This document shows positions 1 through 64,000 of a stretch of DNA of 64,000 nt, in pieces. Source of the stretch: Bacteroidetes bacterium HGW-Bacteroidetes-8. GTDB lineage: Bacteria; Bacteroidota; Bacteroidia; Bacteroidales; UBA932. The notes below the pieces were generated by a model. The model made no database searches. It saw only the letters and a program-made list of their open reading frames with translations, and was not told the origin of the DNA. How positions within the stretch are numbered: position 1 is the first letter of the stretch; each line of letters opens with the position of its first letter. The stretch is from contig PHCZ01000001.1 of the NCBI GenBank assembly GCA_002840895.1, positions 1-64,000 of the forward strand, read 5' to 3'. A program made the position numbers and the translations under genes.

Positions 1-71
1 GAGTAGCGTTATAAGTGCAAAGTTTGCCCTAAAGTTTGAAGTTTTGTCCATAGTGGTTATTGTTGTTGCAA

Positions 72-1157
72 TTACTTGTATTTTATGAGGATATCCTTAA
101 AGTGCTTTAAACCTTCGTAGTAGAAAAGGGTCTCTCCGTTAAACCCTTTTTCCCGATTGTATTGTAGTATCTCTTCAAACATCTTTTGGGATGGCACTAC
201 GTTATCCTCTACCTGAATAAGAACACCCGGGTAAAACCTTGCCCTATCCTCTTCCCTTAGATATTTTAGTTGTGCGTCAAGAGTTGTTTTGTATGCCTCA
301 ATTGTGTGCCGATACACCTGGGGGATTATAATATCGCAATAGCCTCTCTTTAGCCACTCGGGCCAATCTTGCAGATACTCCTCTTTTGCCCACGGGTGAA
401 TGCTAGGAGCCATACTCACAATAATCTGCGGGTCGATCTCTTTGATCTCTCGGTATAGCCTACCCAGAAATTGTGTAAGTTTATCTGCACGCCAGTTAAC
501 CCAGGAGCTCTCTCTGTAGTTGGATGGGGGGAGATTGTTGTTATGCTCTCTTTTATAGAGCTCTACCGTATAGGGGTCGTACCCTCCGGTTGAGGGGAGT
601 GCAGGAAGTCTGTCGTCTCCCTGGATACCGTCTATGTTGTAACTGATTACAACCTCTTTTATAAGGTCAATCATAAACTCCTGTACCTGTGGATGGAAAG
701 GGTTGAGCCACTGAAAATTATTCTTTGAGACCAGCTTACCCTCAATATCCTTTGAAGCCCAGTGCGGTTTCTTTTGGACTATTGCACCACCATCCTCCTC
801 CCGGTATGAGCAGGAGAAGCCAAACTCAAACCAGGCGTGAACCTTTATTCCCCTTTTATGCGACTCCTCTATGAGCTCTTTAAGAGGATCTCTCCCTGCA
901 AATCTTGCCATAATTGCAACTCCTGTAAGCGACTCTGCAACCCTGCTCGGAAATGTGGTAGCCCCCCTGTTCCAGGTAGCCACAAAAATATTGTTGATTC
1001 CCACCTCCCGGCAAAGCTCAACAGCCTCAACGATATTTGCCCTTGAGTCAAGAGCATCACTGCAAACGTCGGTAAGCCACACACCTTTTAGCTGTGATTT
1101 GGCAGATAGAGAGAAGAGAAGGAGAAGAGCAGATGTGAAGATTCTTATTGATGCCAT
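72..1157 (-). CDS. GHL10-type (DUF187-like) glycoside hydrolase-like exported protein
   Basis: Predicted secreted TIM-barrel protein of the glycosyl-hydrolase-like family 10 (GHL10/DUF187), a family linked to polysaccharide or cell-wall glycan turnover but with few characterised members. Visible features are the start LKGVWLTDV, the KVHAWFEFG segment typical of the family (usually HAWxNP), the NIDGIQGDD strand with paired acidic residues, and a late segment around IVSMAPS. The frame opens earlier at a GTG (1187), but the ATG at 1157 gives a clean signal peptide (MASIRIF, Leu-rich core, cleavage near KSQ), so I chose it. It lies 29 bases after the small upstream gene on the same strand and is probably cotranscribed. 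Substrate unknown. A second GHL10 protein lies at 51475. Confidence 0.75.
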   Translation of the reverse strand: MASIRIFTSALLLLFSLSAKSQLKGVWLTDVCSDALDSRANIVEAVELCREVGINNIFVATWNRGATTFPSRVAESLTGVAIMARFAGRDPLKELIEESHKRGIKVHAWFEFGFSCSYREEDGGAIVQKKPHWASKDIEGKLVSKNNFQWLNPFHPQVQEFMIDLIKEVVISYNIDGIQGDDRLPALPSTGGYDPYTVELYKREHNNNLPPSNYRESSWVNWRADKLTQFLGRLYREIKEIDPQIIVSMAPSIHPWAKEEYLQDWPEWLKRGYCDIIIPQVYRHTIEAYKTTLDAQLKYLREEDRARFYPGVLIQVEDNVVPSQKMFEEILQYNREKGFNGETLFYYEGLKHFKDILIKYK

Positions 1158-1186
1158 TTTTAATGTTAATATAAAACAGCTCTGCA

Positions 1187-1612
1187 CTATTGCATCTTAA
1201 CCATTACCGTTCTCCAGGTGTTGAGAAGATTTGAGCCGTCGTAGAGAGTTCCGTAGATTGTGCACTCATCATCATCCTTCACTATAATTTCAAACCCATT
1301 TAGGGATGAGTTATTTACAGTAAATTTTGAGTAGACGATGTTTCTGTCAATATTGAAATCGCCAATCTGTTTCCCAAGATCGGGATTCTGGCACTCGAAA
1401 TGGTATTTAAGATCTGACTCCTTTTCAATTCTATAGCAGTTGCACACTTTTTTACCCTCAACACAGGCCCAAGTCTCATTAATAATTTCGGGACCCTCAA
1501 CAACAATTTTTGCCTCTCCTATAGCTCTTAAGATATTACCATCTTTGTCAACGAACTCAGAGTTTGTCATCCATTCGGCCGAGTCTGACAACAAATGTTT
1601 TTCTGCCCTCAT
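1187..1612 (-). CDS. small conserved-looking protein of unknown function
   Basis: A 141-residue soluble protein that I do not recognise. It has no signal peptide or membrane segment, and its composition suggests a beta-rich fold (alternating strands, ending in a TWRTVMVKM strand), possibly lipocalin-like. That it is a real gene is supported by a good phylum-type promoter 56 bases upstream (1668-1698), tight spacing to the following GHL10 gene, and no better frame in the region. It contains three Cys (in WACVEGKKVCNC) and another in FECQ. Function is not inferable from sequence alone. Confidence 0.55.
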   Translation of the reverse strand: MRAEKHLLSDSAEWMTNSEFVDKDGNILRAIGEAKIVVEGPEIINETWACVEGKKVCNCYRIEKESDLKYHFECQNPDLGKQIGDFNIDRNIVYSKFTVNNSSLNGFEIIVKDDDECTIYGTLYDGSNLLNTWRTVMVKMQ

Positions 1613-1667
1613 ATATTGTGTTTTTAGTTTCTTCCTGGTGGGAGCCTAAATTGGGGAGCCATACAAC

Positions 1668-1698
1668 CAAAGGTACAAAAAAAATAAGACTGAGCAAG
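1668..1698 (-). promoter_or_regulatory. promoter for the 1612 gene, CTTG-N19-TACCTTTG
   Basis: Read on the minus strand, CTTG is followed after exactly 19 bases by TACCTTTG. This fits the Bacteroidota primary-sigma consensus (TTTG-N19-TAnnTTTG) at seven of eight fixed positions. Transcription would start near 1661, about 50 bases before the ATG at 1612. Confidence 0.55.
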
Positions 1699-1711
1699 CA
1701 TAACGAAGGTC

Positions 1712-2722
1712 TCACCTTGAGTTTATATACAAGGCGGCTCTCTCAATTATTTCGTCTTTGCGTAGATCCCACCAGTTAAGCTCAGAAAAAATCTCAGGAT
1801 TAACCCCATCTTCGGAGTAGCTTATCTTGTTCAAGTCGTATGACTGTGATATAGAGAAGCGATAAGTCCATCCGTTTGGAAGTTGACCTCCGTTTGGCAG
1901 ACCTCCTCCTCCACCGGTTTTGTCTCCAATCAGAGTGATGTTTTGGATGGCTTTTGTAGCTAAAGCAAAAAAAGTAGAAGCACTGTATGATCCTCTGTCT
2001 ATGAGAACTACAACTGGTTTGTTTGTATATTTGATTCTGGAAGATGGGCTAATGTAAAAAGGCTCAAAAGGGCCAAAGTCGTCTCTCCCCTTTCCGTTGC
2101 GGGTACGATTATACATTACAAGGGTTTTAACTGTAATAAAACGGCTTAAAATTCTGGGTATATTGGCAAAGTTTCCACCCGTATTCTCCCTTAGATCTAT
2201 TATGAGCCCTTTGGTTTTTTTGTATCTGTCCAGCATAAAATCCAGAGCACCCTCTCCGGCCATATTCATAAAGCTGCTATATCTGATATACCCTATATTA
2301 TCCGTAGATAAAAAGCCGTGTCTGAAACTCTCTGTGGTGTACTCTCCCCCTTTGAGATAAATATCCTTTACAATTCTATACTCAAAGTTGTCCTTCCCCT
2401 TTAGGTATGCATTGTACCTTGAGACATTAAAGGGAGATACCAGGTTTGTATGGTCGTCACGGAGCTCGTTGAGCATACTACCCATAACAGCGAAAAGAGA
2501 GTCTTCACTCATACTGGAGTAGATCTTCTTCCTGTAATGTTCACGTAGGCTGTCCCAATCTACATTTTTTAATTCAAAGTATGCATATTTGCTGTCTACC
2601 TCACTCCAGAGATAATCGAAGTTAACAAATGGATCTGTAGAGGAGAGATCTTTATCAAAAAGAAGATTATTGCAGGAGGTTAGCAGAGCTGCCCAAAACA
2701 GTATTTGAAATATCCTCTTCAT
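1712..2722 (-). CDS. S41 family peptidase, lipoprotein
   Basis: Membrane-anchored C-terminal-processing-type serine peptidase (S41, tail-specific protease family). The ATG at 2722 gives MKRIFQ, a hydrophobic core and lipobox LTSC with the lipidated Cys at residue 17; the longer frame from 2821 adds a non-signal-like extension and overlaps the upstream gene, so it is rejected. The catalytic-domain landmarks are the IDLRENTGGN loop, the nucleophile motif RGSYSAS and the later TGGGGGLPNG loop. An N-terminal helical region (FDYLWSEVDSKYAYF) is typical of Bacteroidota S41 lipoproteins; no clear PDZ is visible. It lies 10 bases after the barrel gene at 2733-3608 and is probably cotranscribed with it. 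Confidence 0.85.
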   Translation of the reverse strand: MKRIFQILFWAALLTSCNNLLFDKDLSSTDPFVNFDYLWSEVDSKYAYFELKNVDWDSLREHYRKKIYSSMSEDSLFAVMGSMLNELRDDHTNLVSPFNVSRYNAYLKGKDNFEYRIVKDIYLKGGEYTTESFRHGFLSTDNIGYIRYSSFMNMAGEGALDFMLDRYKKTKGLIIDLRENTGGNFANIPRILSRFITVKTLVMYNRTRNGKGRDDFGPFEPFYISPSSRIKYTNKPVVVLIDRGSYSASTFFALATKAIQNITLIGDKTGGGGGLPNGGQLPNGWTYRFSISQSYDLNKISYSEDGVNPEIFSELNWWDLRKDEIIERAALYINSR

Positions 2723-2732
2723 AGCCCTTGAA

Positions 2733-3608
2733 TTATCTGTAATTAAATAAAAAAGAGAGTTGCAGAGAGTGCCTTGCAAAATGGAAAGGCTCATATTTGC
2801 CGGGAGCGTTATAAGTATCAAAAAGATAGGACAATTTCAGGCCATTTCCGTTATAGAGATAGTGTGTGTAATCTACCCTTGACAAAATACGAAACCCATT
2901 AACGGAGAGCTTGTAATCACCAAAGTTTTTTATCTCGGAGCCTGTAATCTGTGGCAGATAGTTATATGCATATCCCGGTCTGTAATTGAGGTTTAGTGCC
3001 CCCAGCCCCAGAGAGAGTGAGAGTTCTCTCTGTGCCGGTTTAAGAATCTTTCGGATAAATAAGATTTTAATTGGCCTGCTTTTTATACGCGGAACCGACA
3101 AGGTTAGCTTTGATGCAGCCATTATGTTCAATATATTCTCAACCCCCAGGGAGTTGTTCATAAGCGCCTCGTTCTCCCTAATGTTTGTAGTATTAACAAG
3201 GTTTACCCCGGCTTTTGTGTTCCACCTGCCAACGGAGAGGGCATTAACTCTGTATAATCTGCTATAGTTTATATCCAGACTGTAAAACGTTGCAGATTTG
3301 TAAGTGTTGTTAAAATTATTGATGTTCAGCCCAAAACTATAAGAACATCCCAGATGGGTTTCAACTCTGTTGTTCAATCTGTAATGTCCACCGGTAAAGG
3401 TGTAGGAGGCTCCGTTGTAAAAGAGAGGAGAGGTGGCCAGATCCCTGAAGGTGGTTATACCCGCTCCGCCGGAAAATTCAATGTAAGAGCTGCTTTTGTC
3501 GTTTTCTGAACTTATCAAGGCCTCGTTTTGAGCAAATGCATCAACTGCCACAAGGGTGTAGCAGACTAACAGAGAGGCTATAAATGTGAAGGCTCTGGAC
3601 ATAACCAT
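2733..3608 (-). CDS. putative outer-membrane beta-barrel protein
   Basis: A 291-residue exported protein with a signal peptide (about residues 1-26, ending DAFAQ). The remainder consists of alternating short amphipathic strands rich in Tyr, Asn, Ser and Leu (for example YRLNNRVETHLGCSYSF and RHSLQLSFLFNYR), with aromatic residues near the C terminus. This is the signature of a Bacteroidota outer-membrane barrel. Specific family and ligand are not recognisable. Either Met1 or Met3 could be the start. It is the first gene of the two-gene unit with the downstream S41 lipoprotein, so the two products may act together at the envelope. Confidence 0.6.
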   Translation of the reverse strand: MVMSRAFTFIASLLVCYTLVAVDAFAQNEALISSENDKSSSYIEFSGGAGITTFRDLATSPLFYNGASYTFTGGHYRLNNRVETHLGCSYSFGLNINNFNNTYKSATFYSLDINYSRLYRVNALSVGRWNTKAGVNLVNTTNIRENEALMNNSLGVENILNIMAASKLTLSVPRIKSRPIKILFIRKILKPAQRELSLSLGLGALNLNYRPGYAYNYLPQITGSEIKNFGDYKLSVNGFRILSRVDYTHYLYNGNGLKLSYLFDTYNAPGKYEPFHFARHSLQLSFLFNYR

Positions 3609-3649
3609 CTATTTGAAACCATTGGGGTTTCCCTGAATTGAATTTCACT

Positions 3650-3657
3650 CAAATATA
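3650..3657 (-). promoter_or_regulatory. possible -7 box TATATTTG for the barrel gene
   Basis: On the minus strand TATATTTG matches the TAnnTTTG element and lies 41 bases before the ATG at 3608. No TTTG is present at the expected 19-base spacing, so this is only a partial promoter match. Confidence 0.3.
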
Positions 3658-3730
3658 GAGAAAATTGTCTGTAATGCATAGCTGTTATTGATATAAGTAT
3701 TAACTTTATACTCAAATTATTGCCGGATCA

Positions 3731-5158
3731 ATGAAATCTTCAATTAAATTCATACTCAACGGTATTCCTAAAGAGGTTGACTTTAAAACATCTGCACATC
3801 TATCCCCTCATATGACTGTTCTGCAGTATTTGAGAGATGTTTTAAAACTTACCGGCACCAAGGAGGGATGCGGTATTGGAGATTGTGGAGCGTGCACAGT
3901 TACTTTGGCAGAGAGAGATTTGGAGGGTAAAACCGTGATTAATTCGGTCAACTCCTGCCTTATATTGCTGGGTATGCTGGATAACAAACATCTAATTACA
4001 GTAGAGGGGGTTGCCAAAAATGGAGAGCTACACCCGGTTCAGAAGAGCCTCCAAGAGAGTAGGGGCTCTCAGTGTGGTTTTTGTACACCCGGGGTGGTAA
4101 TGTCTGCATACACTCATTATATCAATAAAAGGAGCTTCACCAGGGAGTCTATAGAGAGTTCTCTTTCGGGAAATCTCTGCAGATGTACAGGATATGAGAG
4201 CATAACTAAGGCGTTAATCTCCCTTAAGAGCACCTCAGGGAAAAAGGAGAGTGTTGAATTACCGGAGTTAAATTGCGATGAACTGGTTTTTACCCGTGGG
4301 GAGAGCTCCTATATAAAACCTTGTGATCTTAACTCTCTTCTAAAATACAGAGAGGAGTTTCCCGAATATGAGATGGTATCCGGTGCAAGTGATGTGAGTG
4401 TGAAACATAAGAATGAGCAGCTCTTTGATGCAAAAATCATTGACATCTCAGATATCTCAGATCTTAAAAGGGTCGCTTATGAGGCGAACAATTTAGTAAT
4501 AGGTTCAAATGTTTCAATTGAGAGTGTAAAAGATATTTTATGCAACCTATACTCCGGGGTAAAAGAGTATCTCTGCGCTTTTGCCTCTTTGCAGATTCGC
4601 AACAAGGCATCTATGGCCGGAAGTGTAGCCGGAGCATCTGCAGTGGGAGATATTATGCCTATGTTGCTGGCAATGGGGGCGCAGATGAAGCTCAGCAGTG
4701 CAGGTTCCTCCCGTATTGTAAATTGTCGTGAATTCAACTCGTCTTACCGTAAACATATTTTGAAGGAGGGCGAGATAATCGAAAGTTTTATTATACCGGT
4801 TCCCTCTGCCCTAAGAGTGCTCTTTTTGCATAAACAGTCCAGACGGAAAGATATGGATATATCTTCAATGACCTTCTGTATAGGTTTTGAACTGGATAAG
4901 GGTATTATAAAAAATGTACTGACAGGGTATGGTGGAATGGCTCCAATACCCCGTCCATCCCAAATGTTGGAGAAATTTCTCGAGGGGAGAGCTTTTACGG
5001 AAGATACTTTTATACAGGCAAAAGATGTGATAGCAAAGGATTTTCGCACAATATCAGATATGAGAGGCTCTGCCGGGTATAGGATAATGGTGGCAAAAAA
5101 CCTGCTTATCAAATGTTTTAATGACTTGAAAGGAGAGGAAGATGGATCAGGCAACTAA
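3731..5158 (+). CDS. xdhA: xanthine dehydrogenase small subunit (2x[2Fe-2S] plus FAD)
   Basis: Electron-transfer subunit of a molybdenum hydroxylase of the xanthine dehydrogenase type, cytoplasmic. The N-terminal plant-type [2Fe-2S] cluster is ligated by Cys47, Cys52, Cys55 and Cys76. The second, alpha-helical [2Fe-2S] domain has QCGFC (Cys115, Cys118) and LCRC (Cys150, Cys152). A FAD-binding domain of the CO-dehydrogenase flavoprotein type follows from about residue 185, with the RNKASMAGSVAGAS loop. The fused FeS-FAD layout of 475 residues is that of bacterial two-subunit XdhA. It overlaps the molybdopterin subunit gene by 17 bases, implying translational coupling. I see no xdhC-type maturation gene nearby. 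Confidence 0.92.
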   Translation: MKSSIKFILNGIPKEVDFKTSAHLSPHMTVLQYLRDVLKLTGTKEGCGIGDCGACTVTLAERDLEGKTVINSVNSCLILLGMLDNKHLITVEGVAKNGELHPVQKSLQESRGSQCGFCTPGVVMSAYTHYINKRSFTRESIESSLSGNLCRCTGYESITKALISLKSTSGKKESVELPELNCDELVFTRGESSYIKPCDLNSLLKYREEFPEYEMVSGASDVSVKHKNEQLFDAKIIDISDISDLKRVAYEANNLVIGSNVSIESVKDILCNLYSGVKEYLCAFASLQIRNKASMAGSVAGASAVGDIMPMLLAMGAQMKLSSAGSSRIVNCREFNSSYRKHILKEGEIIESFIIPVPSALRVLFLHKQSRRKDMDISSMTFCIGFELDKGIIKNVLTGYGGMAPIPRPSQMLEKFLEGRAFTEDTFIQAKDVIAKDFRTISDMRGSAGYRIMVAKNLLIKCFNDLKGEEDGSGN

Positions 5159-7412
5159 AAGGATAGCAGCTCACTTCACAGGGCAGACAAGGTTTGTAGA
5201 TGATATCGATAAACCCGCCAATACACTCTTTGGCTACATAGTTAAGAGTGAGATTGCATACGGTAAAATTGAGAGCATCAACATTAAGCAGGCAAAAACG
5301 GTAGAGGGGGTCTGCGCCATTTTAAGCTGGAGAGATATCCCCGGAAAGAACTCAATGGGTGCTGTCTTTGATGATGAGCCTGTTTTGGCAGAGGATTATG
5401 TGGAGTTTATCGGTCAGGCAGTTTTGCTTATAGCTGCAGAGAGTAAAAAGGCTGCAGTAGAGGCTGCAAGCAGAGTTGAGATAGTGATTAAGGAGATGAA
5501 TCCACTTCTTGATATTGAGGAGTCATTCGCAAAAAAACGCTTTCCCTTTGACCCGCTCCATATTGTTAGCGGGGATGTGAATAGTGGTTTTAAAAATTCA
5601 GATTTTGTAATTGAGGGAGAGTTAAATATAGGCGGTCAGGAGCACTTCTATCTTGAGACCAATGGAGCGATCTCAATTCCAAAAGCTGATGGTACCCTTT
5701 TGGTTTACTCCTCTACTCAAAATCCGTCCGAGAATCAATTGATTATCTCTCACGCATTAAATATTGAGAGTTCAAAAATTGAGGTTGTTACAGATGTAAT
5801 AGGTGGAGGATTCGGAGGCAAGGAGACCCAAAGTAACTGGTGTGCGGTGTGGAGCTCTCTTTTGGCCGTTAACTGCAACAGGCCTGTATCGATGGTTCTC
5901 GACAGGAGGGAGGATATGCTCATTACAGGTAAGAGGCACCCTGTAAAGGTCAATTATAAAGCAGGGTTCAATAAAAACGGAAGGATAAACTCATATAGTA
6001 GCAGATTCCTTTTTGATGTCGGGTTCAGTGCAGATCTCTCAAGGTCTATCATAGAGAGAGCTCTGTTACATCTGGATAACAGCTACTATATCCCTGCAGT
6101 GAAATCAGATCTATACCCCTGCCAAACTAACAGATCTTCAAACACAGCCTTCAGGGGTTTTGGTGCACCTCAGGCCATTGCCGTAATTGAGTATATAATG
6201 GATGAAATATCCGGGAAAACCGGAATAGACCAGGCAGAGGTGAGAAGAAGGAACCTCTACGGAAAGAGGGTAAGAAACAGAGCTCCATACGGTCAGATGA
6301 TAAAGGATAATATCCTTGGAGATCTATACAGTGAACTAATGGACTCTTCCGATTATAGAGAGAGAGTAAAACAGATAAAAGAGTTCAACAGCAGGTCACA
6401 GTGGAAAAAGAGGGGGATATCGGTTGTCCCGGTTAAATTCGGGATATCATTTACTACTACATTCTTAAACCAGGGTGCAGCGCTTGTCAATCTTTACAAA
6501 GATGGCTCTCTTGCTCTTCATCAGGGTGGAGTAGAGATGGGGCAGGGGCTTTACGACAAGATAATAGAGATTGCCTCCCGAGAGTTCGGAATTGTAAAAG
6601 AGGCTGTAAGGATATGCTCAACCAACACTATGGTCATACCAAACACCTCTGCTACAGCAGCCTCTACCGGCTCAGATATTAACGGACACGCCATAAAGCT
6701 TGCAATAGACTCTCTTAAAGAGAGGTTAACTGCTTTTGCATCAAATTTATATGGGATTGATATTGCAGATTTAGTTTGGGAGAACTCCACTGTATATTCA
6801 CGCAAAAAAGCAGATGTCAGACACCCTCTCCCGGAGCTGATTCAAAAAGCCTATCTGGCCAGAGTTAGTCTTAGTGAGCAGGCCTACTATAAAACACCGG
6901 GAATCCACTTTGACAGAGAGATCTCCAGAGGAGAGCCCTTCTACTACTATGTTTGTGGAATCTCTATGAGTGAGGTGGAGGTAGATTTTTTAACCGGTTC
7001 ACACACTGTGCAAAGAACTGATATTGTTCACGATGCCGGTGAATCGATTGACCCTCTGATTGATAAGGGACAAATTGAGGGGGCATTTATCCAGTGCTTA
7101 GGTTGGACTACAATGGAGGAGCTGATCTATAACGATAAAGGTCTGTTACTTACAGCCGGACCGGATAGTTACAAAATTCCCGGAATTGCAGATATTCCTA
7201 AAGAATTCAGGATATCACTCTACAAATACAACCCTTTTAAAGATGGGATATTAAAGAGCCGGGCAGTGGGGGAGCCTCCGTTTATCTATGGGTTATCTGT
7301 TTGGCTTGCCATAAAGCAGGCTATATGTAGCTTTAACAGTGGGCATCTGCCTCTGGATTTACCTGCAACAAAGGAGAGAATATTAAATAGTGCATACAGT
7401 TATGAAGAGTAG
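5142..7412 (+). CDS. xdhB: xanthine dehydrogenase molybdopterin-binding subunit
   Basis: Catalytic molybdenum-cofactor subunit, hydroxylating hypoxanthine/xanthine or a related N-heterocycle and passing electrons to the FeS/FAD subunit. Start ATG 5142 has a strong ribosome site (aaaggagag) in the end of xdhA. Landmarks are GQEHFYLE (165-172), GGGFGGKE (221-228, with the substrate-binding Glu), FRGFGAPQ (Arg338, equivalent to bovine Arg880), VEMGQGL and the catalytic GEPP Glu711. These are the true-XDH versions of the motifs rather than CO dehydrogenase or aldehyde-oxidase variants, so a purine is the likeliest substrate. Length 756 fits the family. The end overlaps the next gene. Confidence 0.92.
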   Translation: MDQATKRIAAHFTGQTRFVDDIDKPANTLFGYIVKSEIAYGKIESINIKQAKTVEGVCAILSWRDIPGKNSMGAVFDDEPVLAEDYVEFIGQAVLLIAAESKKAAVEAASRVEIVIKEMNPLLDIEESFAKKRFPFDPLHIVSGDVNSGFKNSDFVIEGELNIGGQEHFYLETNGAISIPKADGTLLVYSSTQNPSENQLIISHALNIESSKIEVVTDVIGGGFGGKETQSNWCAVWSSLLAVNCNRPVSMVLDRREDMLITGKRHPVKVNYKAGFNKNGRINSYSSRFLFDVGFSADLSRSIIERALLHLDNSYYIPAVKSDLYPCQTNRSSNTAFRGFGAPQAIAVIEYIMDEISGKTGIDQAEVRRRNLYGKRVRNRAPYGQMIKDNILGDLYSELMDSSDYRERVKQIKEFNSRSQWKKRGISVVPVKFGISFTTTFLNQGAALVNLYKDGSLALHQGGVEMGQGLYDKIIEIASREFGIVKEAVRICSTNTMVIPNTSATAASTGSDINGHAIKLAIDSLKERLTAFASNLYGIDIADLVWENSTVYSRKKADVRHPLPELIQKAYLARVSLSEQAYYKTPGIHFDREISRGEPFYYYVCGISMSEVEVDFLTGSHTVQRTDIVHDAGESIDPLIDKGQIEGAFIQCLGWTTMEELIYNDKGLLLTAGPDSYKIPGIADIPKEFRISLYKYNPFKDGILKSRAVGEPPFIYGLSVWLAIKQAICSFNSGHLPLDLPATKERILNSAYSYEE

Positions 7413-7983
7413 GTTAAATATCAATATTTTTATTGTTTTGATGGGGCTGTTATGGGGAGTAACAGAGTTAACTGCAGGCTATCTCCTCCATTTGTTACAT
7501 ATCCCTATTGCCGGCGCCCTTCTGATGCCTGTTGGGGTGCTCTCTATGTTGAGTGTCTACTCCTTGGGTGGAACAAAGAGCTCCCTCTTTTTGGTCTCTC
7601 TTATTGCCGCTTTTGTAAAGCTAATCACTATCCTCTTTGTTCCTGTAACCAATTTTTATCTGGTCATAAACCCGGTTGTTGCAATTTTGCTGGAGGGGCT
7701 CATAATGATAACCCCGATATCAATTATCTTCAACTTAAAATCACACAGAGTCCCGGGGGTGTTTATTGCTTTCTATGCGGCAATTCTCCTCTATAAATTT
7801 GCCTTTATTTCGTTTCAGGCACTTCTCAGTATGAATACCGGTGCACCTGCTTTAGGGGGTCTTAATATTTTTGAGAATAGCTGGTTTCTTTTTGTTGAGA
7901 CTCTAATAAGTTCTGTTATTATAACTGGCTCTCTCTTGTTAAAAGAGCTGTTTTTACCTGTTACCGGCAGAGTAAGAAGTTAA
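7402..7983 (+). CDS. small polytopic membrane protein, possibly transport-related
   Basis: About 195 residues with roughly five to six predicted transmembrane helices (starting NINIFIVLMGLLWGVTE) and a short polar C-terminal tail. I do not recognise the family with confidence. Size, helix count and lack of an energising domain resemble ECF-transporter S components, but no diagnostic motif is seen. It overlaps the end of xdhB by 11 bases, or 23 if translation starts at the GTG at 7390, which is better placed behind an aaaggagag sequence. Tight coupling to xanthine dehydrogenase suggests a role in purine uptake or in the same pathway; this is inference from context only. Confidence 0.6.
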   Translation: MKSRLNINIFIVLMGLLWGVTELTAGYLLHLLHIPIAGALLMPVGVLSMLSVYSLGGTKSSLFLVSLIAAFVKLITILFVPVTNFYLVINPVVAILLEGLIMITPISIIFNLKSHRVPGVFIAFYAAILLYKFAFISFQALLSMNTGAPALGGLNIFENSWFLFVETLISSVIITGSLLLKELFLPVTGRVRS

Positions 7984-8002
7984 ACAGAATTAGTTTTAAG
8001 AG

Positions 8003-8329
8003 CTATCTGGAGACAAATTTGAGGCCTACTATTGAGGCTACCAGGGTTGTTATAAAAAAAAGTCTCCAAAAGTGTGATGGCTCTTTGAACACGATAATCC
8101 CAATAATAACTGTACCTACAGCACCGATTCCTGTCCAGACTGCATAAGCAGTACCGATAGGAATCTCACGGGTTGCCTTTATCAAAAGAACCATACTTAT
8201 TGCAAGGCAAATTACAAAACCGGTGTACCAATAGAGAGTTGCTACCCCGGTAGCCTCCTTGGCCTTACCGAGACAAAAGGCAAAACCGGTTTCAAAAAAG
8301 CCTGCCAAAATAAGTATAACCCAATTCAT
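8003..8329 (-). CDS. SMR family exporter, SugE/Gdx-like
   Basis: Small multidrug resistance family protein of 108 residues with four membrane helices. The membrane-embedded Glu is in AGFFE near residue 13. The motif IPIGTAYAVWTGIGAVG in helix 3 is characteristic of the SugE/Gdx branch, whose studied members export guanidinium. I see no guanidine riboswitch upstream, because the gene follows the DASS symporter by only 9 bases. Members of this branch work as antiparallel dimers, so one gene can suffice. Substrate assignment is by family only. Confidence 0.85.
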   Translation of the reverse strand: MNWVILILAGFFETGFAFCLGKAKEATGVATLYWYTGFVICLAISMVLLIKATREIPIGTAYAVWTGIGAVGTVIIGIIVFKEPSHFWRLFFITTLVASIVGLKFVSR

Positions 8330-8338
8330 TTCACAGTT

Positions 8339-9817
8339 CTAATTAATATTAAAGACAAAACTGCCCCAAAAGTACATCATTAAAGTGATTACAACTGCAC
8401 CCACCAGATTTAAAAATAGCCCCGTTTTAGCCATCTGCCCAACACTTATACGGGATGTGCCAAATATTATTGCATTTGGAGGAGTGGCAACCGGAAGCAT
8501 AAAGGCCATCGAGGCAGACAATGTTGCAGGAATCATCAGAAGCAGTGGATTGATGTTTGTGGTTATTGCAATCCCTGCAAGGATTGGGAGGATCATCTCT
8601 GTTGTGGCGGTATTGGATGTAAGCTCGGTGAGAAATGTCATAAAAAGAGAGATGACCAGTATAATTACTATAGGGTGTAGTGAAGCCACACCTGCAAGTT
8701 GATTGCCAAACCAGAGAGACAGCCCGGACTCTTTAAACCCCGTTGCCAAAGCAAATCCACCTCCGAACAGTAGTAATATCTGCCAAGGTAATTTTGATGC
8801 GGTAGGCCAATCGAGTATTTTAGCTCCCTTTTCACTTCTTGACGGGATAATAAAAAGAATTAGAGCCATAAATATCGCAACGGTTCCATCGTTTATGAAC
8901 GAAGCTGCCGGAAATATTCCGGACCACCCCGGAATCACAGATCTGCCGATAGTAAGATCTGCCCGGAAAATCCACAGAAGTGCGAGAAGGGTGAATGTCA
9001 CAAAAACAAACTTCTCTTCAAACGTTGTTCTTCCCATCTCCTTAAGCTGATTGTGGAAAGTGAGTTTATCAATATCTATCCACTCTCCCTTTTTTGGTTT
9101 GAAACTAAGAAAGAGATATGCCCAGGTAATTGCAAATAGAATAAGTGATACAGGCAGAGCAAAAATTATCCAGCCGGAGAAGGAGATCTCCGGTAGGTGA
9201 GGAAAATAAATTGTGTAGATTCTCGAAAGTGAGAGGTTCGGTGGGGTGCCCACCAGAGTTGCCATTCCACCTATCGACGCGCTGTATGCTATTCCCAGCA
9301 GAAGGCCAGCACTGAACCTGGTGCTGTTTCTGTTGTTCATATAAGAGTCGAGTTGCCCGATTATTGACATAACAATTGGAAGCATCATCATTACAGTTGC
9401 AGTATTGGAGATCCACATAGATAGGAAGAATGAGGATGCCATAAACCCCAAAAGAATACGGGCAGGACTCACTCCTGTAAAAGCAAGGATGCTCAGGGCT
9501 ATGCGTTTATGCAAGTTCCACCTCTCCATAGCAAGAGCAACAAGAAATCCTCCCATAAACAGGAAGATGACATCATTAAAGTATGTGGCAGATACGGCTT
9601 TTCCATCCATTATACCAAATAGAGGAAAGAGAGCAACAGGCAACAGGGAGGTTATTGCCAGAGGGACAATTTCTGTTATCCACCAGACTGCCATAAGCAG
9701 AGCAATGCAAAATGTTGCAGTCACTTTCGGGTTTGCCGCATCCAGCTCTATAAAAACCATCAACCAGATTATTACCATAGGGGTAATGATAAAACTGATA
9801 ATCTGCTTTAACTTCAT
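8339..9817 (-). CDS. DASS/SLC13 family sodium:anion (dicarboxylate-type) symporter
   Basis: Inner-membrane transporter of the divalent anion:sodium symporter family, 492 residues with about 11-12 membrane segments. Both family repeats show the SNT signature: SNTATVMMMLP in the first half and TSNTATTEMILP in the second, which form the sodium and carboxylate sites. The end contains the conserved MLPVATPPNAIIFGT stretch. Likely substrates are C4-dicarboxylates, citrate or sulfate. It sits between the YciI-like gene (6 bases upstream) and the SMR exporter in one apparent four-gene operon. Confidence 0.88.
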   Translation of the reverse strand: MKLKQIISFIITPMVIIWLMVFIELDAANPKVTATFCIALLMAVWWITEIVPLAITSLLPVALFPLFGIMDGKAVSATYFNDVIFLFMGGFLVALAMERWNLHKRIALSILAFTGVSPARILLGFMASSFFLSMWISNTATVMMMLPIVMSIIGQLDSYMNNRNSTRFSAGLLLGIAYSASIGGMATLVGTPPNLSLSRIYTIYFPHLPEISFSGWIIFALPVSLILFAITWAYLFLSFKPKKGEWIDIDKLTFHNQLKEMGRTTFEEKFVFVTFTLLALLWIFRADLTIGRSVIPGWSGIFPAASFINDGTVAIFMALILFIIPSRSEKGAKILDWPTASKLPWQILLLFGGGFALATGFKESGLSLWFGNQLAGVASLHPIVIILVISLFMTFLTELTSNTATTEMILPILAGIAITTNINPLLLMIPATLSASMAFMLPVATPPNAIIFGTSRISVGQMAKTGLFLNLVGAVVITLMMYFWGSFVFNIN

Positions 9818-9823
9818 AATTAG

Positions 9824-10282
9824 TTACCTTCTTTGTTTTGCAATTTTTTCTGCAGAGTCGAGATAGAGCGATAGGGCTGCAGATCCGTACCAGTTATAAA
9901 GTTGGGCTTCCAGAAGCCTCTCTTTTACTGCAGGATCACCTTTTAACAGCTCTGTTGCCTCTTCAAAATCCTTTGCATTAAGTATGAACAACCCTCTATA
10001 ACTATTTTCATTCTTTCCTATTGGACCTGCTACAACAAGCTTTCCTGCTTTAACCATAACCCCCATATTGCTCATATGACCTGCAAAACAGCTGTCTATG
10101 AATTTTTTGTCTGTTGTAGTGTTACTCCCTGTCTTGAGAATCACCAATATATAACTCTTCATACCGTATTCATCGGCACCAAGTTTTTTTGCCAGTTCGG
10201 AATCAAAATTCTGGTTATTTGTCTGACTGAAAGCCAGTGAGACAAATAATAATGAAATTATTGTTAATGCTATTGTTTTCAT
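9824..10282 (-). CDS. exported YciI-like protein
   Basis: A 152-residue protein with an N-terminal signal peptide (MKTIALTIISLL, cleavage likely AFS/Q) followed by a YCII-related alpha/beta barrel domain. The family shape is visible in the CFAGHMSNMGVMVKAGKLVVAGPIG stretch (positions about 66-90, His and Gly-Pro conserved) and the later ELLKGDPAVKERLLEAQLYNW. YciI proteins are usually small cytoplasmic proteins, some with dehalogenase-like or muconolactone-isomerase-like folds. Export to the periplasm is unusual and is shared with the adjacent upstream isochorismatase-like enzyme, 10 bases away. Reaction unknown. Confidence 0.78.
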   Translation of the reverse strand: MKTIALTIISLLFVSLAFSQTNNQNFDSELAKKLGADEYGMKSYILVILKTGSNTTTDKKFIDSCFAGHMSNMGVMVKAGKLVVAGPIGKNENSYRGLFILNAKDFEEATELLKGDPAVKERLLEAQLYNWYGSAALSLYLDSAEKIAKQRR

Positions 10283-10292
10283 AAGAGTATAT

Positions 10293-10907
10293 CTATTTTG
10301 TTAAATATGAATCTGTATTCTTTAGAAATTCCTGAAGATCAATAACCTTTGAGTACCCCCCAGTTGAAAGTGCAGCAAAAGTACTAAAATGCACATCCTC
10401 TGCTTTTATAACCCTACCTTCAAAGTTTAGATCTTTTGTTGCACAGGCATCCTTGATTACTATACATTGAAAACCAAAGTCGTGTCCCGCTCTTACTGCA
10501 GCTTCCAGACACATATGGGTTTGCATTCCAATAATAACAAGTTTTGTAATATTGTTTTCCTTAAGATATTCAAGCAGATCTGTCCCCAAAAAACTGTTTA
10601 CCTCTTTTTTAGTTATCACCTTCTCGCCGGAGAGAGGTTGAACACTGCTATGAATTTCAAAACCTTTCAAGGCTTGGTGCCTAATATGAACAACGGGCAG
10701 ATTTTTGTCTCTGAACACTTTAAGAACTTTGCTTGCTGCAACTGCTGCCTCACCTGCATTTACAAGGCCGGGACCCTCTCCCGGAAAATAGAAATTTTGA
10801 ATATCTACTATAAGCAAGGCTGTTTTTATGATTTCGGGTCTCTGTTCCGATTTTGAAACATTAAAAACACCGAATATTAAAAAGATTGAAATAAGGATTC
10901 TCCCCAT
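10293..10907 (-). CDS. exported isochorismatase-family cysteine hydrolase
   Basis: Cysteine hydrolase of the isochorismatase/nicotinamidase superfamily. The catalytic triad is visible as Asp35 (LLIVDIQN), Lys100 or 101 (VITKKEVNSF) and Cys133 (GMQTHMCLEAAVRAG), with the usual cis-peptide region before the Cys. The domain is preceded by a hydrophobic leader (MGRILISIFLIFGVF, cleavage around SKS), so the enzyme is predicted to be periplasmic, atypical for this superfamily. It is the first gene of the unit with the YciI-like protein, DASS symporter and SMR exporter. Substrate is unknown; an amide or vinyl-ether substrate is possible by family. Confidence 0.82.
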   Translation of the reverse strand: MGRILISIFLIFGVFNVSKSEQRPEIIKTALLIVDIQNFYFPGEGPGLVNAGEAAVAASKVLKVFRDKNLPVVHIRHQALKGFEIHSSVQPLSGEKVITKKEVNSFLGTDLLEYLKENNITKLVIIGMQTHMCLEAAVRAGHDFGFQCIVIKDACATKDLNFEGRVIKAEDVHFSTFAALSTGGYSKVIDLQEFLKNTDSYLTK

Positions 10908-10958
10908 ATTTTTTGTTTAAGTCAGCTATAAAGATACAATTTTTTTCAAACACGGTTT

Positions 10959-11003
10959 AAAAAAGGAGCACTTTAGCCATTTCAACTAAAGTGCTCTTTT
11001 TTA
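10959..11003 (-). terminator. Rho-independent terminator of the iron-sulfur/propeller operon
   Basis: An 11-bp perfect stem (10966-10976 with 10986-10996, GAGCACTTTAG and its complement) with a 9-base loop. On the minus strand it is followed by a T run (CCTTTTTT). It lies just past the stop of the NapH-like gene at 11030. T-rich sequence on the other side as well could make it work in both directions. Confidence 0.85.
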
Positions 11004-11029
11004 ATATTATTCCAATATAACTTGAGAGC

Positions 11030-12058
11030 CTATATCGCTTTAAACTTACAAGCATCGCTGCAGAGGTTGCACTGGACGCAGTTGTAGTTTGACAGTTTGG
11101 TAATTTTATTTTTACGGTCAATCACAATTGACTGGGTAGGGCAAATCTTTTGACAAGCAGTACATAGGGTGCATTTCTCTTTGTCGATTCGTCTCGGTTT
11201 GAGGGAGAACACAGAGACAACCCCTACAAGTACTCCGTATGGACAGAGCAGGCGGCAAAAAGGCCTCGGAATCCAGTAACCTATTATTAGTACAATAGCA
11301 AGATAGCTCCACGAGAAAATCCCGAATGCAGAGAGAAACTTCGGCTCCATAGGGTTTCCGAAAACCAGGCCTGCAACTTGTTCAAACCAGGTTTTACCTG
11401 TAAAGAAGAGCGCTTTGTATGGCTCCAGCTGACAAGCCAGAAAGTATGTAGATTTTATTGCAAAATATACAGTTGCTACCAAAATGAGAATTGGTATTAC
11501 CCTGACTATTTTATTTATAATCAAAGGCAACTGAAAATGTTTCCTCTTCTTGTAAAAAAGATGCTGGACAGCACCCAGCGGACAGCCCGAACTGCAGAAA
11601 ACCCTTCCTGCTACTAGTGCTATTATCAAAGGTGAGATAAAGACAACCAGAGTAACCAGCCCCACAAGTTTTGGTGTAATCATACCGATTGTAACATTGG
11701 TAATAACCCCAACCGGGCAGATACATCCTCCTCTTATCAAACCAAGGTATGCGAGAGTAATTATTGCCAGTATTGTAATGTAGCGTGATGGTTTTCTTTT
11801 AATAACAAAGAGAAGCCCGGCCAGCATTATCAGAATAAGTATACCCATATCTACAAAGACCATATACTCCGGTGTGGGATGATACTGTTTGGGAACGTAG
11901 CTCTCCCGGAACTGCCAGACATCACTGTTTTCATCTACCTCTCTTATGCAGTTTGGATCACTCTGCTCCTGTGCATAAAGTGAGTTTACAGATGATAGTG
12001 AGGGAACAAAAAGTGTAAGTGTCAATATTAAGGTGACAATTTTAATAATCTGCTTCAT
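11030..12058 (-). CDS. NapH/NosR-like membrane iron-sulfur protein
   Basis: Polytopic membrane protein with a cleavable leader (residues 1-29, LYAQ), about five to six membrane helices and two C-terminal [4Fe-4S] ferredoxin motifs (Cys296/299/302/306 and Cys327/330/333/337). It also carries the CxxxCP pairs diagnostic of the NapH/NosR/CcoG group: CSSGCP (155, 159) and CRLLCP (268, 272), plus an extra CICP (112, 114). In known systems such proteins pass electrons between the menaquinone pool and periplasmic partners together with a NapG-type ferredoxin. Here that partner is encoded 11 bases upstream. It is the last gene of a four-gene operon ending in a terminator at 10966-10996. Confidence 0.85.
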   Translation of the reverse strand: MKQIIKIVTLILTLTLFVPSLSSVNSLYAQEQSDPNCIREVDENSDVWQFRESYVPKQYHPTPEYMVFVDMGILILIMLAGLLFVIKRKPSRYITILAIITLAYLGLIRGGCICPVGVITNVTIGMITPKLVGLVTLVVFISPLIIALVAGRVFCSSGCPLGAVQHLFYKKRKHFQLPLIINKIVRVIPILILVATVYFAIKSTYFLACQLEPYKALFFTGKTWFEQVAGLVFGNPMEPKFLSAFGIFSWSYLAIVLIIGYWIPRPFCRLLCPYGVLVGVVSVFSLKPRRIDKEKCTLCTACQKICPTQSIVIDRKNKITKLSNYNCVQCNLCSDACKFKAI

Positions 12059-12069
12059 AATCTCTCTTT

Positions 12070-12666
12070 TTAATATTGTCCACTCTCCAGTGCATATTCA
12101 CCTTTAAAATCATCCTCAGGTCCAAACCAAACCCTGTCAATCGCTTTCTCCGGGCATTTTGCAGCGATGTTGCAGCTGTTGCAGGCGATGCAAAGGTCGG
12201 GGCGAATTATCAAAAACATAGATTGAGTCCCCTTTTCTTTGCAGTTCTTCACACATTTACCGCAACCGGTACACAGTTTATCATCTATGGAGTAGATAAA
12301 GGTTCCGTCAACTGTTCCTGAGTAGCTCTCTCTCAATACAGCATTGTGCGGGCAAACCCTCTTCCCCGCCTCCATAATCTTATCCGAAGCAATCTGCTTG
12401 TCACTGATGTGACCATAACAAACCACACAGAAGCTGCACTTTTTTTGGTCGTTTACAGCTTTTACTGCAGATGGCGTTCTCACACAAGCAGTTTCGCAAA
12501 TTCCACATCCGGTACATTTATGCGGGTCAATTGCCCATACAAACCTGGTTGAAGGACCTGCTGTCTCCGGATTCAACTGACTCTTGATTACTCTGTACGT
12601 TACTCCGCCTATTGCAAGCACACACGCACCCCTTCCTAAATTGACCAAAAATTTTCTTCGATCCAT
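12070..12666 (-). CDS. Tat-exported polyferredoxin, NapG-like
   Basis: A 198-residue protein with a twin-arginine signal (RRKFLVNLGRG at the N terminus, then a short hydrophobic stretch) and four [4Fe-4S] motifs. The visible ligand sets are Cys51/54/57/61, Cys77/80/83 with Cys105, Cys132/135/138/142 and Cys159/162/165/171. This is the NapG/NrfC layout of periplasmic ferredoxins. Paired with the downstream NapH-like protein it should form a quinol-linked electron-transfer module on the outer face of the inner membrane. No nitrate or nitrite reductase gene is present; the other operon members are a PhnD-like lipoprotein and a beta-propeller, so the redox partner differs from Nap. Confidence 0.87.
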   Translation of the reverse strand: MDRRKFLVNLGRGACVLAIGGVTYRVIKSQLNPETAGPSTRFVWAIDPHKCTGCGICETACVRTPSAVKAVNDQKKCSFCVVCYGHISDKQIASDKIMEAGKRVCPHNAVLRESYSGTVDGTFIYSIDDKLCTGCGKCVKNCKEKGTQSMFLIIRPDLCIACNSCNIAAKCPEKAIDRVWFGPEDDFKGEYALESGQY

Positions 12667-12692
12667 TATAATTGTTTTTTATATCGAAAAAT

Positions 12693-13631
12693 TTATTTTA
12701 CCTGAGATTCAACATAAGGGAGAGGTTTCCAGCTTGCAGGTAAAACAAAGCCTCTGCTTAGTAGTGAAGCCGGAACATTCTCCCCGGAGATCTCTAGTAG
12801 TGCTTTCTGAAGCCTTAAAGCATCTGATTCACTCACCTTAGACATATCCAGAATAACTGAGCATAATGGAATCTGCTCTGTAACTCCTATCGTACGAAAC
12901 TCTTCGGGAGTTGCAAAATCAACAGCACAACTTGCTGTGAGAGAGTAGTCAGATACAACGGCTACATCTACCTCACCTTCGTAAAGCATATTAATAGTTT
13001 CAAGGCAACTCGCTTTTTGAGAGATCTCTTTTGGCGAGATTTTACTCTCTTTTAGGATTGCCATAGGAAGATGATACTTCTCATAGGAGTCCGGTTGTCC
13101 TGTAACCAATGTTTTTCCGTTGATCTCATCCATACTCACTATCGGAGAGTCAACATTTACAATAAAATTACCTGTGAGCCACTGTTTATTAGATGGGTCA
13201 AGAAGATCTGCAACTCTTTTATAATTGAAATTAAACTCCGGGACCAGCATATAGGCAAGCCAAGGTTTGCAGATTGCTCCGTCAAAAGCACTGGTTCTTA
13301 AAGAATCAACCATCTCATACTCCTCGATGTAATATGTTAGTTTAAGGTCGATGTTGTATTTTGTTATAAGAATCTTCTGAATAGTATCATACTCTCTGGC
13401 CGCAAGATCCGCTATGCAGGAGCAGGCGGTTTTAAGACAGTAGGCTTCATTTACTGCAAGCGAGATTGTCAAAGTAGAGTCCGATGTAGATGATTCTAAC
13501 ACTTCGGAGGGCACAAAGGCAGTCTCCTCATATAGATTGAGAGCCTTATCTTCACTATTATTGCAGCCTGCAAAGAGAGTGCAAGCTGCAATAATAATAA
13601 GAGATATGTAAAATACTTTTGGTATCTTCAT
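12693..13631 (-). CDS. PhnD-like substrate-binding lipoprotein with many cysteines
   Basis: A 312-residue lipoprotein (lipobox LFAGC, lipidated Cys23) with a periplasmic type-2 substrate-binding fold like PhnD/SsuA proteins. Indicators are repeated DGAICKPW-type lobes, the MDEINGKTLVTGQPDSYEKY hinge region (168-187) and the EGEVDVAVVSDYS segment. Unusually for this fold it has seven further cysteines (65, 70, 72, 121, 209, 235, 257), including CxxxxCxC at 65-72. No ABC permease or ATPase is encoded nearby, so it probably does not serve uptake. In this operon it could bind a metal, a thiol compound or the Cys-pair propeller next door. Function unproven. Confidence 0.72.
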   Translation of the reverse strand: MKIPKVFYISLIIIAACTLFAGCNNSEDKALNLYEETAFVPSEVLESSTSDSTLTISLAVNEAYCLKTACSCIADLAAREYDTIQKILITKYNIDLKLTYYIEEYEMVDSLRTSAFDGAICKPWLAYMLVPEFNFNYKRVADLLDPSNKQWLTGNFIVNVDSPIVSMDEINGKTLVTGQPDSYEKYHLPMAILKESKISPKEISQKASCLETINMLYEGEVDVAVVSDYSLTASCAVDFATPEEFRTIGVTEQIPLCSVILDMSKVSESDALRLQKALLEISGENVPASLLSRGFVLPASWKPLPYVESQVK

Positions 13632-13640
13632 TCAATAGAG

Positions 13641-15233
13641 CTATTTAACAGATATACATTTAACAATACCATCTGTTTTTGATGCCAGATAGACATTGTC
13701 TTTTGTGTCCACTATCATCGGAATATAGGCGCAACCCTTTACAAGCTCATCTATACCCTCAATTTTCTTTGCACCCTCTTTGCTGTACACCTTTATACGG
13801 GTAGGGTCTTTCTCAACTGTAACAATACCGCCGTTTGAGAGGAAGGCAACGCTAACTGGGTTGCAGCAGCCGTGGAACTCATCTATTCCTGTACCACGCT
13901 GACCAAAAGCAATTGTAGGAGCTCCTGTAAAATCATATCCATTTACCCTGAATGCACCCAGATTAGCAACAAGAACCTCACTGTTGTTACGAACTCCAAA
14001 GTCCAGAATACCGCAGCAGGTACGAAGTTTTTCGATTGCAGATTTTTTAGCTCCTGTCTCTAAGTCGTAAATATTTATGAGTCTGCCGCGTGTATCGGCA
14101 ACCAGAATGTTGTTTTCTGATACCCTTACTCCGGTTGCTGTAACAAGACCTTCAAGCTTAAGATCTCTTACTTTTACCCCTTTTGAGTTCAAAATGACAC
14201 ACTCTACACCGGTAGGAGTCTCTACCTGCATAGTTCTTCCCCTGGATTCAACGTTCTTCTTTTCTACTATTGTACCAAGAACATAGATATTGTCTGCTTT
14301 GTCAACAGCAATTACAGAAGGTTTAGAGTTAAGGTTAGATTTGAACTCGGCCACTTTTGCACCTGTAGGGCTAACTACAAGAACTTTACCTTCGCTTGTG
14401 ATTGCGCATACGTTATCATTTGACATCACTGCAAGATAAATAACATTCTTATGATCTTTTCCTGCAAATGTGTTATCTACCGAGTATGTAAGGTTGCTGG
14501 CCTCTGTTATGAAAGATTCCATAGAGACCTCCGTCTTTTTCATCTCAGTTACTGTCTCACGCATCTTTATTACACTTGGCAGTTGTGCAAGTTTTGGATC
14601 CAACATATTTATAAATTCCTCTACAACAGCAGCACTTTTGCCGGAAGTGGCGCGACCAACTAAAATTACAGAGAAGTTTGATTTTGGAAACTCCTTTATA
14701 AAGTCAATAGCAAGCTGCTCGTTCTCCTTTGTGTATGTATCCAGGATAGCTTCAATCTCTTTTTTTCTCTCATCAGTTACAGCTCCTTGTGAGCCTCTTG
14801 AGTACAATTCAGCTCTTAGCTCATTAACTTTAAACTTTTCGCCAAGAGCTTTTACTCTTTCGCTGTACAGATATGAGTCATCCTGTATTTTACTACCCTC
14901 AATAACTGCTTTCATCAGGGAGTCAACGTGACCTTTGATAGTAATGTCGGAGTTCTCATTGTAGAAAGAGAGTGTTGCAGCCCTTCTATCTTCAACCATA
15001 AGATAGAATTGCGATGGCTCTACCAAACTTCCGGTAAATGTAAAAGACCCGTTTTCTACAACAGCAGTGTCAGTCAAAGTTCTGTCTGACAAAGACATTA
15101 GAATAACTTTTCCCTCTGGAAGTCCTTCAAGGGTTCCTGTGATTTTGAAAGTAGTACTTGGTTTACACGATGTAATAGCCAGTGCTAACATCAGTATAAA
15201 AGCACCAATGCGTGATAGTTGTTTTGTATTCAT
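13641..15233 (-). CDS. DUF4369/beta-propeller lipoprotein with two vicinal Cys pairs
   Basis: A 530-residue lipoprotein (lipobox AITSC, Cys23). Residues about 28-125 are a DUF4369 domain, normally found at the N terminus of Bacteroidota TlpA-like thiol:disulfide oxidoreductases. A helical linker follows to about residue 245. Instead of a thioredoxin fold, residues about 255-530 form NHL-like repeats of a six-bladed beta-propeller. The propeller carries vicinal pairs Cys406-Cys407 (RTCCGI) and Cys456-Cys457 (GCCNP), plus Cys276, 345, 501 and 526. It is the first gene of the operon, with a consensus promoter at 15347-15377. I infer a thiol-redox or metal-binding role facing the periplasm, served by the NapGH-like pair. 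Confidence 0.75.
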   Translation of the reverse strand: MNTKQLSRIGAFILMLALAITSCKPSTTFKITGTLEGLPEGKVILMSLSDRTLTDTAVVENGSFTFTGSLVEPSQFYLMVEDRRAATLSFYNENSDITIKGHVDSLMKAVIEGSKIQDDSYLYSERVKALGEKFKVNELRAELYSRGSQGAVTDERKKEIEAILDTYTKENEQLAIDFIKEFPKSNFSVILVGRATSGKSAAVVEEFINMLDPKLAQLPSVIKMRETVTEMKKTEVSMESFITEASNLTYSVDNTFAGKDHKNVIYLAVMSNDNVCAITSEGKVLVVSPTGAKVAEFKSNLNSKPSVIAVDKADNIYVLGTIVEKKNVESRGRTMQVETPTGVECVILNSKGVKVRDLKLEGLVTATGVRVSENNILVADTRGRLINIYDLETGAKKSAIEKLRTCCGILDFGVRNNSEVLVANLGAFRVNGYDFTGAPTIAFGQRGTGIDEFHGCCNPVSVAFLSNGGIVTVEKDPTRIKVYSKEGAKKIEGIDELVKGCAYIPMIVDTKDNVYLASKTDGIVKCISVK

Positions 15234-15346
15234 ATTATTTTTATAAAAGTGTTTATTTCAAAAACAGGTTAAGGATCTTTTGTTTTCTATATGTTTTAAA
15301 AGCACACATAAGGCAAAAAAGGGTGAAATTCCAACTACTATAAGTA

Positions 15347-15377
15347 CAAACTTAACACTGTTAACCCTAATCTCAAA
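15347..15377 (-). promoter_or_regulatory. consensus promoter of the propeller/iron-sulfur operon
   Basis: On the minus strand TTTG, then exactly 19 bases, then TAAGTTTG: a full match to the Bacteroidota primary-sigma consensus. Transcription would start near 15340, leaving an AT-rich leader of about 107 bases before the ATG at 15233. I found no obvious riboswitch-like fold in that leader. Confidence 0.75.
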
Positions 15378-15497
15378 TTGAAAAAAAACTGAAAAAAAAG
15401 TTCAAAACAGAAATAGTGTAATTATAAAATCACGCTGTTGCTTGGTTTTTTGCAATCAACCGCCAAAAATAGTAATAATAATCAAACAAAAAAGGGG
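15378..15497. other. AT-rich spacer between two minus-strand operons
   Basis: No gene, clear terminator or repeat is visible between the end of the GH26-like gene (15498) and the promoter of the next operon. A weak imperfect hairpin (TTGC/GCAA around a T6 run, near 15433-15455) could serve as a terminator for the polysaccharide operon, but it is not convincing. Confidence 0.3.
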
Positions 15498-16661
15498 CTA
15501 TTGAACAATTTCGTTAATGAACTCGACACTTTTAAGATTTTTTTTAATTTCGGATATCACAGATGAGTCCCCCTTGAAAGACCAGTCCAGAGATTTATAG
15601 GTAACTGTAATATCACTGTTAACGTGAAAAAATAGAACCGCTTTTACAGCAGAATACTCTCCGTGAATCAACTTCAATGCATCGCCAAACCAGAGGTCTC
15701 TCTCTCCCCCTACATTTAAAGATCCCAACTCACTTATCATTATTGGTTTACTGTACTCAGAAAGTATTGTATAGCTCTCATTTACAACCTCCCGGAATGT
15801 CCACCATCTGCTCCAGGTTGCAACCGTTCCGTAATTCAATGCTGTAAGGCCAATCCAGTCAACATAATTGTCACCCGGATAGTACATATCAAAATCTAAG
15901 TAGCCGGGGTGCGGAGACCAGATCCAGATAACATTATTTGCACCGGCAAATCGGAATCTTTCCACAATATGCCTCCAGGCTGCAATAAAATCTTTAGGAT
16001 CATTGTTTTGAGGGCCCCAGGGGTATCTATATGGGTCATTCATCTCGTGTCCAAGCCTTAAGAAAAGAGGGTGGCCGAACCTTGCTGCTGCCCCGGCCCA
16101 GTTATCTATGTAGTTATCAAAATCTCCACGTGCGATTGCAGATAGACCATTTTTGTTTGGGTCTTCACTCTCCTTAATCCAGTTATACCTCTGGGGATCA
16201 AAGTCATTTAACCAGGGTTCCCACGTGACAACAGGGATTGAACCAAGGTCATAGATTGCCTGAACCCTTAAAAAAGGGAAGACCTGCTCTCTTTTGCTCC
16301 CCCAGGCTGTGTAGATCTGAATTAAAGGAAATTTTGTTTTTAGCGAATCTTCCAGTTGAATAACCGGTTCATAAGTCTCTGCGGTGAGGTCGTCATACAC
16401 TCCATATAGTGTAAAATCAGGAGATTTTAGCCATTGGGTGTTATCTCTCTCTTTTACAAATACGTTCATTGAGTTGAGCCTCTTCTGCTGAATGTTAAGA
16501 ATCTGTTTTTCAATTGTGACTATACCTGAATTGAGGGAGGAGAAGAGAGATTCGAACGGACCACTTGTCCCTTTACCTGCATAGGCAAGCAGGAGAAAGA
16601 GAGCAGCTCCTAAACCTGCTGTTAAAAGAAAAACGGAGACTCTTTTAATCTGTTTTTTCAT
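15498..16661 (-). CDS. GH26-like (beta-mannanase type) hydrolase of an exopolysaccharide operon
   Basis: A 387-residue protein with a single N-terminal membrane anchor or uncleaved signal (residues about 8-28) and a TIM-barrel domain like GH26 beta-mannanases. The expected acid/base Glu206 (LRLGHEMND) and nucleophile Glu311 (MISELGS) are both present, as are the active-site aromatics in YRYPWGP and IWIWSPHPG. It overlaps the GT2 synthase gene by 17 bases. Periplasmic hydrolases coupled to a synthase (as in alginate, cellulose or Pel systems) trim or release polymer during export. That role is the best inference here; the polymer may be mannan-like. Confidence 0.8.
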   Translation of the reverse strand: MKKQIKRVSVFLLTAGLGAALFLLLAYAGKGTSGPFESLFSSLNSGIVTIEKQILNIQQKRLNSMNVFVKERDNTQWLKSPDFTLYGVYDDLTAETYEPVIQLEDSLKTKFPLIQIYTAWGSKREQVFPFLRVQAIYDLGSIPVVTWEPWLNDFDPQRYNWIKESEDPNKNGLSAIARGDFDNYIDNWAGAAARFGHPLFLRLGHEMNDPYRYPWGPQNNDPKDFIAAWRHIVERFRFAGANNVIWIWSPHPGYLDFDMYYPGDNYVDWIGLTALNYGTVATWSRWWTFREVVNESYTILSEYSKPIMISELGSLNVGGERDLWFGDALKLIHGEYSAVKAVLFFHVNSDITVTYKSLDWSFKGDSSVISEIKKNLKSVEFINEIVQ

Positions 16662-18246
16662 CGCAACTAATTTTATTTAAATCAACATCTGCCCAGGGCT
16701 CCTTTGTTTTGATTCTTAAAGACTCGAAAGCAGCGTAAATGGCACCTGTACTAATAACTACTGGAATAGATGCAAATGCAACCATACCCCAAACAAACCC
16801 GCTGCTCAGGGCCATTGACGCCTCTTGGGTAAAATACTTTCTTTTAATTACCACAACGACCAGGGTTAATAAAAAGAGCAACTGTTGGAATATAATAGCG
16901 TAGATATATGGACTAAACCCTCTTACCGCTTTTTTGGCTGTTGGTATATATGGAATTTCTCTGTTAAAAAGAGATAAAAGGAAACCCAACAGATAGACAG
17001 GCCAGCTTGCAAATTTTAAAACCATCCCCCTCCAGTGGATTCCCCTCTCCTGCTCGGGGTGGCATAGCCATCTCTGAACATAAAGATAAATTGCAAGGCC
17101 AGAAATACCTACTGGTAACCATCTGATAATAAAATCTATAAAATTCATTTTGGCTGGAAGGACTCCAAACCAAATGAAGAGATAGGGGATTATTATAAAG
17201 AGAAACAGAGTGAGCCCGTTTAGATAATATGTCCCGATGGTGAAATAGGAGAGTCTCTGCCAGAATGAGAGACCTTTTCTGTTTGCCGGTAACTCATCAA
17301 ACAACACCTCGTGAACACCTCTGGCCCACTTGAGCTGCTGTTTGGAGAAAGAGCCAAGCTCTTCCGGAACCAACCCTCTGCTCACAATAACCGGGGAGTA
17401 GATAGATTTCCACCCTTTGGCGTGAATCCTGATAGCGGTCACCAAGTCTTCTGCCAGTCCCACACCGTGACCACCCGCAGATTCAAGGGCTGCTCTTCGG
17501 AAAGTGCAGTTTGCACCTATTGCAACAGAGCTGTTGAATCCATACAGACTCATTTGGGTAGGTCCGTAAAAGTTGTAGGTCTGCTCTGCAGCGCCCCTGG
17601 CAGTAAATGAGAGGTGTTGGTTATAGTAGGCCTGTGATACCTGAACATATCCAACCTTTGAATCTTCAAAAAAACCAAGAACTTTGTCAAGAAAACAGGG
17701 GAAAGGTATATGGTCCGGGTCAAGAATCAAAATAAAATCTTCCTTTACCCTTTTTAATGCCTCATTAATCTTTCCTGCTTTAGCTCCGGGAATATCTACA
17801 AGCTCCAACCACACCGCATTGTGTTTCTCGGCCACTCTTGTAAACTCAGGATCTCTGGTGTCGTCAAGCAGATATGTGGTATGCGGGTAGGTTATGTTAT
17901 TGCAGGCCTCCAGCGTCTTCTCAAACATACTTAGTGGTTCCCCGGGAGAGCTGGTTGTGAAGATTGCCACCTTAAGATCTTTGGGCGCGGGCTTTATCTC
18001 AGGTTTTTTTATTTTCAGATAACTTATCCACTGAATAGTAAGCCGAAAAAGACCCCACCATAAAATAACAGAGAGTATAAGATAGAGCGTAATATTCCCG
18101 ATATGCACCTCTCGAAACCACCAGTCAAATAGCGATGCAACACTAAGTACTCCGCAGGAAACCAGCACCCCTGTTATAAATCTGGAGGTGTCCGAAATTG
18201 AAGCCGACTCTCGAAACTGCCAGTAATTATGTCTGTTGCCCTTCAT
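16645..18246 (-). CDS. processive GT2 glycosyltransferase (cellulose-synthase-like)
   Basis: Inner-membrane polysaccharide synthase of 533 residues. Two membrane helices (about 22-75) precede a GT-A domain with YLLDD (127-129), the DPD motif (176-178) and AED (265-267). A QQLKW motif (303-307) is a Lys variant of the processive Q(Q/R)xRW signature. Four or more C-terminal membrane helices follow, the layout of BcsA-like synthases that polymerise and extrude a chain. No PilZ domain is seen, so direct c-di-GMP control is not indicated. It starts 2 bases after the outer-membrane component and overlaps the GH26-like gene. Confidence 0.87.
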   Translation of the reverse strand: MKGNRHNYWQFRESASISDTSRFITGVLVSCGVLSVASLFDWWFREVHIGNITLYLILSVILWWGLFRLTIQWISYLKIKKPEIKPAPKDLKVAIFTTSSPGEPLSMFEKTLEACNNITYPHTTYLLDDTRDPEFTRVAEKHNAVWLELVDIPGAKAGKINEALKRVKEDFILILDPDHIPFPCFLDKVLGFFEDSKVGYVQVSQAYYNQHLSFTARGAAEQTYNFYGPTQMSLYGFNSSVAIGANCTFRRAALESAGGHGVGLAEDLVTAIRIHAKGWKSIYSPVIVSRGLVPEELGSFSKQQLKWARGVHEVLFDELPANRKGLSFWQRLSYFTIGTYYLNGLTLFLFIIIPYLFIWFGVLPAKMNFIDFIIRWLPVGISGLAIYLYVQRWLCHPEQERGIHWRGMVLKFASWPVYLLGFLLSLFNREIPYIPTAKKAVRGFSPYIYAIIFQQLLFLLTLVVVVIKRKYFTQEASMALSSGFVWGMVAFASIPVVISTGAIYAAFESLRIKTKEPWADVDLNKISCDEKTD

Positions 18247-18248
18247 TC

Positions 18249-19577
18249 CTATAAAACATATTTAATCGAAAAATTGGCTTTATTAAGTTTGTAAAAAGCG
18301 AGGTTATTGTATATATAAAATGCAGATAGTGTTATTTTGTCCGATAATTTTAAATCTGCTTTGGCTTCAAACTCCACAGGAGAGAACTTTAGTTTTGAAA
18401 AGTAGGTCTGATATGTACTGATTGAGTTAACCGATTGCTCCCAAAGTGTAGGATTGTCCGACCAGGCTACGAATCCATATACCAACTTTGTGCTAATGCT
18501 AAGAAGTTTACCTCCCTTAATTGTCGCAGAAATAACAGCCGAGTTTATGTATTGATTAATCGGGGAGAAATAGGGATCGTACATACCTTTGAATTGTAAA
18601 CCAACAGATGGGGTGATGTTTTCATTGATATCACTGGCAGGCTTGAAGGTGCTGCTGGTCGAATTTGAAAAATTAAAGGAGTATCCTGCATCTAATCTTA
18701 GATAATCAGACTTTAAGATTGGTGCCAGGAGCCAAAAATATGTTGTATAGACTCTCTCATCTTTTCCGAAATTATTGGAGATGTAAGATAGCTCTGCACG
18801 ATAGTTATCTTTCGAGTTGAATTTTAATGCTCCGGTTACAAAGTTATTCATCAAAGGCTCTTCACTGTGGTAGACACTTTTAAGTGTGTACAGATAGGGC
18901 GTTCGACCTGCTGATAGCTCTAATGTTATTTTTTTAAAAAGCTGTTTTGATACCATCACTCTCCAGGTAAACTCTCTTTTATCTCCAAAATATGATGTGA
19001 GACCACCGGCCTTAAGTTCGAATATGATTTTGGCAGAGTTTAAACCTATTCTATTGGATGCCTCATACCAAAGATAATCCGATGTGCCGTTCCCGTAACT
19101 GCTATTATAGCTCAGGTACCTTAAACTTGCTCCGGGAGAGAAAAGCCAGGAACGATAGATATTGCCTTTAATGTGATAGTTGGATAGACTCATCGGCTGG
19201 TCGTCGCTATTGAACTCATAAGAACTCTCAATTATAGGTGACCTGAAAGCTTTGATCTCGTCCAATAAAATCCTGACGCTACTGTTACCACTATCCCAAC
19301 CCGGAATAAGCTTCAAATTTTTAATTGCAGATTGCTCCCTTCCCCTCCAGTGCTCTACCCAGGCAAGAAACTCTAAAGATTCCGGGGTTGCATTCCGGCT
19401 GTTAAAATCTGCAAGCAGCTTTGCTGCTTTGCCGAACTCCCCTATATAAGCTATCTCTTTTGCCAAAGATAAGGTATCCCTGTTTGTTACCCCCTGTGTG
19501 TAAACCGGAGCTGCTAATGTGAGCAATAAAACAAAGGTCGGCAATATCTGCCTGCAGATAAAAAATATTGTTTTCAT
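18249..19577 (-). CDS. outer-membrane barrel with short N-terminal helical repeat, polysaccharide export candidate
   Basis: A 442-residue exported protein: signal peptide (to about residue 28, VYTQG), a short helical TPR-like segment (about 35-110, with LAKEIAYIGEFGKAAKLLAD), then long stretches of alternating amphipathic strands rich in Tyr, Ser and Asn ending in SIKYVL. The architecture resembles YaiO-type outer-membrane proteins. It is the first gene of a three-gene operon with the GT2 synthase and GH26-like hydrolase. By analogy with BcsC, AlgK/AlgE or PgaA it may be the outer-membrane exit for the polymer. This is inferred from domain order and context. Confidence 0.7.
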   Translation of the reverse strand: MKTIFFICRQILPTFVLLLTLAAPVYTQGVTNRDTLSLAKEIAYIGEFGKAAKLLADFNSRNATPESLEFLAWVEHWRGREQSAIKNLKLIPGWDSGNSSVRILLDEIKAFRSPIIESSYEFNSDDQPMSLSNYHIKGNIYRSWLFSPGASLRYLSYNSSYGNGTSDYLWYEASNRIGLNSAKIIFELKAGGLTSYFGDKREFTWRVMVSKQLFKKITLELSAGRTPYLYTLKSVYHSEEPLMNNFVTGALKFNSKDNYRAELSYISNNFGKDERVYTTYFWLLAPILKSDYLRLDAGYSFNFSNSTSSTFKPASDINENITPSVGLQFKGMYDPYFSPINQYINSAVISATIKGGKLLSISTKLVYGFVAWSDNPTLWEQSVNSISTYQTYFSKLKFSPVEFEAKADLKLSDKITLSAFYIYNNLAFYKLNKANFSIKYVL

Positions 19578-19637
19578 TTGGGTTAGCCTTTACGTGAAAA
19601 TATAAAATTAAACAATTAATAAATAAAAAGGTTAGAT

Positions 19638-19670
19638 ATTGGTTGCTCCTATTAATAATTTGTAATTTTG
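19638..19670 (+). promoter_or_regulatory. probable promoter of the HD-domain gene
   Basis: TAATTTTG at 19663-19670 matches the TAnnTTTG element; ATTG lies 21 bases upstream (19638-19641), slightly longer than the ideal spacing. The ATG follows 43 bases downstream at 19713. Confidence 0.4.
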
Positions 19671-19712
19671 CGTAAAACTTTGATGTACTAACTAAGTAAT
19701 GTTAACATAGAT

Positions 19713-20270
19713 ATGAAAAGCCGTGAATATTATCTGGATCTTCTAAGCAGAAATGTAAATAACCCAAAGATGATTGCCCACTCTCTGGCCTCGGAGGCTG
19801 TTTTGAGAGCGCTGGCGGAGAGGTTGGGCGAGGATGTGGATTTATGGGGAGTTGCAGGCCTTTTGCACGACATAGATGTTGAAATCACAAGTTCAGACCC
19901 CAAACGACACTCTTTGGTTGGGGCAGAGATGCTGGAGGCAGAGGGGCTTCCGCAGGAGCTTGTAGATGCCGTTAAGATGCATAATGAGATGTCAACCGGG
20001 CTTGAGAGATCTAAACGTTTTCAGTATGCTCTTGCTGCCGGAGAGACCGTTACAGGGCTCATATTTGCAACCGCACTTGTACAACCGGATAAAAAGATAT
20101 CCAGCGTTAAGGTAAAATCTGTTGTAAAAAGAATGAAAGAGAAGCTTTTTGCCGCTTCTGTAAACCGGGATACAATAATGGAGTGCGAAAAATTCGGTAT
20201 CCCACTGGACCAATTTGTCGCACTCTCAATTGAGGCATTACTACCTGTTGCCCCGGAGTTCGGGATGTAA
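19713..20270 (+). CDS. HD-domain (HDIG-type) phosphohydrolase
   Basis: A 185-residue cytoplasmic HD-superfamily protein. The metal ligands are visible in order: His in MIAHSLASEAVLRALAE, the HD pair in GLLHDIDVE, a His in DPKRHSLVGAEMLE and the later His in AVKMHNE. The second half (ALAAGETVTGLIFATALVQPDKKI) matches the small HDIG family proteins that are widespread in anaerobes and whose substrate is not established. It is monocistronic and divergent from the polysaccharide operon. Confidence 0.82.
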   Translation: MKSREYYLDLLSRNVNNPKMIAHSLASEAVLRALAERLGEDVDLWGVAGLLHDIDVEITSSDPKRHSLVGAEMLEAEGLPQELVDAVKMHNEMSTGLERSKRFQYALAAGETVTGLIFATALVQPDKKISSVKVKSVVKRMKEKLFAASVNRDTIMECEKFGIPLDQFVALSIEALLPVAPEFGM

Positions 20271-20281
20271 TAACCTAGGAG

Positions 20282-20764
20282 TTATTTACTATCCTGTTGT
20301 AGGATTCTCTCTTTTTGCTTTTCGTACTCCTCTTGTGATATTATTTTTTTATCAAAAAGTTCTCTCAGTTCAAGAAGTTTTTCAACCTTCGTTTTAGAGA
20401 TGTTTTCTATTGCAAGTGGAATCATCTCATAGGTGTGGGTTGGTTTGTACTTCATTGTCCATAGAAACGGTACCCAAACAAACAACCCTCCGATAATGGC
20501 ACCTACATCTGCCGCTTCGTTTCTTGCAAAGGAGGTATAAAAAGGCTCATAACCCTCTTTTTCAAGTCTCACATTAGTCACACTTCCAACTATTTTAGTG
20601 TCAGTGTGCAGATATGGAGTCTTCCCTACAGGCTCTCCGTCGATGTAAATCTTTGCATCCTCGGGCGAGGCATAAATCATTGTTGAACTGGCACAACTGC
20701 TTGCCAAAACAGCGCAAATAAGAACAGATGAGACAATTCTCAAAAGTGGTGATGGTTTTAACAT
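20282..20764 (-). CDS. PEGA-domain lipoprotein with C-terminal SHOCT motif
   Basis: A 160-residue lipoprotein (lipobox LASSC, then ASSTMIY). Residues about 30-75 form a PEGA domain (ASPEDAKIYIDGEPVGKTPY, then the RLEKEGYEPF strand). A hydrophobic segment (AIIGGLFVWVPFLW) follows. The last 35 residues (VEKLLELRELFDKKIISQEEYE) are a SHOCT oligomerisation motif. PEGA proteins are surface or envelope proteins of uncertain role. It converges with the HD gene, with 11 bases between stops. Confidence 0.8.
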   Translation of the reverse strand: MLKPSPLLRIVSSVLICAVLASSCASSTMIYASPEDAKIYIDGEPVGKTPYLHTDTKIVGSVTNVRLEKEGYEPFYTSFARNEAADVGAIIGGLFVWVPFLWTMKYKPTHTYEMIPLAIENISKTKVEKLLELRELFDKKIISQEEYEKQKERILQQDSK

Positions 20765-20844
20765 AAAAAAATATTTTTAGAATCTTGTACTCTTAGACGA
20801 AGAGGGTAGAGAAAATGTTGCAGGTTTTTTATTAAAAGAAGGAA

Positions 20845-21027
20845 TTATACCCCAATATGCTTAAATAGCTCATAAACCATTATTGCAGGCCATACTATTG
20901 CCTTTAGCACCCCAAGGACCCCTGTCCAGAAGCTGGTTGCCTGAATAATAAAATAGATTGCCGCCCCTATGAAGCCAAGTCCGTAAACTGCTCCTGCCGG
21001 TGCCCCTTGTTGGATTTCGTTTTTCAT
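20845..21027 (-). CDS. 60-residue small membrane protein
   Basis: A 60-residue protein with two hydrophobic helices separated by a short loop (YGLGFIGAAIYFIIQATSFW and LGVLKAIVWPAIMVYELF) and a short charged N terminus. It lies 15 bases after truA on the same strand. Small proteins of this pattern are common in Bacteroidota, but I know of no assigned function. Coding status is supported by a clean start, the spacing and the helix pattern. Confidence 0.6.
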   Translation of the reverse strand: MKNEIQQGAPAGAVYGLGFIGAAIYFIIQATSFWTGVLGVLKAIVWPAIMVYELFKHIGV

Positions 21028-21042
21028 AATTAAATAGGTTAG

Positions 21043-21834
21043 TTAATTTATTTGAAATGTTTTATATGGATACTCTATACTATTCAAAAAGAGAGCGTGT
21101 GAGGAGACAGAGCTGCCTGCAGAACCTCTGTCCCTCTTATTTAAAACTTCAAGGAGCCACTCCTCTCTCTCTCTTCCCCGGCCAATCTCCAGCAGGGTTC
21201 CAACAATTGCTCTTACCATATTTCTTAAAAATCTGTTGGCACTTATTGTAAAGCAAAATGTGTAAGGTTGCTCACTGAGGGGTGTCAGATTTAAGGGAGA
21301 GAGTGGCTGCCACTCTGCCCGGGTTACAGTGCAGATATGATTTTTGACATCGGTATGGAGCTTTGCCATTGATGTAAAATCTCTCTCCCCCAGTAACATT
21401 CCTGCAGCCCTGTTCATTGCTTCAATATCCAGCTCGTATGGAAAGAAACAGGAGAATTCATTTAAAAAAGGGTCCTTTTTTGTGTGTACATAATATTTAT
21501 AGGTGCGGCTTACTGCATCAAACCGGGCGTGACAACTGTCAGCAACCTGACAAATGTCATATACAACAATGCCGGAAGGAAGAATGGCATTTATTTTGTA
21601 AAGTAGAAGATGCTGTTCTTTTGTCAGACTGTCATTGCAAGAGTCCAGGTGGGCAACATAATTAATAGCGTGAACACCTGTGTCTGTCCTGCCGGCTCCG
21701 GTTATCTCAACCTTCTCCCGAAGGTAAGCCGAGAAGGCAAACTCCAGATGCTCCTGCACAGATGGGCCGTTTATCTGCCTCTGCCACCCCTTGAATGCAG
21801 AGCCGTTGTAGGATAGTAAAATAAAGAATCGCAT
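21043..21834 (-). CDS. truA: tRNA pseudouridine(38-40) synthase TruA
   Basis: Modifies uridines 38-40 in the tRNA anticodon stem. The catalytic Asp is in GRTDTGVHA (residues about 48-56). The N-terminal YNGSAFKGWQRQ and the central SRTYKYYV, FTSMAKL and FLRNMVRAIVGTLLEIGRG blocks are all classical TruA motifs. Full length at 263 residues. It is divergent from moxR, with a 74-base intergenic region. Confidence 0.96.
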   Translation of the reverse strand: MRFFILLSYNGSAFKGWQRQINGPSVQEHLEFAFSAYLREKVEITGAGRTDTGVHAINYVAHLDSCNDSLTKEQHLLLYKINAILPSGIVVYDICQVADSCHARFDAVSRTYKYYVHTKKDPFLNEFSCFFPYELDIEAMNRAAGMLLGERDFTSMAKLHTDVKNHICTVTRAEWQPLSPLNLTPLSEQPYTFCFTISANRFLRNMVRAIVGTLLEIGRGREREEWLLEVLNKRDRGSAGSSVSSHALFLNSIEYPYKTFQIN

Positions 21835-21908
21835 TATTAACTAAATATCTTAAATTTGTAGGTTGTAGAAACTTTAAGCATAAATACAAAAATACTAAAT
21901 CATTCGAT

Positions 21909-22901
21909 ATGGAAACCGTAAATATCAAAGAGCTAAACGAAAGAATCCAAAAGGAGAGTGCCTTTGTGGATATGATTACGATGGAGATGAACAAGGTGAT
22001 CGTGGGTCAAAAGCATCTGGTAGAGAACCTTATGATAGGGCTTTTGGCAAATGGTCACATACTTCTGGAGGGTGTTCCGGGTCTGGCAAAAACGCTTGCA
22101 ATAAACACACTTGCTTCAATTATGGATGCCAAATTCAGCAGAATTCAGTTTACTCCGGATCTGCTACCGGCCGACCTTATCGGTACCTTAATCTACAGCC
22201 AGAAGAGCGAACAGTTTCAGATAAGAAAAGGTCCCATATTTGCAAATTTTGTATTGGCAGACGAGATCAATCGCTCACCTGCAAAGGTGCAATCTGCTCT
22301 GCTGGAGGCGATGCAGGAGCGTCAGGTAACCATTGGAGATACAAGTTTTAAACTTCCCGAGCCGTTTTTGGTAATGGCAACCCAAAACCCGATTGAACAG
22401 GAGGGGACCTATCCTCTTCCGGAGGCTCAGGTAGACCGTTTTATGCTTAAGGTGGTGGTAAGTTATCCAAAGAAAGAGGAGGAGAAACTTATCATTCGTA
22501 TGAACAACAGCGGAAAGTTTCCGGTTGCAAACAGAGTTCTCAAACCTGAAGATATCTTAAGAGCCAGGGAGGTTGTACGTGAAGTTTATATGGATGAGAA
22601 GATTGAGAAATATATTGTCGATATAGTATATGCAACAAGAACTCCGGAAGATTATAACCTTGGGAAGCTTAAGGAGCTGATCTCCTACGGCTCATCTCCA
22701 AGAGCAAGTATAAACCTGGCTATGGCAGCCAAGGCCTATGCATTTATTAAACGCAGGGGATATGTCATTCCGGAAGATGTTCGTGCAGTATGTTATGAGG
22801 TTCTCAGACACCGCATCGGTCTAACCTATGAGGCAGAGGCAGAGAATATCACAACAGAGAACATCATCACCGAGATAATGAACGCAATTGAGGTTCCATA
22901 G
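21909..22901 (+). CDS. MoxR-family AAA ATPase, first gene of the Bat operon
   Basis: AAA+ ATPase of the MoxR group, thought to act as a chaperone for von Willebrand factor A (VWA) proteins encoded beside it. Walker A is GVPGLAKT and Walker B VLADEINR, followed by the MoxR-specific SPAKVQSALLEAMQE and the sensor region MATQNPIEQEGTYPLPEAQ (about 155-173). Length 330 is typical. It opens an eight-gene, same-strand run to 30101 with short gaps, the classic Bacteroidota moxR-DUF58-bat arrangement. Confidence 0.95.
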   Translation: METVNIKELNERIQKESAFVDMITMEMNKVIVGQKHLVENLMIGLLANGHILLEGVPGLAKTLAINTLASIMDAKFSRIQFTPDLLPADLIGTLIYSQKSEQFQIRKGPIFANFVLADEINRSPAKVQSALLEAMQERQVTIGDTSFKLPEPFLVMATQNPIEQEGTYPLPEAQVDRFMLKVVVSYPKKEEEKLIIRMNNSGKFPVANRVLKPEDILRAREVVREVYMDEKIEKYIVDIVYATRTPEDYNLGKLKELISYGSSPRASINLAMAAKAYAFIKRRGYVIPEDVRAVCYEVLRHRIGLTYEAEAENITTENIITEIMNAIEVP

Positions 22902-22915
22902 TAAAACTCAGCGAT

Positions 22916-23794
22916 ATGTCTAAAGAGTTACTAAAAAAGGTCCGTAAGATAGAGATAAAGACCAGGGGTCTCTCCAGGCAGATATTTGCCGGAGAGTACC
23001 ACTCAGCTTTTAAGGGGAGAGGTATGGCCTTTAGTGAGGTTCGCGAATACCAGTTTGGAGACGATGTCAGGAGTATGGACTGGAATGTCACTGCAAGACT
23101 TAATGCCCCCTATATTAAAGTTTTTGAAGAGGAGAGAGAGCTTACAGTAGTGTTGATGATTGATGTAAGTGGCTCCAGATGGTTTGGCTCCACCACAAAG
23201 ACAAAGAAGGAGCTTATGACAGAGATTGCTGCTGTTCTCTCATTTTCGGCATCAGCAAATAACGACAAAGTTGGGGCGCTCTTTTTTAGCTCAAAGATTG
23301 AGAAGTTTATCCCGCCAAAAAAGGGGAGGAGTCATCTGCTCAGAATAATAAGAGAGCTTATAGAGTTGGAGCCTACAGAGAAGGGTACAGATATCTCGGA
23401 AGCTCTCAGGTTTCTTACCAACGCAATAAAGAAGAGGTGTACTGCCTTCTTACTGTCAGATATGATTGATGTAGGTGAAGATCTAAAACCAAGATATGAA
23501 GATGCTATCAAGATTGCAGCCGGGAGGCACGACCTGTGTGTAATCTCTGTATATGACCCACGCGAGAGAGAGCTGCCGGATGTTGGTCTGCTCAGGATTG
23601 CAGATAGTGAGAGTTCACGCGAGCAGTGGGTAGATACATCGGATAAGAGTGTTAGAGCCCATTTTGCAAAATGGAACAAAGCTGTATTGGATCACACCTC
23701 TCAGCTCTTTCGCAGATATAAGATAGATTCAGTATCTATAGGCACAAATCAGGACTATGTAAAAGGTCTTATAACCCTTTTTAAAACCCGTTAA
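22916..23794 (+). CDS. DUF58 domain protein of the Bat operon
   Basis: A 292-residue DUF58 protein without signal peptide. The family motif GRGMAFSEVREYQFGDDVR-x-MDWN is present (residues about 38-60), followed by a VWA-like fold with the metal site DVSGS (MLMIDVSGSRWFGS in context) and a later DMIDVGEDL loop. In Bat and related loci DUF58 proteins pair with MoxR ATPases. It starts 14 bases after moxR. No membrane segments are seen, so it is probably a peripheral inner-face component. Confidence 0.93.
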   Translation: MSKELLKKVRKIEIKTRGLSRQIFAGEYHSAFKGRGMAFSEVREYQFGDDVRSMDWNVTARLNAPYIKVFEEERELTVVLMIDVSGSRWFGSTTKTKKELMTEIAAVLSFSASANNDKVGALFFSSKIEKFIPPKKGRSHLLRIIRELIELEPTEKGTDISEALRFLTNAIKKRCTAFLLSDMIDVGEDLKPRYEDAIKIAAGRHDLCVISVYDPRERELPDVGLLRIADSESSREQWVDTSDKSVRAHFAKWNKAVLDHTSQLFRRYKIDSVSIGTNQDYVKGLITLFKTR

Positions 23795-23799
23795 AAAAG

Positions 23800-24696
23800 A
23801 TGAGTTACCCAATTAAAGATACCCTTTTAATAGGCGACCAGACAACTCTGCGCTTTAAGACAAAGATTTCGCAGGGAGAGAAATTTATTTTTCCTTCGCC
23901 AGAGAATCCGATAATGAAAGGCCTCGAAATTATTGGAGCCCCTGTAACAGACACATTGAGCAATAAGGAGGGAGTTTTAGAGCTTGAGAGCAGAATAACA
24001 GTCACTTCATTTGACAGCGGATCTTATGCTCTACCCGGGTTTACCGCATATCGTATAAAGAGCGACGGGTCAACAGATACCCTCTTATTTGACGGCGGAA
24101 CTCTGGAGTTTAAAACCATACAGATAGATACCACCTCATTTAAGCCATTTGATGTTAAGGGGCAGATGAACTATCCATATACCTTCAAAGAGGCACTTCC
24201 CTGGATAGGTCTGCTCTTTTTTGTGATTGCTGTAGGTTACGCAATTAGAAGTGCTGTTAAAAACATCAGAGAAAAGAAGAGTATTTTTGGGAAACCTATC
24301 GTTGAAGATCCTGCACATATTGTTGCCTTAAGGGAGCTGGAGAAGATTAGAAACGAAAAGATATGGCTCAAAAATCAGAAGGAGTTCTATACCCGGCTTA
24401 CCGATGCTCTTCGTGGCTATATAGAGAAGAGGTATGGCATTCAGGCAATGGAGCAGACCTCTAACGAAATTCTCAAAGATCTTGCTAAGCAGAAGATGGA
24501 GCCTAAAATTTTCAGTGAACTGTCGGAACTGTTAAACCTCTCTGATCTTGTAAAATTTGCAAAATACATTGCACCGGATCAGGAGTGCGAAAGTTCAATC
24601 CCTGCTGCAGTCAGGTTTGTAAATGCTACATTCCTCGAGCAGATAGAGCAGAGAGATGTTGAAAAATCAAAAGAGATTAATGGAGGAGGGCAATAG
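23800..24696 (+). CDS. Bat-operon protein with one membrane helix (BatD/DUF4381-like), lacking a signal peptide
   Basis: A 298-residue protein with a beta-rich N-terminal half (LLIGDQTTLRFKT, LPGFTAYRI), one membrane helix (about 130-150, ALPWIGLLFFVIAVGYAI) and a helical cytoplasmic tail with FYTRLTDALRGYIEKRYGI, as in proteins between DUF58 and batA in other Bacteroidota. Homologues normally begin with a signal peptide so that the beta domain is periplasmic. Here translation seems to begin directly at MSYPIKDTLL. The same frame is closed by a TAA at 23782-23784, so no upstream extension is available. It may have lost its leader, or the gene may be altered at its 5' end. Confidence 0.75.
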   Translation: MSYPIKDTLLIGDQTTLRFKTKISQGEKFIFPSPENPIMKGLEIIGAPVTDTLSNKEGVLELESRITVTSFDSGSYALPGFTAYRIKSDGSTDTLLFDGGTLEFKTIQIDTTSFKPFDVKGQMNYPYTFKEALPWIGLLFFVIAVGYAIRSAVKNIREKKSIFGKPIVEDPAHIVALRELEKIRNEKIWLKNQKEFYTRLTDALRGYIEKRYGIQAMEQTSNEILKDLAKQKMEPKIFSELSELLNLSDLVKFAKYIAPDQECESSIPAAVRFVNATFLEQIEQRDVEKSKEINGGGQ

Positions 24697-24698
24697 TT

Positions 24699-25685
24699 AT
24701 GTTTTTTGAATACCCGAAACTACTTTTTTTGGAGCTGCTTCTTATTCCTATAGTTGCGCTCTATATATGGAGAGAGATCAGAGGTCAGTCACCATCACTT
24801 TTGGTGTCGTCAATATCTCCGTGGGGAGGTGCCGGCGGTAGATTTAAAAAAATTGCAAGACATCTCCCTTATATTTTAAGGTTTATTGCACTTGCCTCTA
24901 TAATTGTGGCGCTGGCAAGACCTCGCTCATCCCAGGATTTTGAGAGGGTAGATACCGAGGGGATTGATATTATTTTTGCCCTCGACGTCTCTACCAGTAT
25001 GCTTGCAAGAGACTTTAAACCGGACAGGATAAGTGCCGCAAAGGATATTGCTATTGAGTTTATTTCTCAGAGGCCTCGCGACAGAATGGGTGTGGTGGTA
25101 TTTGCCGGAGAGAGCTTTACACAGTGTCCTCTTACAACCGACAGGGCTACCCTAATAAACCTTATGAAAGAGGTTGAGACCGGACTTATAGAGGATGGAA
25201 CAGCAATCGGAAACGGTCTGGCAACCGGAATTGCAAGACTCAAAGATTCTCAGGCAAAAAGCAGGGTTATCATCCTACTCACAGACGGAGTAAACAACAG
25301 AGGAGAGATTGCACCCCTGATGGCAACAGAGATTGCAAAGAGTTACGGTGTAAGGGTCTATACAATTGGGGTCGGAGCTATGGGTGTTGCACCATACCCG
25401 GTTATGACACCATATGGAGTAGAGATACAACAAGTAAAAGTTGAGATAGACGAACCACTACTAAGGCAGATTGCTCAGGAGACCGGAGGAAAGTACTTCA
25501 GAGCAACCGACAACACCAAAATGCTTGAGATCTACAGCGAAATTAATAAGATGGAGACAAGCAGAACTGTGGTGGACTCATTTCCTATATATAAAGAGCT
25601 CTTTATGAAGTACGCCCTTATAGCCCTTGCTGCACTTCTGCTGGAGCTTATGTTGAGAGTCTTTGTTTTAAAGAGATTACCTTAA
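24699..25685 (+). CDS. batA: BatA, VWA-domain inner-membrane protein
   Basis: VWA protein of the aerotolerance (Bat) complex. Two N-terminal membrane helices (about 8-22 and 55-75) flank a basic loop. The VWA domain carries the metal-ion site DVSTS (FALDVSTSMLARDFKPDR) and the TDG loop (ILLTDGVNNRGEI). A third helix ends the protein (YALIALAALLLELML). This is the usual BatA/BatB topology with the VWA domain outside. It starts 2 bases after the preceding stop. Confidence 0.93.
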   Translation: MFFEYPKLLFLELLLIPIVALYIWREIRGQSPSLLVSSISPWGGAGGRFKKIARHLPYILRFIALASIIVALARPRSSQDFERVDTEGIDIIFALDVSTSMLARDFKPDRISAAKDIAIEFISQRPRDRMGVVVFAGESFTQCPLTTDRATLINLMKEVETGLIEDGTAIGNGLATGIARLKDSQAKSRVIILLTDGVNNRGEIAPLMATEIAKSYGVRVYTIGVGAMGVAPYPVMTPYGVEIQQVKVEIDEPLLRQIAQETGGKYFRATDNTKMLEIYSEINKMETSRTVVDSFPIYKELFMKYALIALAALLLELMLRVFVLKRLP

Positions 25686-25700
25686 AGATATTTCATTAAT

Positions 25701-26705
25701 ATGATTCAGTTTGCACAATCAGAGTATCTGCTTTTAATTTTGATAATACCGTTTCTGTTTATCTTTCACGGTATTAACAGAAGACTTAGACGCAGGAAAA
25801 TTGAGAAGATCGGTGATTTATCAATAATAGAGCCACTAATGCAGGGAGCCTCCAGGGCAAGAGGTTGGATTAAGCTTACAGTTCTTAGTGTCGCACTCTT
25901 CTTTTTTGCGATTGGAATCTCCCGTCCGCAGCTGGGTGCAAGATTAAAAGAGGTTGAGGGGAAAGGGATAGAGATTATGATTGCAATGGATGTATCAAAC
26001 TCTATGCTTGCTCAGGATTACTCCCCTAACCGTCTGGAGAGAGCCAAACTTGCAATCAGCCGGCTAACCGACAACTTAAAGGAAGACAGAGTTGGTCTTA
26101 TTGTATTCGCCGGCCAGGCTTTTGTTCAGTTGCCTATAACAACTGACTATGTCTCTGCCAAGATGTTTCTTAACAGCATCAATACCGAATCTGTTCCGGT
26201 ACAGGGCACATCGCTCTCAGATGCTATTAATCTTTCAATAAAGAGCTTCAGCTCTGAGAGTGCAAACAGCAGCCGTGCTGTAATACTACTCACAGACGGA
26301 GAAGATCACGAAGATGACCCTGTAGAAGCAGCAAAGACTGCAAAAGAGCTTGGCGTTTTTGTATATACCCTTGGCATAGGTTCGCAAACTGGTAAGCCCA
26401 TCCCTCTGCCGGATGGTGAACTTCTTAAAGATAAGGATGGGAATATTGTTGTTACCAAACTGGACGAACAGACCCTGATCAAAATTGCCGAAGCCGGAGG
26501 TGGAAAATATGTGAGGGCAGGAAACAGCGATTTTGGACTGGAGGCGATAGTAGAACAGATAAGAAGTCTTGATAAACAAACTTTTAAATCGGTTGTCTTT
26601 GAAGATTTCAACGAACAGTATATGTATTTTTTTGGAATTGCACTCTTCTTCTTTATTCTGGAGTTTCTAATAACAGATAGAAGAGGTCGTAACTTCTTTA
26701 GGTAG
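25701..26705 (+). CDS. batB: BatB, VWA-domain inner-membrane protein
   Basis: Paralogue of BatA, 334 residues with the same helix-VWA-helix layout. The MIDAS site is DVSNS (IAMDVSNSMLAQDYSPNR) and the TDG loop is ILLTDGEDHEDDP, a BatB-like version. The C-terminal helix is FFGIALFFFILEFLI. BatA and BatB are thought to form a membrane complex with the BatC/E TPR proteins. The exact role of Bat (oxidative-stress protection, envelope function) is still debated in the literature. Confidence 0.93.
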   Translation: MIQFAQSEYLLLILIIPFLFIFHGINRRLRRRKIEKIGDLSIIEPLMQGASRARGWIKLTVLSVALFFFAIGISRPQLGARLKEVEGKGIEIMIAMDVSNSMLAQDYSPNRLERAKLAISRLTDNLKEDRVGLIVFAGQAFVQLPITTDYVSAKMFLNSINTESVPVQGTSLSDAINLSIKSFSSESANSSRAVILLTDGEDHEDDPVEAAKTAKELGVFVYTLGIGSQTGKPIPLPDGELLKDKDGNIVVTKLDEQTLIKIAEAGGGKYVRAGNSDFGLEAIVEQIRSLDKQTFKSVVFEDFNEQYMYFFGIALFFFILEFLITDRRGRNFFR

Positions 26706-26728
26706 ATTTTATGAAGGAGGATGTTAAT

Positions 26729-27427
26729 ATGAGGATAGTTTTAATAATGCTTTTTACCTTTGTCTTCTCTGTAGTCAGCGCACAAAAGGAGAGGGGAGAG
26801 GTCCGTTCAGGGAACAAAGCCTACGAAAAAGGTGATATTGAGAAGGCAGAGCTGGAGTACAGACGTGCATTGGAGCAGAGTCCGGGCTCTGTTTTCGCAA
26901 GCTATAATTTAGGTAATGCTCTATATAAAAGGGGCAATGCGCAAGAGGCAGAAAAAGTTGTTTTACCACTAAAAGACTCTATAGCAACGGATGGCGCAAG
27001 ATCTAAACTGTTTCACAATTTGGGCAACTATTCGCTTGATCAAAAAAAGTACAGCGATGCAGTAGAGCACTATAAGAGCTCATTAAGAGCTAATCCGCAG
27101 GATATGGAGACGAAGGCAAACCTGGCTTACGCTCAGAAGATGCTTAAAGATGAGCAGGATAAAGAGAAGAACAAAGATCAAAACAAAGACAACAAAGATA
27201 ATAAAGATAAAAAAGAGGATCCAAAAGATGACAAACAGGATCCTAATAAAGATAAGCAGGATCCAAACAAAGAGAATGAGCAGAACCAGCCCCCTCCAAA
27301 AATAACACCTCAAGCTGCCCAGCAGATGCTGCAGGCAATTCAGAATAAAGAGAGAGAGACTCAGGAGAAGGTAGATAAAGAGAAAGCGAAGGTTTTGCAA
27401 AGCAGACAAAAAGAGAAGAACTGGTAG
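26729..27427 (+). CDS. batC: BatC, TPR periplasmic protein
   Basis: Exported TPR protein of the Bat system. The frame is open from an ATG at 26711, but that codon sits inside a strong ribosome site (aaggagg, 26713-26719) placed correctly for the ATG at 26729, which gives the signal peptide MRIVLIMLF...VSAQ; I therefore start there. TPR units are visible at about residues 20-55 (GNKAYEKGDIEKAELEYRRAL) and 75-120. The C-terminal third is a low-complexity Lys/Asp/Asn/Gln segment (about 140-185), a usual BatC feature, ending in a Gln-rich helix. Confidence 0.9.
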   Translation: MRIVLIMLFTFVFSVVSAQKERGEVRSGNKAYEKGDIEKAELEYRRALEQSPGSVFASYNLGNALYKRGNAQEAEKVVLPLKDSIATDGARSKLFHNLGNYSLDQKKYSDAVEHYKSSLRANPQDMETKANLAYAQKMLKDEQDKEKNKDQNKDNKDNKDKKEDPKDDKQDPNKDKQDPNKENEQNQPPPKITPQAAQQMLQAIQNKERETQEKVDKEKAKVLQSRQKEKNW

Positions 27428-27447
27428 AATTGGCAATAATCATATAT

Positions 27448-29280
27448 ATGATAAACTATTTAAATAAAATCAAAGAATTTGTAGCAGCGCGCAGACTCTT
27501 TTTGATATTGGGCTCTTTTATTGCAGGGGTCTCTCTTTATGCGCAACCCTCTCTTAAAGTTGAGGCTCCAAGAGTGGTAGAGTCGGGAGAGAGTTTTCAG
27601 GTGGTATTTAGCGTTAATGCAGAGCCATCTGCCTTTAACCTCCCAGCTATAACAGATTTTGATCTGCTTGCGGGCCCTTCTCAGTCTAGAATGAGCAGTA
27701 CACAAATAATAAACGGTAAAAGAAGCGAGAGTATCCAGATAAGTTACACTTATGTGCTTGCACCTCGTTCAGAGGGTAAGTTTACCATCCCCTCTGCCAC
27801 AGTTGTGGTAGATGGCAAGAGTTACTCATCTTCACCGGTATCTATAGAGGTTGTTAAGGGAGATGGCTCGGCAAAGAGTAGTGAATCTGCCCAAACGGCT
27901 GCAACGGTGAGCAGCGATGACCTTTTTTTAAGAATATCACTGAGTAAAGGCAGAGTTGTAAAAGGTGAGCACCTTATTGCAACAGTCAAGCTCTATACTA
28001 AGGTTCCTATAGCAGGATTTGAGGATGTTCGTTTCCCATCTTTCAACGGCTTCTGGAGCCAGGAGATAGATACTCCTCAAAATATAGAATTTGTGAGAGA
28101 GAGTATTGACGGAAAGATATATAACTCTGCTCTTTTAAGAAGATATATGCTTCTCCCTCAGCAGAGCGGGACTCTAACAATAGATGCCGCCGAGATGATT
28201 TGCCAGGTTCAGATACGTACAACCGGGGGAGCCTCGCGAAGTCTCTTCGACGACTTCTTTGACTCCTATTCAACTGTACGTAAAAGAGTCTCATCTACAG
28301 CAGTAAGAGTTGTGGTGGATCCCCTTCCACAGGGTGCTCCGGCATCTTTCCAGGGTGGAGTGGGTGAGTTTACAATGAGTGCGAAACTATCCAGAGACTC
28401 AATCAATGCAAATGAGGCTCTCTCTCTTATTGTTAACATAAGCGGAACCGGAAACATTAACCTCATTGAGGCTCCAAAAATTGAGTTCCCTGCAGGATTT
28501 GAGGTCTACGATACAAAGATTTCTGACAATAGCAGCAAAGGATCTAGAGGTGCATCGGGAAGTAAACAGTTTGAATACCCTATTATACCAAGAGGCCCCG
28601 GTGAGTACACAATTCCTAAGGTTGAGTTCAGCTTCTATGATATTGCAAAAAAGAGATATATAACACTATATTCAGAAGATCTCAATTTAAAGGTAGGAAG
28701 AGATGCCGGCGGCGGTTCTGTATCACAGGCAGGATTGCCTCTTGGAGTTAACAGACAGGCAGTAAGGAGTATTACAGAGGATATAAGATATATTCACACA
28801 GGTGGGTCACGCCTAAAAAAGGGAAACCTCTTCTTCTTTGGCTCAGTTACATATCTCTTGTCTATTCTCCTTATTATCTCTCTTTACATAGTTTTAGAGA
28901 AGATACTATCTAAGAGGATAGAGCGAAACAGAGATATTGCAGGTGTTAAAAACAGAAGAGCGAATAAGGTTGCCCGCGCACGTCTAAAAAATGCTGAGAA
29001 CCTTCTCAGACAGGGCATCTATATGGGCTTCTATGAAGAGCTTCACAGAGCCCTTCTTGGTTATGCATCAGATAAATTAAATCTTTCACTTGCAGATCTA
29101 TCCCGCGATAAAATTAGGGAGGCTTTGGTGTTTAAAAAGGTCAATTTTGGGCAGATAGAGGAGTTGCTCTTTTTGCTCGAGCAGTGTGAGTATGCCAGAT
29201 ATGCACCGGATCCGGGTGGAGGGGAGATGGATAAAAACTATACAAAGGCAATTCGCCTGATTTCGGAGATGGAGCTATAG
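27448..29280 (+). CDS. batD: BatD, beta-domain inner-membrane protein
   Basis: Large BatD protein. The frame extends to a TTG at 27430, but the ATG at 27448 gives a normal leader (MINYLNKIKEF, hydrophobic core, cleavage SLYAQ). The periplasmic part is a series of immunoglobulin-like beta domains (SLKVEAPRVVESGESFQVVFSV; YVLAPRSEGKFTIPSATV; YPIIPRGPGEYTIPKVEFSF). A single membrane helix (about 460-482, LFFFGSVTYLLSILLIISLYI) and a helical cytoplasmic tail with HRALLGYASDKLNL follow. Typical length and order for Bacteroidota batD. Confidence 0.92.
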   Translation: MINYLNKIKEFVAARRLFLILGSFIAGVSLYAQPSLKVEAPRVVESGESFQVVFSVNAEPSAFNLPAITDFDLLAGPSQSRMSSTQIINGKRSESIQISYTYVLAPRSEGKFTIPSATVVVDGKSYSSSPVSIEVVKGDGSAKSSESAQTAATVSSDDLFLRISLSKGRVVKGEHLIATVKLYTKVPIAGFEDVRFPSFNGFWSQEIDTPQNIEFVRESIDGKIYNSALLRRYMLLPQQSGTLTIDAAEMICQVQIRTTGGASRSLFDDFFDSYSTVRKRVSSTAVRVVVDPLPQGAPASFQGGVGEFTMSAKLSRDSINANEALSLIVNISGTGNINLIEAPKIEFPAGFEVYDTKISDNSSKGSRGASGSKQFEYPIIPRGPGEYTIPKVEFSFYDIAKKRYITLYSEDLNLKVGRDAGGGSVSQAGLPLGVNRQAVRSITEDIRYIHTGGSRLKKGNLFFFGSVTYLLSILLIISLYIVLEKILSKRIERNRDIAGVKNRRANKVARARLKNAENLLRQGIYMGFYEELHRALLGYASDKLNLSLADLSRDKIREALVFKKVNFGQIEELLFLLEQCEYARYAPDPGGGEMDKNYTKAIRLISEMEL

Positions 29281-29333
29281 GAGTATATATTAGTAAGTTT
29301 TGAGTCTAAATGGTTAGAATTATTTATAAGGAT

Positions 29334-30101
29334 ATGAAGAGGGCAATTATAATAGCTTTGTTTGTGCTGTTACCCTTTATGGGTTCTTCACAGTCTGCTT
29401 CTTCCAGTATTAATGCTTTATGGGAAAGTGCAGGCAACCTCTACAGTGTGGGCAAATTTGATGAGGCTCTGGTACAATATCAGGAGATTGCCAAGAGCGG
29501 ATATGTTTCAGAACCACTTCTATACAACATAGCAAATTGCTATTTTAAACAAAAACATTGGGGTAAATCTATACTATATTATGAGAGGGCTCTCAAGCTC
29601 AACCCCGGAAGTAATGACACTCAAAATAATCTGAAGCTTGCAAAGGAGTTTACAATAGATAAGATTGAGGAGCTTCCCGAGTTCATTCTCCGAACCTGGA
29701 TAAGAGATTTAAACTATATGCTATCTTCCAATGAGTGGACCTATATCTCACTGCTATTTTTTGCCCTCACAGCGCTTCTTCTTCTTAACTTCCGCTACGG
29801 GCCCAGTTCAACAGTGAGAAAGATCTCCTTTTTTGCTTCTATGCTCTCACTGTTAATAGGGGTTATCTTAACCCTGTTTGCCTGGAGTCAGAGAAGTTCA
29901 TACAACAGGAGAGATACCGCAATTGTAATGATGCCGGTAAGTACAGTCAGAAGTTCTCCTGACGGTTCCGGTAACACCCTCTTTATTCTTCACGAAGGGA
30001 CTAAAGTAGAGATGATTGAACAACTGGGAAATTGGAAGAGAATCGAACTTGCAGATGGCCGTCAGGGTTGGATATCTGCAGCAGATCTTGAGGTGATTTA
30101 A
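29334..30101 (+). CDS. batE: BatE, TPR and SH3 membrane protein
   Basis: Last gene of the Bat operon. An ATG at 29310 is possible, but the one at 29334 (preceded by ataagg) starts directly on the signal peptide MKRAIIIALFVLLPF...SSQ. TPR repeats occupy about residues 30-95 (SVGKFDEALVQYQEIAKSG; YFKQKHWGKSILYYERALKLNPG). Two membrane helices (about 125-145 and 155-175) precede a C-terminal SH3-like domain (VSTVRSSPDGSGNTLFIL and GNWKRIELADGRQGWI). Confidence 0.9.
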   Translation: MKRAIIIALFVLLPFMGSSQSASSSINALWESAGNLYSVGKFDEALVQYQEIAKSGYVSEPLLYNIANCYFKQKHWGKSILYYERALKLNPGSNDTQNNLKLAKEFTIDKIEELPEFILRTWIRDLNYMLSSNEWTYISLLFFALTALLLLNFRYGPSSTVRKISFFASMLSLLIGVILTLFAWSQRSSYNRRDTAIVMMPVSTVRSSPDGSGNTLFILHEGTKVEMIEQLGNWKRIELADGRQGWISAADLEVI

Positions 30102-30108
30102 GGTAGCT

Positions 30109-31317
30109 TCAGAGCGGAATATGAGTTGTTGAAACTACTCTATTTATGGCAGATGCAAGGATTTTAACCCCTTTTTCAATTTTCTCATTTTGTGCGTAGG
30201 AGAAGTTTATTCTCATTGTGTTCTTTCCCTCTCCGTTACAGAAAAAAATCTCTCCGGGTATAAAGGCTAAGTCCTCAATAAGTGTCAGCTTTAGAACATC
30301 TGTAGCGTTGTATCTGACCGGAAGAGTGACAAATAGAAAGAGCCCCCCCTCGGGAACCGTCCAGCTTACACACTTAGGCATATACCTCTTAAAACACTCC
30401 AGCATCAACTCTCTTTTTCCTCGGTAAAGCTCTATTGTCTTAACAAGATTGCTTTCAAAGAGCCCATCTCTCAGGTAGCGTGCTGCAATAGCCTGGTCAA
30501 AAACAGAAGCACACAGGTCTGTGCTCTGCTTTGCAACTACTATCCTGCTTAAAATTGAGGGGTTGGCAACAACCCATCCAAGCCTGAACCCGGGTGTGAG
30601 AGTCTTGGAAAATGTCCCTAAAAGTATGACCCGCTCTCTGTCCATAGATAAAAGTGTAGGCAAGTCATCACCTGAGTATCGCAACTCGCGATAAGGGCTA
30701 TCCTCAATTATTATCAAATCGTAAAGTTGGGCAACTCTAATAATGTTCTCTCTCTGGGCCAACGTAAGAGTTATTCCTGAGGGGTTCTGAAAATCTGGAA
30801 TGGAGTAGATGAATTTTGGTTTTCTATCCTCTTCTATGAGCTTAATAATAGTTGATTCCAGGCTGTTTTCGTCGGCAACTCCAACAGGAACACCGCCCCA
30901 AAACCAAAATGATTGGAGAGCACCAAAATAGCTTGGCAGGCTGCACACAACAGTATCCCCTCTGTTAATAAATATTTTGGAACATAGGTCTATTGCCTGC
31001 TGCGAGGATGTTGTTATTGCTATATCCTCTTTTGTTATATCAACTCCTTGTGAATAGTATCTCTTTGCAAGCTCCTCCCTAAGATTTGGATCCCCCTCGG
31101 TTGGACCGTATTGAAGAGAGATTGAGGGGCTCTCCCTAAGGAGTCTATCCACAATCCTTTTTAGGTCATCAACCGGAAATGTATCCGGATTCGGGTATCC
31201 GCCACCAAATGAGATGAGCTCCTCTATATTGAGCCCGGAAAGTATACTCCTTGCCGGAGAGGGTCTCATATGAGATGCATTTTGGGAGAGTAAAGAGTCT
31301 AGATTAATTTTGCTCAT
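30109..31317 (-). CDS. class I/II PLP-dependent aminotransferase, candidate succinyl-DAP aminotransferase
   Basis: Fold-type I aminotransferase of 402 residues, of the group related to 2-aminoadipate (LysN) and MocR-like aminotransferases but with no DNA-binding domain. The PLP Lys is in GTFSKTLTPGFRLGW and the conserved NP and Asp/Tyr sites are in IPDFQNPSG and IIIEDSPYRELR. The gene is the last of the six-gene lysine/DAP operon and overlaps dapD by 4 bases. The succinylase pathway needs an N-succinyl-DAP aminotransferase between DapD and DapE, and no other candidate is present, so I infer that role (DapC function). An unrelated aminotransferase activity cannot be excluded. Confidence 0.82.
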   Translation of the reverse strand: MSKINLDSLLSQNASHMRPSPARSILSGLNIEELISFGGGYPNPDTFPVDDLKRIVDRLLRESPSISLQYGPTEGDPNLREELAKRYYSQGVDITKEDIAITTSSQQAIDLCSKIFINRGDTVVCSLPSYFGALQSFWFWGGVPVGVADENSLESTIIKLIEEDRKPKFIYSIPDFQNPSGITLTLAQRENIIRVAQLYDLIIIEDSPYRELRYSGDDLPTLLSMDRERVILLGTFSKTLTPGFRLGWVVANPSILSRIVVAKQSTDLCASVFDQAIAARYLRDGLFESNLVKTIELYRGKRELMLECFKRYMPKCVSWTVPEGGLFLFVTLPVRYNATDVLKLTLIEDLAFIPGEIFFCNGEGKNTMRINFSYAQNEKIEKGVKILASAINRVVSTTHIPL

Positions 31318-32138
31318 CTTAAAAGATCTTCAAGTTCTATTGCACTCTCTGTTTTGTTGTCTCTATATTTTATAATTACAGGGCAGTATAGATGAATAGA
31401 GAGCTCTCTGCCATAACCCTTGCTTATGGGACGGCTGCCTGCAACTACTACAGCCCCTTGTGGTACAGTCAAGGGGTGGCTCTCACTCTTGCGGATAAAC
31501 TCCCCTGTGGTTGAGTCAAAGATGGGTGTAGATGAGTTTAGAATAACTCCGGTACCGATAACTGCTCTATCTTTAATTATAGTCCCTTCGTAAACTCCGC
31601 AGTTTCCACCAATAAAGACGTTATCTTCAATTATCACCGGCATTGCATTAACCGGTTCCAGAACTCCCCCTATCTGAGATGCGGCTGAGATATGAACACC
31701 CTTCCCTATCTGGGCACAAGAGCCCACTAGTGCGTGAGAGTCTATCATACAACCGCAATCTATATATGCTCCAACATTGATATAGGAGGGAGGCATAATA
31801 ACTGTTCCATCTGCTACATAGGCTCCGCTCCTAACAGAGGAGCCCCCCGGAACAAGTCTGATATCTCTTTTCAAACCCAAATTTTGAGCCGGGTATGAAT
31901 CTTTATCATAGAATGAGAAAGGTCTTGAGGGATATTCAGAGATCTCTCCATATTTAAACCCCCACAATATAACCTGCTTAACCCAGGAGTTTACCTGCCA
32001 GTTGCCATCTCTTCTCTCTGCTACCCTAAGCTCCCCACTCTCCAAAAGTTCTCTTACACGATAAAATAGGAGTAACGCCTTTTTGCTGTCGTTACTAAGT
32101 GATATCTGTGTGAACTCTGCTTCTAAATTTAACATCAT
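31314..32138 (-). CDS. dapD: tetrahydrodipicolinate N-succinyltransferase
   Basis: Third step after DapB in the succinylase branch: transfers succinyl from succinyl-CoA to tetrahydrodipicolinate. Left-handed beta-helix hexapeptide repeats run through the middle (IMPPSYINVGAYID, SHALVGSCAQIG, IIEDNVFIGGNCGVYEG), with the DapD motif PGGSSVRSGAYVADG (about 98-112) and the C-terminal LSIHLYCPVIIKY. Length 274 matches E. coli-type DapD. It overlaps dapA by one base and the aminotransferase gene by four. Confidence 0.93.
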   Translation of the reverse strand: MMLNLEAEFTQISLSNDSKKALLLFYRVRELLESGELRVAERRDGNWQVNSWVKQVILWGFKYGEISEYPSRPFSFYDKDSYPAQNLGLKRDIRLVPGGSSVRSGAYVADGTVIMPPSYINVGAYIDCGCMIDSHALVGSCAQIGKGVHISAASQIGGVLEPVNAMPVIIEDNVFIGGNCGVYEGTIIKDRAVIGTGVILNSSTPIFDSTTGEFIRKSESHPLTVPQGAVVVAGSRPISKGYGRELSIHLYCPVIIKYRDNKTESAIELEDLLR

Positions 32139-33019
32139 TACAGTAATTTAAGTTCTTTTAATATCTCACTCATAAGTTGGTCGGTTTTTGTAGAGGAACT
32201 AACAAGTGGCAACCTTAAAACGTTCTTTATCAGATTCATTTGGCTAAGAGCGGCTTTAGTAGGGATTGGGTTACTCTCAACAAAACAGGCTTTAAAAAGT
32301 GGCATTAGTTTATGGTGAATCTCTGATGCTCTCTGAGACTCTCTCTTATGGAGGCTCTGCGTTAATTCAACAACATATCCGGGAGCAATATTTGAAGCTA
32401 CACTTATAACACCCTTTGCTCCTGTGCTCATTAGCGAGAGGGTTTCATCGTCATTTCCCGAGAGTACCGAGAACCCTTGTGGAGAGTATTTAATTATCTC
32501 GCTAATCTGGGAATATACTCCTGACGCCTCTTTTACCGCTTTTATATTATTAAGTTCTGCAAGACGCAGTGTGGTCTCACTTGTCATATTTATGCCTGTT
32601 CTGCCGGGAACATTATACAGAATTATTGGAAGATCTGTAGATTCCGAAATTGCACGAAAGTGCTCATAGATTCCCTGCTGGGTGGGTTTGTTGTAATATG
32701 GAACCACAACCAGAAATGCATCTACACTTAGTTTGGAATAACTTTTTATCTTCTCAATTACCTTTTTAGTGTAGTTTGACCCGACACCGGCAACTACAGG
32801 TACTCTGCCTCCGTTGACCTCCAGGGTTATCTCAAGAATTTTATATTTTTCGTTCTCTTCCAGGCAAGGGGTCTCGCCGGTTGTTCCAAGTGGTACCAAG
32901 AAGTTGATACCTGCATCCAATTGTCTTTTTACCAGAGCTATAAAGGATGGGTAATCAACTTCATAAGTTGAGGTAAATGGCGTTATAAGTGCCGTACCAC
33001 ACCCGCTAATCTCTTTCAT
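32138..33019 (-). CDS. dapA: 4-hydroxy-tetrahydrodipicolinate synthase
   Basis: Condenses pyruvate and aspartate semialdehyde, committing carbon to lysine/DAP. TIM barrel with the GTALITPF start, the GTTGE phosphate-like loop (LGTTGETPCL), catalytic Tyr in VVPYYNKP, NVPGRTG loop and Schiff-base Lys in IKAVKEASG (about residue 163). Length 293 is typical. It overlaps dapB by 14 bases within the operon. Confidence 0.96.
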   Translation of the reverse strand: MKEISGCGTALITPFTSTYEVDYPSFIALVKRQLDAGINFLVPLGTTGETPCLEENEKYKILEITLEVNGGRVPVVAGVGSNYTKKVIEKIKSYSKLSVDAFLVVVPYYNKPTQQGIYEHFRAISESTDLPIILYNVPGRTGINMTSETTLRLAELNNIKAVKEASGVYSQISEIIKYSPQGFSVLSGNDDETLSLMSTGAKGVISVASNIAPGYVVELTQSLHKRESQRASEIHHKLMPLFKACFVESNPIPTKAALSQMNLIKNVLRLPLVSSSTKTDQLMSEILKELKLL

Positions 33020-33707
33020 AGTTTAATATTTTAGTAAATTTATTTTCAATGATATCGCGGAAATCAAATACCCCTTTGAGCTCACTGCTCCACTCTGCAG
33101 CGGTAACAGCACCAAGGGCAAACCCCCTTCTTGAAAAGGCCTCGTGTTCTATTGTAATTCTATCCTGAGCAGATTCAAATCCCAGACGGTGTATTCCGGG
33201 AATAAATCCGCTCCGGACAGACTCTATTGTCACATTGTGCCCACTCTCTTTTGTGACAATCTCTTTTAAGGATTTCGCAGTTCCGGATGGTGAATCCAGC
33301 TTGAACTTATGATGCATCTCAATAATATATGGATCATACTCACCCAGGTTTGAACAGAGTCTGGAGGCTATTTCGCATAACTTAAAGAGTATACCAACCC
33401 CCAAAGAGAAGTTGCTGGCATAAATCATTGTTGTTTGACACTCACGAAACGAGGCTATAACCTCATCTTTAGCGTCATTCCAGCCGGTTGTTCCAACAAC
33501 TGCTGCTTTAAAATTCTCTGCAATAAACCTGTAATTTTTTAGGAATGCTTCCGGTTCCGAAAAATCTATACATACGCTATTTGCGGTTAACCTTTTGTCA
33601 ATACTCAGAATATCTTCTGATTTTGCAATAATTGTATGAGTTGTATCCTTTAAAACGGATTCAATCTCCCTACCCATCTTCCCGTATCCCGATAAAACTA
33701 TCTCCAT
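33006..33707 (-). CDS. dapB: 4-hydroxy-tetrahydrodipicolinate reductase
   Basis: Reduces the DapA product with NAD(P)H. The N-terminal nucleotide loop is GYGKMGREIE; the family signature EMHHKFKLDSPSGTA contains the catalytic His pair and Lys. The shortened N-terminal domain (233 residues in all) is usual for Bacteroidota DapB. It shares one base with the lysC stop/start junction. Confidence 0.95.
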   Translation of the reverse strand: MEIVLSGYGKMGREIESVLKDTTHTIIAKSEDILSIDKRLTANSVCIDFSEPEAFLKNYRFIAENFKAAVVGTTGWNDAKDEVIASFRECQTTMIYASNFSLGVGILFKLCEIASRLCSNLGEYDPYIIEMHHKFKLDSPSGTAKSLKEIVTKESGHNVTIESVRSGFIPGIHRLGFESAQDRITIEHEAFSRRGFALGAVTAAEWSSELKGVFDFRDIIENKFTKILNYERD

Positions 33708-35062
33708 TATTCAAAAAATTCTTTGTGAAGAGCTGTTATAACTGAGTCCAGATCCTCTTTGTTTACGACAAAACTTACATTAATATCGGAGGCCCCCTGG
33801 CTTATCATAGTTATATTGTGCTCACAGATTGCTCCGAAAATTCTTTTAGCCAACCCCTTTGTCTCTTTGAGATTTTTACCCACAACAGAGACCTGCGACT
33901 TATTATAGTTGACAGTTACCTTTGCAAAACGAGATATCTCCTTTGTCACTCTATCCAGATTCAAGTCGGTGTCTACTGTTAATGATACACTAACCTCAGA
34001 TGTGCTTATCAGGTCTACAGATACACCATATTTACCGAAAACTTCAAAAAGCTTGGTAAGAAACCCGAATGTGTTTAGCATCTTCATAGAGAATATATTT
34101 ATGACAACGATATCCTCTTTAAAGGATATAGCCCTCACACCACAACTTTGAACCTCTTCGTCTTTTAAGATTAGTGTCCCACTTTTGTGAGGTTCTGTTG
34201 AGTTTAGCACCCTTACAGGGATGTTTTTTTCTATAGCAGGTTGTATGGTTGCCGGGTGAAGCACCTTTGCCCCAAAGAAAGAGAGCTCGGCTGCCTCACT
34301 GAACGACATTGTAGTTATACTTCTGGTGTTTTCCACTCTTCTTGGGTCTGTTGTATGAACTCCATCTACATCTGTCCAAATTTCAATCTCGTCTGCATTC
34401 ATTGCCATACCTATAAGCGCTGCAGTGTAGTCAGAACCTCCTCTCCCCAGGATAGTATTTAGACCATTTTTTGTTCCGGATATAAATCCTTGGGTTATAA
34501 CAACATCACTCTGTTCAAATGCCAGGTTAAGGGCTATTGGAGCTAGCTCCCTTATTGCGTTATAATCTGGTTCACCTTTTAGAAACTCATCGTCGGTTAT
34601 GATAAAGCATCTTGCATCTGCAATATCACACTTAACCCCGGCATTGTTTAAAGTGCGGTAAATGATATATGAAGATAGAAGCTCCCCGAAAGAGAGGATT
34701 TTTGCCATACTTTTATTTGAGAGCTCCTCAAGAATATTGACCACCCCTGCAATCTCCCTTAGCTTGACAAAGTACTCTTTGATCTCTGAGAGGGTATGTT
34801 CAAGGTAGGGTTGGTTCTCACTTAGTAGTTGTGAGGCCATTAGTATATGTCTCTCCTGTAGAGTCTCTGTAAGGGCCAACGCGCCATTGAGATCTCCTGT
34901 ATAGGATTGGTTCGCTATCTTCTGTAGTGTATCGGTCACTTTAGAGAGGGCAGAGACAACAACAACAGGGTGCAGATGTATTTTTTTTCTGACAATTTCG
35001 ACTAATCTGTTTACCGCTGCGGAGTCCTGTACAGAGGTCCCTCCGAATTTCATAACTATCAT
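33707..35062 (-). CDS. lysC: monofunctional aspartate kinase with ACT domains
   Basis: First enzyme of the aspartate pathway. The kinase start is MKFGGTSV, with GRGGSDYTA and the DVDGVHTTDPR motif of the amino-acid kinase fold. About 150 C-terminal residues form two ACT domains (IVVINIFSMKMLNTFGFLTKLFEVF and VSVVGKNLKETKGLAKRIF), the usual site of lysine or threonine feedback. No homoserine dehydrogenase domain is fused. Met1 or Met4 may be the start. It lies 1 base after the M20 peptidase gene, second in the operon. Confidence 0.95.
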   Translation of the reverse strand: MIVMKFGGTSVQDSAAVNRLVEIVRKKIHLHPVVVVSALSKVTDTLQKIANQSYTGDLNGALALTETLQERHILMASQLLSENQPYLEHTLSEIKEYFVKLREIAGVVNILEELSNKSMAKILSFGELLSSYIIYRTLNNAGVKCDIADARCFIITDDEFLKGEPDYNAIRELAPIALNLAFEQSDVVITQGFISGTKNGLNTILGRGGSDYTAALIGMAMNADEIEIWTDVDGVHTTDPRRVENTRSITTMSFSEAAELSFFGAKVLHPATIQPAIEKNIPVRVLNSTEPHKSGTLILKDEEVQSCGVRAISFKEDIVVINIFSMKMLNTFGFLTKLFEVFGKYGVSVDLISTSEVSVSLTVDTDLNLDRVTKEISRFAKVTVNYNKSQVSVVGKNLKETKGLAKRIFGAICEHNITMISQGASDINVSFVVNKEDLDSVITALHKEFFE

Positions 35063-35063
35063 T

Positions 35064-36059
35064 CTACTCTATCTCCTGAGTTAATGTTTTGAAGATGTTT
35101 TTCAAATCTACAACCGCTCTCTCAATATCTGAGAGATCGATAAACTCCTTATCTGTGTGGGCTACCTTTATGCTTCCGGGACCGTAGAGCAGGCATCTGC
35201 CAAGATTTGAAAGACAAGGTCCGTCGCTTGCAAAAGCTACAATATCGCTGTGATAACCATCAATGTAGTGAAATCTAAAAGGCTTGTCCTCTCGAATTTT
35301 CGTTATAGAGATCTTATCATCGGAGATACCTTTTAATCTGTTCTCTATTAGAAGGTGTGAAGAGAAGGTGGTTCTGAAATATATTCTGAATGTTACCAGG
35401 TTTGGAAGTACGTTGTGAGCATTGTTTGAAGAGAGCATCCCTATATTATATGTGGTTGTTCCGAGAAGATTGTCCACCGGGAATTTCACTTCGGAGAGCT
35501 TGTTTAGAAACACCCTCATCCTCTCTATTGCATCATCTCCATATTGAGGATATCCAGAGTGTGAGCTGATACCTTTGATGTTAACTTCATACAATTGAAT
35601 ACCCTTTCCCGCGCGGATAAGTTTATTCTCTGTAGGCTCTCCTACTATAACATACTGACAATCTTTTATAAGGCTGTTTGCAATCTTTGCACCTTTTGAT
35701 CCAATCTCCTCGCCGGCCACAAGCAGTAGCCCAAAATTTGTTTGACCCTCTGCCTGGAGCTCTTTGCAAGCGTTGTAGGCTGCAATAATCTGACCTTTTG
35801 CGTCACACGCACCTCTGCCGAATATTTTGCCGTTATCTGCCCAGGGCTCAATATAGGGAGGAACAGTGTCCAGGTGAGTACAGAATACAATTTTAGGAGT
35901 GCCCCATTTGAAGAAGAGATTTACACTTCCGTCTCCCACCTCCTGTATTTCAAGTGTAGCCCCGGGAGTCTTAAATGTTCGGGCAATGTAGTTTGCCAAC
36001 TCTACCTCTTTCCCCGAAGTAGAGTCAATTTTCATAATCTGTACAAGTTCTGTTGTCAT
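35064..36059 (-). CDS. M20 family deacylase, candidate succinyl-DAP desuccinylase (DapE role)
   Basis: Dinuclear zinc M20 peptidase/deacylase of 331 residues. Metal ligands and catalytic acids are complete: THLDTVPP, GRGACDAKG, AGEEIGS, VGEPTEN and the late HTDKEF. The sequence is closer to LysK/ArgE-like short M20 enzymes than to canonical E. coli DapE, but as first gene of an operon with lysC-dapB-dapA-dapD it is the obvious candidate for removing succinate from N-succinyl-LL-DAP. It follows a leader with promoter, short ORF and terminator (36089-36262), so its transcription is probably attenuated. Confidence 0.85.
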   Translation of the reverse strand: MTTELVQIMKIDSTSGKEVELANYIARTFKTPGATLEIQEVGDGSVNLFFKWGTPKIVFCTHLDTVPPYIEPWADNGKIFGRGACDAKGQIIAAYNACKELQAEGQTNFGLLLVAGEEIGSKGAKIANSLIKDCQYVIVGEPTENKLIRAGKGIQLYEVNIKGISSHSGYPQYGDDAIERMRVFLNKLSEVKFPVDNLLGTTTYNIGMLSSNNAHNVLPNLVTFRIYFRTTFSSHLLIENRLKGISDDKISITKIREDKPFRFHYIDGYHSDIVAFASDGPCLSNLGRCLLYGPGSIKVAHTDKEFIDLSDIERAVVDLKNIFKTLTQEIE

Positions 36060-36088
36060 AATTTTATTTAAAGTCTGGTTATATTAAC

Positions 36089-36118
36089 AAAAAAAAAGCA
36101 CGAATCGGAGATTCGTGC
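36089..36118 (-). terminator. terminator hairpin in the leader of the lysine/DAP operon
   Basis: Perfect 9-bp stem (36098-36106 with 36110-36118, GCACGAATC and its complement) and 3-base loop, followed on the minus strand by nine T. It lies only 29 bases before the dapE-like ATG and downstream of a consensus promoter, so it sits in the operon leader rather than simply ending the previous gene. Confidence 0.88.
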
Positions 36119-36129
36119 CTATAATTAAT

Positions 36130-36187
36130 ACACAAAATCCCTCATCTCAGATGTGGTTTTTTACTAGCTTGTTTTATAGATTTTGTG
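36130..36187 (-). promoter_or_regulatory. competing leader stems: putative amino-acid attenuator
   Basis: On the minus-strand transcript, segment 1 (from 36187-36179, CACAAAATC) pairs perfectly with segment 2 (from 36139-36131, GATTTTGTG). Segment 2 can instead pair with the first arm of the terminator (segment 3, from 36118-36110): GAUUU, one bulged U, then GUGU against GCACGAAUC, nine pairs including two G-U. Segments 3 and 4 form the terminator. So 1:2, 2:3 and 3:4 are mutually exclusive, as in classical trp/his attenuators. Segment 1 lies inside the short leader ORF and segment 2 begins two bases after its stop codon. Confidence 0.65.
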
Positions 36188-36204
36188 CAGATTGTTCGGT
36201 TCAT
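36142..36204 (-). CDS. 20-residue Lys-rich leader peptide of the lysine/DAP operon
   Basis: Short ORF of 20 codons beginning ATG at 36204 and ending TGA at 36142-36144, too short for usual gene callers. It has four Lys codons, all AAA, at positions 8, 11, 15 and 16, the last two in tandem. It starts about 20 bases after the predicted transcription start. A ribosome stalled at Lys codons would mask leader segment 1 and allow the 2:3 antiterminator; one reaching the stop would cover segment 2 and let the terminator form. This fits lysine-sensing attenuation. Translation is unproven and there is no strong ribosome site, as is normal in this phylum. Confidence 0.6.
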   Translation of the reverse strand: MNRTICTKSIKQASKKPHLR

Positions 36205-36231
36205 TGTTCAATATTTTGGCTAAACTGTGTG

Positions 36232-36262
36232 CAAATGTAGCAGGAATATCTTTACCTCCAAA
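36232..36262 (-). promoter_or_regulatory. consensus promoter of the lysine/DAP operon
   Basis: Minus strand: TTTG, 19 bases, TACATTTG, a full match to the Bacteroidota consensus. It begins only 15 bases past the stop codon of the upstream M28 peptidase gene. Predicted start of transcription is near 36225, giving a leader of about 165 bases to the dapE-like ATG. Confidence 0.78.
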
Positions 36263-36276
36263 AAAAAATGAAATAA

Positions 36277-37923
36277 TTATTGCCGTTTTCTTCTCTTTGT
36301 CTCCGTTTTTGCTGCAGGCTGCTCCTCTTTGTAAAGATCCTCTCTTGAGAGTAACTTGTCCATATTGGCGAGATTATAATATACTATTGCCATAACTACA
36401 GATGTGTGGTCCATATATTCCGGGATACTCATATTGTAAGTGTCTCTTTCTGTATGCCAAATCTCCTGATAATTGAAGTCATAACCCTTTGGGTCGCTTG
36501 TGCCGAAACTGATTGCAGGGACTCCATTAACGGCAAAGTATGCGTGGTCGGAACCTCCTGCAGTGGTTGGCCTTGGCCGTGCCTCTGTGTTTCTCCTGTT
36601 TAGAGTGAATGGTAATTCGGGGTTAATACGGTTAAGATCTTCTGTCGCCTTTTTAAAATCTTCGTACATTGCATCAGGAACTGTTATTGAGTTGGCAACA
36701 GTAGGACCACCATCTCTGTTAAAGTAGTTTGAGATTTTGTCCAGATTTGACAAATTGCTCTCCACCCAGTGTTTGGAGCCTAAAAGACCAAACTCCTCTC
36801 CTGCCCAAAGACAGAATGCTATAGATCTTCTCGGCTTTCCTCCGGCTGCCATAATCAAACGAGCAGCCTCCAGATTAGGTGCTACTCCGGTACCGCAATC
36901 CACACCGCCGGTTGCAACATCAAATGCATCCAGATGGCCTCCGGACATAATATACTCATCCGGAAATTCAGTACCTCGTATTATGCCTATAACATTATGG
37001 TATCTTACAGCTCCCGGTTTAAAGTGGTTGCGGATATCGAACTCAAGCAAAAAGTACTCTCTCTCTTTAACTTTTTGAGCAATAATGCGATACTGATGCT
37101 CATTTAGTTTTATGTCGGGGCAGGTAGGGAGGTTGTCAAAATCCATATATTTTAAATTCTTTCTGTCGTAGAGTGCTCTTATTGGCACTGTCGAGGATTG
37201 AATTATTCCCAGAATTCCGGCATCTCTCATCTCTTTGTAAAAGAGTGCAGGGGAGTCACGGTACTCTTTAAGGGGCACTTTGGGCTTATCCGGGTTGGCT
37301 CTGTTAACTCTGGTAACTGAGTCGTTGTATCTTCCAATCTTGTTGTTTTCACTAATGATAATTGAACGGAGAGTATCTGCATACTCGGAGAAGTCGATAG
37401 GAAATCCGTCGCTCTCTCCGGATATAAGCACCCACGCACCTTTGAGCTTTCCCTTCATACGTTCAAAATCTGCTCTGGTTTTAGGCTCCATAACAACGTG
37501 TCCTCTTTGAACACCTTTTGTGCCTGAGGTGTATGACGGGGTTGCAAAATGGAGAGTCATCCCATCTGTGGAGAGCATCTTTCCAAACCAGGGGCCTCTG
37601 TTGAAGCCAACCGGAACCTCCCCCACTTCAATAACCTGTACCTCAAGCCCCCATTTCTGAAAAAGTCCTGCAGCCCAGTATGTTGCATTTTCATAAGCGT
37701 CAGATCCAATGAGCCTTCCTCCGATCCTGTTTGTAAGGATATCCAGATGGTGCATAGTTCGGTTATCTGTGGTACCGATCTCAATTATTTTATTGATAAC
37801 ATTTTTGGAGTTATCTCCTGTTAGCAGTGGGTTCTGAGTGATTATCCTGTTTTGTGAAAGGATAGCGGAGGAGTTTATGAGCATAATGCTCAAAAGAGAG
37901 ATAAACAGAGAGATTCGTTTCAT
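36277..37923 (-). CDS. M28 family metallopeptidase, exported
   Basis: Secreted zinc aminopeptidase/carboxypeptidase-like enzyme of 548 residues with a signal peptide (MKRISLFISLLSIML...ILSQ). The cocatalytic zinc ligands are in GGHLDAFD, GVDCGTGVAPNLEAARL, AGEEFGLLGS, YFNRDGG and GGSDHAYF. Residues about 110-290 form an inserted PA-like domain. The C terminus is a basic tail (KTETKRRKRQ). Likely role is peptide scavenging. No own terminator is seen before the promoter of the next operon, so read-through transcripts would meet the terminator at 36089-36118. Confidence 0.9.
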   Translation of the reverse strand: MKRISLFISLLSIMLINSSAILSQNRIITQNPLLTGDNSKNVINKIIEIGTTDNRTMHHLDILTNRIGGRLIGSDAYENATYWAAGLFQKWGLEVQVIEVGEVPVGFNRGPWFGKMLSTDGMTLHFATPSYTSGTKGVQRGHVVMEPKTRADFERMKGKLKGAWVLISGESDGFPIDFSEYADTLRSIIISENNKIGRYNDSVTRVNRANPDKPKVPLKEYRDSPALFYKEMRDAGILGIIQSSTVPIRALYDRKNLKYMDFDNLPTCPDIKLNEHQYRIIAQKVKEREYFLLEFDIRNHFKPGAVRYHNVIGIIRGTEFPDEYIMSGGHLDAFDVATGGVDCGTGVAPNLEAARLIMAAGGKPRRSIAFCLWAGEEFGLLGSKHWVESNLSNLDKISNYFNRDGGPTVANSITVPDAMYEDFKKATEDLNRINPELPFTLNRRNTEARPRPTTAGGSDHAYFAVNGVPAISFGTSDPKGYDFNYQEIWHTERDTYNMSIPEYMDHTSVVMAIVYYNLANMDKLLSREDLYKEEQPAAKTETKRRKRQ

Positions 37924-38027
37924 TAGTTTATATTTTTTAACAAATTTAATATTTAAAAATTCCGAATTGATGTTTGTTAAAATTTTTTCCGATTTTTGTC
38001 CGGAACAAAATTTAAAACTGACAAATA

Positions 38028-39602
38028 ATGAGCGAAAAGAGAAGATTTCGTATTCCTCACACCTTTGTGATAATTTTTGCTCTCATAATTGTGAGTGCTT
38101 TGGTAACATTTTTTGTACCCGGGGGGGAGTATAACAAAGAGACTTTGGAGTTCAGCTATGTTGATAGTCAACCTCAAAGTTGGCAAATATTGACCGCATT
38201 TTACAAGGGGTTTACAAGACAGGCGGGAATCATTGTCTTCATTCTGGTAATCGGAGCCTCTTTTTGGATTGTTAACTCCTGCAAAGCTATTGATGCCGGC
38301 ATCTACTCATTTCTCTCATTTACCAAAGGGTTGGAGAGGCACTCTTTTCTCAGGAAAATAGGGGTAAATAATATAGTTATAGTTTTAATAATGCTTATGT
38401 TCAGCCTCTTTGGAGCAATTTTCGGGATGAGCGAAGAGACAATTGCCTTCACTATAATAATCATCCCTCTTGCTGTCTCAATGGGCTACGACTCCATTGT
38501 AGGAATAGCGATGGTCTATGTGGCTGCACACGTGGGCTTCTCCGGAGCAATTCTAAACCCGTTTACAATAGGTATTGCTCAGGATATTGCAGGCCTTCCA
38601 ATTTTTTCAGGAATAGAGTACAGATTTTTTTGCTGGATTGTACTTAATGTAATCACAATTGCCGTTGTCTTGTGGTATGCATCAAGGGTTCATAAAAATC
38701 CCGGGAGATCTCCTCTTTATGAAGAGGATGCGTACTGGAGAGAAAAACTGGAGCAGCAAAAGGAGGAGTCAATTGAGTATCATACTCCAAAATCTGCCTG
38801 GGCAGCATATTTTATTACTATGGTTGTGCTTGCTCTATTTTCAATTTTTTACCCCCACACCTCAATAAAGATAGGCAGTAGTGTATTTGACATACCGTTT
38901 CTGGTGCCTGTAGTCTCATTGCTATTTGCATTTTTTGGTTATAGGGGGTTGAAAAAATCGGTTCACTTTTTTGTTCTCAACCTGCTCTTCTTTACAATTA
39001 TATTTCTTATTGTTGGTGTTATGGGGTATGGTTGGTATATAGGAGAGATATCTGCACTCTTTCTCTCTTTGGGAATTTTGAGCGGTATTGCTGCAAACTA
39101 CTCTGCTAACGAGATTGTAGCCAAACTCACCGAAGGGGCGAGGGATATCCTATCTGCTGCACTGGTTGTAGGGCTTGCAGCAGGTATTATTGTGATTTTA
39201 GAGGATGCAAAGGTTGTAGATACAATTCTTCATAGTATGTCCTCTGCTATGGCAGAGACGGGAAAAGCAGCTTCACTTGGAGTGATGTATATGATTCAGA
39301 CTTTTATCAATATTGTAATACCATCTGCAAGTGCAAAAGCGGCAATCACAATGCCCATTATGGCGCCATTTTCCGACCTGATAGGTGTCTCCAGACAGGC
39401 AACGGTTCTTGCATTTCAGTTTGGGGATGGCTTTACAAATATGATTACCCCAACTTCGGGAATTCTTATTGCAGTTCTATCTATTGCGAGAGTCCCTTAC
39501 AGTAAGTGGTTCAAGCTGATTCTTCCATTTATACTCTTATTGATAGTTGTAGGATTTCTTCTTCTTCTTCCAACAATTTTTCTTGAGTTAAATGGATTTT
39601 AA
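38028..39602 (+). CDS. YfcC/ArcD-type C4-dicarboxylate or amino-acid carrier
   Basis: Polytopic transporter of 524 residues with about 12 helices, of the YfcC family (DcuC/ArcD-like ion transporter superfamily). The start RIPHTFVIIFALIIVSALVTFFVPGGEY (8-35) is the family hallmark. Further conserved stretches are IFGMSEETIAFTIIIIPLA, GFSGAILNPFTIGIAQ and the late SASAKAAITMPIMAPFSDLIG with FQFGDGFTNMITPTSG. Members are annotated as basic amino-acid or C4-dicarboxylate carriers; the substrate cannot be fixed from sequence. It is monocistronic and divergent from the M28 peptidase gene. Confidence 0.88.
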   Translation: MSEKRRFRIPHTFVIIFALIIVSALVTFFVPGGEYNKETLEFSYVDSQPQSWQILTAFYKGFTRQAGIIVFILVIGASFWIVNSCKAIDAGIYSFLSFTKGLERHSFLRKIGVNNIVIVLIMLMFSLFGAIFGMSEETIAFTIIIIPLAVSMGYDSIVGIAMVYVAAHVGFSGAILNPFTIGIAQDIAGLPIFSGIEYRFFCWIVLNVITIAVVLWYASRVHKNPGRSPLYEEDAYWREKLEQQKEESIEYHTPKSAWAAYFITMVVLALFSIFYPHTSIKIGSSVFDIPFLVPVVSLLFAFFGYRGLKKSVHFFVLNLLFFTIIFLIVGVMGYGWYIGEISALFLSLGILSGIAANYSANEIVAKLTEGARDILSAALVVGLAAGIIVILEDAKVVDTILHSMSSAMAETGKAASLGVMYMIQTFINIVIPSASAKAAITMPIMAPFSDLIGVSRQATVLAFQFGDGFTNMITPTSGILIAVLSIARVPYSKWFKLILPFILLLIVVGFLLLLPTIFLELNGF

Positions 39603-39613
39603 GTAGTGTTCAT

Positions 39614-40993
39614 TTACTTTGGAGGATTTGCTCTATACACGCCGTAATTGGGACTATCTTCCGGTACAGGGAGTCTGAATACAGGTGTTGACGAGGCTGC
39701 TCCCTGGCCAAGAGGCGGAAGTGGAGGGAAAGAACCTATTGTAATAAACTGCAGAACAGATTTCACCCAATCTTCCTGCAAACCAAAGTCGTGATAGAGG
39801 TCGTCCGGACGATAGTGATCCGGTACAATTCCATCTACATAGTGACCGTAACCGACACTGTTCACACTAAAGAAGCAGATTGGAAGAAAGACAAATTGCG
39901 GTGAGTCGTAGTTACCCTCAGGGTATGGAAGAACATACATCCCGTTAGGTTTTCCGTAAGTTGTGCTTCCTATATGAATTACAGTCATAAGAGGTTTGAG
40001 TCCGTTAAGGATCACCTCCGATGCAGATGCAGTGCCCTTTGTTGTGAGAATAAATAGTCTGTTAAGATCCAGTGAACCGGTTATTCTCTCAATTATTGTC
40101 TGGGTCTGCACATCATCGTCCCAGGAGCTGTACTTGTCGTTGTGCTCTCTTCTTGCCAGAAGTTTTTTATCTGCAGATGCAGGTGCGAGATAGTTGGCCA
40201 GTAGAGTTGTTGCCCTGCCGTCACCGCCTCCGTTATAACGCAGGTCCAGAATAAGCTCTTTTATTCCGGCTGACTTGAATGTGGACATAGCGTTATTGAT
40301 ATCATCCAGCATTCCGGCCTTAAAAGAGAGATAGTGATAGTAACCAACATTATATGGCAATCCGGAATAGTCTGTTGGGGTTATTACCATCGTCTTGAGA
40401 AACGACCTTGTACTCACTTCGCGGGCTGTTGCAGTAAAGGTGTAAGATTTATTAGTGAGGTCTACAAATGTGAAGGAGTTGGTTTTTTGAGCGTAAACAG
40501 AATAATATGTACCATTGCTTATTAGTGTACTTACAGGTGTGCCATTCAGGTGGCTTAGCTGATAACCCCTTTTTACTCCATTATCTGACATAGGTGAATT
40601 TGGGTGTACATACCTGACCCTAAGTGTGTAGTCTTTGTAATATTCAATAGGTTGCCCTATACTTATCCCGTATGTCTCAACAACTCCTGTCTCGGAGCTG
40701 AGATACTGAGCGCCTGTCATCATCCAGGACCATTTGTCCACCGGAACAATCAGAGTGTCAAAGTAGGCCTGAATGCTCTTAATGGGTTTTGCATCTATGT
40801 TTTTGGGAACATCTTTGTACCAGTAGTAGATGTCGTTCATTATTGCATATGCATAACTCTTTAGCGCCGCTATAGGGTCTGTTTCTGTATCGGGGCCCGG
40901 TTTCTCATCCTTTTGGCAGGAGGGAGCTATATAGAGCAATGATGCTATAAGAAATAAAACAGGGAAGAGTTGTTTTCTAATTTTTCGAACCAT
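39614..40993 (-). CDS. S41 family peptidase, lipoprotein
   Basis: Second S41 peptidase in the window, 459 residues from the ATG at 40993 (the frame opens at a TTG at 41014). Signal peptide with lipobox IAPSC, followed by a Pro/Asp/Thr-rich linker. A PDZ-like region is visible around TYGISIGQPIEYYKDYTLRVRYV to NGTPVSTLI. The catalytic domain has LRYNGGGDGRAT, nucleophile motif TKGTASASEV and a Lys-containing loop TTYGKPNGM. The last 35 residues are Pro-rich. It converges with the YfcC gene. Confidence 0.87.
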   Translation of the reverse strand: MVRKIRKQLFPVLFLIASLLYIAPSCQKDEKPGPDTETDPIAALKSYAYAIMNDIYYWYKDVPKNIDAKPIKSIQAYFDTLIVPVDKWSWMMTGAQYLSSETGVVETYGISIGQPIEYYKDYTLRVRYVHPNSPMSDNGVKRGYQLSHLNGTPVSTLISNGTYYSVYAQKTNSFTFVDLTNKSYTFTATAREVSTRSFLKTMVITPTDYSGLPYNVGYYHYLSFKAGMLDDINNAMSTFKSAGIKELILDLRYNGGGDGRATTLLANYLAPASADKKLLARREHNDKYSSWDDDVQTQTIIERITGSLDLNRLFILTTKGTASASEVILNGLKPLMTVIHIGSTTYGKPNGMYVLPYPEGNYDSPQFVFLPICFFSVNSVGYGHYVDGIVPDHYRPDDLYHDFGLQEDWVKSVLQFITIGSFPPLPPLGQGAASSTPVFRLPVPEDSPNYGVYRANPPK

Positions 40994-41110
40994 TTTTATC
41001 GCAATTTTGGTCAAAATTAAACAATTTTTTAGAAATTGTGTTATATAGGCGTAAATAGTGCACAGCTTAGATATATATAAATTTTAGAAACTTAGATAAT
41101 TAAATAAAAA

Positions 41111-41644
41111 ATGATTGACCTTAATACCATCGAAAGAAAGAATATTTTTGCAGTAAAAGGGAACCCTGTAACACTGCTTGGAAATCCTGTAAAAATCGGA
41201 GACATTGCTCCTGAAATAGTAGCATCGGGTAATGCCCTGCAAGATATTAAGCTATCTGACTTTAAGGGTAAGGTGGTAGTTGTAAGTGTATTCCCTTCAA
41301 TAGATACCCCTGTATGTGCAAATCAGACAAGAGCATTCAACAAGAGAGCTACAGAGCTCTCAGGTGATGTTGTAATTCTTACTATTTCAAAAGACTTGCC
41401 GTTTGCTTTAGGTCGCTTTTGTGCTGCCGAGGGTATAGATAATATCCACACCCTGTCGGACTTTAAATACTCAAGATTTGGCCTGGAGTATGGCTTTCTG
41501 GTAAAAGAGAATATGCTGCTTGCAAGAGGTGTGGTTATAATTGACAAATCCGGAGTAGTCAAATATGTAGAGATCACAAAGGATATTATCGAAGAGCCAA
41601 ATTATGACAAGGCAATTGCAGTTGTTAAGGAGCTTGTAGGCTAA
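41111..41644 (+). CDS. tpx: thiol peroxidase Tpx
   Basis: Atypical 2-Cys peroxiredoxin reducing hydroperoxides, usually with thioredoxin. The peroxidatic Cys69 is in SIDTPVCANQTRAFN and the resolving Cys104 in GRFCAAEG, the Tpx-specific positions. Length 177 is slightly above E. coli Tpx because of a few extra N-terminal residues (IERKNIFAVKGNPVTLLG is the Tpx start pattern). It is monocistronic, with a hairpin terminator downstream at 41683-41722. Confidence 0.95.
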   Translation: MIDLNTIERKNIFAVKGNPVTLLGNPVKIGDIAPEIVASGNALQDIKLSDFKGKVVVVSVFPSIDTPVCANQTRAFNKRATELSGDVVILTISKDLPFALGRFCAAEGIDNIHTLSDFKYSRFGLEYGFLVKENMLLARGVVIIDKSGVVKYVEITKDIIEEPNYDKAIAVVKELVG

Positions 41645-41682
41645 TTAGAATTTGGCCGATTACTAACATTGGCTTTTATAAA

Positions 41683-41722
41683 GATGAGGATGACTAAAAA
41701 TAATTTGGTCATCCTCATTTCA
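41683..41722 (+). terminator. tpx terminator
   Basis: An 11-bp stem (41684-41694, ATGAGGATGAC, with 41708-41718) and 13-base AT-rich loop, followed by TTTCATTTT on the plus strand, 39 bases after the tpx stop. Confidence 0.75.
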
Positions 41723-41729
41723 TTTTACA

Positions 41730-41828
41730 GCTGTTAACTCTGTCAGCAAAGGAAAACATTGGCTCCCGAATAGGGACGGGACCCACCGCAAGGTGGGGAG
41801 GATTTTCCGTGCTGACAGAGTTAACAGC
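41730..41828. repeat. structured element bounded by an 18-bp perfect inverted repeat
   Basis: Arms at 41730-41747 (GCTGTTAACTCTGTCAGC) and 41811-41828 are exact reverse complements and enclose 63 GC-richer bases that fold further: GGAAAA with TTTTCC, CTCCC with GGGAG, and an internal CCCACC-GCAA-GGTGGG hairpin with a GNRA loop. It lies between the tpx terminator and the end of the convergent DUF454 gene. It could be a small structured RNA or a mobile palindromic repeat. I cannot assign it to a known RNA family, and no second copy was noticed in the window. Confidence 0.7.
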
Positions 41829-41862
41829 AAGTAATAAAAGAGTGCTTAAGATCACTTTTTTG

Positions 41863-42255
41863 TCATCCTCTGTTTTTTCTTGTTTTCTTACTTATCAAAT
41901 GTATTGAAACTCCTGCTGCAATTAGTGCCAGCACTATTTGAACGTGGAGTTTATCTGTTGCAAAAATTATTGCATAGAGTATTGTTACCCACAAAAGAGC
42001 TAATGTTCTGATTTTCAATTTTAGAGGTATACCCTCTTTGGATAGGTATGATCTTATGTAGGGACCAAGATATCTGTTGGAGAGAAGCCATCTGAGTCTT
42101 CTTTTCGAGGAGTTCATATAGAAGTATGTGGCCAGTAGAAGAAAGGGAGTAGTAGGTAGCAGCGGAATAAATATGCCTAATGTTCCAAGCCCTACAAATA
42201 GCGACGCAAGTATTATATAAAGTTGTCTCTTCAAACTCTTGTGTGGTCTCTCCAT
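41863..42255 (-). CDS. DUF454 (YbaN family) inner-membrane protein
   Basis: A 130-residue protein with the DUF454 pattern: N-terminal helix LFVGLGTLGIFIPLLPTTPFLLLATYFY (about 17-45), a central basic segment SSKRRLRWLLSNRYLGPYIRSYLS and two more helices. YbaN proteins are widespread and of unknown function. The gene is divergent from the AGCS symporter gene, and its first codon lies inside that gene's promoter. Confidence 0.85.
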   Translation of the reverse strand: MERPHKSLKRQLYIILASLFVGLGTLGIFIPLLPTTPFLLLATYFYMNSSKRRLRWLLSNRYLGPYIRSYLSKEGIPLKLKIRTLALLWVTILYAIIFATDKLHVQIVLALIAAGVSIHLISKKTRKNRG

Positions 42256-42268
42256 TTTTCTAACTTTG
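42238..42268 (+). promoter_or_regulatory. promoter of the AGCS gene, overlapped by an opposing -7 box
   Basis: Plus strand: CTTG (42238-42241), 19 bases, TAACTTTG (42261-42268), near-perfect consensus, 40 bases before the ATG at 42309. A minus-strand TATCTTTG at 42269-42276 abuts it, forming the palindrome CTTTGCAAAG. The divergent DUF454 promoter would thus share the site, although it lacks a TTTG at standard spacing. Confidence 0.65.
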
Positions 42269-42308
42269 CAAAGATACTTAACTTATACGGAAACTTTAAT
42301 CTTAAATT

Positions 42309-43676
42309 ATGGAAAACTTCTCTGCCATCGTTGAGAAGGTAAGTTCGTTTCTATGGGGCTGGCCAATGATTGCTCTGCTTCTTGGAACTCACCTTTACCT
42401 AACAATTATTCTGAAATTTCCTCAAAGGAAGATATTTCAGGCAATAAAACTATCAGTTACAAAAGATAAATCCGGGAGTGGAGATGTGAGCCAGTTTGGC
42501 GCTTTAGCTACATCTCTTGCAGCAACAATCGGAACGGGAAACATCGTTGGGGTTGCTACAGCAGTGGCCCTTGGTGGCCCGGGTGCCGTTTTTTGGTGCT
42601 GGATTACCGGTGTTTTAGGTATAGCAACTAAGTATTCCGAGGGGCTTCTCGCAATCAAATACAGAGTAAAGACTGCAGATGGCACTATGCTGGGTGGTCC
42701 AATGTATGCCTTGGAAAAAGGTCTCAATATGAAGTGGATGGCTGTTTTATTTTGTATATTTACTGCCATTGCTGCATTTGGAATAGGCAATACTGTACAG
42801 GCAAACTCAATCTCTCTTTTGCTTAAAGAGAGCTACTCCATATCTCCATATATAAGCGGCCTCATTATGAGTGCGGCAACTGCTCTGGTAATTCTTTTCG
42901 GGGTAAAAGGGATAGCAAAAGTGTGCGGAACGTTGGTTCCTTTTATGGCATTCTTTTATATCCTGGGTTGTCTTTTCATTCTATATGTTAATGCTCCATT
43001 CCTAAAGGAGACCTTCTCCCTCATATTTGAATCTGCATTCTCTTCCAAAGCTGCAGCAGGTGGTTTTATAGGTACTACAGTTATGATGGCAGCAAGATTT
43101 GGTATTGCACGCGGACTCTTCTCAAACGAATCCGGTCTGGGTTCTGCACCGATAGTTGCTGCTGCTGCTAAAACCAGTAATCCTGTACGTCAGGCTCTGG
43201 TATCCTCTACGGGCACATTTTGGGACACTGTAGTCGTTTGCGCACTTACTGGACTTGTACTTGTCAGTTCAATTATTGCACATCCGGATATAGACCATAC
43301 ACAGGGTGGGGCTCTTACCCAAGCTGCCTTTGCGAAAATTCCATATGTGGGATCTATAATTCTCACTGTGGGTATCATAACATTTGCCTTCTCCACTATT
43401 TTAGGCTGGTCATATTATGGTGAAAAAGCAGTTGAATATCTTGGAGGTAAAAGATTGATAATCTACTACAGACTCTTTTGGATAGCTGCCGTTTTCGGAG
43501 GTGCTATCCTGAACCTGCATCTGGTCTGGGGCATTGCAGATAGTATGAATGCTTTGATGGCAATACCTAACTTAATTGCAATTCTTCTTCTCTCCGGGGT
43601 AGTAATCAAAGAGACCAATAAGTATTTATGGTCCGGGAACATTGATATGGAAGATCCCGAATGTGTGCAAAAATAA
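42309..43676 (+). CDS. AGCS family sodium:alanine/glycine symporter
   Basis: Sodium-coupled amino-acid carrier of 455 residues with about 10-11 helices. Family landmarks are GALATSLAATIGTGNIVGVATAVALGGPGAVFW (about 58-91), GGPMYALEKGLNMKW and FSNESGLGSAPIVAAAAKT (about 275-293). This is the alanine:cation symporter family, with substrates alanine, glycine or D-alanine. It is monocistronic, with a strong terminator at 43748-43781. Confidence 0.93.
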   Translation: MENFSAIVEKVSSFLWGWPMIALLLGTHLYLTIILKFPQRKIFQAIKLSVTKDKSGSGDVSQFGALATSLAATIGTGNIVGVATAVALGGPGAVFWCWITGVLGIATKYSEGLLAIKYRVKTADGTMLGGPMYALEKGLNMKWMAVLFCIFTAIAAFGIGNTVQANSISLLLKESYSISPYISGLIMSAATALVILFGVKGIAKVCGTLVPFMAFFYILGCLFILYVNAPFLKETFSLIFESAFSSKAAAGGFIGTTVMMAARFGIARGLFSNESGLGSAPIVAAAAKTSNPVRQALVSSTGTFWDTVVVCALTGLVLVSSIIAHPDIDHTQGGALTQAAFAKIPYVGSIILTVGIITFAFSTILGWSYYGEKAVEYLGGKRLIIYYRLFWIAAVFGGAILNLHLVWGIADSMNALMAIPNLIAILLLSGVVIKETNKYLWSGNIDMEDPECVQK

Positions 43677-43747
43677 CCTTGCCAAGCATTGTGGGTAAAA
43701 CTTTGCCAGTGTTTTATGAAGTTGATTGTTAATCAGATAATTATAAT

Positions 43748-43781
43748 GAGGCTGTCTAATAATTAGGCAGCCTCTGTTTTT
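43748..43781 (+). terminator. AGCS gene terminator
   Basis: Near-perfect 13-bp stem (GAGGCTGTCTAAT with AATTAGGCAGCCTC, one G-U) followed by TGTTTTTAT on the plus strand. Confidence 0.85.
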
Positions 43782-43955
43782 ATATACTGTTGCCACTTAT
43801 GCGTGCTAAACTCACCGTCAGCAACGCAGTTTTTTTAAACGCTTTTTTCTTTGTGTTTTTCGGGGCTTCCGGAACGCCTCCCTACGGTCGTTGAACGGTC
43901 CTCAGCCTTTTTCCGAAGTTTACCACTTCATAAAATTGTAGCGACAGATCACATA

Positions 43956-43992
43956 AAAACAGAGGGGCCAAAATTACTTTTGGACACCCTCT
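43956..43992 (-). terminator. DPP III gene terminator
   Basis: Hairpin AGAGGG-x-CCAAAA / TTTTGG-xxx-CCCTCT (43961-43992), followed on the minus strand by GTTTTTATG. It shares the 13-base CCTCTGTTTTTAT tail with the opposing AGCS terminator. Confidence 0.7.
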
Positions 43993-44067
43993 TTATAAAT
44001 ATTTATATATCATTAATTTACATCAAACACTGGCAAAGTCTCCCTCACCCCACAATGGGTGGCAAGG

Positions 44068-46065
44068 TTAATATTTTTTGCCGTAATCCAGCATCTGTTT
44101 AAGGAAGTCTGACGGATACTCAACCTTGTAATCTACAACTATACCATCTTTCTCTACAGGGGTAATATCCGGGTTGATAAAACCGCCATAAGGCTTGAGA
44201 TTCAGTGTAGCATAACGCTCCTTAAGCTCTTTATGAAGAGTTGAGTCTATCTCTATACCATATTTTGTGATAAGATCTCTACCGGCATTGTAGTCTCCCT
44301 CAGATTTAACTCTTTGGAGCTCTTTTAGCAGTGACCCGAACAGATTACGAAGCTTTAGAAAGTCGTTTATTACAAAGTAGGATTTGTTGTCACGAACCCT
44401 CTTCTCAATAATGTTTTCTGCCTTTCCGTTTTCGAAGCACCACTCTGCTATAAGCTTACGCCCCTGCATATGTGCCTGAGTTACATTTTTACCAAGGTCA
44501 ATTCTTACAAACTGCGTGAAAATTCCATTACGAATATAGTTTATATAGGCTGCTTTGTAGGCCTCTTCATTTGGAAGTACTCCCAGCTCTACAAGCTTAG
44601 GATCTGCCATATAATAGAGTGCAAAGATATCTGCCCGGGCCTCCTCCAGTGGAGAGCTAAACTCTTTAAGAGCGTTTGAAGATACCCCCTCTAAAAGTTG
44701 CCCGGATCCGTGCCCAAGACACTCGTGAAGGTCTGTATGGATATCATTTGTTATCGCCCCATACTCTTTGACCATTGAAATCTCCGCCTCATCCCAGGAG
44801 AATTCTGTTGTAATACTTTTTGGAGCCTCTTCTGCGGCCTTATTATATGCCTCACCAATGTTTGCTATTGTAACCGACTTTGAACCATACTCTTTACGGA
44901 TCCAATCTGCATTAGGAAGATTTATTCCAAGCGGTGCTGCAGGATGGCAATCTCCTCCTAGCTGAGCAACAGTAATAACCTTTGCAGATACCCCTTTTAC
45001 CTCTCTCTTCTTGAACCTCTGGTCTACAGGAGAGTTATCTTCAAACCATTGAGCATTTTTGCTGATAATGTCTGTACGTTTTGAAGCCTCAATATCTTTA
45101 AAGTTAACAACAGCTTCCCAGGTTGCCTTCATCCCCAAAGGGTCGTTATAATTCTCAATAAAACCGTTTATGAAATCTACCTGACTTTGAGTGTCTTTAA
45201 CCCAGGCAACATTGTATTCATCCCAAGTACGAAGGTCTCCGCTCTTATAGTAGTTAATCAGAAGAGAGATGTACTCTCTTTGTGTGTCATTTTCAGCTAC
45301 TGATGATGCTCTTTCAAGATGAGCAACAATTTTTTCAATGATTGGACCGTACAATCCACCAATCTTATATACATCTTCAAAGATCTCACCCTCCTTTTTT
45401 ACAAGTTTGGAGTTTAGCCCATATGAAATAGGGCGGGGGTCTTTCGGATTCTCCATTTTTGCATAGAAAGCTTCGGCTTCGGCTCGGCTAACTCCATCAT
45501 AAAAGTTTACTGAACTGCCTAAAAGAAGATCTCCACTGCCGGATATGTTTTTTCTCTGAGGGTAGAGAGTGGGGTCGTATAACATCGGGATAATCTCATC
45601 TGCTACATCTGCCTGTCCGCTTTCGGTTAAAAGGGTGCGGAAATACTCTTGGCTGCAGCCGGGGATAAATTTATCTTCGGCATAGTGGTGGTGAATTCCG
45701 TTACTAAAGAAGAGACGTTTTGCATAGACCACAAAATTATCATACTCTGTTCCGCTCTTCTCCCCTTTATAGTTGTCAAAAATTGTCTCAATCACCTTTC
45801 TGATTTTCAACCCATATTTGAAATTTTGATCCCAGAATATATCGCGACCACTTTTTGCAGCCTCGCTAAGGTGGAATATATACTCTTTCTGGTTAAATGT
45901 TAGGGAATCCCATCCCGGAATTCGGTACCTTATAACACGTATATCAGCGAACTCATCTGCAAGATATCTGAATTTATCCTCTTTTGTCTCTTTTGTACCG
46001 GTTTGACACGAGCCCGTAAATAGCCCGACTGCCATAGCAAACAGCATAATTTTAAAGTGTTTCAT
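44068..46065 (-). CDS. dipeptidyl-peptidase III (M49), lipoprotein
   Basis: Zinc exopeptidase removing N-terminal dipeptides, 665 residues. The M49 signature HECLGH (HExxxH) is present in HTDLHECLGHGSGQLLEG, with the third zinc ligand in EEARAD about 25 residues later. The N terminus has a lipobox (LFTGSC), so the protein is membrane-anchored on the periplasmic or outer face, as for other Bacteroidota DPP III proteins. Probable role is in peptide degradation along with the M28 and S41 peptidases of the window. Confidence 0.93.
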   Translation of the reverse strand: MKHFKIMLFAMAVGLFTGSCQTGTKETKEDKFRYLADEFADIRVIRYRIPGWDSLTFNQKEYIFHLSEAAKSGRDIFWDQNFKYGLKIRKVIETIFDNYKGEKSGTEYDNFVVYAKRLFFSNGIHHHYAEDKFIPGCSQEYFRTLLTESGQADVADEIIPMLYDPTLYPQRKNISGSGDLLLGSSVNFYDGVSRAEAEAFYAKMENPKDPRPISYGLNSKLVKKEGEIFEDVYKIGGLYGPIIEKIVAHLERASSVAENDTQREYISLLINYYKSGDLRTWDEYNVAWVKDTQSQVDFINGFIENYNDPLGMKATWEAVVNFKDIEASKRTDIISKNAQWFEDNSPVDQRFKKREVKGVSAKVITVAQLGGDCHPAAPLGINLPNADWIRKEYGSKSVTIANIGEAYNKAAEEAPKSITTEFSWDEAEISMVKEYGAITNDIHTDLHECLGHGSGQLLEGVSSNALKEFSSPLEEARADIFALYYMADPKLVELGVLPNEEAYKAAYINYIRNGIFTQFVRIDLGKNVTQAHMQGRKLIAEWCFENGKAENIIEKRVRDNKSYFVINDFLKLRNLFGSLLKELQRVKSEGDYNAGRDLITKYGIEIDSTLHKELKERYATLNLKPYGGFINPDITPVEKDGIVVDYKVEYPSDFLKQMLDYGKKY

Positions 46066-46096
46066 TATTAATAAGATTAAACAAATATTTAATGTT

Positions 46097-46468
46097 TTAT
46101 ATTTTACTCTTTTTTAATTTACTTTTTTGCGGTTTTTTGGATGTACTTACTTTTGATTCAGAAGAGTCACCGGAATTTTTTACCTCGCCTTGCTGTTCAC
46201 TCTCTTCTTCCAATACCGCCTCTTCTCCTCTAAACATATCAATAACAGATCTGTAAAGTTTTTTAGCCATTTGAAACATAGGCATTATCACAGAAATTTT
46301 GGTAAAGAGGTTACTTAAAAACCTTGTAATACTTAAGCTCTCTTTTAGCTCGGAGTAGTGCAAATTAAGCATTATCTCTCTAGTGGTTATCTCGCTTTGT
46401 AGTTTAAAACGCTCCTCCCTCAATTGGGAAAGAGTCTTAATTTCGGCATATTTACCAGATCTTTTCAT
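46097..46468 (-). CDS. coiled-coil protein of unknown function, partner of the Holin-X family protein
   Basis: A 123-residue protein beginning with a helical coiled-coil-like segment (EIKTLSQLREERFKLQSEITTREIML), a middle hydrophobic-basic helix (ISVIMPMFQMAKKLYRSVIDMF) and a disordered C-terminal tail rich in Ser, Glu and Lys ending KKSKI. No known domain is recognised. It overlaps the upstream gene by four bases (ATGA), so the two are translationally coupled. By analogy with YqjD/YqjK-like neighbours of YqjE it may be a membrane-associated stress protein; this is conjecture. Confidence 0.65.
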   Translation of the reverse strand: MKRSGKYAEIKTLSQLREERFKLQSEITTREIMLNLHYSELKESLSITRFLSNLFTKISVIMPMFQMAKKLYRSVIDMFRGEEAVLEEESEQQGEVKNSGDSSESKVSTSKKPQKSKLKKSKI

Positions 46469-46857
46469 TGTTTATCCTCCTGTGGTGTTTTGCTCCCCTG
46501 TTCAAAAAACATTTTTGAAAACATAGTTACCAAGGAGTTTATAAATAATTTATCTCTCCTCAGATAGAGAATAAAAGAGATAAGCAGAAATACTCCTGCA
46601 GTAATGAGAGTCCCTGCAGCTTTGGACTCCAGTAAATCTCCAAGCCACCAGCTAAAAGCAGATGCCATAAAAGCTAAAGCAATTCCAAGGGAGATTATAA
46701 GCAGAGCAGCATATACTATCTTAGAGAAAAGCACGGAAAGACTCTCTACCATCTTTAGCTTAATTGCATCCAAACGCATATCCAGGTACTCCTTTGCAGA
46801 ATCTGCCAGATTCTCAAGCTTTCCAACCGGACCACTCTCTTCCTTACTTGTTGCCAT
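46465..46857 (-). CDS. Holin-X/DUF1469 (YqjE-like) membrane protein
   Basis: A 130-residue protein with an amphipathic N-terminal helix (LENLADSAKEYLDMRLDAIKLKMVE, about 14-38) and two adjacent membrane helices (IVYAALLIISLGIALAFMASAFSWWLG and AGTLITAGVFLLISFILYL). This is the layout of the phage-holin superfamily III / Actinobacterial Holin-X / YqjE proteins. Despite the name these are chromosomal membrane proteins of unknown role, not evidence of a prophage; no phage genes are nearby. Confidence 0.8.
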   Translation of the reverse strand: MATSKEESGPVGKLENLADSAKEYLDMRLDAIKLKMVESLSVLFSKIVYAALLIISLGIALAFMASAFSWWLGDLLESKAAGTLITAGVFLLISFILYLRRDKLFINSLVTMFSKMFFEQGSKTPQEDKQ

Positions 46858-46892
46858 AGGTATAATTTTAAATCAAAGATATGCTTTTTTGA

Positions 46893-47375
46893 CTAGACCA
46901 GTTCGGATATTATAACGACATAATTTTTACCGTATTTTTTAGCACACTTGGGGCAAGTTGTATACCACATATACATCTTTTTTATCCCTAGCCCTTTGGT
47001 TTTGGCCAGATTGTTATAGTCTTTACACCATTTGCCAGTATCGTTGAAACTTCCCTCATACACTTTGCTGTAAAATTTGCCACTTAGCACTCTATTATCT
47101 GCATCGGGAATCTCTTTATCTACTGCAATATAGATATCCATATTCCATTTGGAGGTGTGTTCGCTAAGGCATAACCACTCTACCATTTTGGCTTGGGCCT
47201 TAGTTACCTTTTTATCTACCCTTCTGATTGCAGTCCCGAATCCGACCGGCATATAAAAGATGGTGAAAACCTTATCTTTAACAAAAGGTTTGTTGACCCA
47301 CTCAACAATCTTATCATCCCAGGGAGCAGGATCGAATGGTGGGCAACACTCGATGCTCTTTTCAGTTTTTGACAT
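46893..47375 (-). CDS. uncharacterised protein with CCPPFDP and CPKC motifs
   Basis: A 160-residue cytoplasmic protein of a type I have the impression occurs widely in anaerobes and Bacteroidota, sometimes labelled hydrolase without evidence. It starts near ECCPPFDPAPWDDK and ends with YMWYTTCPKCAKKYGKNYVVI; the Cys pairs at both ends could bind a metal. The middle (DKVFTIFYMPVGFGTAIRR, NMDIYIAVDKEIP) resembles GyrI-like ligand-binding folds. It overlaps the MBL-fold gene by 14 bases, suggesting cotranscription and a shared pathway. Confidence 0.65.
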   Translation of the reverse strand: MSKTEKSIECCPPFDPAPWDDKIVEWVNKPFVKDKVFTIFYMPVGFGTAIRRVDKKVTKAQAKMVEWLCLSEHTSKWNMDIYIAVDKEIPDADNRVLSGKFYSKVYEGSFNDTGKWCKDYNNLAKTKGLGIKKMYMWYTTCPKCAKKYGKNYVVIISELV

Positions 47376-48069
47376 AGTTCTGTTTTTTTATTTGTGAGTT
47401 TAACAATTTTCTATCAATCTTCTTACCGTGACCCGGGAGGAAAGAGGAGCAGCCGGAATCCAGCAACTTTTTCCAGCTCTTGTAGAGTAATTGCAGATCG
47501 TCAGCGAAAGGAGGTAGAATTGAACCGGGGAAAATGCCGAACATAGTATCTCCCACCATAGCAATCTCTTTATCTACCAATATGCTTAGAGAGCCGGCGG
47601 AGTGTCCCGGTGTGTGGATGATTTTTATGTTTATACCTTGAATTGATAAATCTAAGCACTCTTCAACTTCAATATCAGGAGTAAAAGGAGGGTACGAGGC
47701 AAAGCTGTTCTCATATTTTCTCCCAAGAGAAGACAAAATTTTTGTTGCAAAAAGGGTCCCCTTTGGAATAGGGGTGATTCCTGCAGATACCATTCTGCTC
47801 TCATTTTTACTTAAAATAATCTTGCATCCGTACCTCTTTGCCAATTGCGAAGTGTTTGCGCAATGATCAAAGTGCGAGTGAGTAAGTACAATATAATCTA
47901 CTGTAAAACAATTAAGTGAGGTTAGTCCTTTAATAAGCTTGTTATAAGCAGATCCATCTCCGGTGTCTACAAGAAGGTTTACCGAACCGGATTTTACAAT
48001 ATAGCAGTTGCTTCTACCGGAAAGGATGCGAATAACCCTGCTACCTTTTGATGTTATAAAGGTCTCCAT
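47362..48069 (-). CDS. metallo-beta-lactamase-fold hydrolase
   Basis: A 235-residue MBL-superfamily protein with all metal-binding motifs: THSHFDHC (motif 2), TPGHSAGS (motif 3), GDTMFG (motif 4) and PGHGKKI (motif 5). It is of the glyoxalase II/YcbL-like hydrolase type; substrate unknown. It lies 3 bases after the upstream membrane-protein gene and overlaps the CCP/CPKC protein gene, forming a three-gene unit. Confidence 0.87.
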   Translation of the reverse strand: METFITSKGSRVIRILSGRSNCYIVKSGSVNLLVDTGDGSAYNKLIKGLTSLNCFTVDYIVLTHSHFDHCANTSQLAKRYGCKIILSKNESRMVSAGITPIPKGTLFATKILSSLGRKYENSFASYPPFTPDIEVEECLDLSIQGINIKIIHTPGHSAGSLSILVDKEIAMVGDTMFGIFPGSILPPFADDLQLLYKSWKKLLDSGCSSFLPGHGKKIDRKLLNSQIKKQNYVKN

Positions 48070-48072
48070 CTT

Positions 48073-48477
48073 TTACCCCTTACCTTTGGCCGGTAAAGCC
48101 AGGGCCAGTAAAAACATAATCACACCTGCAACTGCAGTTACTGGCTGCATCCACGAAACATAGCCGATAATAATCACCTGAACAACTAACCACCCGAAAA
48201 CTATTGCCACTGAGGCAAATGATAGGGTGCGGGAAAGTTTATGATTTATAAAACAGGCAATAGAAGCAGTTAAAAAAGAGCCTCCAACAACTAAGAAAAG
48301 AGTGAGTCCGGGAATAAAATAGTCTTTAAAAGGGGAGCCTTCAAGCCACTCCAGAGGAACTCCCTCTGCCCCTTTTATACCGTAATAGCCTCCTCCAAAT
48401 GCATTTAATGCTCCAAAAGCGAGCAGTGCTCCCAGAGTGTATCTTAAAATTCCGGAGGGTTTAGTTTTGTTGATCAT
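48073..48477 (-). CDS. four-helix membrane protein of unknown function
   Basis: A 134-residue protein with about four membrane helices (GILRYTLGALLAFGALNAFGGGYY; FIPGLTLFLVVGGSFLTASIACFI; LSFASVAIVFGWLVVQVIIIGYVSW; AVAGVIMFLLALALP). The GGYYGIKGAEGVPLEWLEGSPF loop between helices 1 and 2 is a pattern I have seen in small uncharacterised membrane proteins. First gene of the unit with the MBL-fold hydrolase. Function unknown. Confidence 0.7.
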   Translation of the reverse strand: MINKTKPSGILRYTLGALLAFGALNAFGGGYYGIKGAEGVPLEWLEGSPFKDYFIPGLTLFLVVGGSFLTASIACFINHKLSRTLSFASVAIVFGWLVVQVIIIGYVSWMQPVTAVAGVIMFLLALALPAKGKG

Positions 48478-48562
48478 TTCTATATGTTTTTTTTGTTTTT
48501 AGGCAGTAAAGATTCCTGGAACAAAAAGCGGAGTAAATCTAGTAATTTTTTCTTCTTTTTGC

Positions 48563-48570
48563 TACTTTTG
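48563..48570 (+). promoter_or_regulatory. possible -7 box TACTTTTG for the exonuclease gene
   Basis: TACTTTTG matches TAnnTTTG and lies 35 bases before the ATG at 48606; no TTTG at the standard 19-base spacing. Confidence 0.3.
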
Positions 48571-48605
48571 GCCTATGTAATAATTGTTATATTTAAATAC
48601 CGATA

Positions 48606-49103
48606 ATGATAGAGAGTTTTGCAGCAATTGATTTTGAGACTGCCAACGAAAACCTTAGCAGCGTGTGTAGTGTAGGTGTTGTAGTTGTTAGAAACGGAGT
48701 AATAACCGACGAGTATTATAGCCTAATTCAGCCTGAGCCAAACTACTACAACTATCGTAACAGCTGCGTTCACGGACTTACTTCTGACGACACCGATAGC
48801 GCAAGAGTCTTTTTATATGTATGGCAAGAGGTAGAGCAATTAATTGCGGGTTTGCCTCTTATTGCTCATAACAAACAGTTTGACGAGAGCTGCCTAAAAG
48901 CTGTATACCGTACCTATCAAATGGACTATCCGGATTATGAGTTCTATTGCACTCTCTCTGCTTCCCGTAAAGCCTTTGGCAAAACCATTCCCAACCATCA
49001 GCTACATACAGTTTCGGCACATTGTGGGTTTTTTCTGGAAAATCACCATAATGCCCTCTGCGATGCCCGCGCCTGTGCCGCAATTGCACTTAGGGTATTC
49101 TAA
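48606..49103 (+). CDS. DEDDh 3'-5' exonuclease (DnaQ/Pol III epsilon-like)
   Basis: A 165-residue stand-alone exonuclease domain. ExoI motif is AAIDFETA (Asp9, Glu11), ExoII is PLIAHNKQFDESCL and ExoIII is HNALCDARACAAIAL with the catalytic His and Asp. It has no polymerase, BRCT or helicase domain. Short proteins of this kind are common in Bacteroidota and may act in DNA repair or RNA trimming. Confidence 0.88.
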   Translation: MIESFAAIDFETANENLSSVCSVGVVVVRNGVITDEYYSLIQPEPNYYNYRNSCVHGLTSDDTDSARVFLYVWQEVEQLIAGLPLIAHNKQFDESCLKAVYRTYQMDYPDYEFYCTLSASRKAFGKTIPNHQLHTVSAHCGFFLENHHNALCDARACAAIALRVF

Positions 49104-49114
49104 TTTGCTATTAA

Positions 49115-49852
49115 TTACCTTGATTTCAAATATCGGAAAATCAAAGTCAGTAACCATACAAGGTGGATAGCAATTGCAATCAATGCAACCGGTGTAGATT
49201 GAGGGTTTTTAATTACCATTGTAACCCAGTAAGGAGGAAATGCCCAAGAGATAATTGTTAGCCAAGCTAGAGCAAAAAGATCCGAAAATGCAAAAAGAGA
49301 TAAAGAGTTCAACCCTTTTGCAAAGGTCAAACCTTTAACTTTATTATCTGCACCGGAGTAAATCAAGAGGCCGATGACAGCTGAGTAAATTGATGAGAGT
49401 ATTGAAATGATAACAATATTCAATTTCGGAACTGAAACAAAATCCAGAAAGAGAATTGCCGCAATTGAATAGACAAGTGATGGAAGTGCTGCAAATGATA
49501 GCCTGTTTATAAGATATCCGCTCTTTCCCAAAGGGGTTACAGAGATCAGCTCCGAAATATTCCCATCTCTTTCGTCTATCATAAGAAATCCTGTTACTAT
49601 ACCCATCATTCCAGAAATCATCACTATAATACCGGAGAGGATGTATTGATAGAAGGGAGATATGTCAAAAGATAGCCTTGAGATTAAAAAAGGTGGAAGA
49701 AAGAAGAAGATGATTTTAAACAGAGCAATCATAAGAAATGGTGCAAATATCAAGATTCCCATAACAGGATCCCGAAAGACTTGCCTAACATCATTCTTGT
49801 AGTGAGTAAAAAATATCATATTTTTAATCTTGATAGACTGTTTTTTTTTCAA
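49115..49852 (-). CDS. ABC exporter permease subunit 2
   Basis: A 245-residue membrane protein with about six helices (ILIFAPFLMIALFKIIFFFLPPFL; YILSGIIVMISGMMGIVTGFLMI). The DERDGNISELISVTPLGKSGYLINR segment (about 92-116) is typical of ABC-2 permeases. It overlaps the first permease gene by 29 bases if translation starts at 49852; an internal ATG at 49819 (MIFFTHYKND) would leave only 4 bases between genes and is a reasonable alternative. Two half-size permeases plus one ATPase form the exporter. Confidence 0.75.
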   Translation of the reverse strand: MKKKQSIKIKNMIFFTHYKNDVRQVFRDPVMGILIFAPFLMIALFKIIFFFLPPFLISRLSFDISPFYQYILSGIIVMISGMMGIVTGFLMIDERDGNISELISVTPLGKSGYLINRLSFAALPSLVYSIAAILFLDFVSVPKLNIVIISILSSIYSAVIGLLIYSGADNKVKGLTFAKGLNSLSLFAFSDLFALAWLTIISWAFPPYWVTMVIKNPQSTPVALIAIAIHLVWLLTLIFRYLKSR

Positions 49853-50516
49853 AAACTTTTACGGCATATTTATAAAGCAGAAAGTTTGCCATAAATAGAT
49901 ATAAAATAAGGGCTGCAGATTCATACCACACTGTCTCAGAAAAAGCACCAAGCATAAGTCGAAGTGCCGCAACACTCGGAATAAGGGTAAGAGGATAGAG
50001 TAGGTTAGAGCCCAAAATAGAAAAGCAGGGTAAAACCAGCAGAAGCATATAGGGGATGGTTTTTAAAATATATTGATTAACAGTTGTACATCCGGCATTA
50101 ATCACAACCCCACAAAGTGTGAATATCCCCGAGGTTAATGCTACAGAGACAAGAAAAACAGCCCAATTTAACGCTCCGTCAAAACTTAACGCAGTAATGG
50201 CAGAGGCAGCAGCGACGGAAACAATAGTTAATGAAATGACCTTAGCCACAATATACTCACCTGTTGTAAGTGGCGAGACAATCAGAACCTGAATCACCCC
50301 CTGTCCCTTTTCCAGCATAATAATACCTCCAATAAAAAAGAGCCCCAACACAGATGGATCGGAGTATACAACTAGTGGGAGAGCTATTGATGTAATATTT
50401 TCGGGCAATAGAGAGAGTATAATCAGATACATTGCTGTTATAATGACATAGACCAGGTAAAAACCCTGTTTTGACTGAAATTTTATATCTGATATTAAAG
50501 CATTTATTAACCTCAT
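49824..50516 (-). CDS. ABC exporter permease subunit 1
   Basis: A 230-residue permease with about six helices, the conserved LEKGQGVIQVLIVSPLTTGEYIVAKV loop (about 68-93) and a final LILYLFMANFLLYKYAVKVF helix. It overlaps the ATPase gene by four bases. The gene set (ATPase, two small permeases) resembles the actinobacterial fluoroquinolone exporter Rv2686c-Rv2688c in layout, but substrate specificity cannot be judged. Confidence 0.75.
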   Translation of the reverse strand: MRLINALISDIKFQSKQGFYLVYVIITAMYLIILSLLPENITSIALPLVVYSDPSVLGLFFIGGIIMLEKGQGVIQVLIVSPLTTGEYIVAKVISLTIVSVAAASAITALSFDGALNWAVFLVSVALTSGIFTLCGVVINAGCTTVNQYILKTIPYMLLLVLPCFSILGSNLLYPLTLIPSVAALRLMLGAFSETVWYESAALILYLFMANFLLYKYAVKVFEKKTVYQD

Positions 50517-51367
50517 AACAAATTCTTTCCGGTAAGTTTTATAAAAATCTCCTCTAGTGTTGCTTCACAACTGTGGATTGTCTTGACTTCGTATTTATTC
50601 AATATCTCAATGAAATTTTGATTATGACCAAGAGATCTCATCTCAAATTCCTCACAGACGAGTTTATCATCCTTTAGATACTCAATTCTTATAATTTTTC
50701 TTCCGTGTTCTAGCATCAAATCTTTAGGCGACCCTGTAACAACTATTTTACCGTCCACAATGAACGAGACTCTGTCGCACAATTGCTCGGCAACACTCAT
50801 ATTATGGGTTGTAAGAAAAATGGTTTTCCCTGCAGATTTTTGTTCAAGAATAATATCTTTAATTATATGTGCATTTACCGGATCTAACCCGGATGTAGGC
50901 TCATCAAAAAACATAAGTTCCGGGTTGTGTAGAATTGCTCGTACAAAATTGAGCCTCATCTTCATCCCTTTTGAGAAATTTTCGGCCCTTACATCTTTAT
51001 CAGGTAAAAGCCCAACTCTCTCAAGAAGTGAAGAGGGATCTCTTCTGCCGTTTTTATAATAGGCACCTATAAGTTTCAAGTTCTCAAGTGCTGTTAACTT
51101 TAGGTAGAGGTTGGGGAAATCAAAGGCAACTCCGATATCTTCATAGAACTCCTTCCCCCAAAGGTTACGCTCCTTTCCAAAAACTTTAATACTTCCATTA
51201 TAGTTACGCAGCAGCCCTATGATTAGCTTTTGAGTAGTGGTTTTCCCTGCTCCGCTGGGACCGAGAAACCCGAATATCTCACCTTTTTTTATGCTGAAAT
51301 CCATATTGTTGATAGCTTTTTTGTTGCTATTTGAATATGTAAATTCCAGATTTTCAATATGAATCAT
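50513..51367 (-). CDS. ABC exporter ATPase
   Basis: ATP-binding subunit of 284 residues. Walker A is GPSGAGKTT, signature NFSKGMKMR (the usual LSGGQ replaced by FSKGM, as in many drug/antibiotic export ATPases), Walker B LMFFDEPTSGLDP and switch TTHNM. The C-terminal 60 residues are the usual export-type extension. First gene of the three-gene unit, divergent from the GHL10 lipoprotein gene. Confidence 0.9.
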   Translation of the reverse strand: MIHIENLEFTYSNSNKKAINNMDFSIKKGEIFGFLGPSGAGKTTTQKLIIGLLRNYNGSIKVFGKERNLWGKEFYEDIGVAFDFPNLYLKLTALENLKLIGAYYKNGRRDPSSLLERVGLLPDKDVRAENFSKGMKMRLNFVRAILHNPELMFFDEPTSGLDPVNAHIIKDIILEQKSAGKTIFLTTHNMSVAEQLCDRVSFIVDGKIVVTGSPKDLMLEHGRKIIRIEYLKDDKLVCEEFEMRSLGHNQNFIEILNKYEVKTIHSCEATLEEIFIKLTGKNLL

Positions 51368-51419
51368 CTTGTTTAGATATCAGTTACAAAGTCCTAATTT
51401 ACAACTTTGGAATAATAAA

Positions 51420-51448
51420 TTAGAATATAATTCTAATTACTATATTTG
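51420..51448 (+). promoter_or_regulatory. -7 box with adjacent palindrome upstream of the GHL10 lipoprotein gene
   Basis: TATATTTG (51441-51448) matches TAnnTTTG. A 7-bp inverted repeat with 3-base spacer, TTAGAAT-ATA-ATTCTAA (51420-51436), ends four bases upstream, where a regulator could compete with or assist RNA polymerase. No TTTG at standard spacing is seen, which would fit an activator-dependent promoter. Confidence 0.4.
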
Positions 51449-51474
51449 TCTACTTAAACTACAAATTATAACTT

Positions 51475-52974
51475 ATGAGAATTGCCTTATTATCCGGAAT
51501 ATACGGTGTCAAAGTAAAGAAAATATTGCTATTTATTACAATGACACTTCTTATCTACTCCTGCTCCAAAGAGAATCTGGATCCGGATAATCCTCCAATA
51601 ACACCTCCTCCTTCTACAGAGAAACCTAAGCAGTTCAACGCCTCTACAGACAATTTAATAATAAAACACGAGTTGAGGGCGGCCTGGCTAACAACAGCCT
51701 GGAAACTGGATTGGCCCGGCACAACTACCGGTGCAGACAACCAAAGAAATCTGCTAATTTCAATCATAAACAATCTTAAGAGTCTTAATATAAATGTAAT
51801 ATACTTTCAGGCGATGACCTCCTGCGAAGCCTTCTATCAATCCCAAATTTTTCCTTGGTCCTCCTATATCACTGGCACACAAGGACAGAATCCGGGATTC
51901 GATCCCTTAGCTGTAGCCATTGAGGCTGCTCATTCAAGGGGTATGGAGCTTCACGCCTGGATTAATCCATTGAGGGTTGGTGCTGTAACAACTGTCAATG
52001 TCCCTTCACACCCTGCTGTGTTATATCCTAACCTATACAGTGTATACAAAGGTGTGCGCTACTGGAATGCAGGTTTGCCACAAGTGAGAATCTTTCTTCA
52101 GGATGCTGTTAAGGAGATTATCAATAACTATAATGTAGATGGAATCCACTTTGACGACTATTTCTATCCCGACGGCCTTAAATCATCTGCCGATACTTGG
52201 GACGACAGTGCTGCATTTGCACAGTATGGTGGAGGCAAAACTCTCAATGAGTGGAGAGAGAACAATATTGATATGATGGTTAAGGCAGTTAATGATGCGA
52301 TTAAAGAGACAAAGGCTAAAGCAATATTTGGTATCTCACCATCGGGCCAGTATGCAAATACCCTTGCACTTTATGCAAACCCAATAACCTGGATGAATAA
52401 TAAATGGATTGACTATCTGGCCCCTCAAATTTATTGGCAGATTGGCCACTCAACTGCAGATTTTGATAAACTGGCCAGATTCTGGAGCTCAAGCTCTGCC
52501 GGTGTACCTGTATTTCCCGGGCTTGCAGCCTACAGACTAGGTGAATCCGGCTTCCCTACAGTAACAGAGTTTCTGAATCAGGTTGTATTGTGTCGTGCTT
52601 TACCGAACATAAATGGAAATGTATGGTTCCGTACGGAGCATATTCTTAAAGATCCTATGAATAGTTTCATTAAACAGAACCTATATCAAACTCCCAGTCT
52701 TGTACCTAAAATAGGCACTTATAGCTCCGCGATACCACAGGCTCCGGCTGTGACACTCTCTCAAAAGATAATTACCTGGAATTTTGTAGATAATGCAACA
52801 GAGTATGTCGTTTATGAATTGCAGCGCATTGGCACTGGGAATGACTGGAATGCAGTTATCCGTTACAAAGGAGGAAACACCACTTTTAGTGGTGAGAATA
52901 CCAAGAACTATATTGTTATAGCTGTTAACGAAAGAGAGAAATCTACCTATCAAAAGGTTGTTTACATCCCATAG
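51475..52974 (+). CDS. GHL10-type glycoside hydrolase-like lipoprotein
   Basis: Surface or periplasmic lipoprotein of 499 residues. Long signal peptide with lipobox LIYSC and a Pro-rich linker (DPDNPPITPPPSTEKP). The catalytic-type domain (about 62-395) has the GHL10/DUF187 pattern: ELRAAWLTTAWKLDWPG, INVIYFQAM, MELHAWINPLRVG, VDGIHFDDYFYP, FGISPSGQY and YLAPQIYWQIGH. A C-terminal fibronectin/Ig-like domain follows (ITWNFVDNATEYVVYEL). This resembles DigH-type (YngK-like) proteins, some of which act on denuded peptidoglycan glycans; that function is by analogy. Confidence 0.87.
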   Translation: MRIALLSGIYGVKVKKILLFITMTLLIYSCSKENLDPDNPPITPPPSTEKPKQFNASTDNLIIKHELRAAWLTTAWKLDWPGTTTGADNQRNLLISIINNLKSLNINVIYFQAMTSCEAFYQSQIFPWSSYITGTQGQNPGFDPLAVAIEAAHSRGMELHAWINPLRVGAVTTVNVPSHPAVLYPNLYSVYKGVRYWNAGLPQVRIFLQDAVKEIINNYNVDGIHFDDYFYPDGLKSSADTWDDSAAFAQYGGGKTLNEWRENNIDMMVKAVNDAIKETKAKAIFGISPSGQYANTLALYANPITWMNNKWIDYLAPQIYWQIGHSTADFDKLARFWSSSSAGVPVFPGLAAYRLGESGFPTVTEFLNQVVLCRALPNINGNVWFRTEHILKDPMNSFIKQNLYQTPSLVPKIGTYSSAIPQAPAVTLSQKIITWNFVDNATEYVVYELQRIGTGNDWNAVIRYKGGNTTFSGENTKNYIVIAVNEREKSTYQKVVYIP

Positions 52975-52986
52975 TACTAAAATACC

Positions 52987-54105
52987 CTAAACGAGACTCT
53001 TAATAAAAGTGAGCATCTCATTATAATTCTCTTCCATACTCTGGAGGAGTTTTATTTGTGCCCTTGCGCGAACAAGATTGTGCTGGGGATATCCGGTTTT
53101 GTACTTGTAATAGTTATCTCCGTCAATATAGTCATCCAGAAACCTTACAGCTTGTTCGTAAGCCAGGAGTCTTGGTCCGAAAGCGAGAGAGTCAATCTCT
53201 TCGGGTGTGAGGAAATCTTTTGTATGTGACAGGTAGCCGGTAATAAATCCCCTGAAAACATTCATATCTACACTTATATTATCCAGATTTTCATCATCTT
53301 CGGCCCCTGTGTTAGCTCCGGAGCGAATAGCATCACCTATATCGCAACAAACGTACCCGTGCATAACGGTATCCAGATCAATAACACACAACACCTCATC
53401 GTTTTTATCAAGTAGCACGTTATTGAATTTAGGGTCTTGATGGATTACCCTTTTTGGCAAAATTCCCTTCTTACCCATCTCCTCAATCTTTGAATACTCT
53501 TCGCTGCGACTAAGCAGAAAGTCAATTTCCCACAAAACCTCTTTAACTCTATCAACCGGATCCGCTGCAACCCTCCTTCTAAGACTCTCTATCCTCATAG
53601 GGGTGTTATGAAAATTTGGAAGAACTTCACGAAATTCATTAGAGTGAAAATCTAAGAGCTGCTTATGAAATTTTCCGAATGCTATGCCTGCAAGCTCTGC
53701 CATTTTTGGGTTTTGGATTCTGTCGTAGTAGTGAGCATCCTCTATAAAAACATACATTCTCCAGTAATCACCATTGCTATCCCAGTAATACTCGCTGCAG
53801 GCACCGTTGCACTGTATACTGGCAGGAGTTAGTACTCTTCTCTCTATATCTTTACAACCCTCATCTTCCAGTTTCTTGCGGATATGATCGGTTATAAGCC
53901 GAATATTACGCTGTAAGCCATCTACATCTTTAAAAACTCTTCTATTTATCATCTGTAGAAGAAAATTGGGATGTTCTGGATTTTTGGTTATAACCTTGAA
54001 AGTATAGTTTATAAGACCATCCCCGTGCTCTTCAATCGATTTAACAGGAAAAGGAAGTAATCCCACTGCAATAGTTTCAGCTACAGACTTAGGAATAATA
54101 TTCAT
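52987..54105 (-). CDS. APH-like kinase, candidate N-acetylhexosamine 1-kinase
   Basis: A 372-residue small-molecule kinase of the aminoglycoside-phosphotransferase/choline-kinase fold. The N-terminal lobe has HGDGLINYTFKV; the catalytic loop is VIHQDPKFNNVLLD and the metal-binding Asp is in CVIDLDTVMHGYVCCDIGDAIR. The CVIDLDTVM-G-DxGD-xR form, with (R)SGANTGAEDDE after it, is close to what I recall of the N-acetylhexosamine 1-kinase NahK rather than antibiotic kinases. A GH20 beta-N-acetylhexosaminidase gene lies 1.2 kb away, so salvage of GlcNAc/GalNAc is a sensible inference. Antibiotic resistance is unlikely. Confidence 0.78.
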   Translation of the reverse strand: MNIIPKSVAETIAVGLLPFPVKSIEEHGDGLINYTFKVITKNPEHPNFLLQMINRRVFKDVDGLQRNIRLITDHIRKKLEDEGCKDIERRVLTPASIQCNGACSEYYWDSNGDYWRMYVFIEDAHYYDRIQNPKMAELAGIAFGKFHKQLLDFHSNEFREVLPNFHNTPMRIESLRRRVAADPVDRVKEVLWEIDFLLSRSEEYSKIEEMGKKGILPKRVIHQDPKFNNVLLDKNDEVLCVIDLDTVMHGYVCCDIGDAIRSGANTGAEDDENLDNISVDMNVFRGFITGYLSHTKDFLTPEEIDSLAFGPRLLAYEQAVRFLDDYIDGDNYYKYKTGYPQHNLVRARAQIKLLQSMEENYNEMLTFIKSLV

Positions 54106-54224
54106 AATGAGGCATTTGATAAATATGTAAACAACAGTAAGTGAATAACCCTGCTACCCATATTAGAATAACATAAGGCTTTCTAAAGTATAAAATTAAC
54201 GATAAAAAATTGAACTGCAAAAAA

Positions 54225-55076
54225 TCAGAACTTAATTCCAAGTGATATCCCTGCTCTTACTCCAGTCCAAGGTCCGTCAACAACCATTTTTGCTCCGCCT
54301 GCATCTACCGAAACTGTTTTTTTAACCATAGGTATATCAAAATCTTCAAGATTCTGACGTATCTCCTCCTGTTCGTCAGCGGTGAGGACTCTGCTTGAAC
54401 TGCCTATAAGCTCACCTTTACTATTGCCGTAATGTGGACCTATTATCCACCAGTCAAGCACAAGTAACTTGCTTAGAGACCATTGTGCACCGAGTAAAAG
54501 ACCTACTGTATTTGCTTTAATGTCCCCGGAGAGGGTTATACTTTGCTCAACATCGTTGTCGTCATTATATTTGAAGAGTAAATTGCCGCCTGCATAGCTT
54601 GCATTTCTAAAAAATGGAGCGATATAGAACCCTCTACCATAACCTTTTTTACCCATATAAAATCTGATTTCGGGTGTTATGGCATAGTTGCTTAATGTAA
54701 AACTATTAATGGCATCAACCGCCTCTTGATCTTCACTGCCTACCTGTTCAATTATGAAATCTTTCATTGGCAGATTCCCCTCAGGCATATTTCGGTAGGC
54801 AATAGCTATTGAGACTCTCTTTCCAAGTACTCTTTCAAATTGGACCGAGTAATTCCTAAGTGGAATAGCAGTCAAATTTAGCTTAAGAAGATTTTTCTTT
54901 GGTTTGTATGAATCTTCGTAATAGGTACCACTTGCGGCTAAAGAACTTGTAGACGAGCTCACTATTGAGAGGTTATTAGAAAAATGATTAGGATAATCTC
55001 TCTCTGATAACGATTGTGCGTTAACAGATAGCGATGCAAAAAGGAGAAGTGCAGATAAAATTAATACCTTTTTCAT
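54225..55076 (-). CDS. DUF3575-like outer-membrane beta-barrel protein
   Basis: A 283-residue exported protein (signal peptide MKKVLILSALLLFASLSVNAQ). The mature part has the DUF3575 pattern: LLKLNLTAIPLRNYSVQFERVLGKRVSIAIAYR, ITPEIRFYMGKKGYGRGFYIAPFFR, and VGLLLGAQWSLSKLLVLDWWIIGPHYG, ending with a Phe (SLGIKF) as barrels usually do. Family members are outer-membrane barrels with no clear function. It stands alone between the kinase and GH20 genes. Confidence 0.82.
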   Translation of the reverse strand: MKKVLILSALLLFASLSVNAQSLSERDYPNHFSNNLSIVSSSTSSLAASGTYYEDSYKPKKNLLKLNLTAIPLRNYSVQFERVLGKRVSIAIAYRNMPEGNLPMKDFIIEQVGSEDQEAVDAINSFTLSNYAITPEIRFYMGKKGYGRGFYIAPFFRNASYAGGNLLFKYNDDNDVEQSITLSGDIKANTVGLLLGAQWSLSKLLVLDWWIIGPHYGNSKGELIGSSSRVLTADEQEEIRQNLEDFDIPMVKKTVSVDAGGAKMVVDGPWTGVRAGISLGIKF

Positions 55077-55337
55077 AATGTCATATATTTTTGCCTACTC
55101 TTTTAAAAGTCAGTTTTCGGCTTTTCTGACCGGAATCAAATGGTTGAAGAAAACCATTACAGAACTATTGTAAAATCTATGTAAATATAATAATAAAATT
55201 GTCAGGATAGAACTCTTCTTTTTTTTATCTGTTCTCATTCTATTATGTGATATACGTTGGTCATTCTCTTTTTTTTACTAAATTGTGGTCAATTTCAAAA
55301 AACTCTAAAACCAACAGGCAGCAAAATTTATACAATT
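55077..55337. other. 261-base divergent intergenic region
   Basis: AT-rich region upstream of both the DUF3575 and GH20 genes. I see a 7-bp hairpin AATGGTT/AACCATT near 55139-55158 and GTCAG/CTGAC near 55110-55131, but no full consensus promoter. The open frame from the TTG at 55257 to 55338 reads as a non-signal sequence and is not coding in my view. Confidence 0.3.
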
Positions 55338-56963
55338 ATGAATTATATTAAATTTATGGCATTGACAATATTAGCATCTCTCTCTCTCTTTGGATTTACC
55401 TCATCAGAGGAGATAGAGATTAACATAATTCCAAAGCCGGTATCTGTTAAAATCAATCAAGGTCATTTTTTGATAGACCAAAAAACTAAGATATTTTACA
55501 ATTTTGAGAGTGATCACTCAACAAATATAACATCTGCAATAAACAATCATCTAATAAAATTCTTCTCCTTTGAACCTCTGCAACACTCTTTTTTGAGAGA
55601 ACCCAAAAAAGGTTCAATTTTTCTAAAACTGAATAGAGCACTAAAAATGCCAAAAGAGGGATACAGAATTGAGATATCAAAAAGAGGAGTTACTATTGAA
55701 GCCTCGGCACCAAACGGACTCTTTTATGGCGTTCAGACTCTTATTCAGATGATGCCTGCTGATGCAGAAAAATTGAATGAGATCAAGTTGCAGTCAGTGC
55801 AAATAGTTGACTTCCCAAGATTTGATTGGCGTGGACTACATCTTGATGTGTGCCGCCATTTTATGCCCAAGGAGTTTATTCTAAAGTATATTGACTATAT
55901 GTCAATGCACAAACTAAATACTTTCCATTTTCATCTTACCGAAGACCAAGGTTGGCGAATAGAGATAAAAAAGTACCCTCTGCTTACAGAGGTGGGGTCA
56001 AAAAGAGAGGAGACACTTATAGGTAGCGGAAGGAGTTCTAAGCAGTACGATGGAGTACCTCACTCCGGATTCTATACTCAGGAGGATATCAAAGAGATTG
56101 TAGAGTATGCTTCTAAAAGATATGTTAATGTTGTCCCCGAAATTGAGATGCCGGGTCACGCTCTGGCTGCATTGGCCTCATACCCTCATCTGGGTTGCAC
56201 ATCGGGCCCATATAAAGTAGCAACAAGATGGGGTGTGTTCGACGATGTAATGTGTGCAGGAAAGGAGAGTACATTTGAGTTTATTGAAGGTGTGCTTGAA
56301 GAGGTGTTGGCTCTCTTCCCTTCTGAGTATATCCATATTGGTGGAGATGAGTGCCCTAAAACAAAATGGGTTGAGTGTCCCCTTTGTCAGAAAAGGATAG
56401 AACAGGAGGGACTTAAGGATGAACACGAACTTCAGAGTTACTTTATTCAAAGAGCAGGGAAGTTTCTTAATTCCAAAGGGCGCAAGCTAATAGGTTGGGA
56501 TGAGATACTTGAGGGGGGGCTTGCTCCCAACGCAGCTGTTATGTCCTGGAGGGGAGTGGATGGGGGTATTGCGGCAGCAAAACAGAGTCACTTTGTAGTA
56601 ATGACTCCGGGAAGTCACTGCTATTTTGACCATTATCAGTCAGATCCCCAAACTCAGCCATTAGCTATAGGAGGTTTTACTCCACTTGAAAAGATATACT
56701 CATACGAGCCTGTTCCGGAGACTCTTTCACAGGACGAGGCCCGCTTTATTATGGGAGCTCAGGGCAATGTCTGGACAGAGTATATGAAAACAACAGAACA
56801 CGTGGAATTTATGGTATATCCAAGAGCAGCAGCTCTTTCAGAGGTTGTTTGGTCTGAGAAAGGTGAGAGAGATTATACAGAGTTCCTCAAAAGATTGGGG
56901 GAGCAGGTTAAAAGATACGATGTTTACGGAATAAACTATTCCAAAGCAGCACTGGATAAATAG
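55338..56963 (+). CDS. GH20 beta-N-acetylhexosaminidase, exported
   Basis: Cleaves terminal beta-GlcNAc/GalNAc from glycans. The ATG at 55338 starts the signal peptide (MNYIKFMALTILASLSLFGF), so the longer TTG frame is rejected. Residues about 20-120 are the GH20b domain; the TIM barrel starts at FDWRGLHLDVCRHFMP. The catalytic pair is in IHIGGDECPKTKW (Asp-Glu), and substrate aromatics are in LIGWDEIL and VMSWRGVDGG. About 541 residues, with no C-terminal binding module. Together with the nearby kinase at 52987 it suggests use of host or self amino-sugar glycans. Confidence 0.94.
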   Translation: MNYIKFMALTILASLSLFGFTSSEEIEINIIPKPVSVKINQGHFLIDQKTKIFYNFESDHSTNITSAINNHLIKFFSFEPLQHSFLREPKKGSIFLKLNRALKMPKEGYRIEISKRGVTIEASAPNGLFYGVQTLIQMMPADAEKLNEIKLQSVQIVDFPRFDWRGLHLDVCRHFMPKEFILKYIDYMSMHKLNTFHFHLTEDQGWRIEIKKYPLLTEVGSKREETLIGSGRSSKQYDGVPHSGFYTQEDIKEIVEYASKRYVNVVPEIEMPGHALAALASYPHLGCTSGPYKVATRWGVFDDVMCAGKESTFEFIEGVLEEVLALFPSEYIHIGGDECPKTKWVECPLCQKRIEQEGLKDEHELQSYFIQRAGKFLNSKGRKLIGWDEILEGGLAPNAAVMSWRGVDGGIAAAKQSHFVVMTPGSHCYFDHYQSDPQTQPLAIGGFTPLEKIYSYEPVPETLSQDEARFIMGAQGNVWTEYMKTTEHVEFMVYPRAAALSEVVWSEKGERDYTEFLKRLGEQVKRYDVYGINYSKAALDK

Positions 56964-56991
56964 GAGATTTTGAATATCTAAAAACTTTAAA

Positions 56992-58773
56992 TTGAATAAC
57001 TATATTTTTACAATATTCTCATTGCTGTTTCTGGCCTCCAGTCTGGTCTCATTTTTTGTCTCTTTTGCGGCCTGGCAAAGAAAGAGGGAGAGGGGAGCAA
57101 TTGAACTTGCGCTACTAATGCTATTTGCAGGTTTGTGGGCCTTTCTTGTGATTTTTGAAACAGCTGCTACTACTTTGGAGGGCAAGATATTTTGGTCAAA
57201 AGCGGCCTATGTGGGTGCGTTATCAACTCCTGTTCTTTTTCTATTGTTTGTATTAAAAATTACGGGAAGAGATAAATATCTTAAACCCAGGACAATCTTG
57301 GCTCTGTTTATCTCACCTGTATTAGTTTTTATACTAACACTTACTAACGAATTCCACCACTTAATATGGACTGGATTTGCTCCTATATCCGATGTTACAA
57401 ATCTCACAACATATTACCACGGAGTTGTGTTCTGGGTTGGGTATTTTGGATATGCATATCTTTTACTTATAATCTCCTCAGTATATCTTTTTAAGTTCCT
57501 TATATCCAGAGCATCTCCCTTTAAGTCACAAGCTAAGGCAATATTTGTAGCACTATTATGTCCCTGGCTTGCGAGTGTTTTATATGTTTCAAACTCTAAT
57601 CCGATTCCGGGTTTTGATCTGGTCCCTTTAAGTATGATTATAAGTGGCACAATGCTGGCCATAGCTGTATACAAAAGCAAACTGTTAGATATAACACCGG
57701 TAGCACGCGAGACACTATTAGAGACTTTGGAGGATGGAATCTTAGTTCTTGACAGATACAACAGAGTTCAGGATATAAATAATTCTGCTGTTTTATATTT
57801 AGAGACAGATAAAAAAAATATTATCGGGCAGGATTTTAATTCAATAGAGTCTGGAGTAAAGAGTATCTCCGATGCGGTTCTAAATGAGTTTTCAAACCAG
57901 ATGATTCAGGTTAAATATCCCGGAAAGATCAAGCACTTTAATATTACTAAACAGGAGATTAAAAACTATCCTGGCAGCAAGCTGGTAATCATCAGAGATA
58001 AAACATCAGAGATAAACAGAGAGCACGAACTTTTAATAGAGAAGGGCAGAGCACAGGAGAGTGATCGGCTTAAATCCTCTTTTGTCGCAAACCTCAGCCA
58101 CGAGATTCGGACCCCGATAAACGTGATAACAGGGTTTCTTGATGTTCTTAACCAGAAAGATATAGATGAAAAAGATCAGGCAATATATGTAGATCTGCTC
58201 AAAAAAAGCACAGACAGGATTTTAAATACTCTCAATGACATTATTGAGATCTCAAAAATTGAGGCCGGTCAGGCTAAACTTACAGAGACCCAGATCAATC
58301 TCAACGAAATTATGGATTATCTCTACAATATTTTCTTAAAAGATGCTCAGGCGAAAGGATTAGCCATCAACTTCGATAAAGGGATAGATGATAAGAGTGC
58401 ATTGATAATTGTTGACAGGCCAAAACTTGTAACCATATTTTCCAACTTGATTAAGAACTCACTTAAATTCACAGACAAAGGCAAGATTGAATTCGGCTAT
58501 AAGCTTAACGACGATAAGCTGCTGTTTTATGTAAAAGATACCGGTATAGGAATTCCATCTGGCAGAAAAGAGATGATATTCAACCGATTTGTTCAGGCAG
58601 AACAAACTATGAATCGTCCTTATGAGGGAGCGGGGTTAGGTCTTTCAATTGTCAAGGCTTATGTAGATATGCTTGGAGGTGAAGTTATTCTTGACTCGGT
58701 GGTTGGAGAGGGGAGCACCTTCTCCTTCTCCATAAACTATAAGCCTGTGATTTTTCCATCAAATATTGATTAA
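56992..58773 (+). CDS. sensor histidine kinase with N-terminal 7TM domain and PAS
   Basis: Orphan sensor kinase of 593 residues. About seven membrane helices (residues 1-230) match the histidine-kinase N-terminal 7TM region; a PAS domain follows (about 240-340, DGILVLDRYNRVQDINNSAVLYL). The HisKA box is FVANLSHEIRTPINVITGF (phospho-acceptor His), and HATPase motifs are NLIKNSLKFTD, DTGIGIP and GAGLGLSIVKAY. The only start that keeps helix 1 is a TTG at 56992; there is no ATG until about residue 42. No response regulator is encoded next to it. Confidence 0.88.
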   Translation: MNNYIFTIFSLLFLASSLVSFFVSFAAWQRKRERGAIELALLMLFAGLWAFLVIFETAATTLEGKIFWSKAAYVGALSTPVLFLLFVLKITGRDKYLKPRTILALFISPVLVFILTLTNEFHHLIWTGFAPISDVTNLTTYYHGVVFWVGYFGYAYLLLIISSVYLFKFLISRASPFKSQAKAIFVALLCPWLASVLYVSNSNPIPGFDLVPLSMIISGTMLAIAVYKSKLLDITPVARETLLETLEDGILVLDRYNRVQDINNSAVLYLETDKKNIIGQDFNSIESGVKSISDAVLNEFSNQMIQVKYPGKIKHFNITKQEIKNYPGSKLVIIRDKTSEINREHELLIEKGRAQESDRLKSSFVANLSHEIRTPINVITGFLDVLNQKDIDEKDQAIYVDLLKKSTDRILNTLNDIIEISKIEAGQAKLTETQINLNEIMDYLYNIFLKDAQAKGLAINFDKGIDDKSALIIVDRPKLVTIFSNLIKNSLKFTDKGKIEFGYKLNDDKLLFYVKDTGIGIPSGRKEMIFNRFVQAEQTMNRPYEGAGLGLSIVKAYVDMLGGEVILDSVVGEGSTFSFSINYKPVIFPSNID

Positions 58774-58815
58774 GTAGATCTTTTTTTTTAGACCATTACT
58801 CAAAAGAGATCTGGT

Positions 58816-58856
58816 TATAATTATATTATCTATTTAGTATAATTATATTATTTTTG
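58816..58856 (+). promoter_or_regulatory. direct repeats and -7 box upstream of the nitronate monooxygenase-like gene
   Basis: The 14-mer TATAATTATATTAT occurs twice (58816-58829 and 58838-58851), 22 bases apart, that is two helical turns. The second copy runs into TATTTTTG (58849-58856), a TAnnTTTG match about 100 bases before the ATG at 58956. This could be an operator, but the stretch is very AT-rich, so chance is possible. Confidence 0.35.
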
Positions 58857-58955
58857 TAATCAATTGAAAATTAAGAGATAGACGATTCAATGGTTCAAAA
58901 AATCAAATATTGTGACAACCACTGCAATTAATAACTATCTTCCGGAAAAAATTGA

Positions 58956-60038
58956 ATGGGAAAATTTTCTATCGGGAACCTTAATTTGTCGGTTCCTATT
59001 GTGCAAGGTGGCATGGGTGTCGGGATTTCACTTTCGGGCTTAGCATCAGCAGTGGCGAATGAAGGCGGAGTAGGAGTAATATCGTGTGCCGGTATAGGAC
59101 TGCTATACAAAAATTCATCAAAAGATTATCTGGAAGCCTCAATTATAGGACTAAAAGAGGAGATAAGGCTTGCTAAAGAGAAGGCAAAGGGTGTAATAGG
59201 TGTAAACATTATGGTTGCCCTTACTAACTTTGCAGATATGGTAAAAACATCAATTGCCGCAAAAGCAGATGTTATATTCGCAGGTGCAGGATTGCCTTTG
59301 GATTTACCCTCTTTTCTGCAAAAAGACAGTATAACCAAACTGGTACCAATAGTTTCATCTACAAGAGCAGCTTTAATTATTTGCGAAAAGTGGATTAAGA
59401 ACTACAACTATGTTCCGGACGCAATTGTTTTGGAGGGGCCAAAGGCGGGAGGACATCTTGGCTACAAAGAGGATCAAATTTCAGATGAGAGATACTCTCT
59501 TGAGGAGCTCCTTCCGGATCTTGTGAAAAACATAAAAACAATTGAGCTGGAGAATAACTGTAAGATCCCAATTATTGCCGGTGGTGGAATTTACAGCGGA
59601 GCAGATATGAAGAGAGTACTGGACTTAGGCGCATCAGCTGTTCAGATTGGGACAAGATTTGTTACTACAGATGAGTGTGACGCATCATTGGCCTTTAAAA
59701 ATAGTTATCTCAATGCTGTGGAATCGGATATAGAGATTATAAGAAGCCCGGTGGGTCTACCCGGTAGAGCAATCTTTTCCAGTTTTCTTGGGAGGGTAAA
59801 AGATGGTCTTGAAAAACCGAAGAGCTGCCCGTTTCACTGTATAAGAACCTGTGACTACACAAAGAGCCCTTACTGTATTATTATTGCACTATATAACGCT
59901 TTTAAAGGTAACTTCAACAAAGGGTATGCCTTTTGTGGGAGCAACGCATTTAAAGCCGAAAAGATAGTAAGCGTGAAGGAGACCATCAAATCATTGATGG
60001 ATGAGATGAAGGCAGCAAAAATTCTTCAAAAAAAATAG
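58956..60038 (+). CDS. nitronate monooxygenase-like FMN enzyme (NMO/FabK family)
   Basis: A 360-residue FMN-dependent TIM-barrel enzyme. Motifs are PIVQGGMGVGIS (N-terminal FMN loop), GVIGVNIMVAL, EGPKAGGHLGYK (His in the NMO position), IIAGGGIYSGADMK and GASAVQIGTRF. It is longer than FabK and of the clostridial/Bacteroidota nitronate-monooxygenase-like type. The C-terminal part carries a Cys cluster (CPFHCIRTC, then C nine residues later) that may bind a metal or FeS centre. Nitronate oxidation is not proven; an enoyl reductase role is an alternative. Monocistronic. Confidence 0.83.
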   Translation: MGKFSIGNLNLSVPIVQGGMGVGISLSGLASAVANEGGVGVISCAGIGLLYKNSSKDYLEASIIGLKEEIRLAKEKAKGVIGVNIMVALTNFADMVKTSIAAKADVIFAGAGLPLDLPSFLQKDSITKLVPIVSSTRAALIICEKWIKNYNYVPDAIVLEGPKAGGHLGYKEDQISDERYSLEELLPDLVKNIKTIELENNCKIPIIAGGGIYSGADMKRVLDLGASAVQIGTRFVTTDECDASLAFKNSYLNAVESDIEIIRSPVGLPGRAIFSSFLGRVKDGLEKPKSCPFHCIRTCDYTKSPYCIIIALYNAFKGNFNKGYAFCGSNAFKAEKIVSVKETIKSLMDEMKAAKILQKK

Positions 60039-60170
60039 AAACGATCTATCTGTAATTAGATTTAAATCATTCACTAATAAAATATTAGTTAAAAACAGAA
60101 AAAATATTTTATAATATTTGTGAAACTTATTAATAAAATTCATATCTTCGCCCCCACACAAATTAACAAC

Positions 60171-60362
60171 ATGAACAAAGGAACAGTAAAATTCTACGAT
60201 GAAACTAAAGGATTTGGATTCATCAAAGACGAGAAAACAGGAACAGATTATTTTGTACATTCATCTGGACTGAAATCAAGAATCAGAGACAACGACGAAG
60301 TTACATTTGACCTCGAACAAGGAAGAAGAGGCTTAAATGCTGTAAATGTAAAATTAGCGTAG
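60171..60362 (+). CDS. cold-shock domain protein, CspA type
   Basis: Small RNA-chaperone of 63 residues from the ATG at 60171 (MNKGTVKFYDETKGFGFI). RNP1 is KGFGFI and RNP2 DYFVHSS; it ends with GRRGLNAVNVKLA as in Bacteroidota Csp proteins. The frame is open from 60120 but the added residues are not Csp-like and fall in the 5' leader. An AT-rich leader with several A/T hairpins precedes it, as in cold-regulated csp genes; a strong terminator follows at 60415-60442. Confidence 0.93.
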   Translation: MNKGTVKFYDETKGFGFIKDEKTGTDYFVHSSGLKSRIRDNDEVTFDLEQGRRGLNAVNVKLA

Positions 60363-60414
60363 CTTGAAACAACTTAAAAAGTTTTTATATAAATAATTCT
60401 TTTTTTAAGTCATT

Positions 60415-60442
60415 AAAAAGCCCCACATCCGTGGGGCTTTTT
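60415..60442. terminator. bidirectional terminator between csp and the PAS histidine kinase gene
   Basis: Perfect 7-bp GC stem GCCCCAC-ATCC-GTGGGGC, extended by A5/T5 on the two sides, giving a U run on either strand. It serves the csp gene on plus and the sensory operon on minus. Confidence 0.9.
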
Positions 60443-60453
60443 ATATTTAGAGC

Positions 60454-61614
60454 CTAATTGAAGAGTGGAATAGTGAATTTAAATGAACTACCCACATTTA
60501 GCTCACTCTCTACCCATATCTCGCCGCCGTGTGTATCTACGAACTCTTTGCAAAGAATTAGGCCTAGCCCTGTTCCACTCTCCTGATTTGTCCCTTTTGT
60601 TGAACTACCGGCCCCTATCTGCCATAGATTTTCAAACCTGACGGGGTCAATTCCAACCCCTTTATCGGTTACTGAAATTGTTGCATTGAATTTTTCGGGT
60701 TTAACAGAGATTGTAACAGAACTACCGGGGTATGAAAATTTAATTGCATTAGTAACCAGATTTCTGAGGATTATCTTAAACATATTTGGGTCACAAAAAA
60801 GCACCACCTCCATAGGATCGTGAATAACAATATCTATATTTTTATTCCTTGCCTGATTTATTACCAATAATTCAATCTCTTTCCACAACTGTTTAAAGGA
60901 TATCTTCTCCGGATGGTAGCTAATCTTTCCAAGCTGGCTACGAGACCACATTAACAGATCTTCTAGCAGAGAGTATGTAGAACGGCTTGAGTTGTTCATA
61001 AGCTCTATCATATGCTCTACCTCCTGCGGCTCTATACTTTTAAAGTTCTCTTTAAGGTAGTCTGTAAATCCAATCAGTGCAATAAACGGATTCTTAAGGT
61101 CGTGTGCAATAATTGAAAAGAACTTATCTTTGGTGGCATTTGCCTCTTTCAACTCTTTATTTACGCTGCTTAACTGCCTTAATGTCTCCTCAATATTGCG
61201 TTTCTCTTTAATAAGTTGCCTCTGAAGATTGTTTACCTCCCGGTTTAGCTCGTGCATCAAAGAGTTGTTTTGGATGAGCTGGTTAGCGTCTGTTCCCCCA
61301 GAGATAAGAATTTTGCCATTTTTATAGAAAACGCTTGCAGATATTGAGTTATTAATACTTGAGTAGTCTCCGAAAGTGATAAACCCTTTATAGATAAGGG
61401 GATTGATTGCATTGATATTTATAAGTTTTTCAAAAGGAGGGTTAAGCAAACTATCTTTAGGTATGCTCTCTCCGAAAAGTGTTCTGATAGCATTGTTTGC
61501 AAATAGAAGTTCACCGTCAGTTTTAAAAACGGCTATGCAAAAAGTATTGTTTTCAATTATGCACTCACTCAGCTCATCACTCCACTCTTCGAAAGAGAAG
61601 TTATCTATCTCCAT
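60454..61614 (-). CDS. soluble PAS-domain sensor histidine kinase of the B12-domain operon
   Basis: A 386-residue kinase with no membrane segments. A PAS-like domain spans about residues 14-110 (NNTFCIAVFKTDGELLFANNAIRTLFG); a coiled coil follows (115-165, LNREVNNLQRQLIKEKRNIEETLRQL). HisKA has KFFSIIAHDLKNPFIALIGFTDYL and the ATPase domain NLVTNAIKFSYP, DKGVGIDP and GTGLGLILCKEF. It is the last gene of a three-gene unit after a CarH-like B12-binding protein and a small unknown protein (6-base gap). I infer that the two upstream proteins feed the signal to this kinase. No response regulator is in the window. Confidence 0.88.
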   Translation of the reverse strand: MEIDNFSFEEWSDELSECIIENNTFCIAVFKTDGELLFANNAIRTLFGESIPKDSLLNPPFEKLININAINPLIYKGFITFGDYSSINNSISASVFYKNGKILISGGTDANQLIQNNSLMHELNREVNNLQRQLIKEKRNIEETLRQLSSVNKELKEANATKDKFFSIIAHDLKNPFIALIGFTDYLKENFKSIEPQEVEHMIELMNNSSRSTYSLLEDLLMWSRSQLGKISYHPEKISFKQLWKEIELLVINQARNKNIDIVIHDPMEVVLFCDPNMFKIILRNLVTNAIKFSYPGSSVTISVKPEKFNATISVTDKGVGIDPVRFENLWQIGAGSSTKGTNQESGTGLGLILCKEFVDTHGGEIWVESELNVGSSFKFTIPLFN

Positions 61615-61620
61615 AGCGGT

Positions 61621-62082
61621 TTAATGTTTAGATTTTAGTGCATCCAGTTTCTCATCCGAGAAATAGACAAAAAGAGGTATATTAAGCTGCATCCACTCGT
61701 AATAGGGGTAGATTTCGCAGTAGGCCTGCGGGGAGAGCTCTTTTTTAATTATCTCAATCCAGGCATTAAGCTGAGCTGCCCAGTAGGATGTTGTAAAGTT
61801 ATGACTTCTGTAGGCTCGGAAGACCCAAAGAACAGTCTCAACAAATACCTCGTCATTTCGATTTCCAAGGATAGAGGCTATGAATCTCACGTGATTTGAG
61901 TGGTTATCTTTCATCATAGCTATGTTGTCTTTACCGATGAGGTTGACTATGTCCTCTCTGGAGATCATACTTCTGTTTATTTCGGCAACAAGTCGGTCAC
62001 TTTTGTCAATATACTCTTTAACAGAGTTGGTGCTAACATTGTTAAGACTCTTAGCCGATTCAATTAGTGTTTTCTTATCCAT
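61621..62082 (-). CDS. small helical protein of unknown function in the B12-sensor operon
   Basis: A 153-residue all-helical soluble protein that I do not recognise. Two features stand out: an N-terminal helical part (LIESAKSLNNVSTNSVKEYIDKSDRLVAEINRSM) and a core rich in aromatic residues and His (NHSNHVRFIASILGNRNDEVFVETVLWVFRAYRSHNFTTSYWAAQL). It overlaps the B12-binding gene by 8 bases and precedes the kinase by 6, implying stoichiometric expression with both. It may be an adaptor, or a helical bundle that binds the cofactor or kinase. Confidence 0.7.
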   Translation of the reverse strand: MDKKTLIESAKSLNNVSTNSVKEYIDKSDRLVAEINRSMISREDIVNLIGKDNIAMMKDNHSNHVRFIASILGNRNDEVFVETVLWVFRAYRSHNFTTSYWAAQLNAWIEIIKKELSPQAYCEIYPYYEWMQLNIPLFVYFSDEKLDALKSKH

Positions 62083-62722
62083 TGTATTCTATGCTAATAA
62101 TGAACTCTTCCAATTTATATAGGTCGGGGAAGTAGAGTAAATTCGGATATTTTCCGGTGATCTCTTTTTGATAGTGACGGAGTCCTTGACCCCCTACTAT
62201 TATTAGAGTCTCGGGGAATAGTGCTCTTATTCTCTCGATTACCTCCTCAAGCAGATTAATATGAAAGAAGATACTCATTGAGAGTGCAACTATCTTTGGA
62301 TTCACAATCTCTATAAATTTTATTAAATCGTTTAGAGGTGTGTTTGCCCCCAGAAAATGGACGTTCCAACCGTGAATTTCAAATATATCTGCCACCATCT
62401 TTATCCCAATCTGATGTGCCTCTCTCTCCACAGATGAGGCAACTACAGTGTTGTTCATTCTTGATTTAGAGATGATTTTTGAGTAGAGTTCGTTGAGAAT
62501 AGATTCAACAATTGCAGATGCCATATGTTCGGATGCAACACTAATCTCACCTCTCTCCCAAAGCTCGCCGACATCATAGAGAGCAGCCCGTATTACACTC
62601 TCGTAAATATCATTAATTCCAATTTTCTCACTTACGAGATTATTAATTATCTCTGAACAGACCAATCGATTGCCAACCAACAATCCATCCAGAAACTGTT
62701 TCTGTATAGCTTTAAAATCCAT
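62075..62722 (-). CDS. stand-alone CarH-like cobalamin-binding (photo)sensor domain
   Basis: A 215-residue protein with an N-terminal four-helix cap (1-85) and a Rossmann B12-binding domain (about 92-215). It carries the photoreceptor-type signature Wx9EH (Trp55, Glu65, His66, within ELWERGEISVASEHMAS) and the ExHxxG lower-ligand motif (Glu101, His103, Gly106). GANTPLNDL and GGQG (177-180) fit the B12 pocket. The residue after the Trp is Glu56, whereas in CarH I recall a His that forms the light-state adduct. There is no MerR-type DNA-binding domain. Output is probably through the operon's histidine kinase. A methyltransferase corrinoid protein is less likely, as no methyltransferase is nearby. 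Confidence 0.82.
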   Translation of the reverse strand: MDFKAIQKQFLDGLLVGNRLVCSEIINNLVSEKIGINDIYESVIRAALYDVGELWERGEISVASEHMASAIVESILNELYSKIISKSRMNNTVVASSVEREAHQIGIKMVADIFEIHGWNVHFLGANTPLNDLIKFIEIVNPKIVALSMSIFFHINLLEEVIERIRALFPETLIIVGGQGLRHYQKEITGKYPNLLYFPDLYKLEEFIISIEYNG

Positions 62723-62726
62723 ATTA

Positions 62727-62759
62727 TAATTACTAACCCCACACTAAAGTTAGTAATTA
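62727..62759. repeat. 11-bp perfect inverted repeat just upstream of the B12-sensor gene
   Basis: Arms TAATTACTAAC (62727-62737) and its complement (62749-62759) with an 11-base loop, ending four bases before the ATG at 62722. It has no T run, so it is not a terminator. It may be an operator or a leader hairpin covering the ribosome site. Confidence 0.55.
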
Positions 62760-62802
62760 ATTGTTATAGAAAGGAAATTATTGAAGTATTAAGATTAGAT
62801 AT

Positions 62803-63339
62803 TTAAAGAACTTTCTCCATTACATAGTCTTCCATAAAAAAACCATTTCCAATGTCAATGTTCTCCTCATTTATAATTTTGAACCCAAAATTTTTATAAA
62901 ATGTTATAGCTCTGTTGCTTCTGTTGACATTGAGAGATAGGATGCCTGAGTTATTAAATCGTGCTATTTTTTCAATCTCTTTAATCATAGCCTTACCACA
63001 GCCGCTGCCCTGAAATTTTGGAAGTATATATATTTTATGAATCTTAGTTTTACCTGTTTTGTCGAAGTTTAACTCATAGGATGAATAACCGATGTATCTA
63101 CACTCTCTCTGGCCACTCTCATTATTTGTGTTCTCCAGATCATAGAAGAAAGCGAGCAGAAATCTGTGGCCTTTGATATCTATCTGCTCAGCTAGAGAGG
63201 TAGCACTATACATCATATCCAGCATATAATCTATCTGCTGCGGTTTAAGAATATCTCTGAATGCTATTGGCCAGGTCTTATATGCAATATCCCGAATGAT
63301 TGGGATATCATCTGTAAAGGCATTGCGAATATGTATCAT
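62803..63339 (-). CDS. GNAT family N-acetyltransferase
   Basis: A 178-residue GCN5-related acetyltransferase. The acetyl-CoA loop is LPKFQGSGCGKAMIKEIEK (Q/RxxGxG/A motif) and the C-terminal half has LNVNRSNRAITFYKNFGFKI. The N-terminal IRNAFTDDIPIIRDIAYKTWP is a typical first strand-helix. Substrate unknown; this subgroup includes small-molecule and polyamine acetyltransferases. It is followed by the inverted repeat upstream of the B12-sensor gene, so it is probably a separate unit. Confidence 0.88.
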   Translation of the reverse strand: MIHIRNAFTDDIPIIRDIAYKTWPIAFRDILKPQQIDYMLDMMYSATSLAEQIDIKGHRFLLAFFYDLENTNNESGQRECRYIGYSSYELNFDKTGKTKIHKIYILPKFQGSGCGKAMIKEIEKIARFNNSGILSLNVNRSNRAITFYKNFGFKIINEENIDIGNGFFMEDYVMEKVL

Positions 63340-63440
63340 CTCAAAATCATATTAAAATTATGAATCCGAAAAAAACTTCTTCTAATAAAATTAGCCTAAA
63401 GATGTTTAAAAACAGCCTGTTAAACTATCTCTTCTTATGT

Positions 63441-63995
63441 TTAAATGGTAGACTCCTCTTGTGTTTCAGGAGATGAATCCATCTCTGGATTGGAGGCTGA
63501 ATTAACTTCTGATATCGGAGCAGATACAATAACGGGTTTAGGAAGATCTACCCATTTTTTAACATTGAAGGCATTCATTCCCCTTATCCCTCTCTCAATT
63601 TCGAATGATACAATATTGTTCTCTGTAATATCTTCCAACAATCCGTGGACGTGAACAAAAAACTTTTCCTGTGTATCCAACTCCTTAATGAAACCAAAAC
63701 CTTTTGAACTGTTGAAGAACTCCACTCTACCTTTGCGAAGAGCTGGTTTCTCCTCACGCTCTCTTTTAGGAATTGATACCTCAATATTCTCCGCTTTTAT
63801 CTTGATTTTTTTGGAAGGATCCGGTGGAGTATCTGTAATCATTCCGTTTTCATCTACAAATGCGAGCATATTTTCGAGCCCTCCCCCTTGGGCACTGGCT
63901 TTACGATCCTCTTTCTTTTGCTGCTTTTCTACTCTTTTACTTAACCTTTTTTTCTCTTTTTCTCTTTTGTTAAATGTTACTTGTGATTTTGCCAT
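63441..63995 (-). CDS. cold-shock domain protein with basic N-terminal extension
   Basis: A 184-residue protein: a very Lys/Arg-rich N-terminal helix (NKREKEKKRLSKRVEKQQKK, residues 9-28), a linker, then a cold-shock domain (about 88-148) with GRVEFFNSSKGFGFI (RNP1) and KFFVHVH (RNP2), ending NAFNVKKW. An acidic Ser/Pro-rich tail follows. Such extended Csp proteins are common in Bacteroidota and probably bind RNA. The start lies five bases inside the window end, so the gene is complete but its promoter is outside. Confidence 0.88.
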   Translation of the reverse strand: MAKSQVTFNKREKEKKRLSKRVEKQQKKEDRKASAQGGGLENMLAFVDENGMITDTPPDPSKKIKIKAENIEVSIPKREREEKPALRKGRVEFFNSSKGFGFIKELDTQEKFFVHVHGLLEDITENNIVSFEIERGIRGMNAFNVKKWVDLPKPVIVSAPISEVNSASNPEMDSSPETQEESTI

Positions 63996-64000
63996 TCGTT

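Follow-up and report, generated by a model that had tools for sequence, protein, structure and literature searches.

A probable lysine leader-peptide attenuator ahead of the diaminopimelate/lysine operon in one lineage of Bacteroidales

The analyzed stretch of DNA, the 64,000 nucleotides hereafter called the window (genome G000), carries on its minus strand, before a lysine operon, what is very probably a ribosome-mediated transcription attenuator sensing charged tRNA-Lys (probability of about 0.86). This reading is favored because a Lys-rich open reading frame (ORF) followed by a terminator recurs in six genomes, because Lys is enriched in the encoded peptides, and because a folding model gives dependence on ribosome stalling in five of the six leaders. 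Amino-acid leader-peptide attenuators comprise those of trp, his, thr, leu, ilv and phe, and lysine genes are usually under riboswitch or T-box control; we know of no leader-peptide attenuator for lysine. No report of one was found in the open-access literature, a scope that leaves out most subscription papers and the comparative attenuator survey of Lopatovskaya et al., 2010 (cited in PMC4833913), and the novelty is provisional. With this proviso, it is likely the first lysine-specific leader-peptide attenuator, in which tRNA-Lys charging would control the diaminopimelate/lysine operon of a single lineage of Bacteroidales; two genera would have retained it while most of its sequence changed, and close relatives seem to have lost it again. 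Its known distribution is narrow.

The six-gene cluster behind the leader is a lysine/diaminopimelate operon, with the gene order dapE-like, lysC, dapB, dapA, dapD and aminotransferase:

35064..36059, minus strand: dapE-like M20 peptidase, first gene of the operon (PF01546, PF07687)
33707..35062, minus strand: lysC, lysine-sensitive aspartokinase 3 type (NF006570, 473.6 bits vs. cut-off 455)
33006..33707, minus strand: dapB (TIGR00036, 135.4 vs. cut-off 122)
32138..33019, minus strand: dapA (TIGR00674, 337.2 vs. cut-off 206.15)
31314..32138, minus strand: dapD (NF008808, 301.9 vs. cut-off 204)
30109..31317, minus strand: class I/II aminotransferase (PF00155)

Among the 25 NCBIfam models shown, no curated cut-off was reached by the dapE-like protein, and the name “dapE” therefore rests on family and context; the aminotransferase likewise passed none of these cut-offs, and perhaps performs the DapC step, judging by its context.

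The leader itself is composed of the following elements:

36232..36262, minus strand: sigma-ABfr-type promoter, read from the sequence (-33 element TTTG at 36262-36259, spacer of 19 nt, -7 element TACATTTG at 36239-36232)
36142..36204, minus strand: leader peptide ORF of 20 codons plus TGA, MNRTICTKSIKQASKKPHLR, read from the sequence and matched by Lys-rich ATG ORFs in relatives
36179..36187, minus strand: segment 1, CACAAAATC, inside the leader ORF (codons 6-9)
36131..36141, minus strand: segment 2, GGGATTTTGTG, partner of segment 1 (protector) or of segment 3 (antiterminator)
36108..36120, minus strand: segment 3, forming the 5' arm of the terminator and part of its loop
36089..36120, minus strand: intrinsic terminator 3:4 with a T9 run (11 pairs by terminator scan; fold of -13.8 kcal/mol)

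By direct reading of the minus strand, the ORF runs from an ATG at 36204-36202 to a TGA at 36144-36142, and its peptide holds four Lys, two Thr and two Ile among 20 residues, the Lys codons (8, 11, 15, and 16) being all AAA. Both this ORF with its AAA codons (36204-36142) and the promoter, TTTG-N19 plus the -7 element (36262-36232), were re-read as the original prediction had described them; the sigma-ABfr consensus used for comparison is that given in PMC7366714. The perfect 9-bp stem 1:2 was also found again, between segment 1 (36187-36179) and the part GATTTTGTG of segment 2 (36139-36131), with segment 1 in the ORF and the pairing part of segment 2 beginning two bases past the leader stop. 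For the other two stems, presence was confirmed and the pair count revised: the 2:3 stem, earlier given nine pairs, has ten with one bulged T when counted by eye (36141-36131 with 36117-36108, made of GGGATT/AATCTC plus TGTG/CACG), and the terminator, earlier described with a 9-bp stem, has the 11 pairs of the scan. The terminator hairpin spans 36120-36096 and its T9 run 36097-36089, 29 nt from the dapE-like gene, whose ATG is at 36059. Compared with shuffles, the complementarity in G000 has p = 0.008 for 2:3 and p = 0.030 for 1:2.

These elements suggest a switch governed by the position of the ribosome. Transcription would begin shortly downstream of 36232, and the leader ORF would be translated by a ribosome. 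When lysine is plentiful, the ribosome at the stop codon would cover segment 2, the 3:4 hairpin would form and transcription would end before dapE; when lysine is scarce, the ribosome would stall at a Lys codon, leaving segment 2 free for the 2:3 pairing, so that no terminator would form and the operon would be transcribed. If the leader is not translated, 1:2 would form and the terminator would win, an outcome predicted for G000 and its near-duplicate G111 only.

An order-level search with the dapE-like protein matched one of 295 genomes at E <= 1e-40, G000 alone, and the comparison was therefore confined to one family. The dapE-like gene is present in 111 of the 398 genomes of this family at E <= 1e-50, and in 6 of the 25 genomes of the window's genus at E <= 1e-40; the upstream regions of 34 of the 111 were compared (33 loci together with G009, L017/L103). 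A Lys-rich ATG ORF with a terminator stands ahead of the orthologous operon in six of these 34 genomes: four of six in the window's genus and two of two in another genus. The leader peptides are MNRTICTKSIKQASKKPHLR (G000), MNSTYCTKSIKPAGKKPHLR (G111), MNTISVNNNQFKNSSKKP (G064), and MNKSIKKYLFSSKKPKL (G030) in the window's genus, and MALKSKHNPKQNKRKNCLPWNFIA (G029) and MMNSMAMMSKKSYKRGKQVSNLLRDSLV (G009) in the second. Those of the five relatives contain 3 to 6 Lys, and KKP lies close to the C-terminus in the four leaders of the window's genus. The dapE-like proteins of these relatives share with that of the window 94% (G111), 60% (G064), 52% (G030), 48% (G029), and 49% (G009) identity over the matched stretch, and the leader sequence has largely changed among them while the Lys-rich ORF and the terminator recur. 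Conservation of the leader before orthologous operons had been proposed as the way of checking the prediction, and its recurrence in five relatives does not refute it.

The leader is incomplete or absent in two close relatives, both of which were left out of the structure tests. In G160 (L035), the terminator and the last part of the ORF are present, but the -7 element and the ATG of the leader are missing; in G161 (L034), the upstream gene is followed straight away by dapE, and a leader is absent. Both assemblies are fragmented (about 370 contigs each), and the pattern suggests either that attenuation was lost recently or that the assemblies are faulty here. Three other genera, with 26 operons compared, yielded no Lys-rich ORF with a terminator. 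Several of these leaderless genomes (including L006, L008, L117, L120, and L129) have small upstream Lys-containing ORFs with no terminator, which were excluded from the leader count; in L016, a terminator-like hit occurs without any Lys-rich ORF.

In wider scans, loci were taken for the 30 strongest hits of NF006570 (lysC) across the class, where this model matched 280 of 295 genomes at E <= 1e-60, and for the 30 strongest lysA hits (122 of 149 genomes matched), with flanks of 1.5 kb, so that operons beginning further upstream fall outside the scan. Besides the six dapE leaders, the Lys-specific scan of all the collected loci returned L174 alone, where a Lys-containing ORF precedes a gene that, by eye, is not a lysine gene. 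Near lysA, the best Lys ORF was taken for every one of 11 terminators; a separate any-residue scan kept the richest ORF per terminator, and is not a clean Lys scan. Among 20 regions around dapB, several of which stop at contig ends, Lys leaders were flagged in L103 and L104 only (the two g10 genomes). A second dapB of G000 (C5; L112) was set aside, as its neighbors resemble, by eye, the contig of another organism; this locus (G000:C5:1-12000), with parA/parB/dapB/lepB-like and methylmalonyl-CoA mutase-like genes, looks like a flavobacterial contaminant, as judged by eye.

Lys is common in AT-rich DNA. In 2000 dinucleotide shuffles of each leader, those were counted that had, no more than 60 nt from the terminator, an ORF matching or exceeding the leader's Lys content. 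Such an ORF arose in 4.8% of the shuffles for G000, 1.75% for G111, 3.15% for G064, 0.05% for G030, 2.95% for G009 and in 0 of 2000 for G029; taken alone, the Lys-rich ORF of G000 is marginal against chance. When five leaders were pooled, dropping the near-duplicate G111, Lys accounted for 22 of 102 residues vs. 9.9 expected (P = 2.9e-4), and was the top residue without preselection; Ser came second (14 vs. 6.4 expected, P = 0.0045). At 69 distinct terminator-before-ORF sites in the collected loci, a Lys-rich ATG ORF precedes 6 of 8 motif-marked dapE entries vs. 1 of 61 others, a comparison whose thresholds were chosen after the leaders had been seen; of the two dapE entries without a Lys ORF, one is the locus of G160 and the other a second hairpin in L004.

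The effect of ribosome position was modeled by folding the RNA to the end of segment 3 with the ribosome footprint masked, the same footprint being used for the stalled and stop states, and reading out the probability that upstream RNA holds the 5' arm of the terminator. For G000, this antiterminator probability is 0.67 as the mean of the four Lys codons, vs. 0.30 both at the stop and in the absence of a ribosome; codon by codon it is 0.83 (8), 0.83 (11), 0.73 (15) and 0.30 (16), the last Lys codon being thus one that would not antiterminate in the model. For G111, the values are 0.84 (Lys stall), 0.16 (stop) and 0.35 (no ribosome). The Lys-minus-stop difference was equaled by 3 of 150 shuffled spacers for G000, 0 for G111, 3 for G030, 3 for G029 and 6 for G009; in G064 the model gives no discrimination between stall and stop, 78 of 150 shuffles being as good. 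With a footprint 3 nt longer, the counts are 1 (G000), 0 (G111), 6 (G030), 4 (G029), 5 (G009) and 46 (G064) of 150. An antiterminator dependent on ribosome position is therefore predicted in five of the six leaders, beyond most shuffles, and of the competing stems expected in relatives, the ribosome-dependent 2:3 pairing exceeds most shuffles in four of five, G064 being the one that fails.

The energy of the 2:3 duplex, taken alone, exceeds that of shuffles in G000 (the p of 0.008 given above), G111 (p = 0.001) and G030 (p = 0.019), and is non-significant in G064 (p = 0.071), G029 (p = 0.201) and G009 (p = 0.223). The end of the ORF itself contains segment 2 in G029 and G009; the geometry differs and the predicted outcome is the same. 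Termination of untranslated RNA through the 1:2 protector is supported by the model in G000 and G111 (equaled by 0 of 150 shuffles) and unsupported by it in G064, G030, G029 and G009, although the 1:2 pairing does fold in G064. The three-state logic of 1:2, 2:3 and 3:4 that had been put forward is, in full, clear in G000 and G111 and not clear in the other four. A protector stem is not found in all known attenuators.

Stalling at most sense codons, and not at those for Lys alone, would antiterminate in the model, and the specificity for lysine consequently rests on codon content. On this account, the short ORF might operate through general translation status or reinitiation and not through lysine, a reading with which the enrichment of Ser is also in keeping. 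However, no residue is as enriched as Lys, the operon under control makes lysine, and the leaders found ahead of thrA in the same genus (described below) are rich in Thr instead; we consider this alternative very unlikely.

The gene upstream raises another question. In the window it encodes an M28 peptidase (36277-37923) in the same orientation, with 14 nt between its end and the -33 element, and the hairpin could be taken for its 3' terminator, with the short ORF as a by-product of AT-rich sequence; the position of dapE directly behind that gene in G161 would agree with this. Nonetheless, a consensus promoter sits between the M28 stop and the terminator, and both the Lys enrichment and the stall dependence in five of six leaders stand above most shuffles. 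The upstream neighbor is co-oriented in G000, G111 and G030 and divergent in G064 (where, by eye, it is asd), G029 and G009, and the terminator and Lys ORF are present in the latter three all the same. Since the hairpin there lies between divergent genes, it could act only on RNA started between them and would not be the terminator of the upstream gene. This explanation is very unlikely.

As for the promoters presumed by the attenuator reading, TTTG-19-TAnnTTTG precedes the leader in G000, G111 and G029, and G030 has TTTG-18-TAATTTCG, with one change. G009 has a -7 element and a weak, unclear -33. In G064 (L003, 1303-1318), 5 nt separate the -7 element from the ATG of the leader, and T-runs alone occupy -33; translation of the peptide may therefore start on a message that is leaderless or almost so.

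Lysine riboswitches (L-box) are a usual RNA control of lysine genes, often acting via a terminator, and the competing stems described here also resemble a riboswitch expression platform. A riboswitch binding lysine or another metabolite, governing the terminator with no part for translation, is nevertheless extremely unlikely. No Rfam family reached its gathering score in the window or in eight related loci, and the lysine riboswitch is absent among the 15 weak hits obtained for 36030-36290 when E was allowed to reach 10. The whole leader measures about 140 nt, of which the ORF takes up nearly half, and when five rows of the same genus were aligned (that of G160 covering the 3' part only), the invariant columns fell mostly in the terminator region. 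Thr_leader (RF00506) scored 18.6 bits on the minus strand vs. a gathering score of 55 (E 0.27), and Bacteroid-trp (RF01692) was unmatched in the window and in G000, with stricter filters for the latter. A lysine riboswitch senses lysine directly, whereas the proposed leader, for which no match to the lysine riboswitch model was obtained, would sense the charging of tRNA-Lys.

Kindred arrangements occur in the same genus and phylum. A Thr-rich ORF with a terminator stands before thrA in 4 of the 22 usable aspartokinase loci of the window's genus (L040, L041, L058, and L059), with peptides such as MAIQHTTSIIMGTTSMTTITTTTLYD and MTMHTSTIITSTTTALYD and a long downstream aspartokinase ORF of about 816-838 aa, of the thrA type. 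G064 and G030 have both Thr and Lys leaders; the thrA of G000 itself (L061) has no Thr leader. The folding model, run without shuffle control, gives a difference between Thr stall and stop in all four, and L040, L058 and L059 match no Rfam family at gathering score. These leaders share with the Lys leader the genus, the layout and the modeled stall logic, and differ from it in their Thr-rich peptides and terminator sequence. Upstream of another aspartokinase gene (L167), an ORF rich in Glu, Thr and Ile, MTEVTIEAETEVEIAMGIEIEATETMTDTKKYSIL, with a putative start, abuts a strong terminator and is possibly a Thr/Ile leader.

Bacteroid-trp (RF01692) is listed as cis-regulatory in Bacteroidetes (PMC2864571, Table 1). 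Two of its matches (L133 and L134) contain, before a terminator, WWW ORFs with putative start codons, MVNRFWWWHLQLLEM and MNTYWWWRLRCLHGE, which would fit Trp leader-peptide attenuation for this family; it belongs to the same phylum as the Lys leader, and differs in amino acid, sequence and operon. Leader-peptide attenuation ahead of amino-acid operons has been described in Flavobacterium psychrophilum, in an article whose main text does not contain the word “lysine” (PMC9723704), and the map of B. thetaiotaomicron includes sORFs recalling leader peptides (PMC7366714).

The window's leader shares with classical attenuators (for the mechanism of his, see PMC4046918) an end-product-rich leader ORF, a stop near segment 2, competing 2:3 and 3:4 pairings and a terminator before a biosynthetic operon, together with a 1:2 protector predicted here in two species. 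Unlike them, it has Lys as the residue, no evident Shine-Dalgarno and a sigma-ABfr-type promoter. The application of trp/his-type geometry to lysine, the central proposal of the original prediction, is supported by the recurrence of the Lys-rich ORF and terminator in five relatives and by the ribosome-dependent 2:3 pairing predicted in four of them.

If this reading is true, even an amino acid with common codons can be sensed by a leader peptide, and this would hint at ribosome-mediated attenuation being a regular form of control in Bacteroidota, a phylum described as lacking classical Shine-Dalgarno sites (PMC7366714). The lysine pathway would then be under dual control, by feedback on LysC, lysine-sensitive according to its family match, and by the charging of tRNA-Lys acting on transcription.
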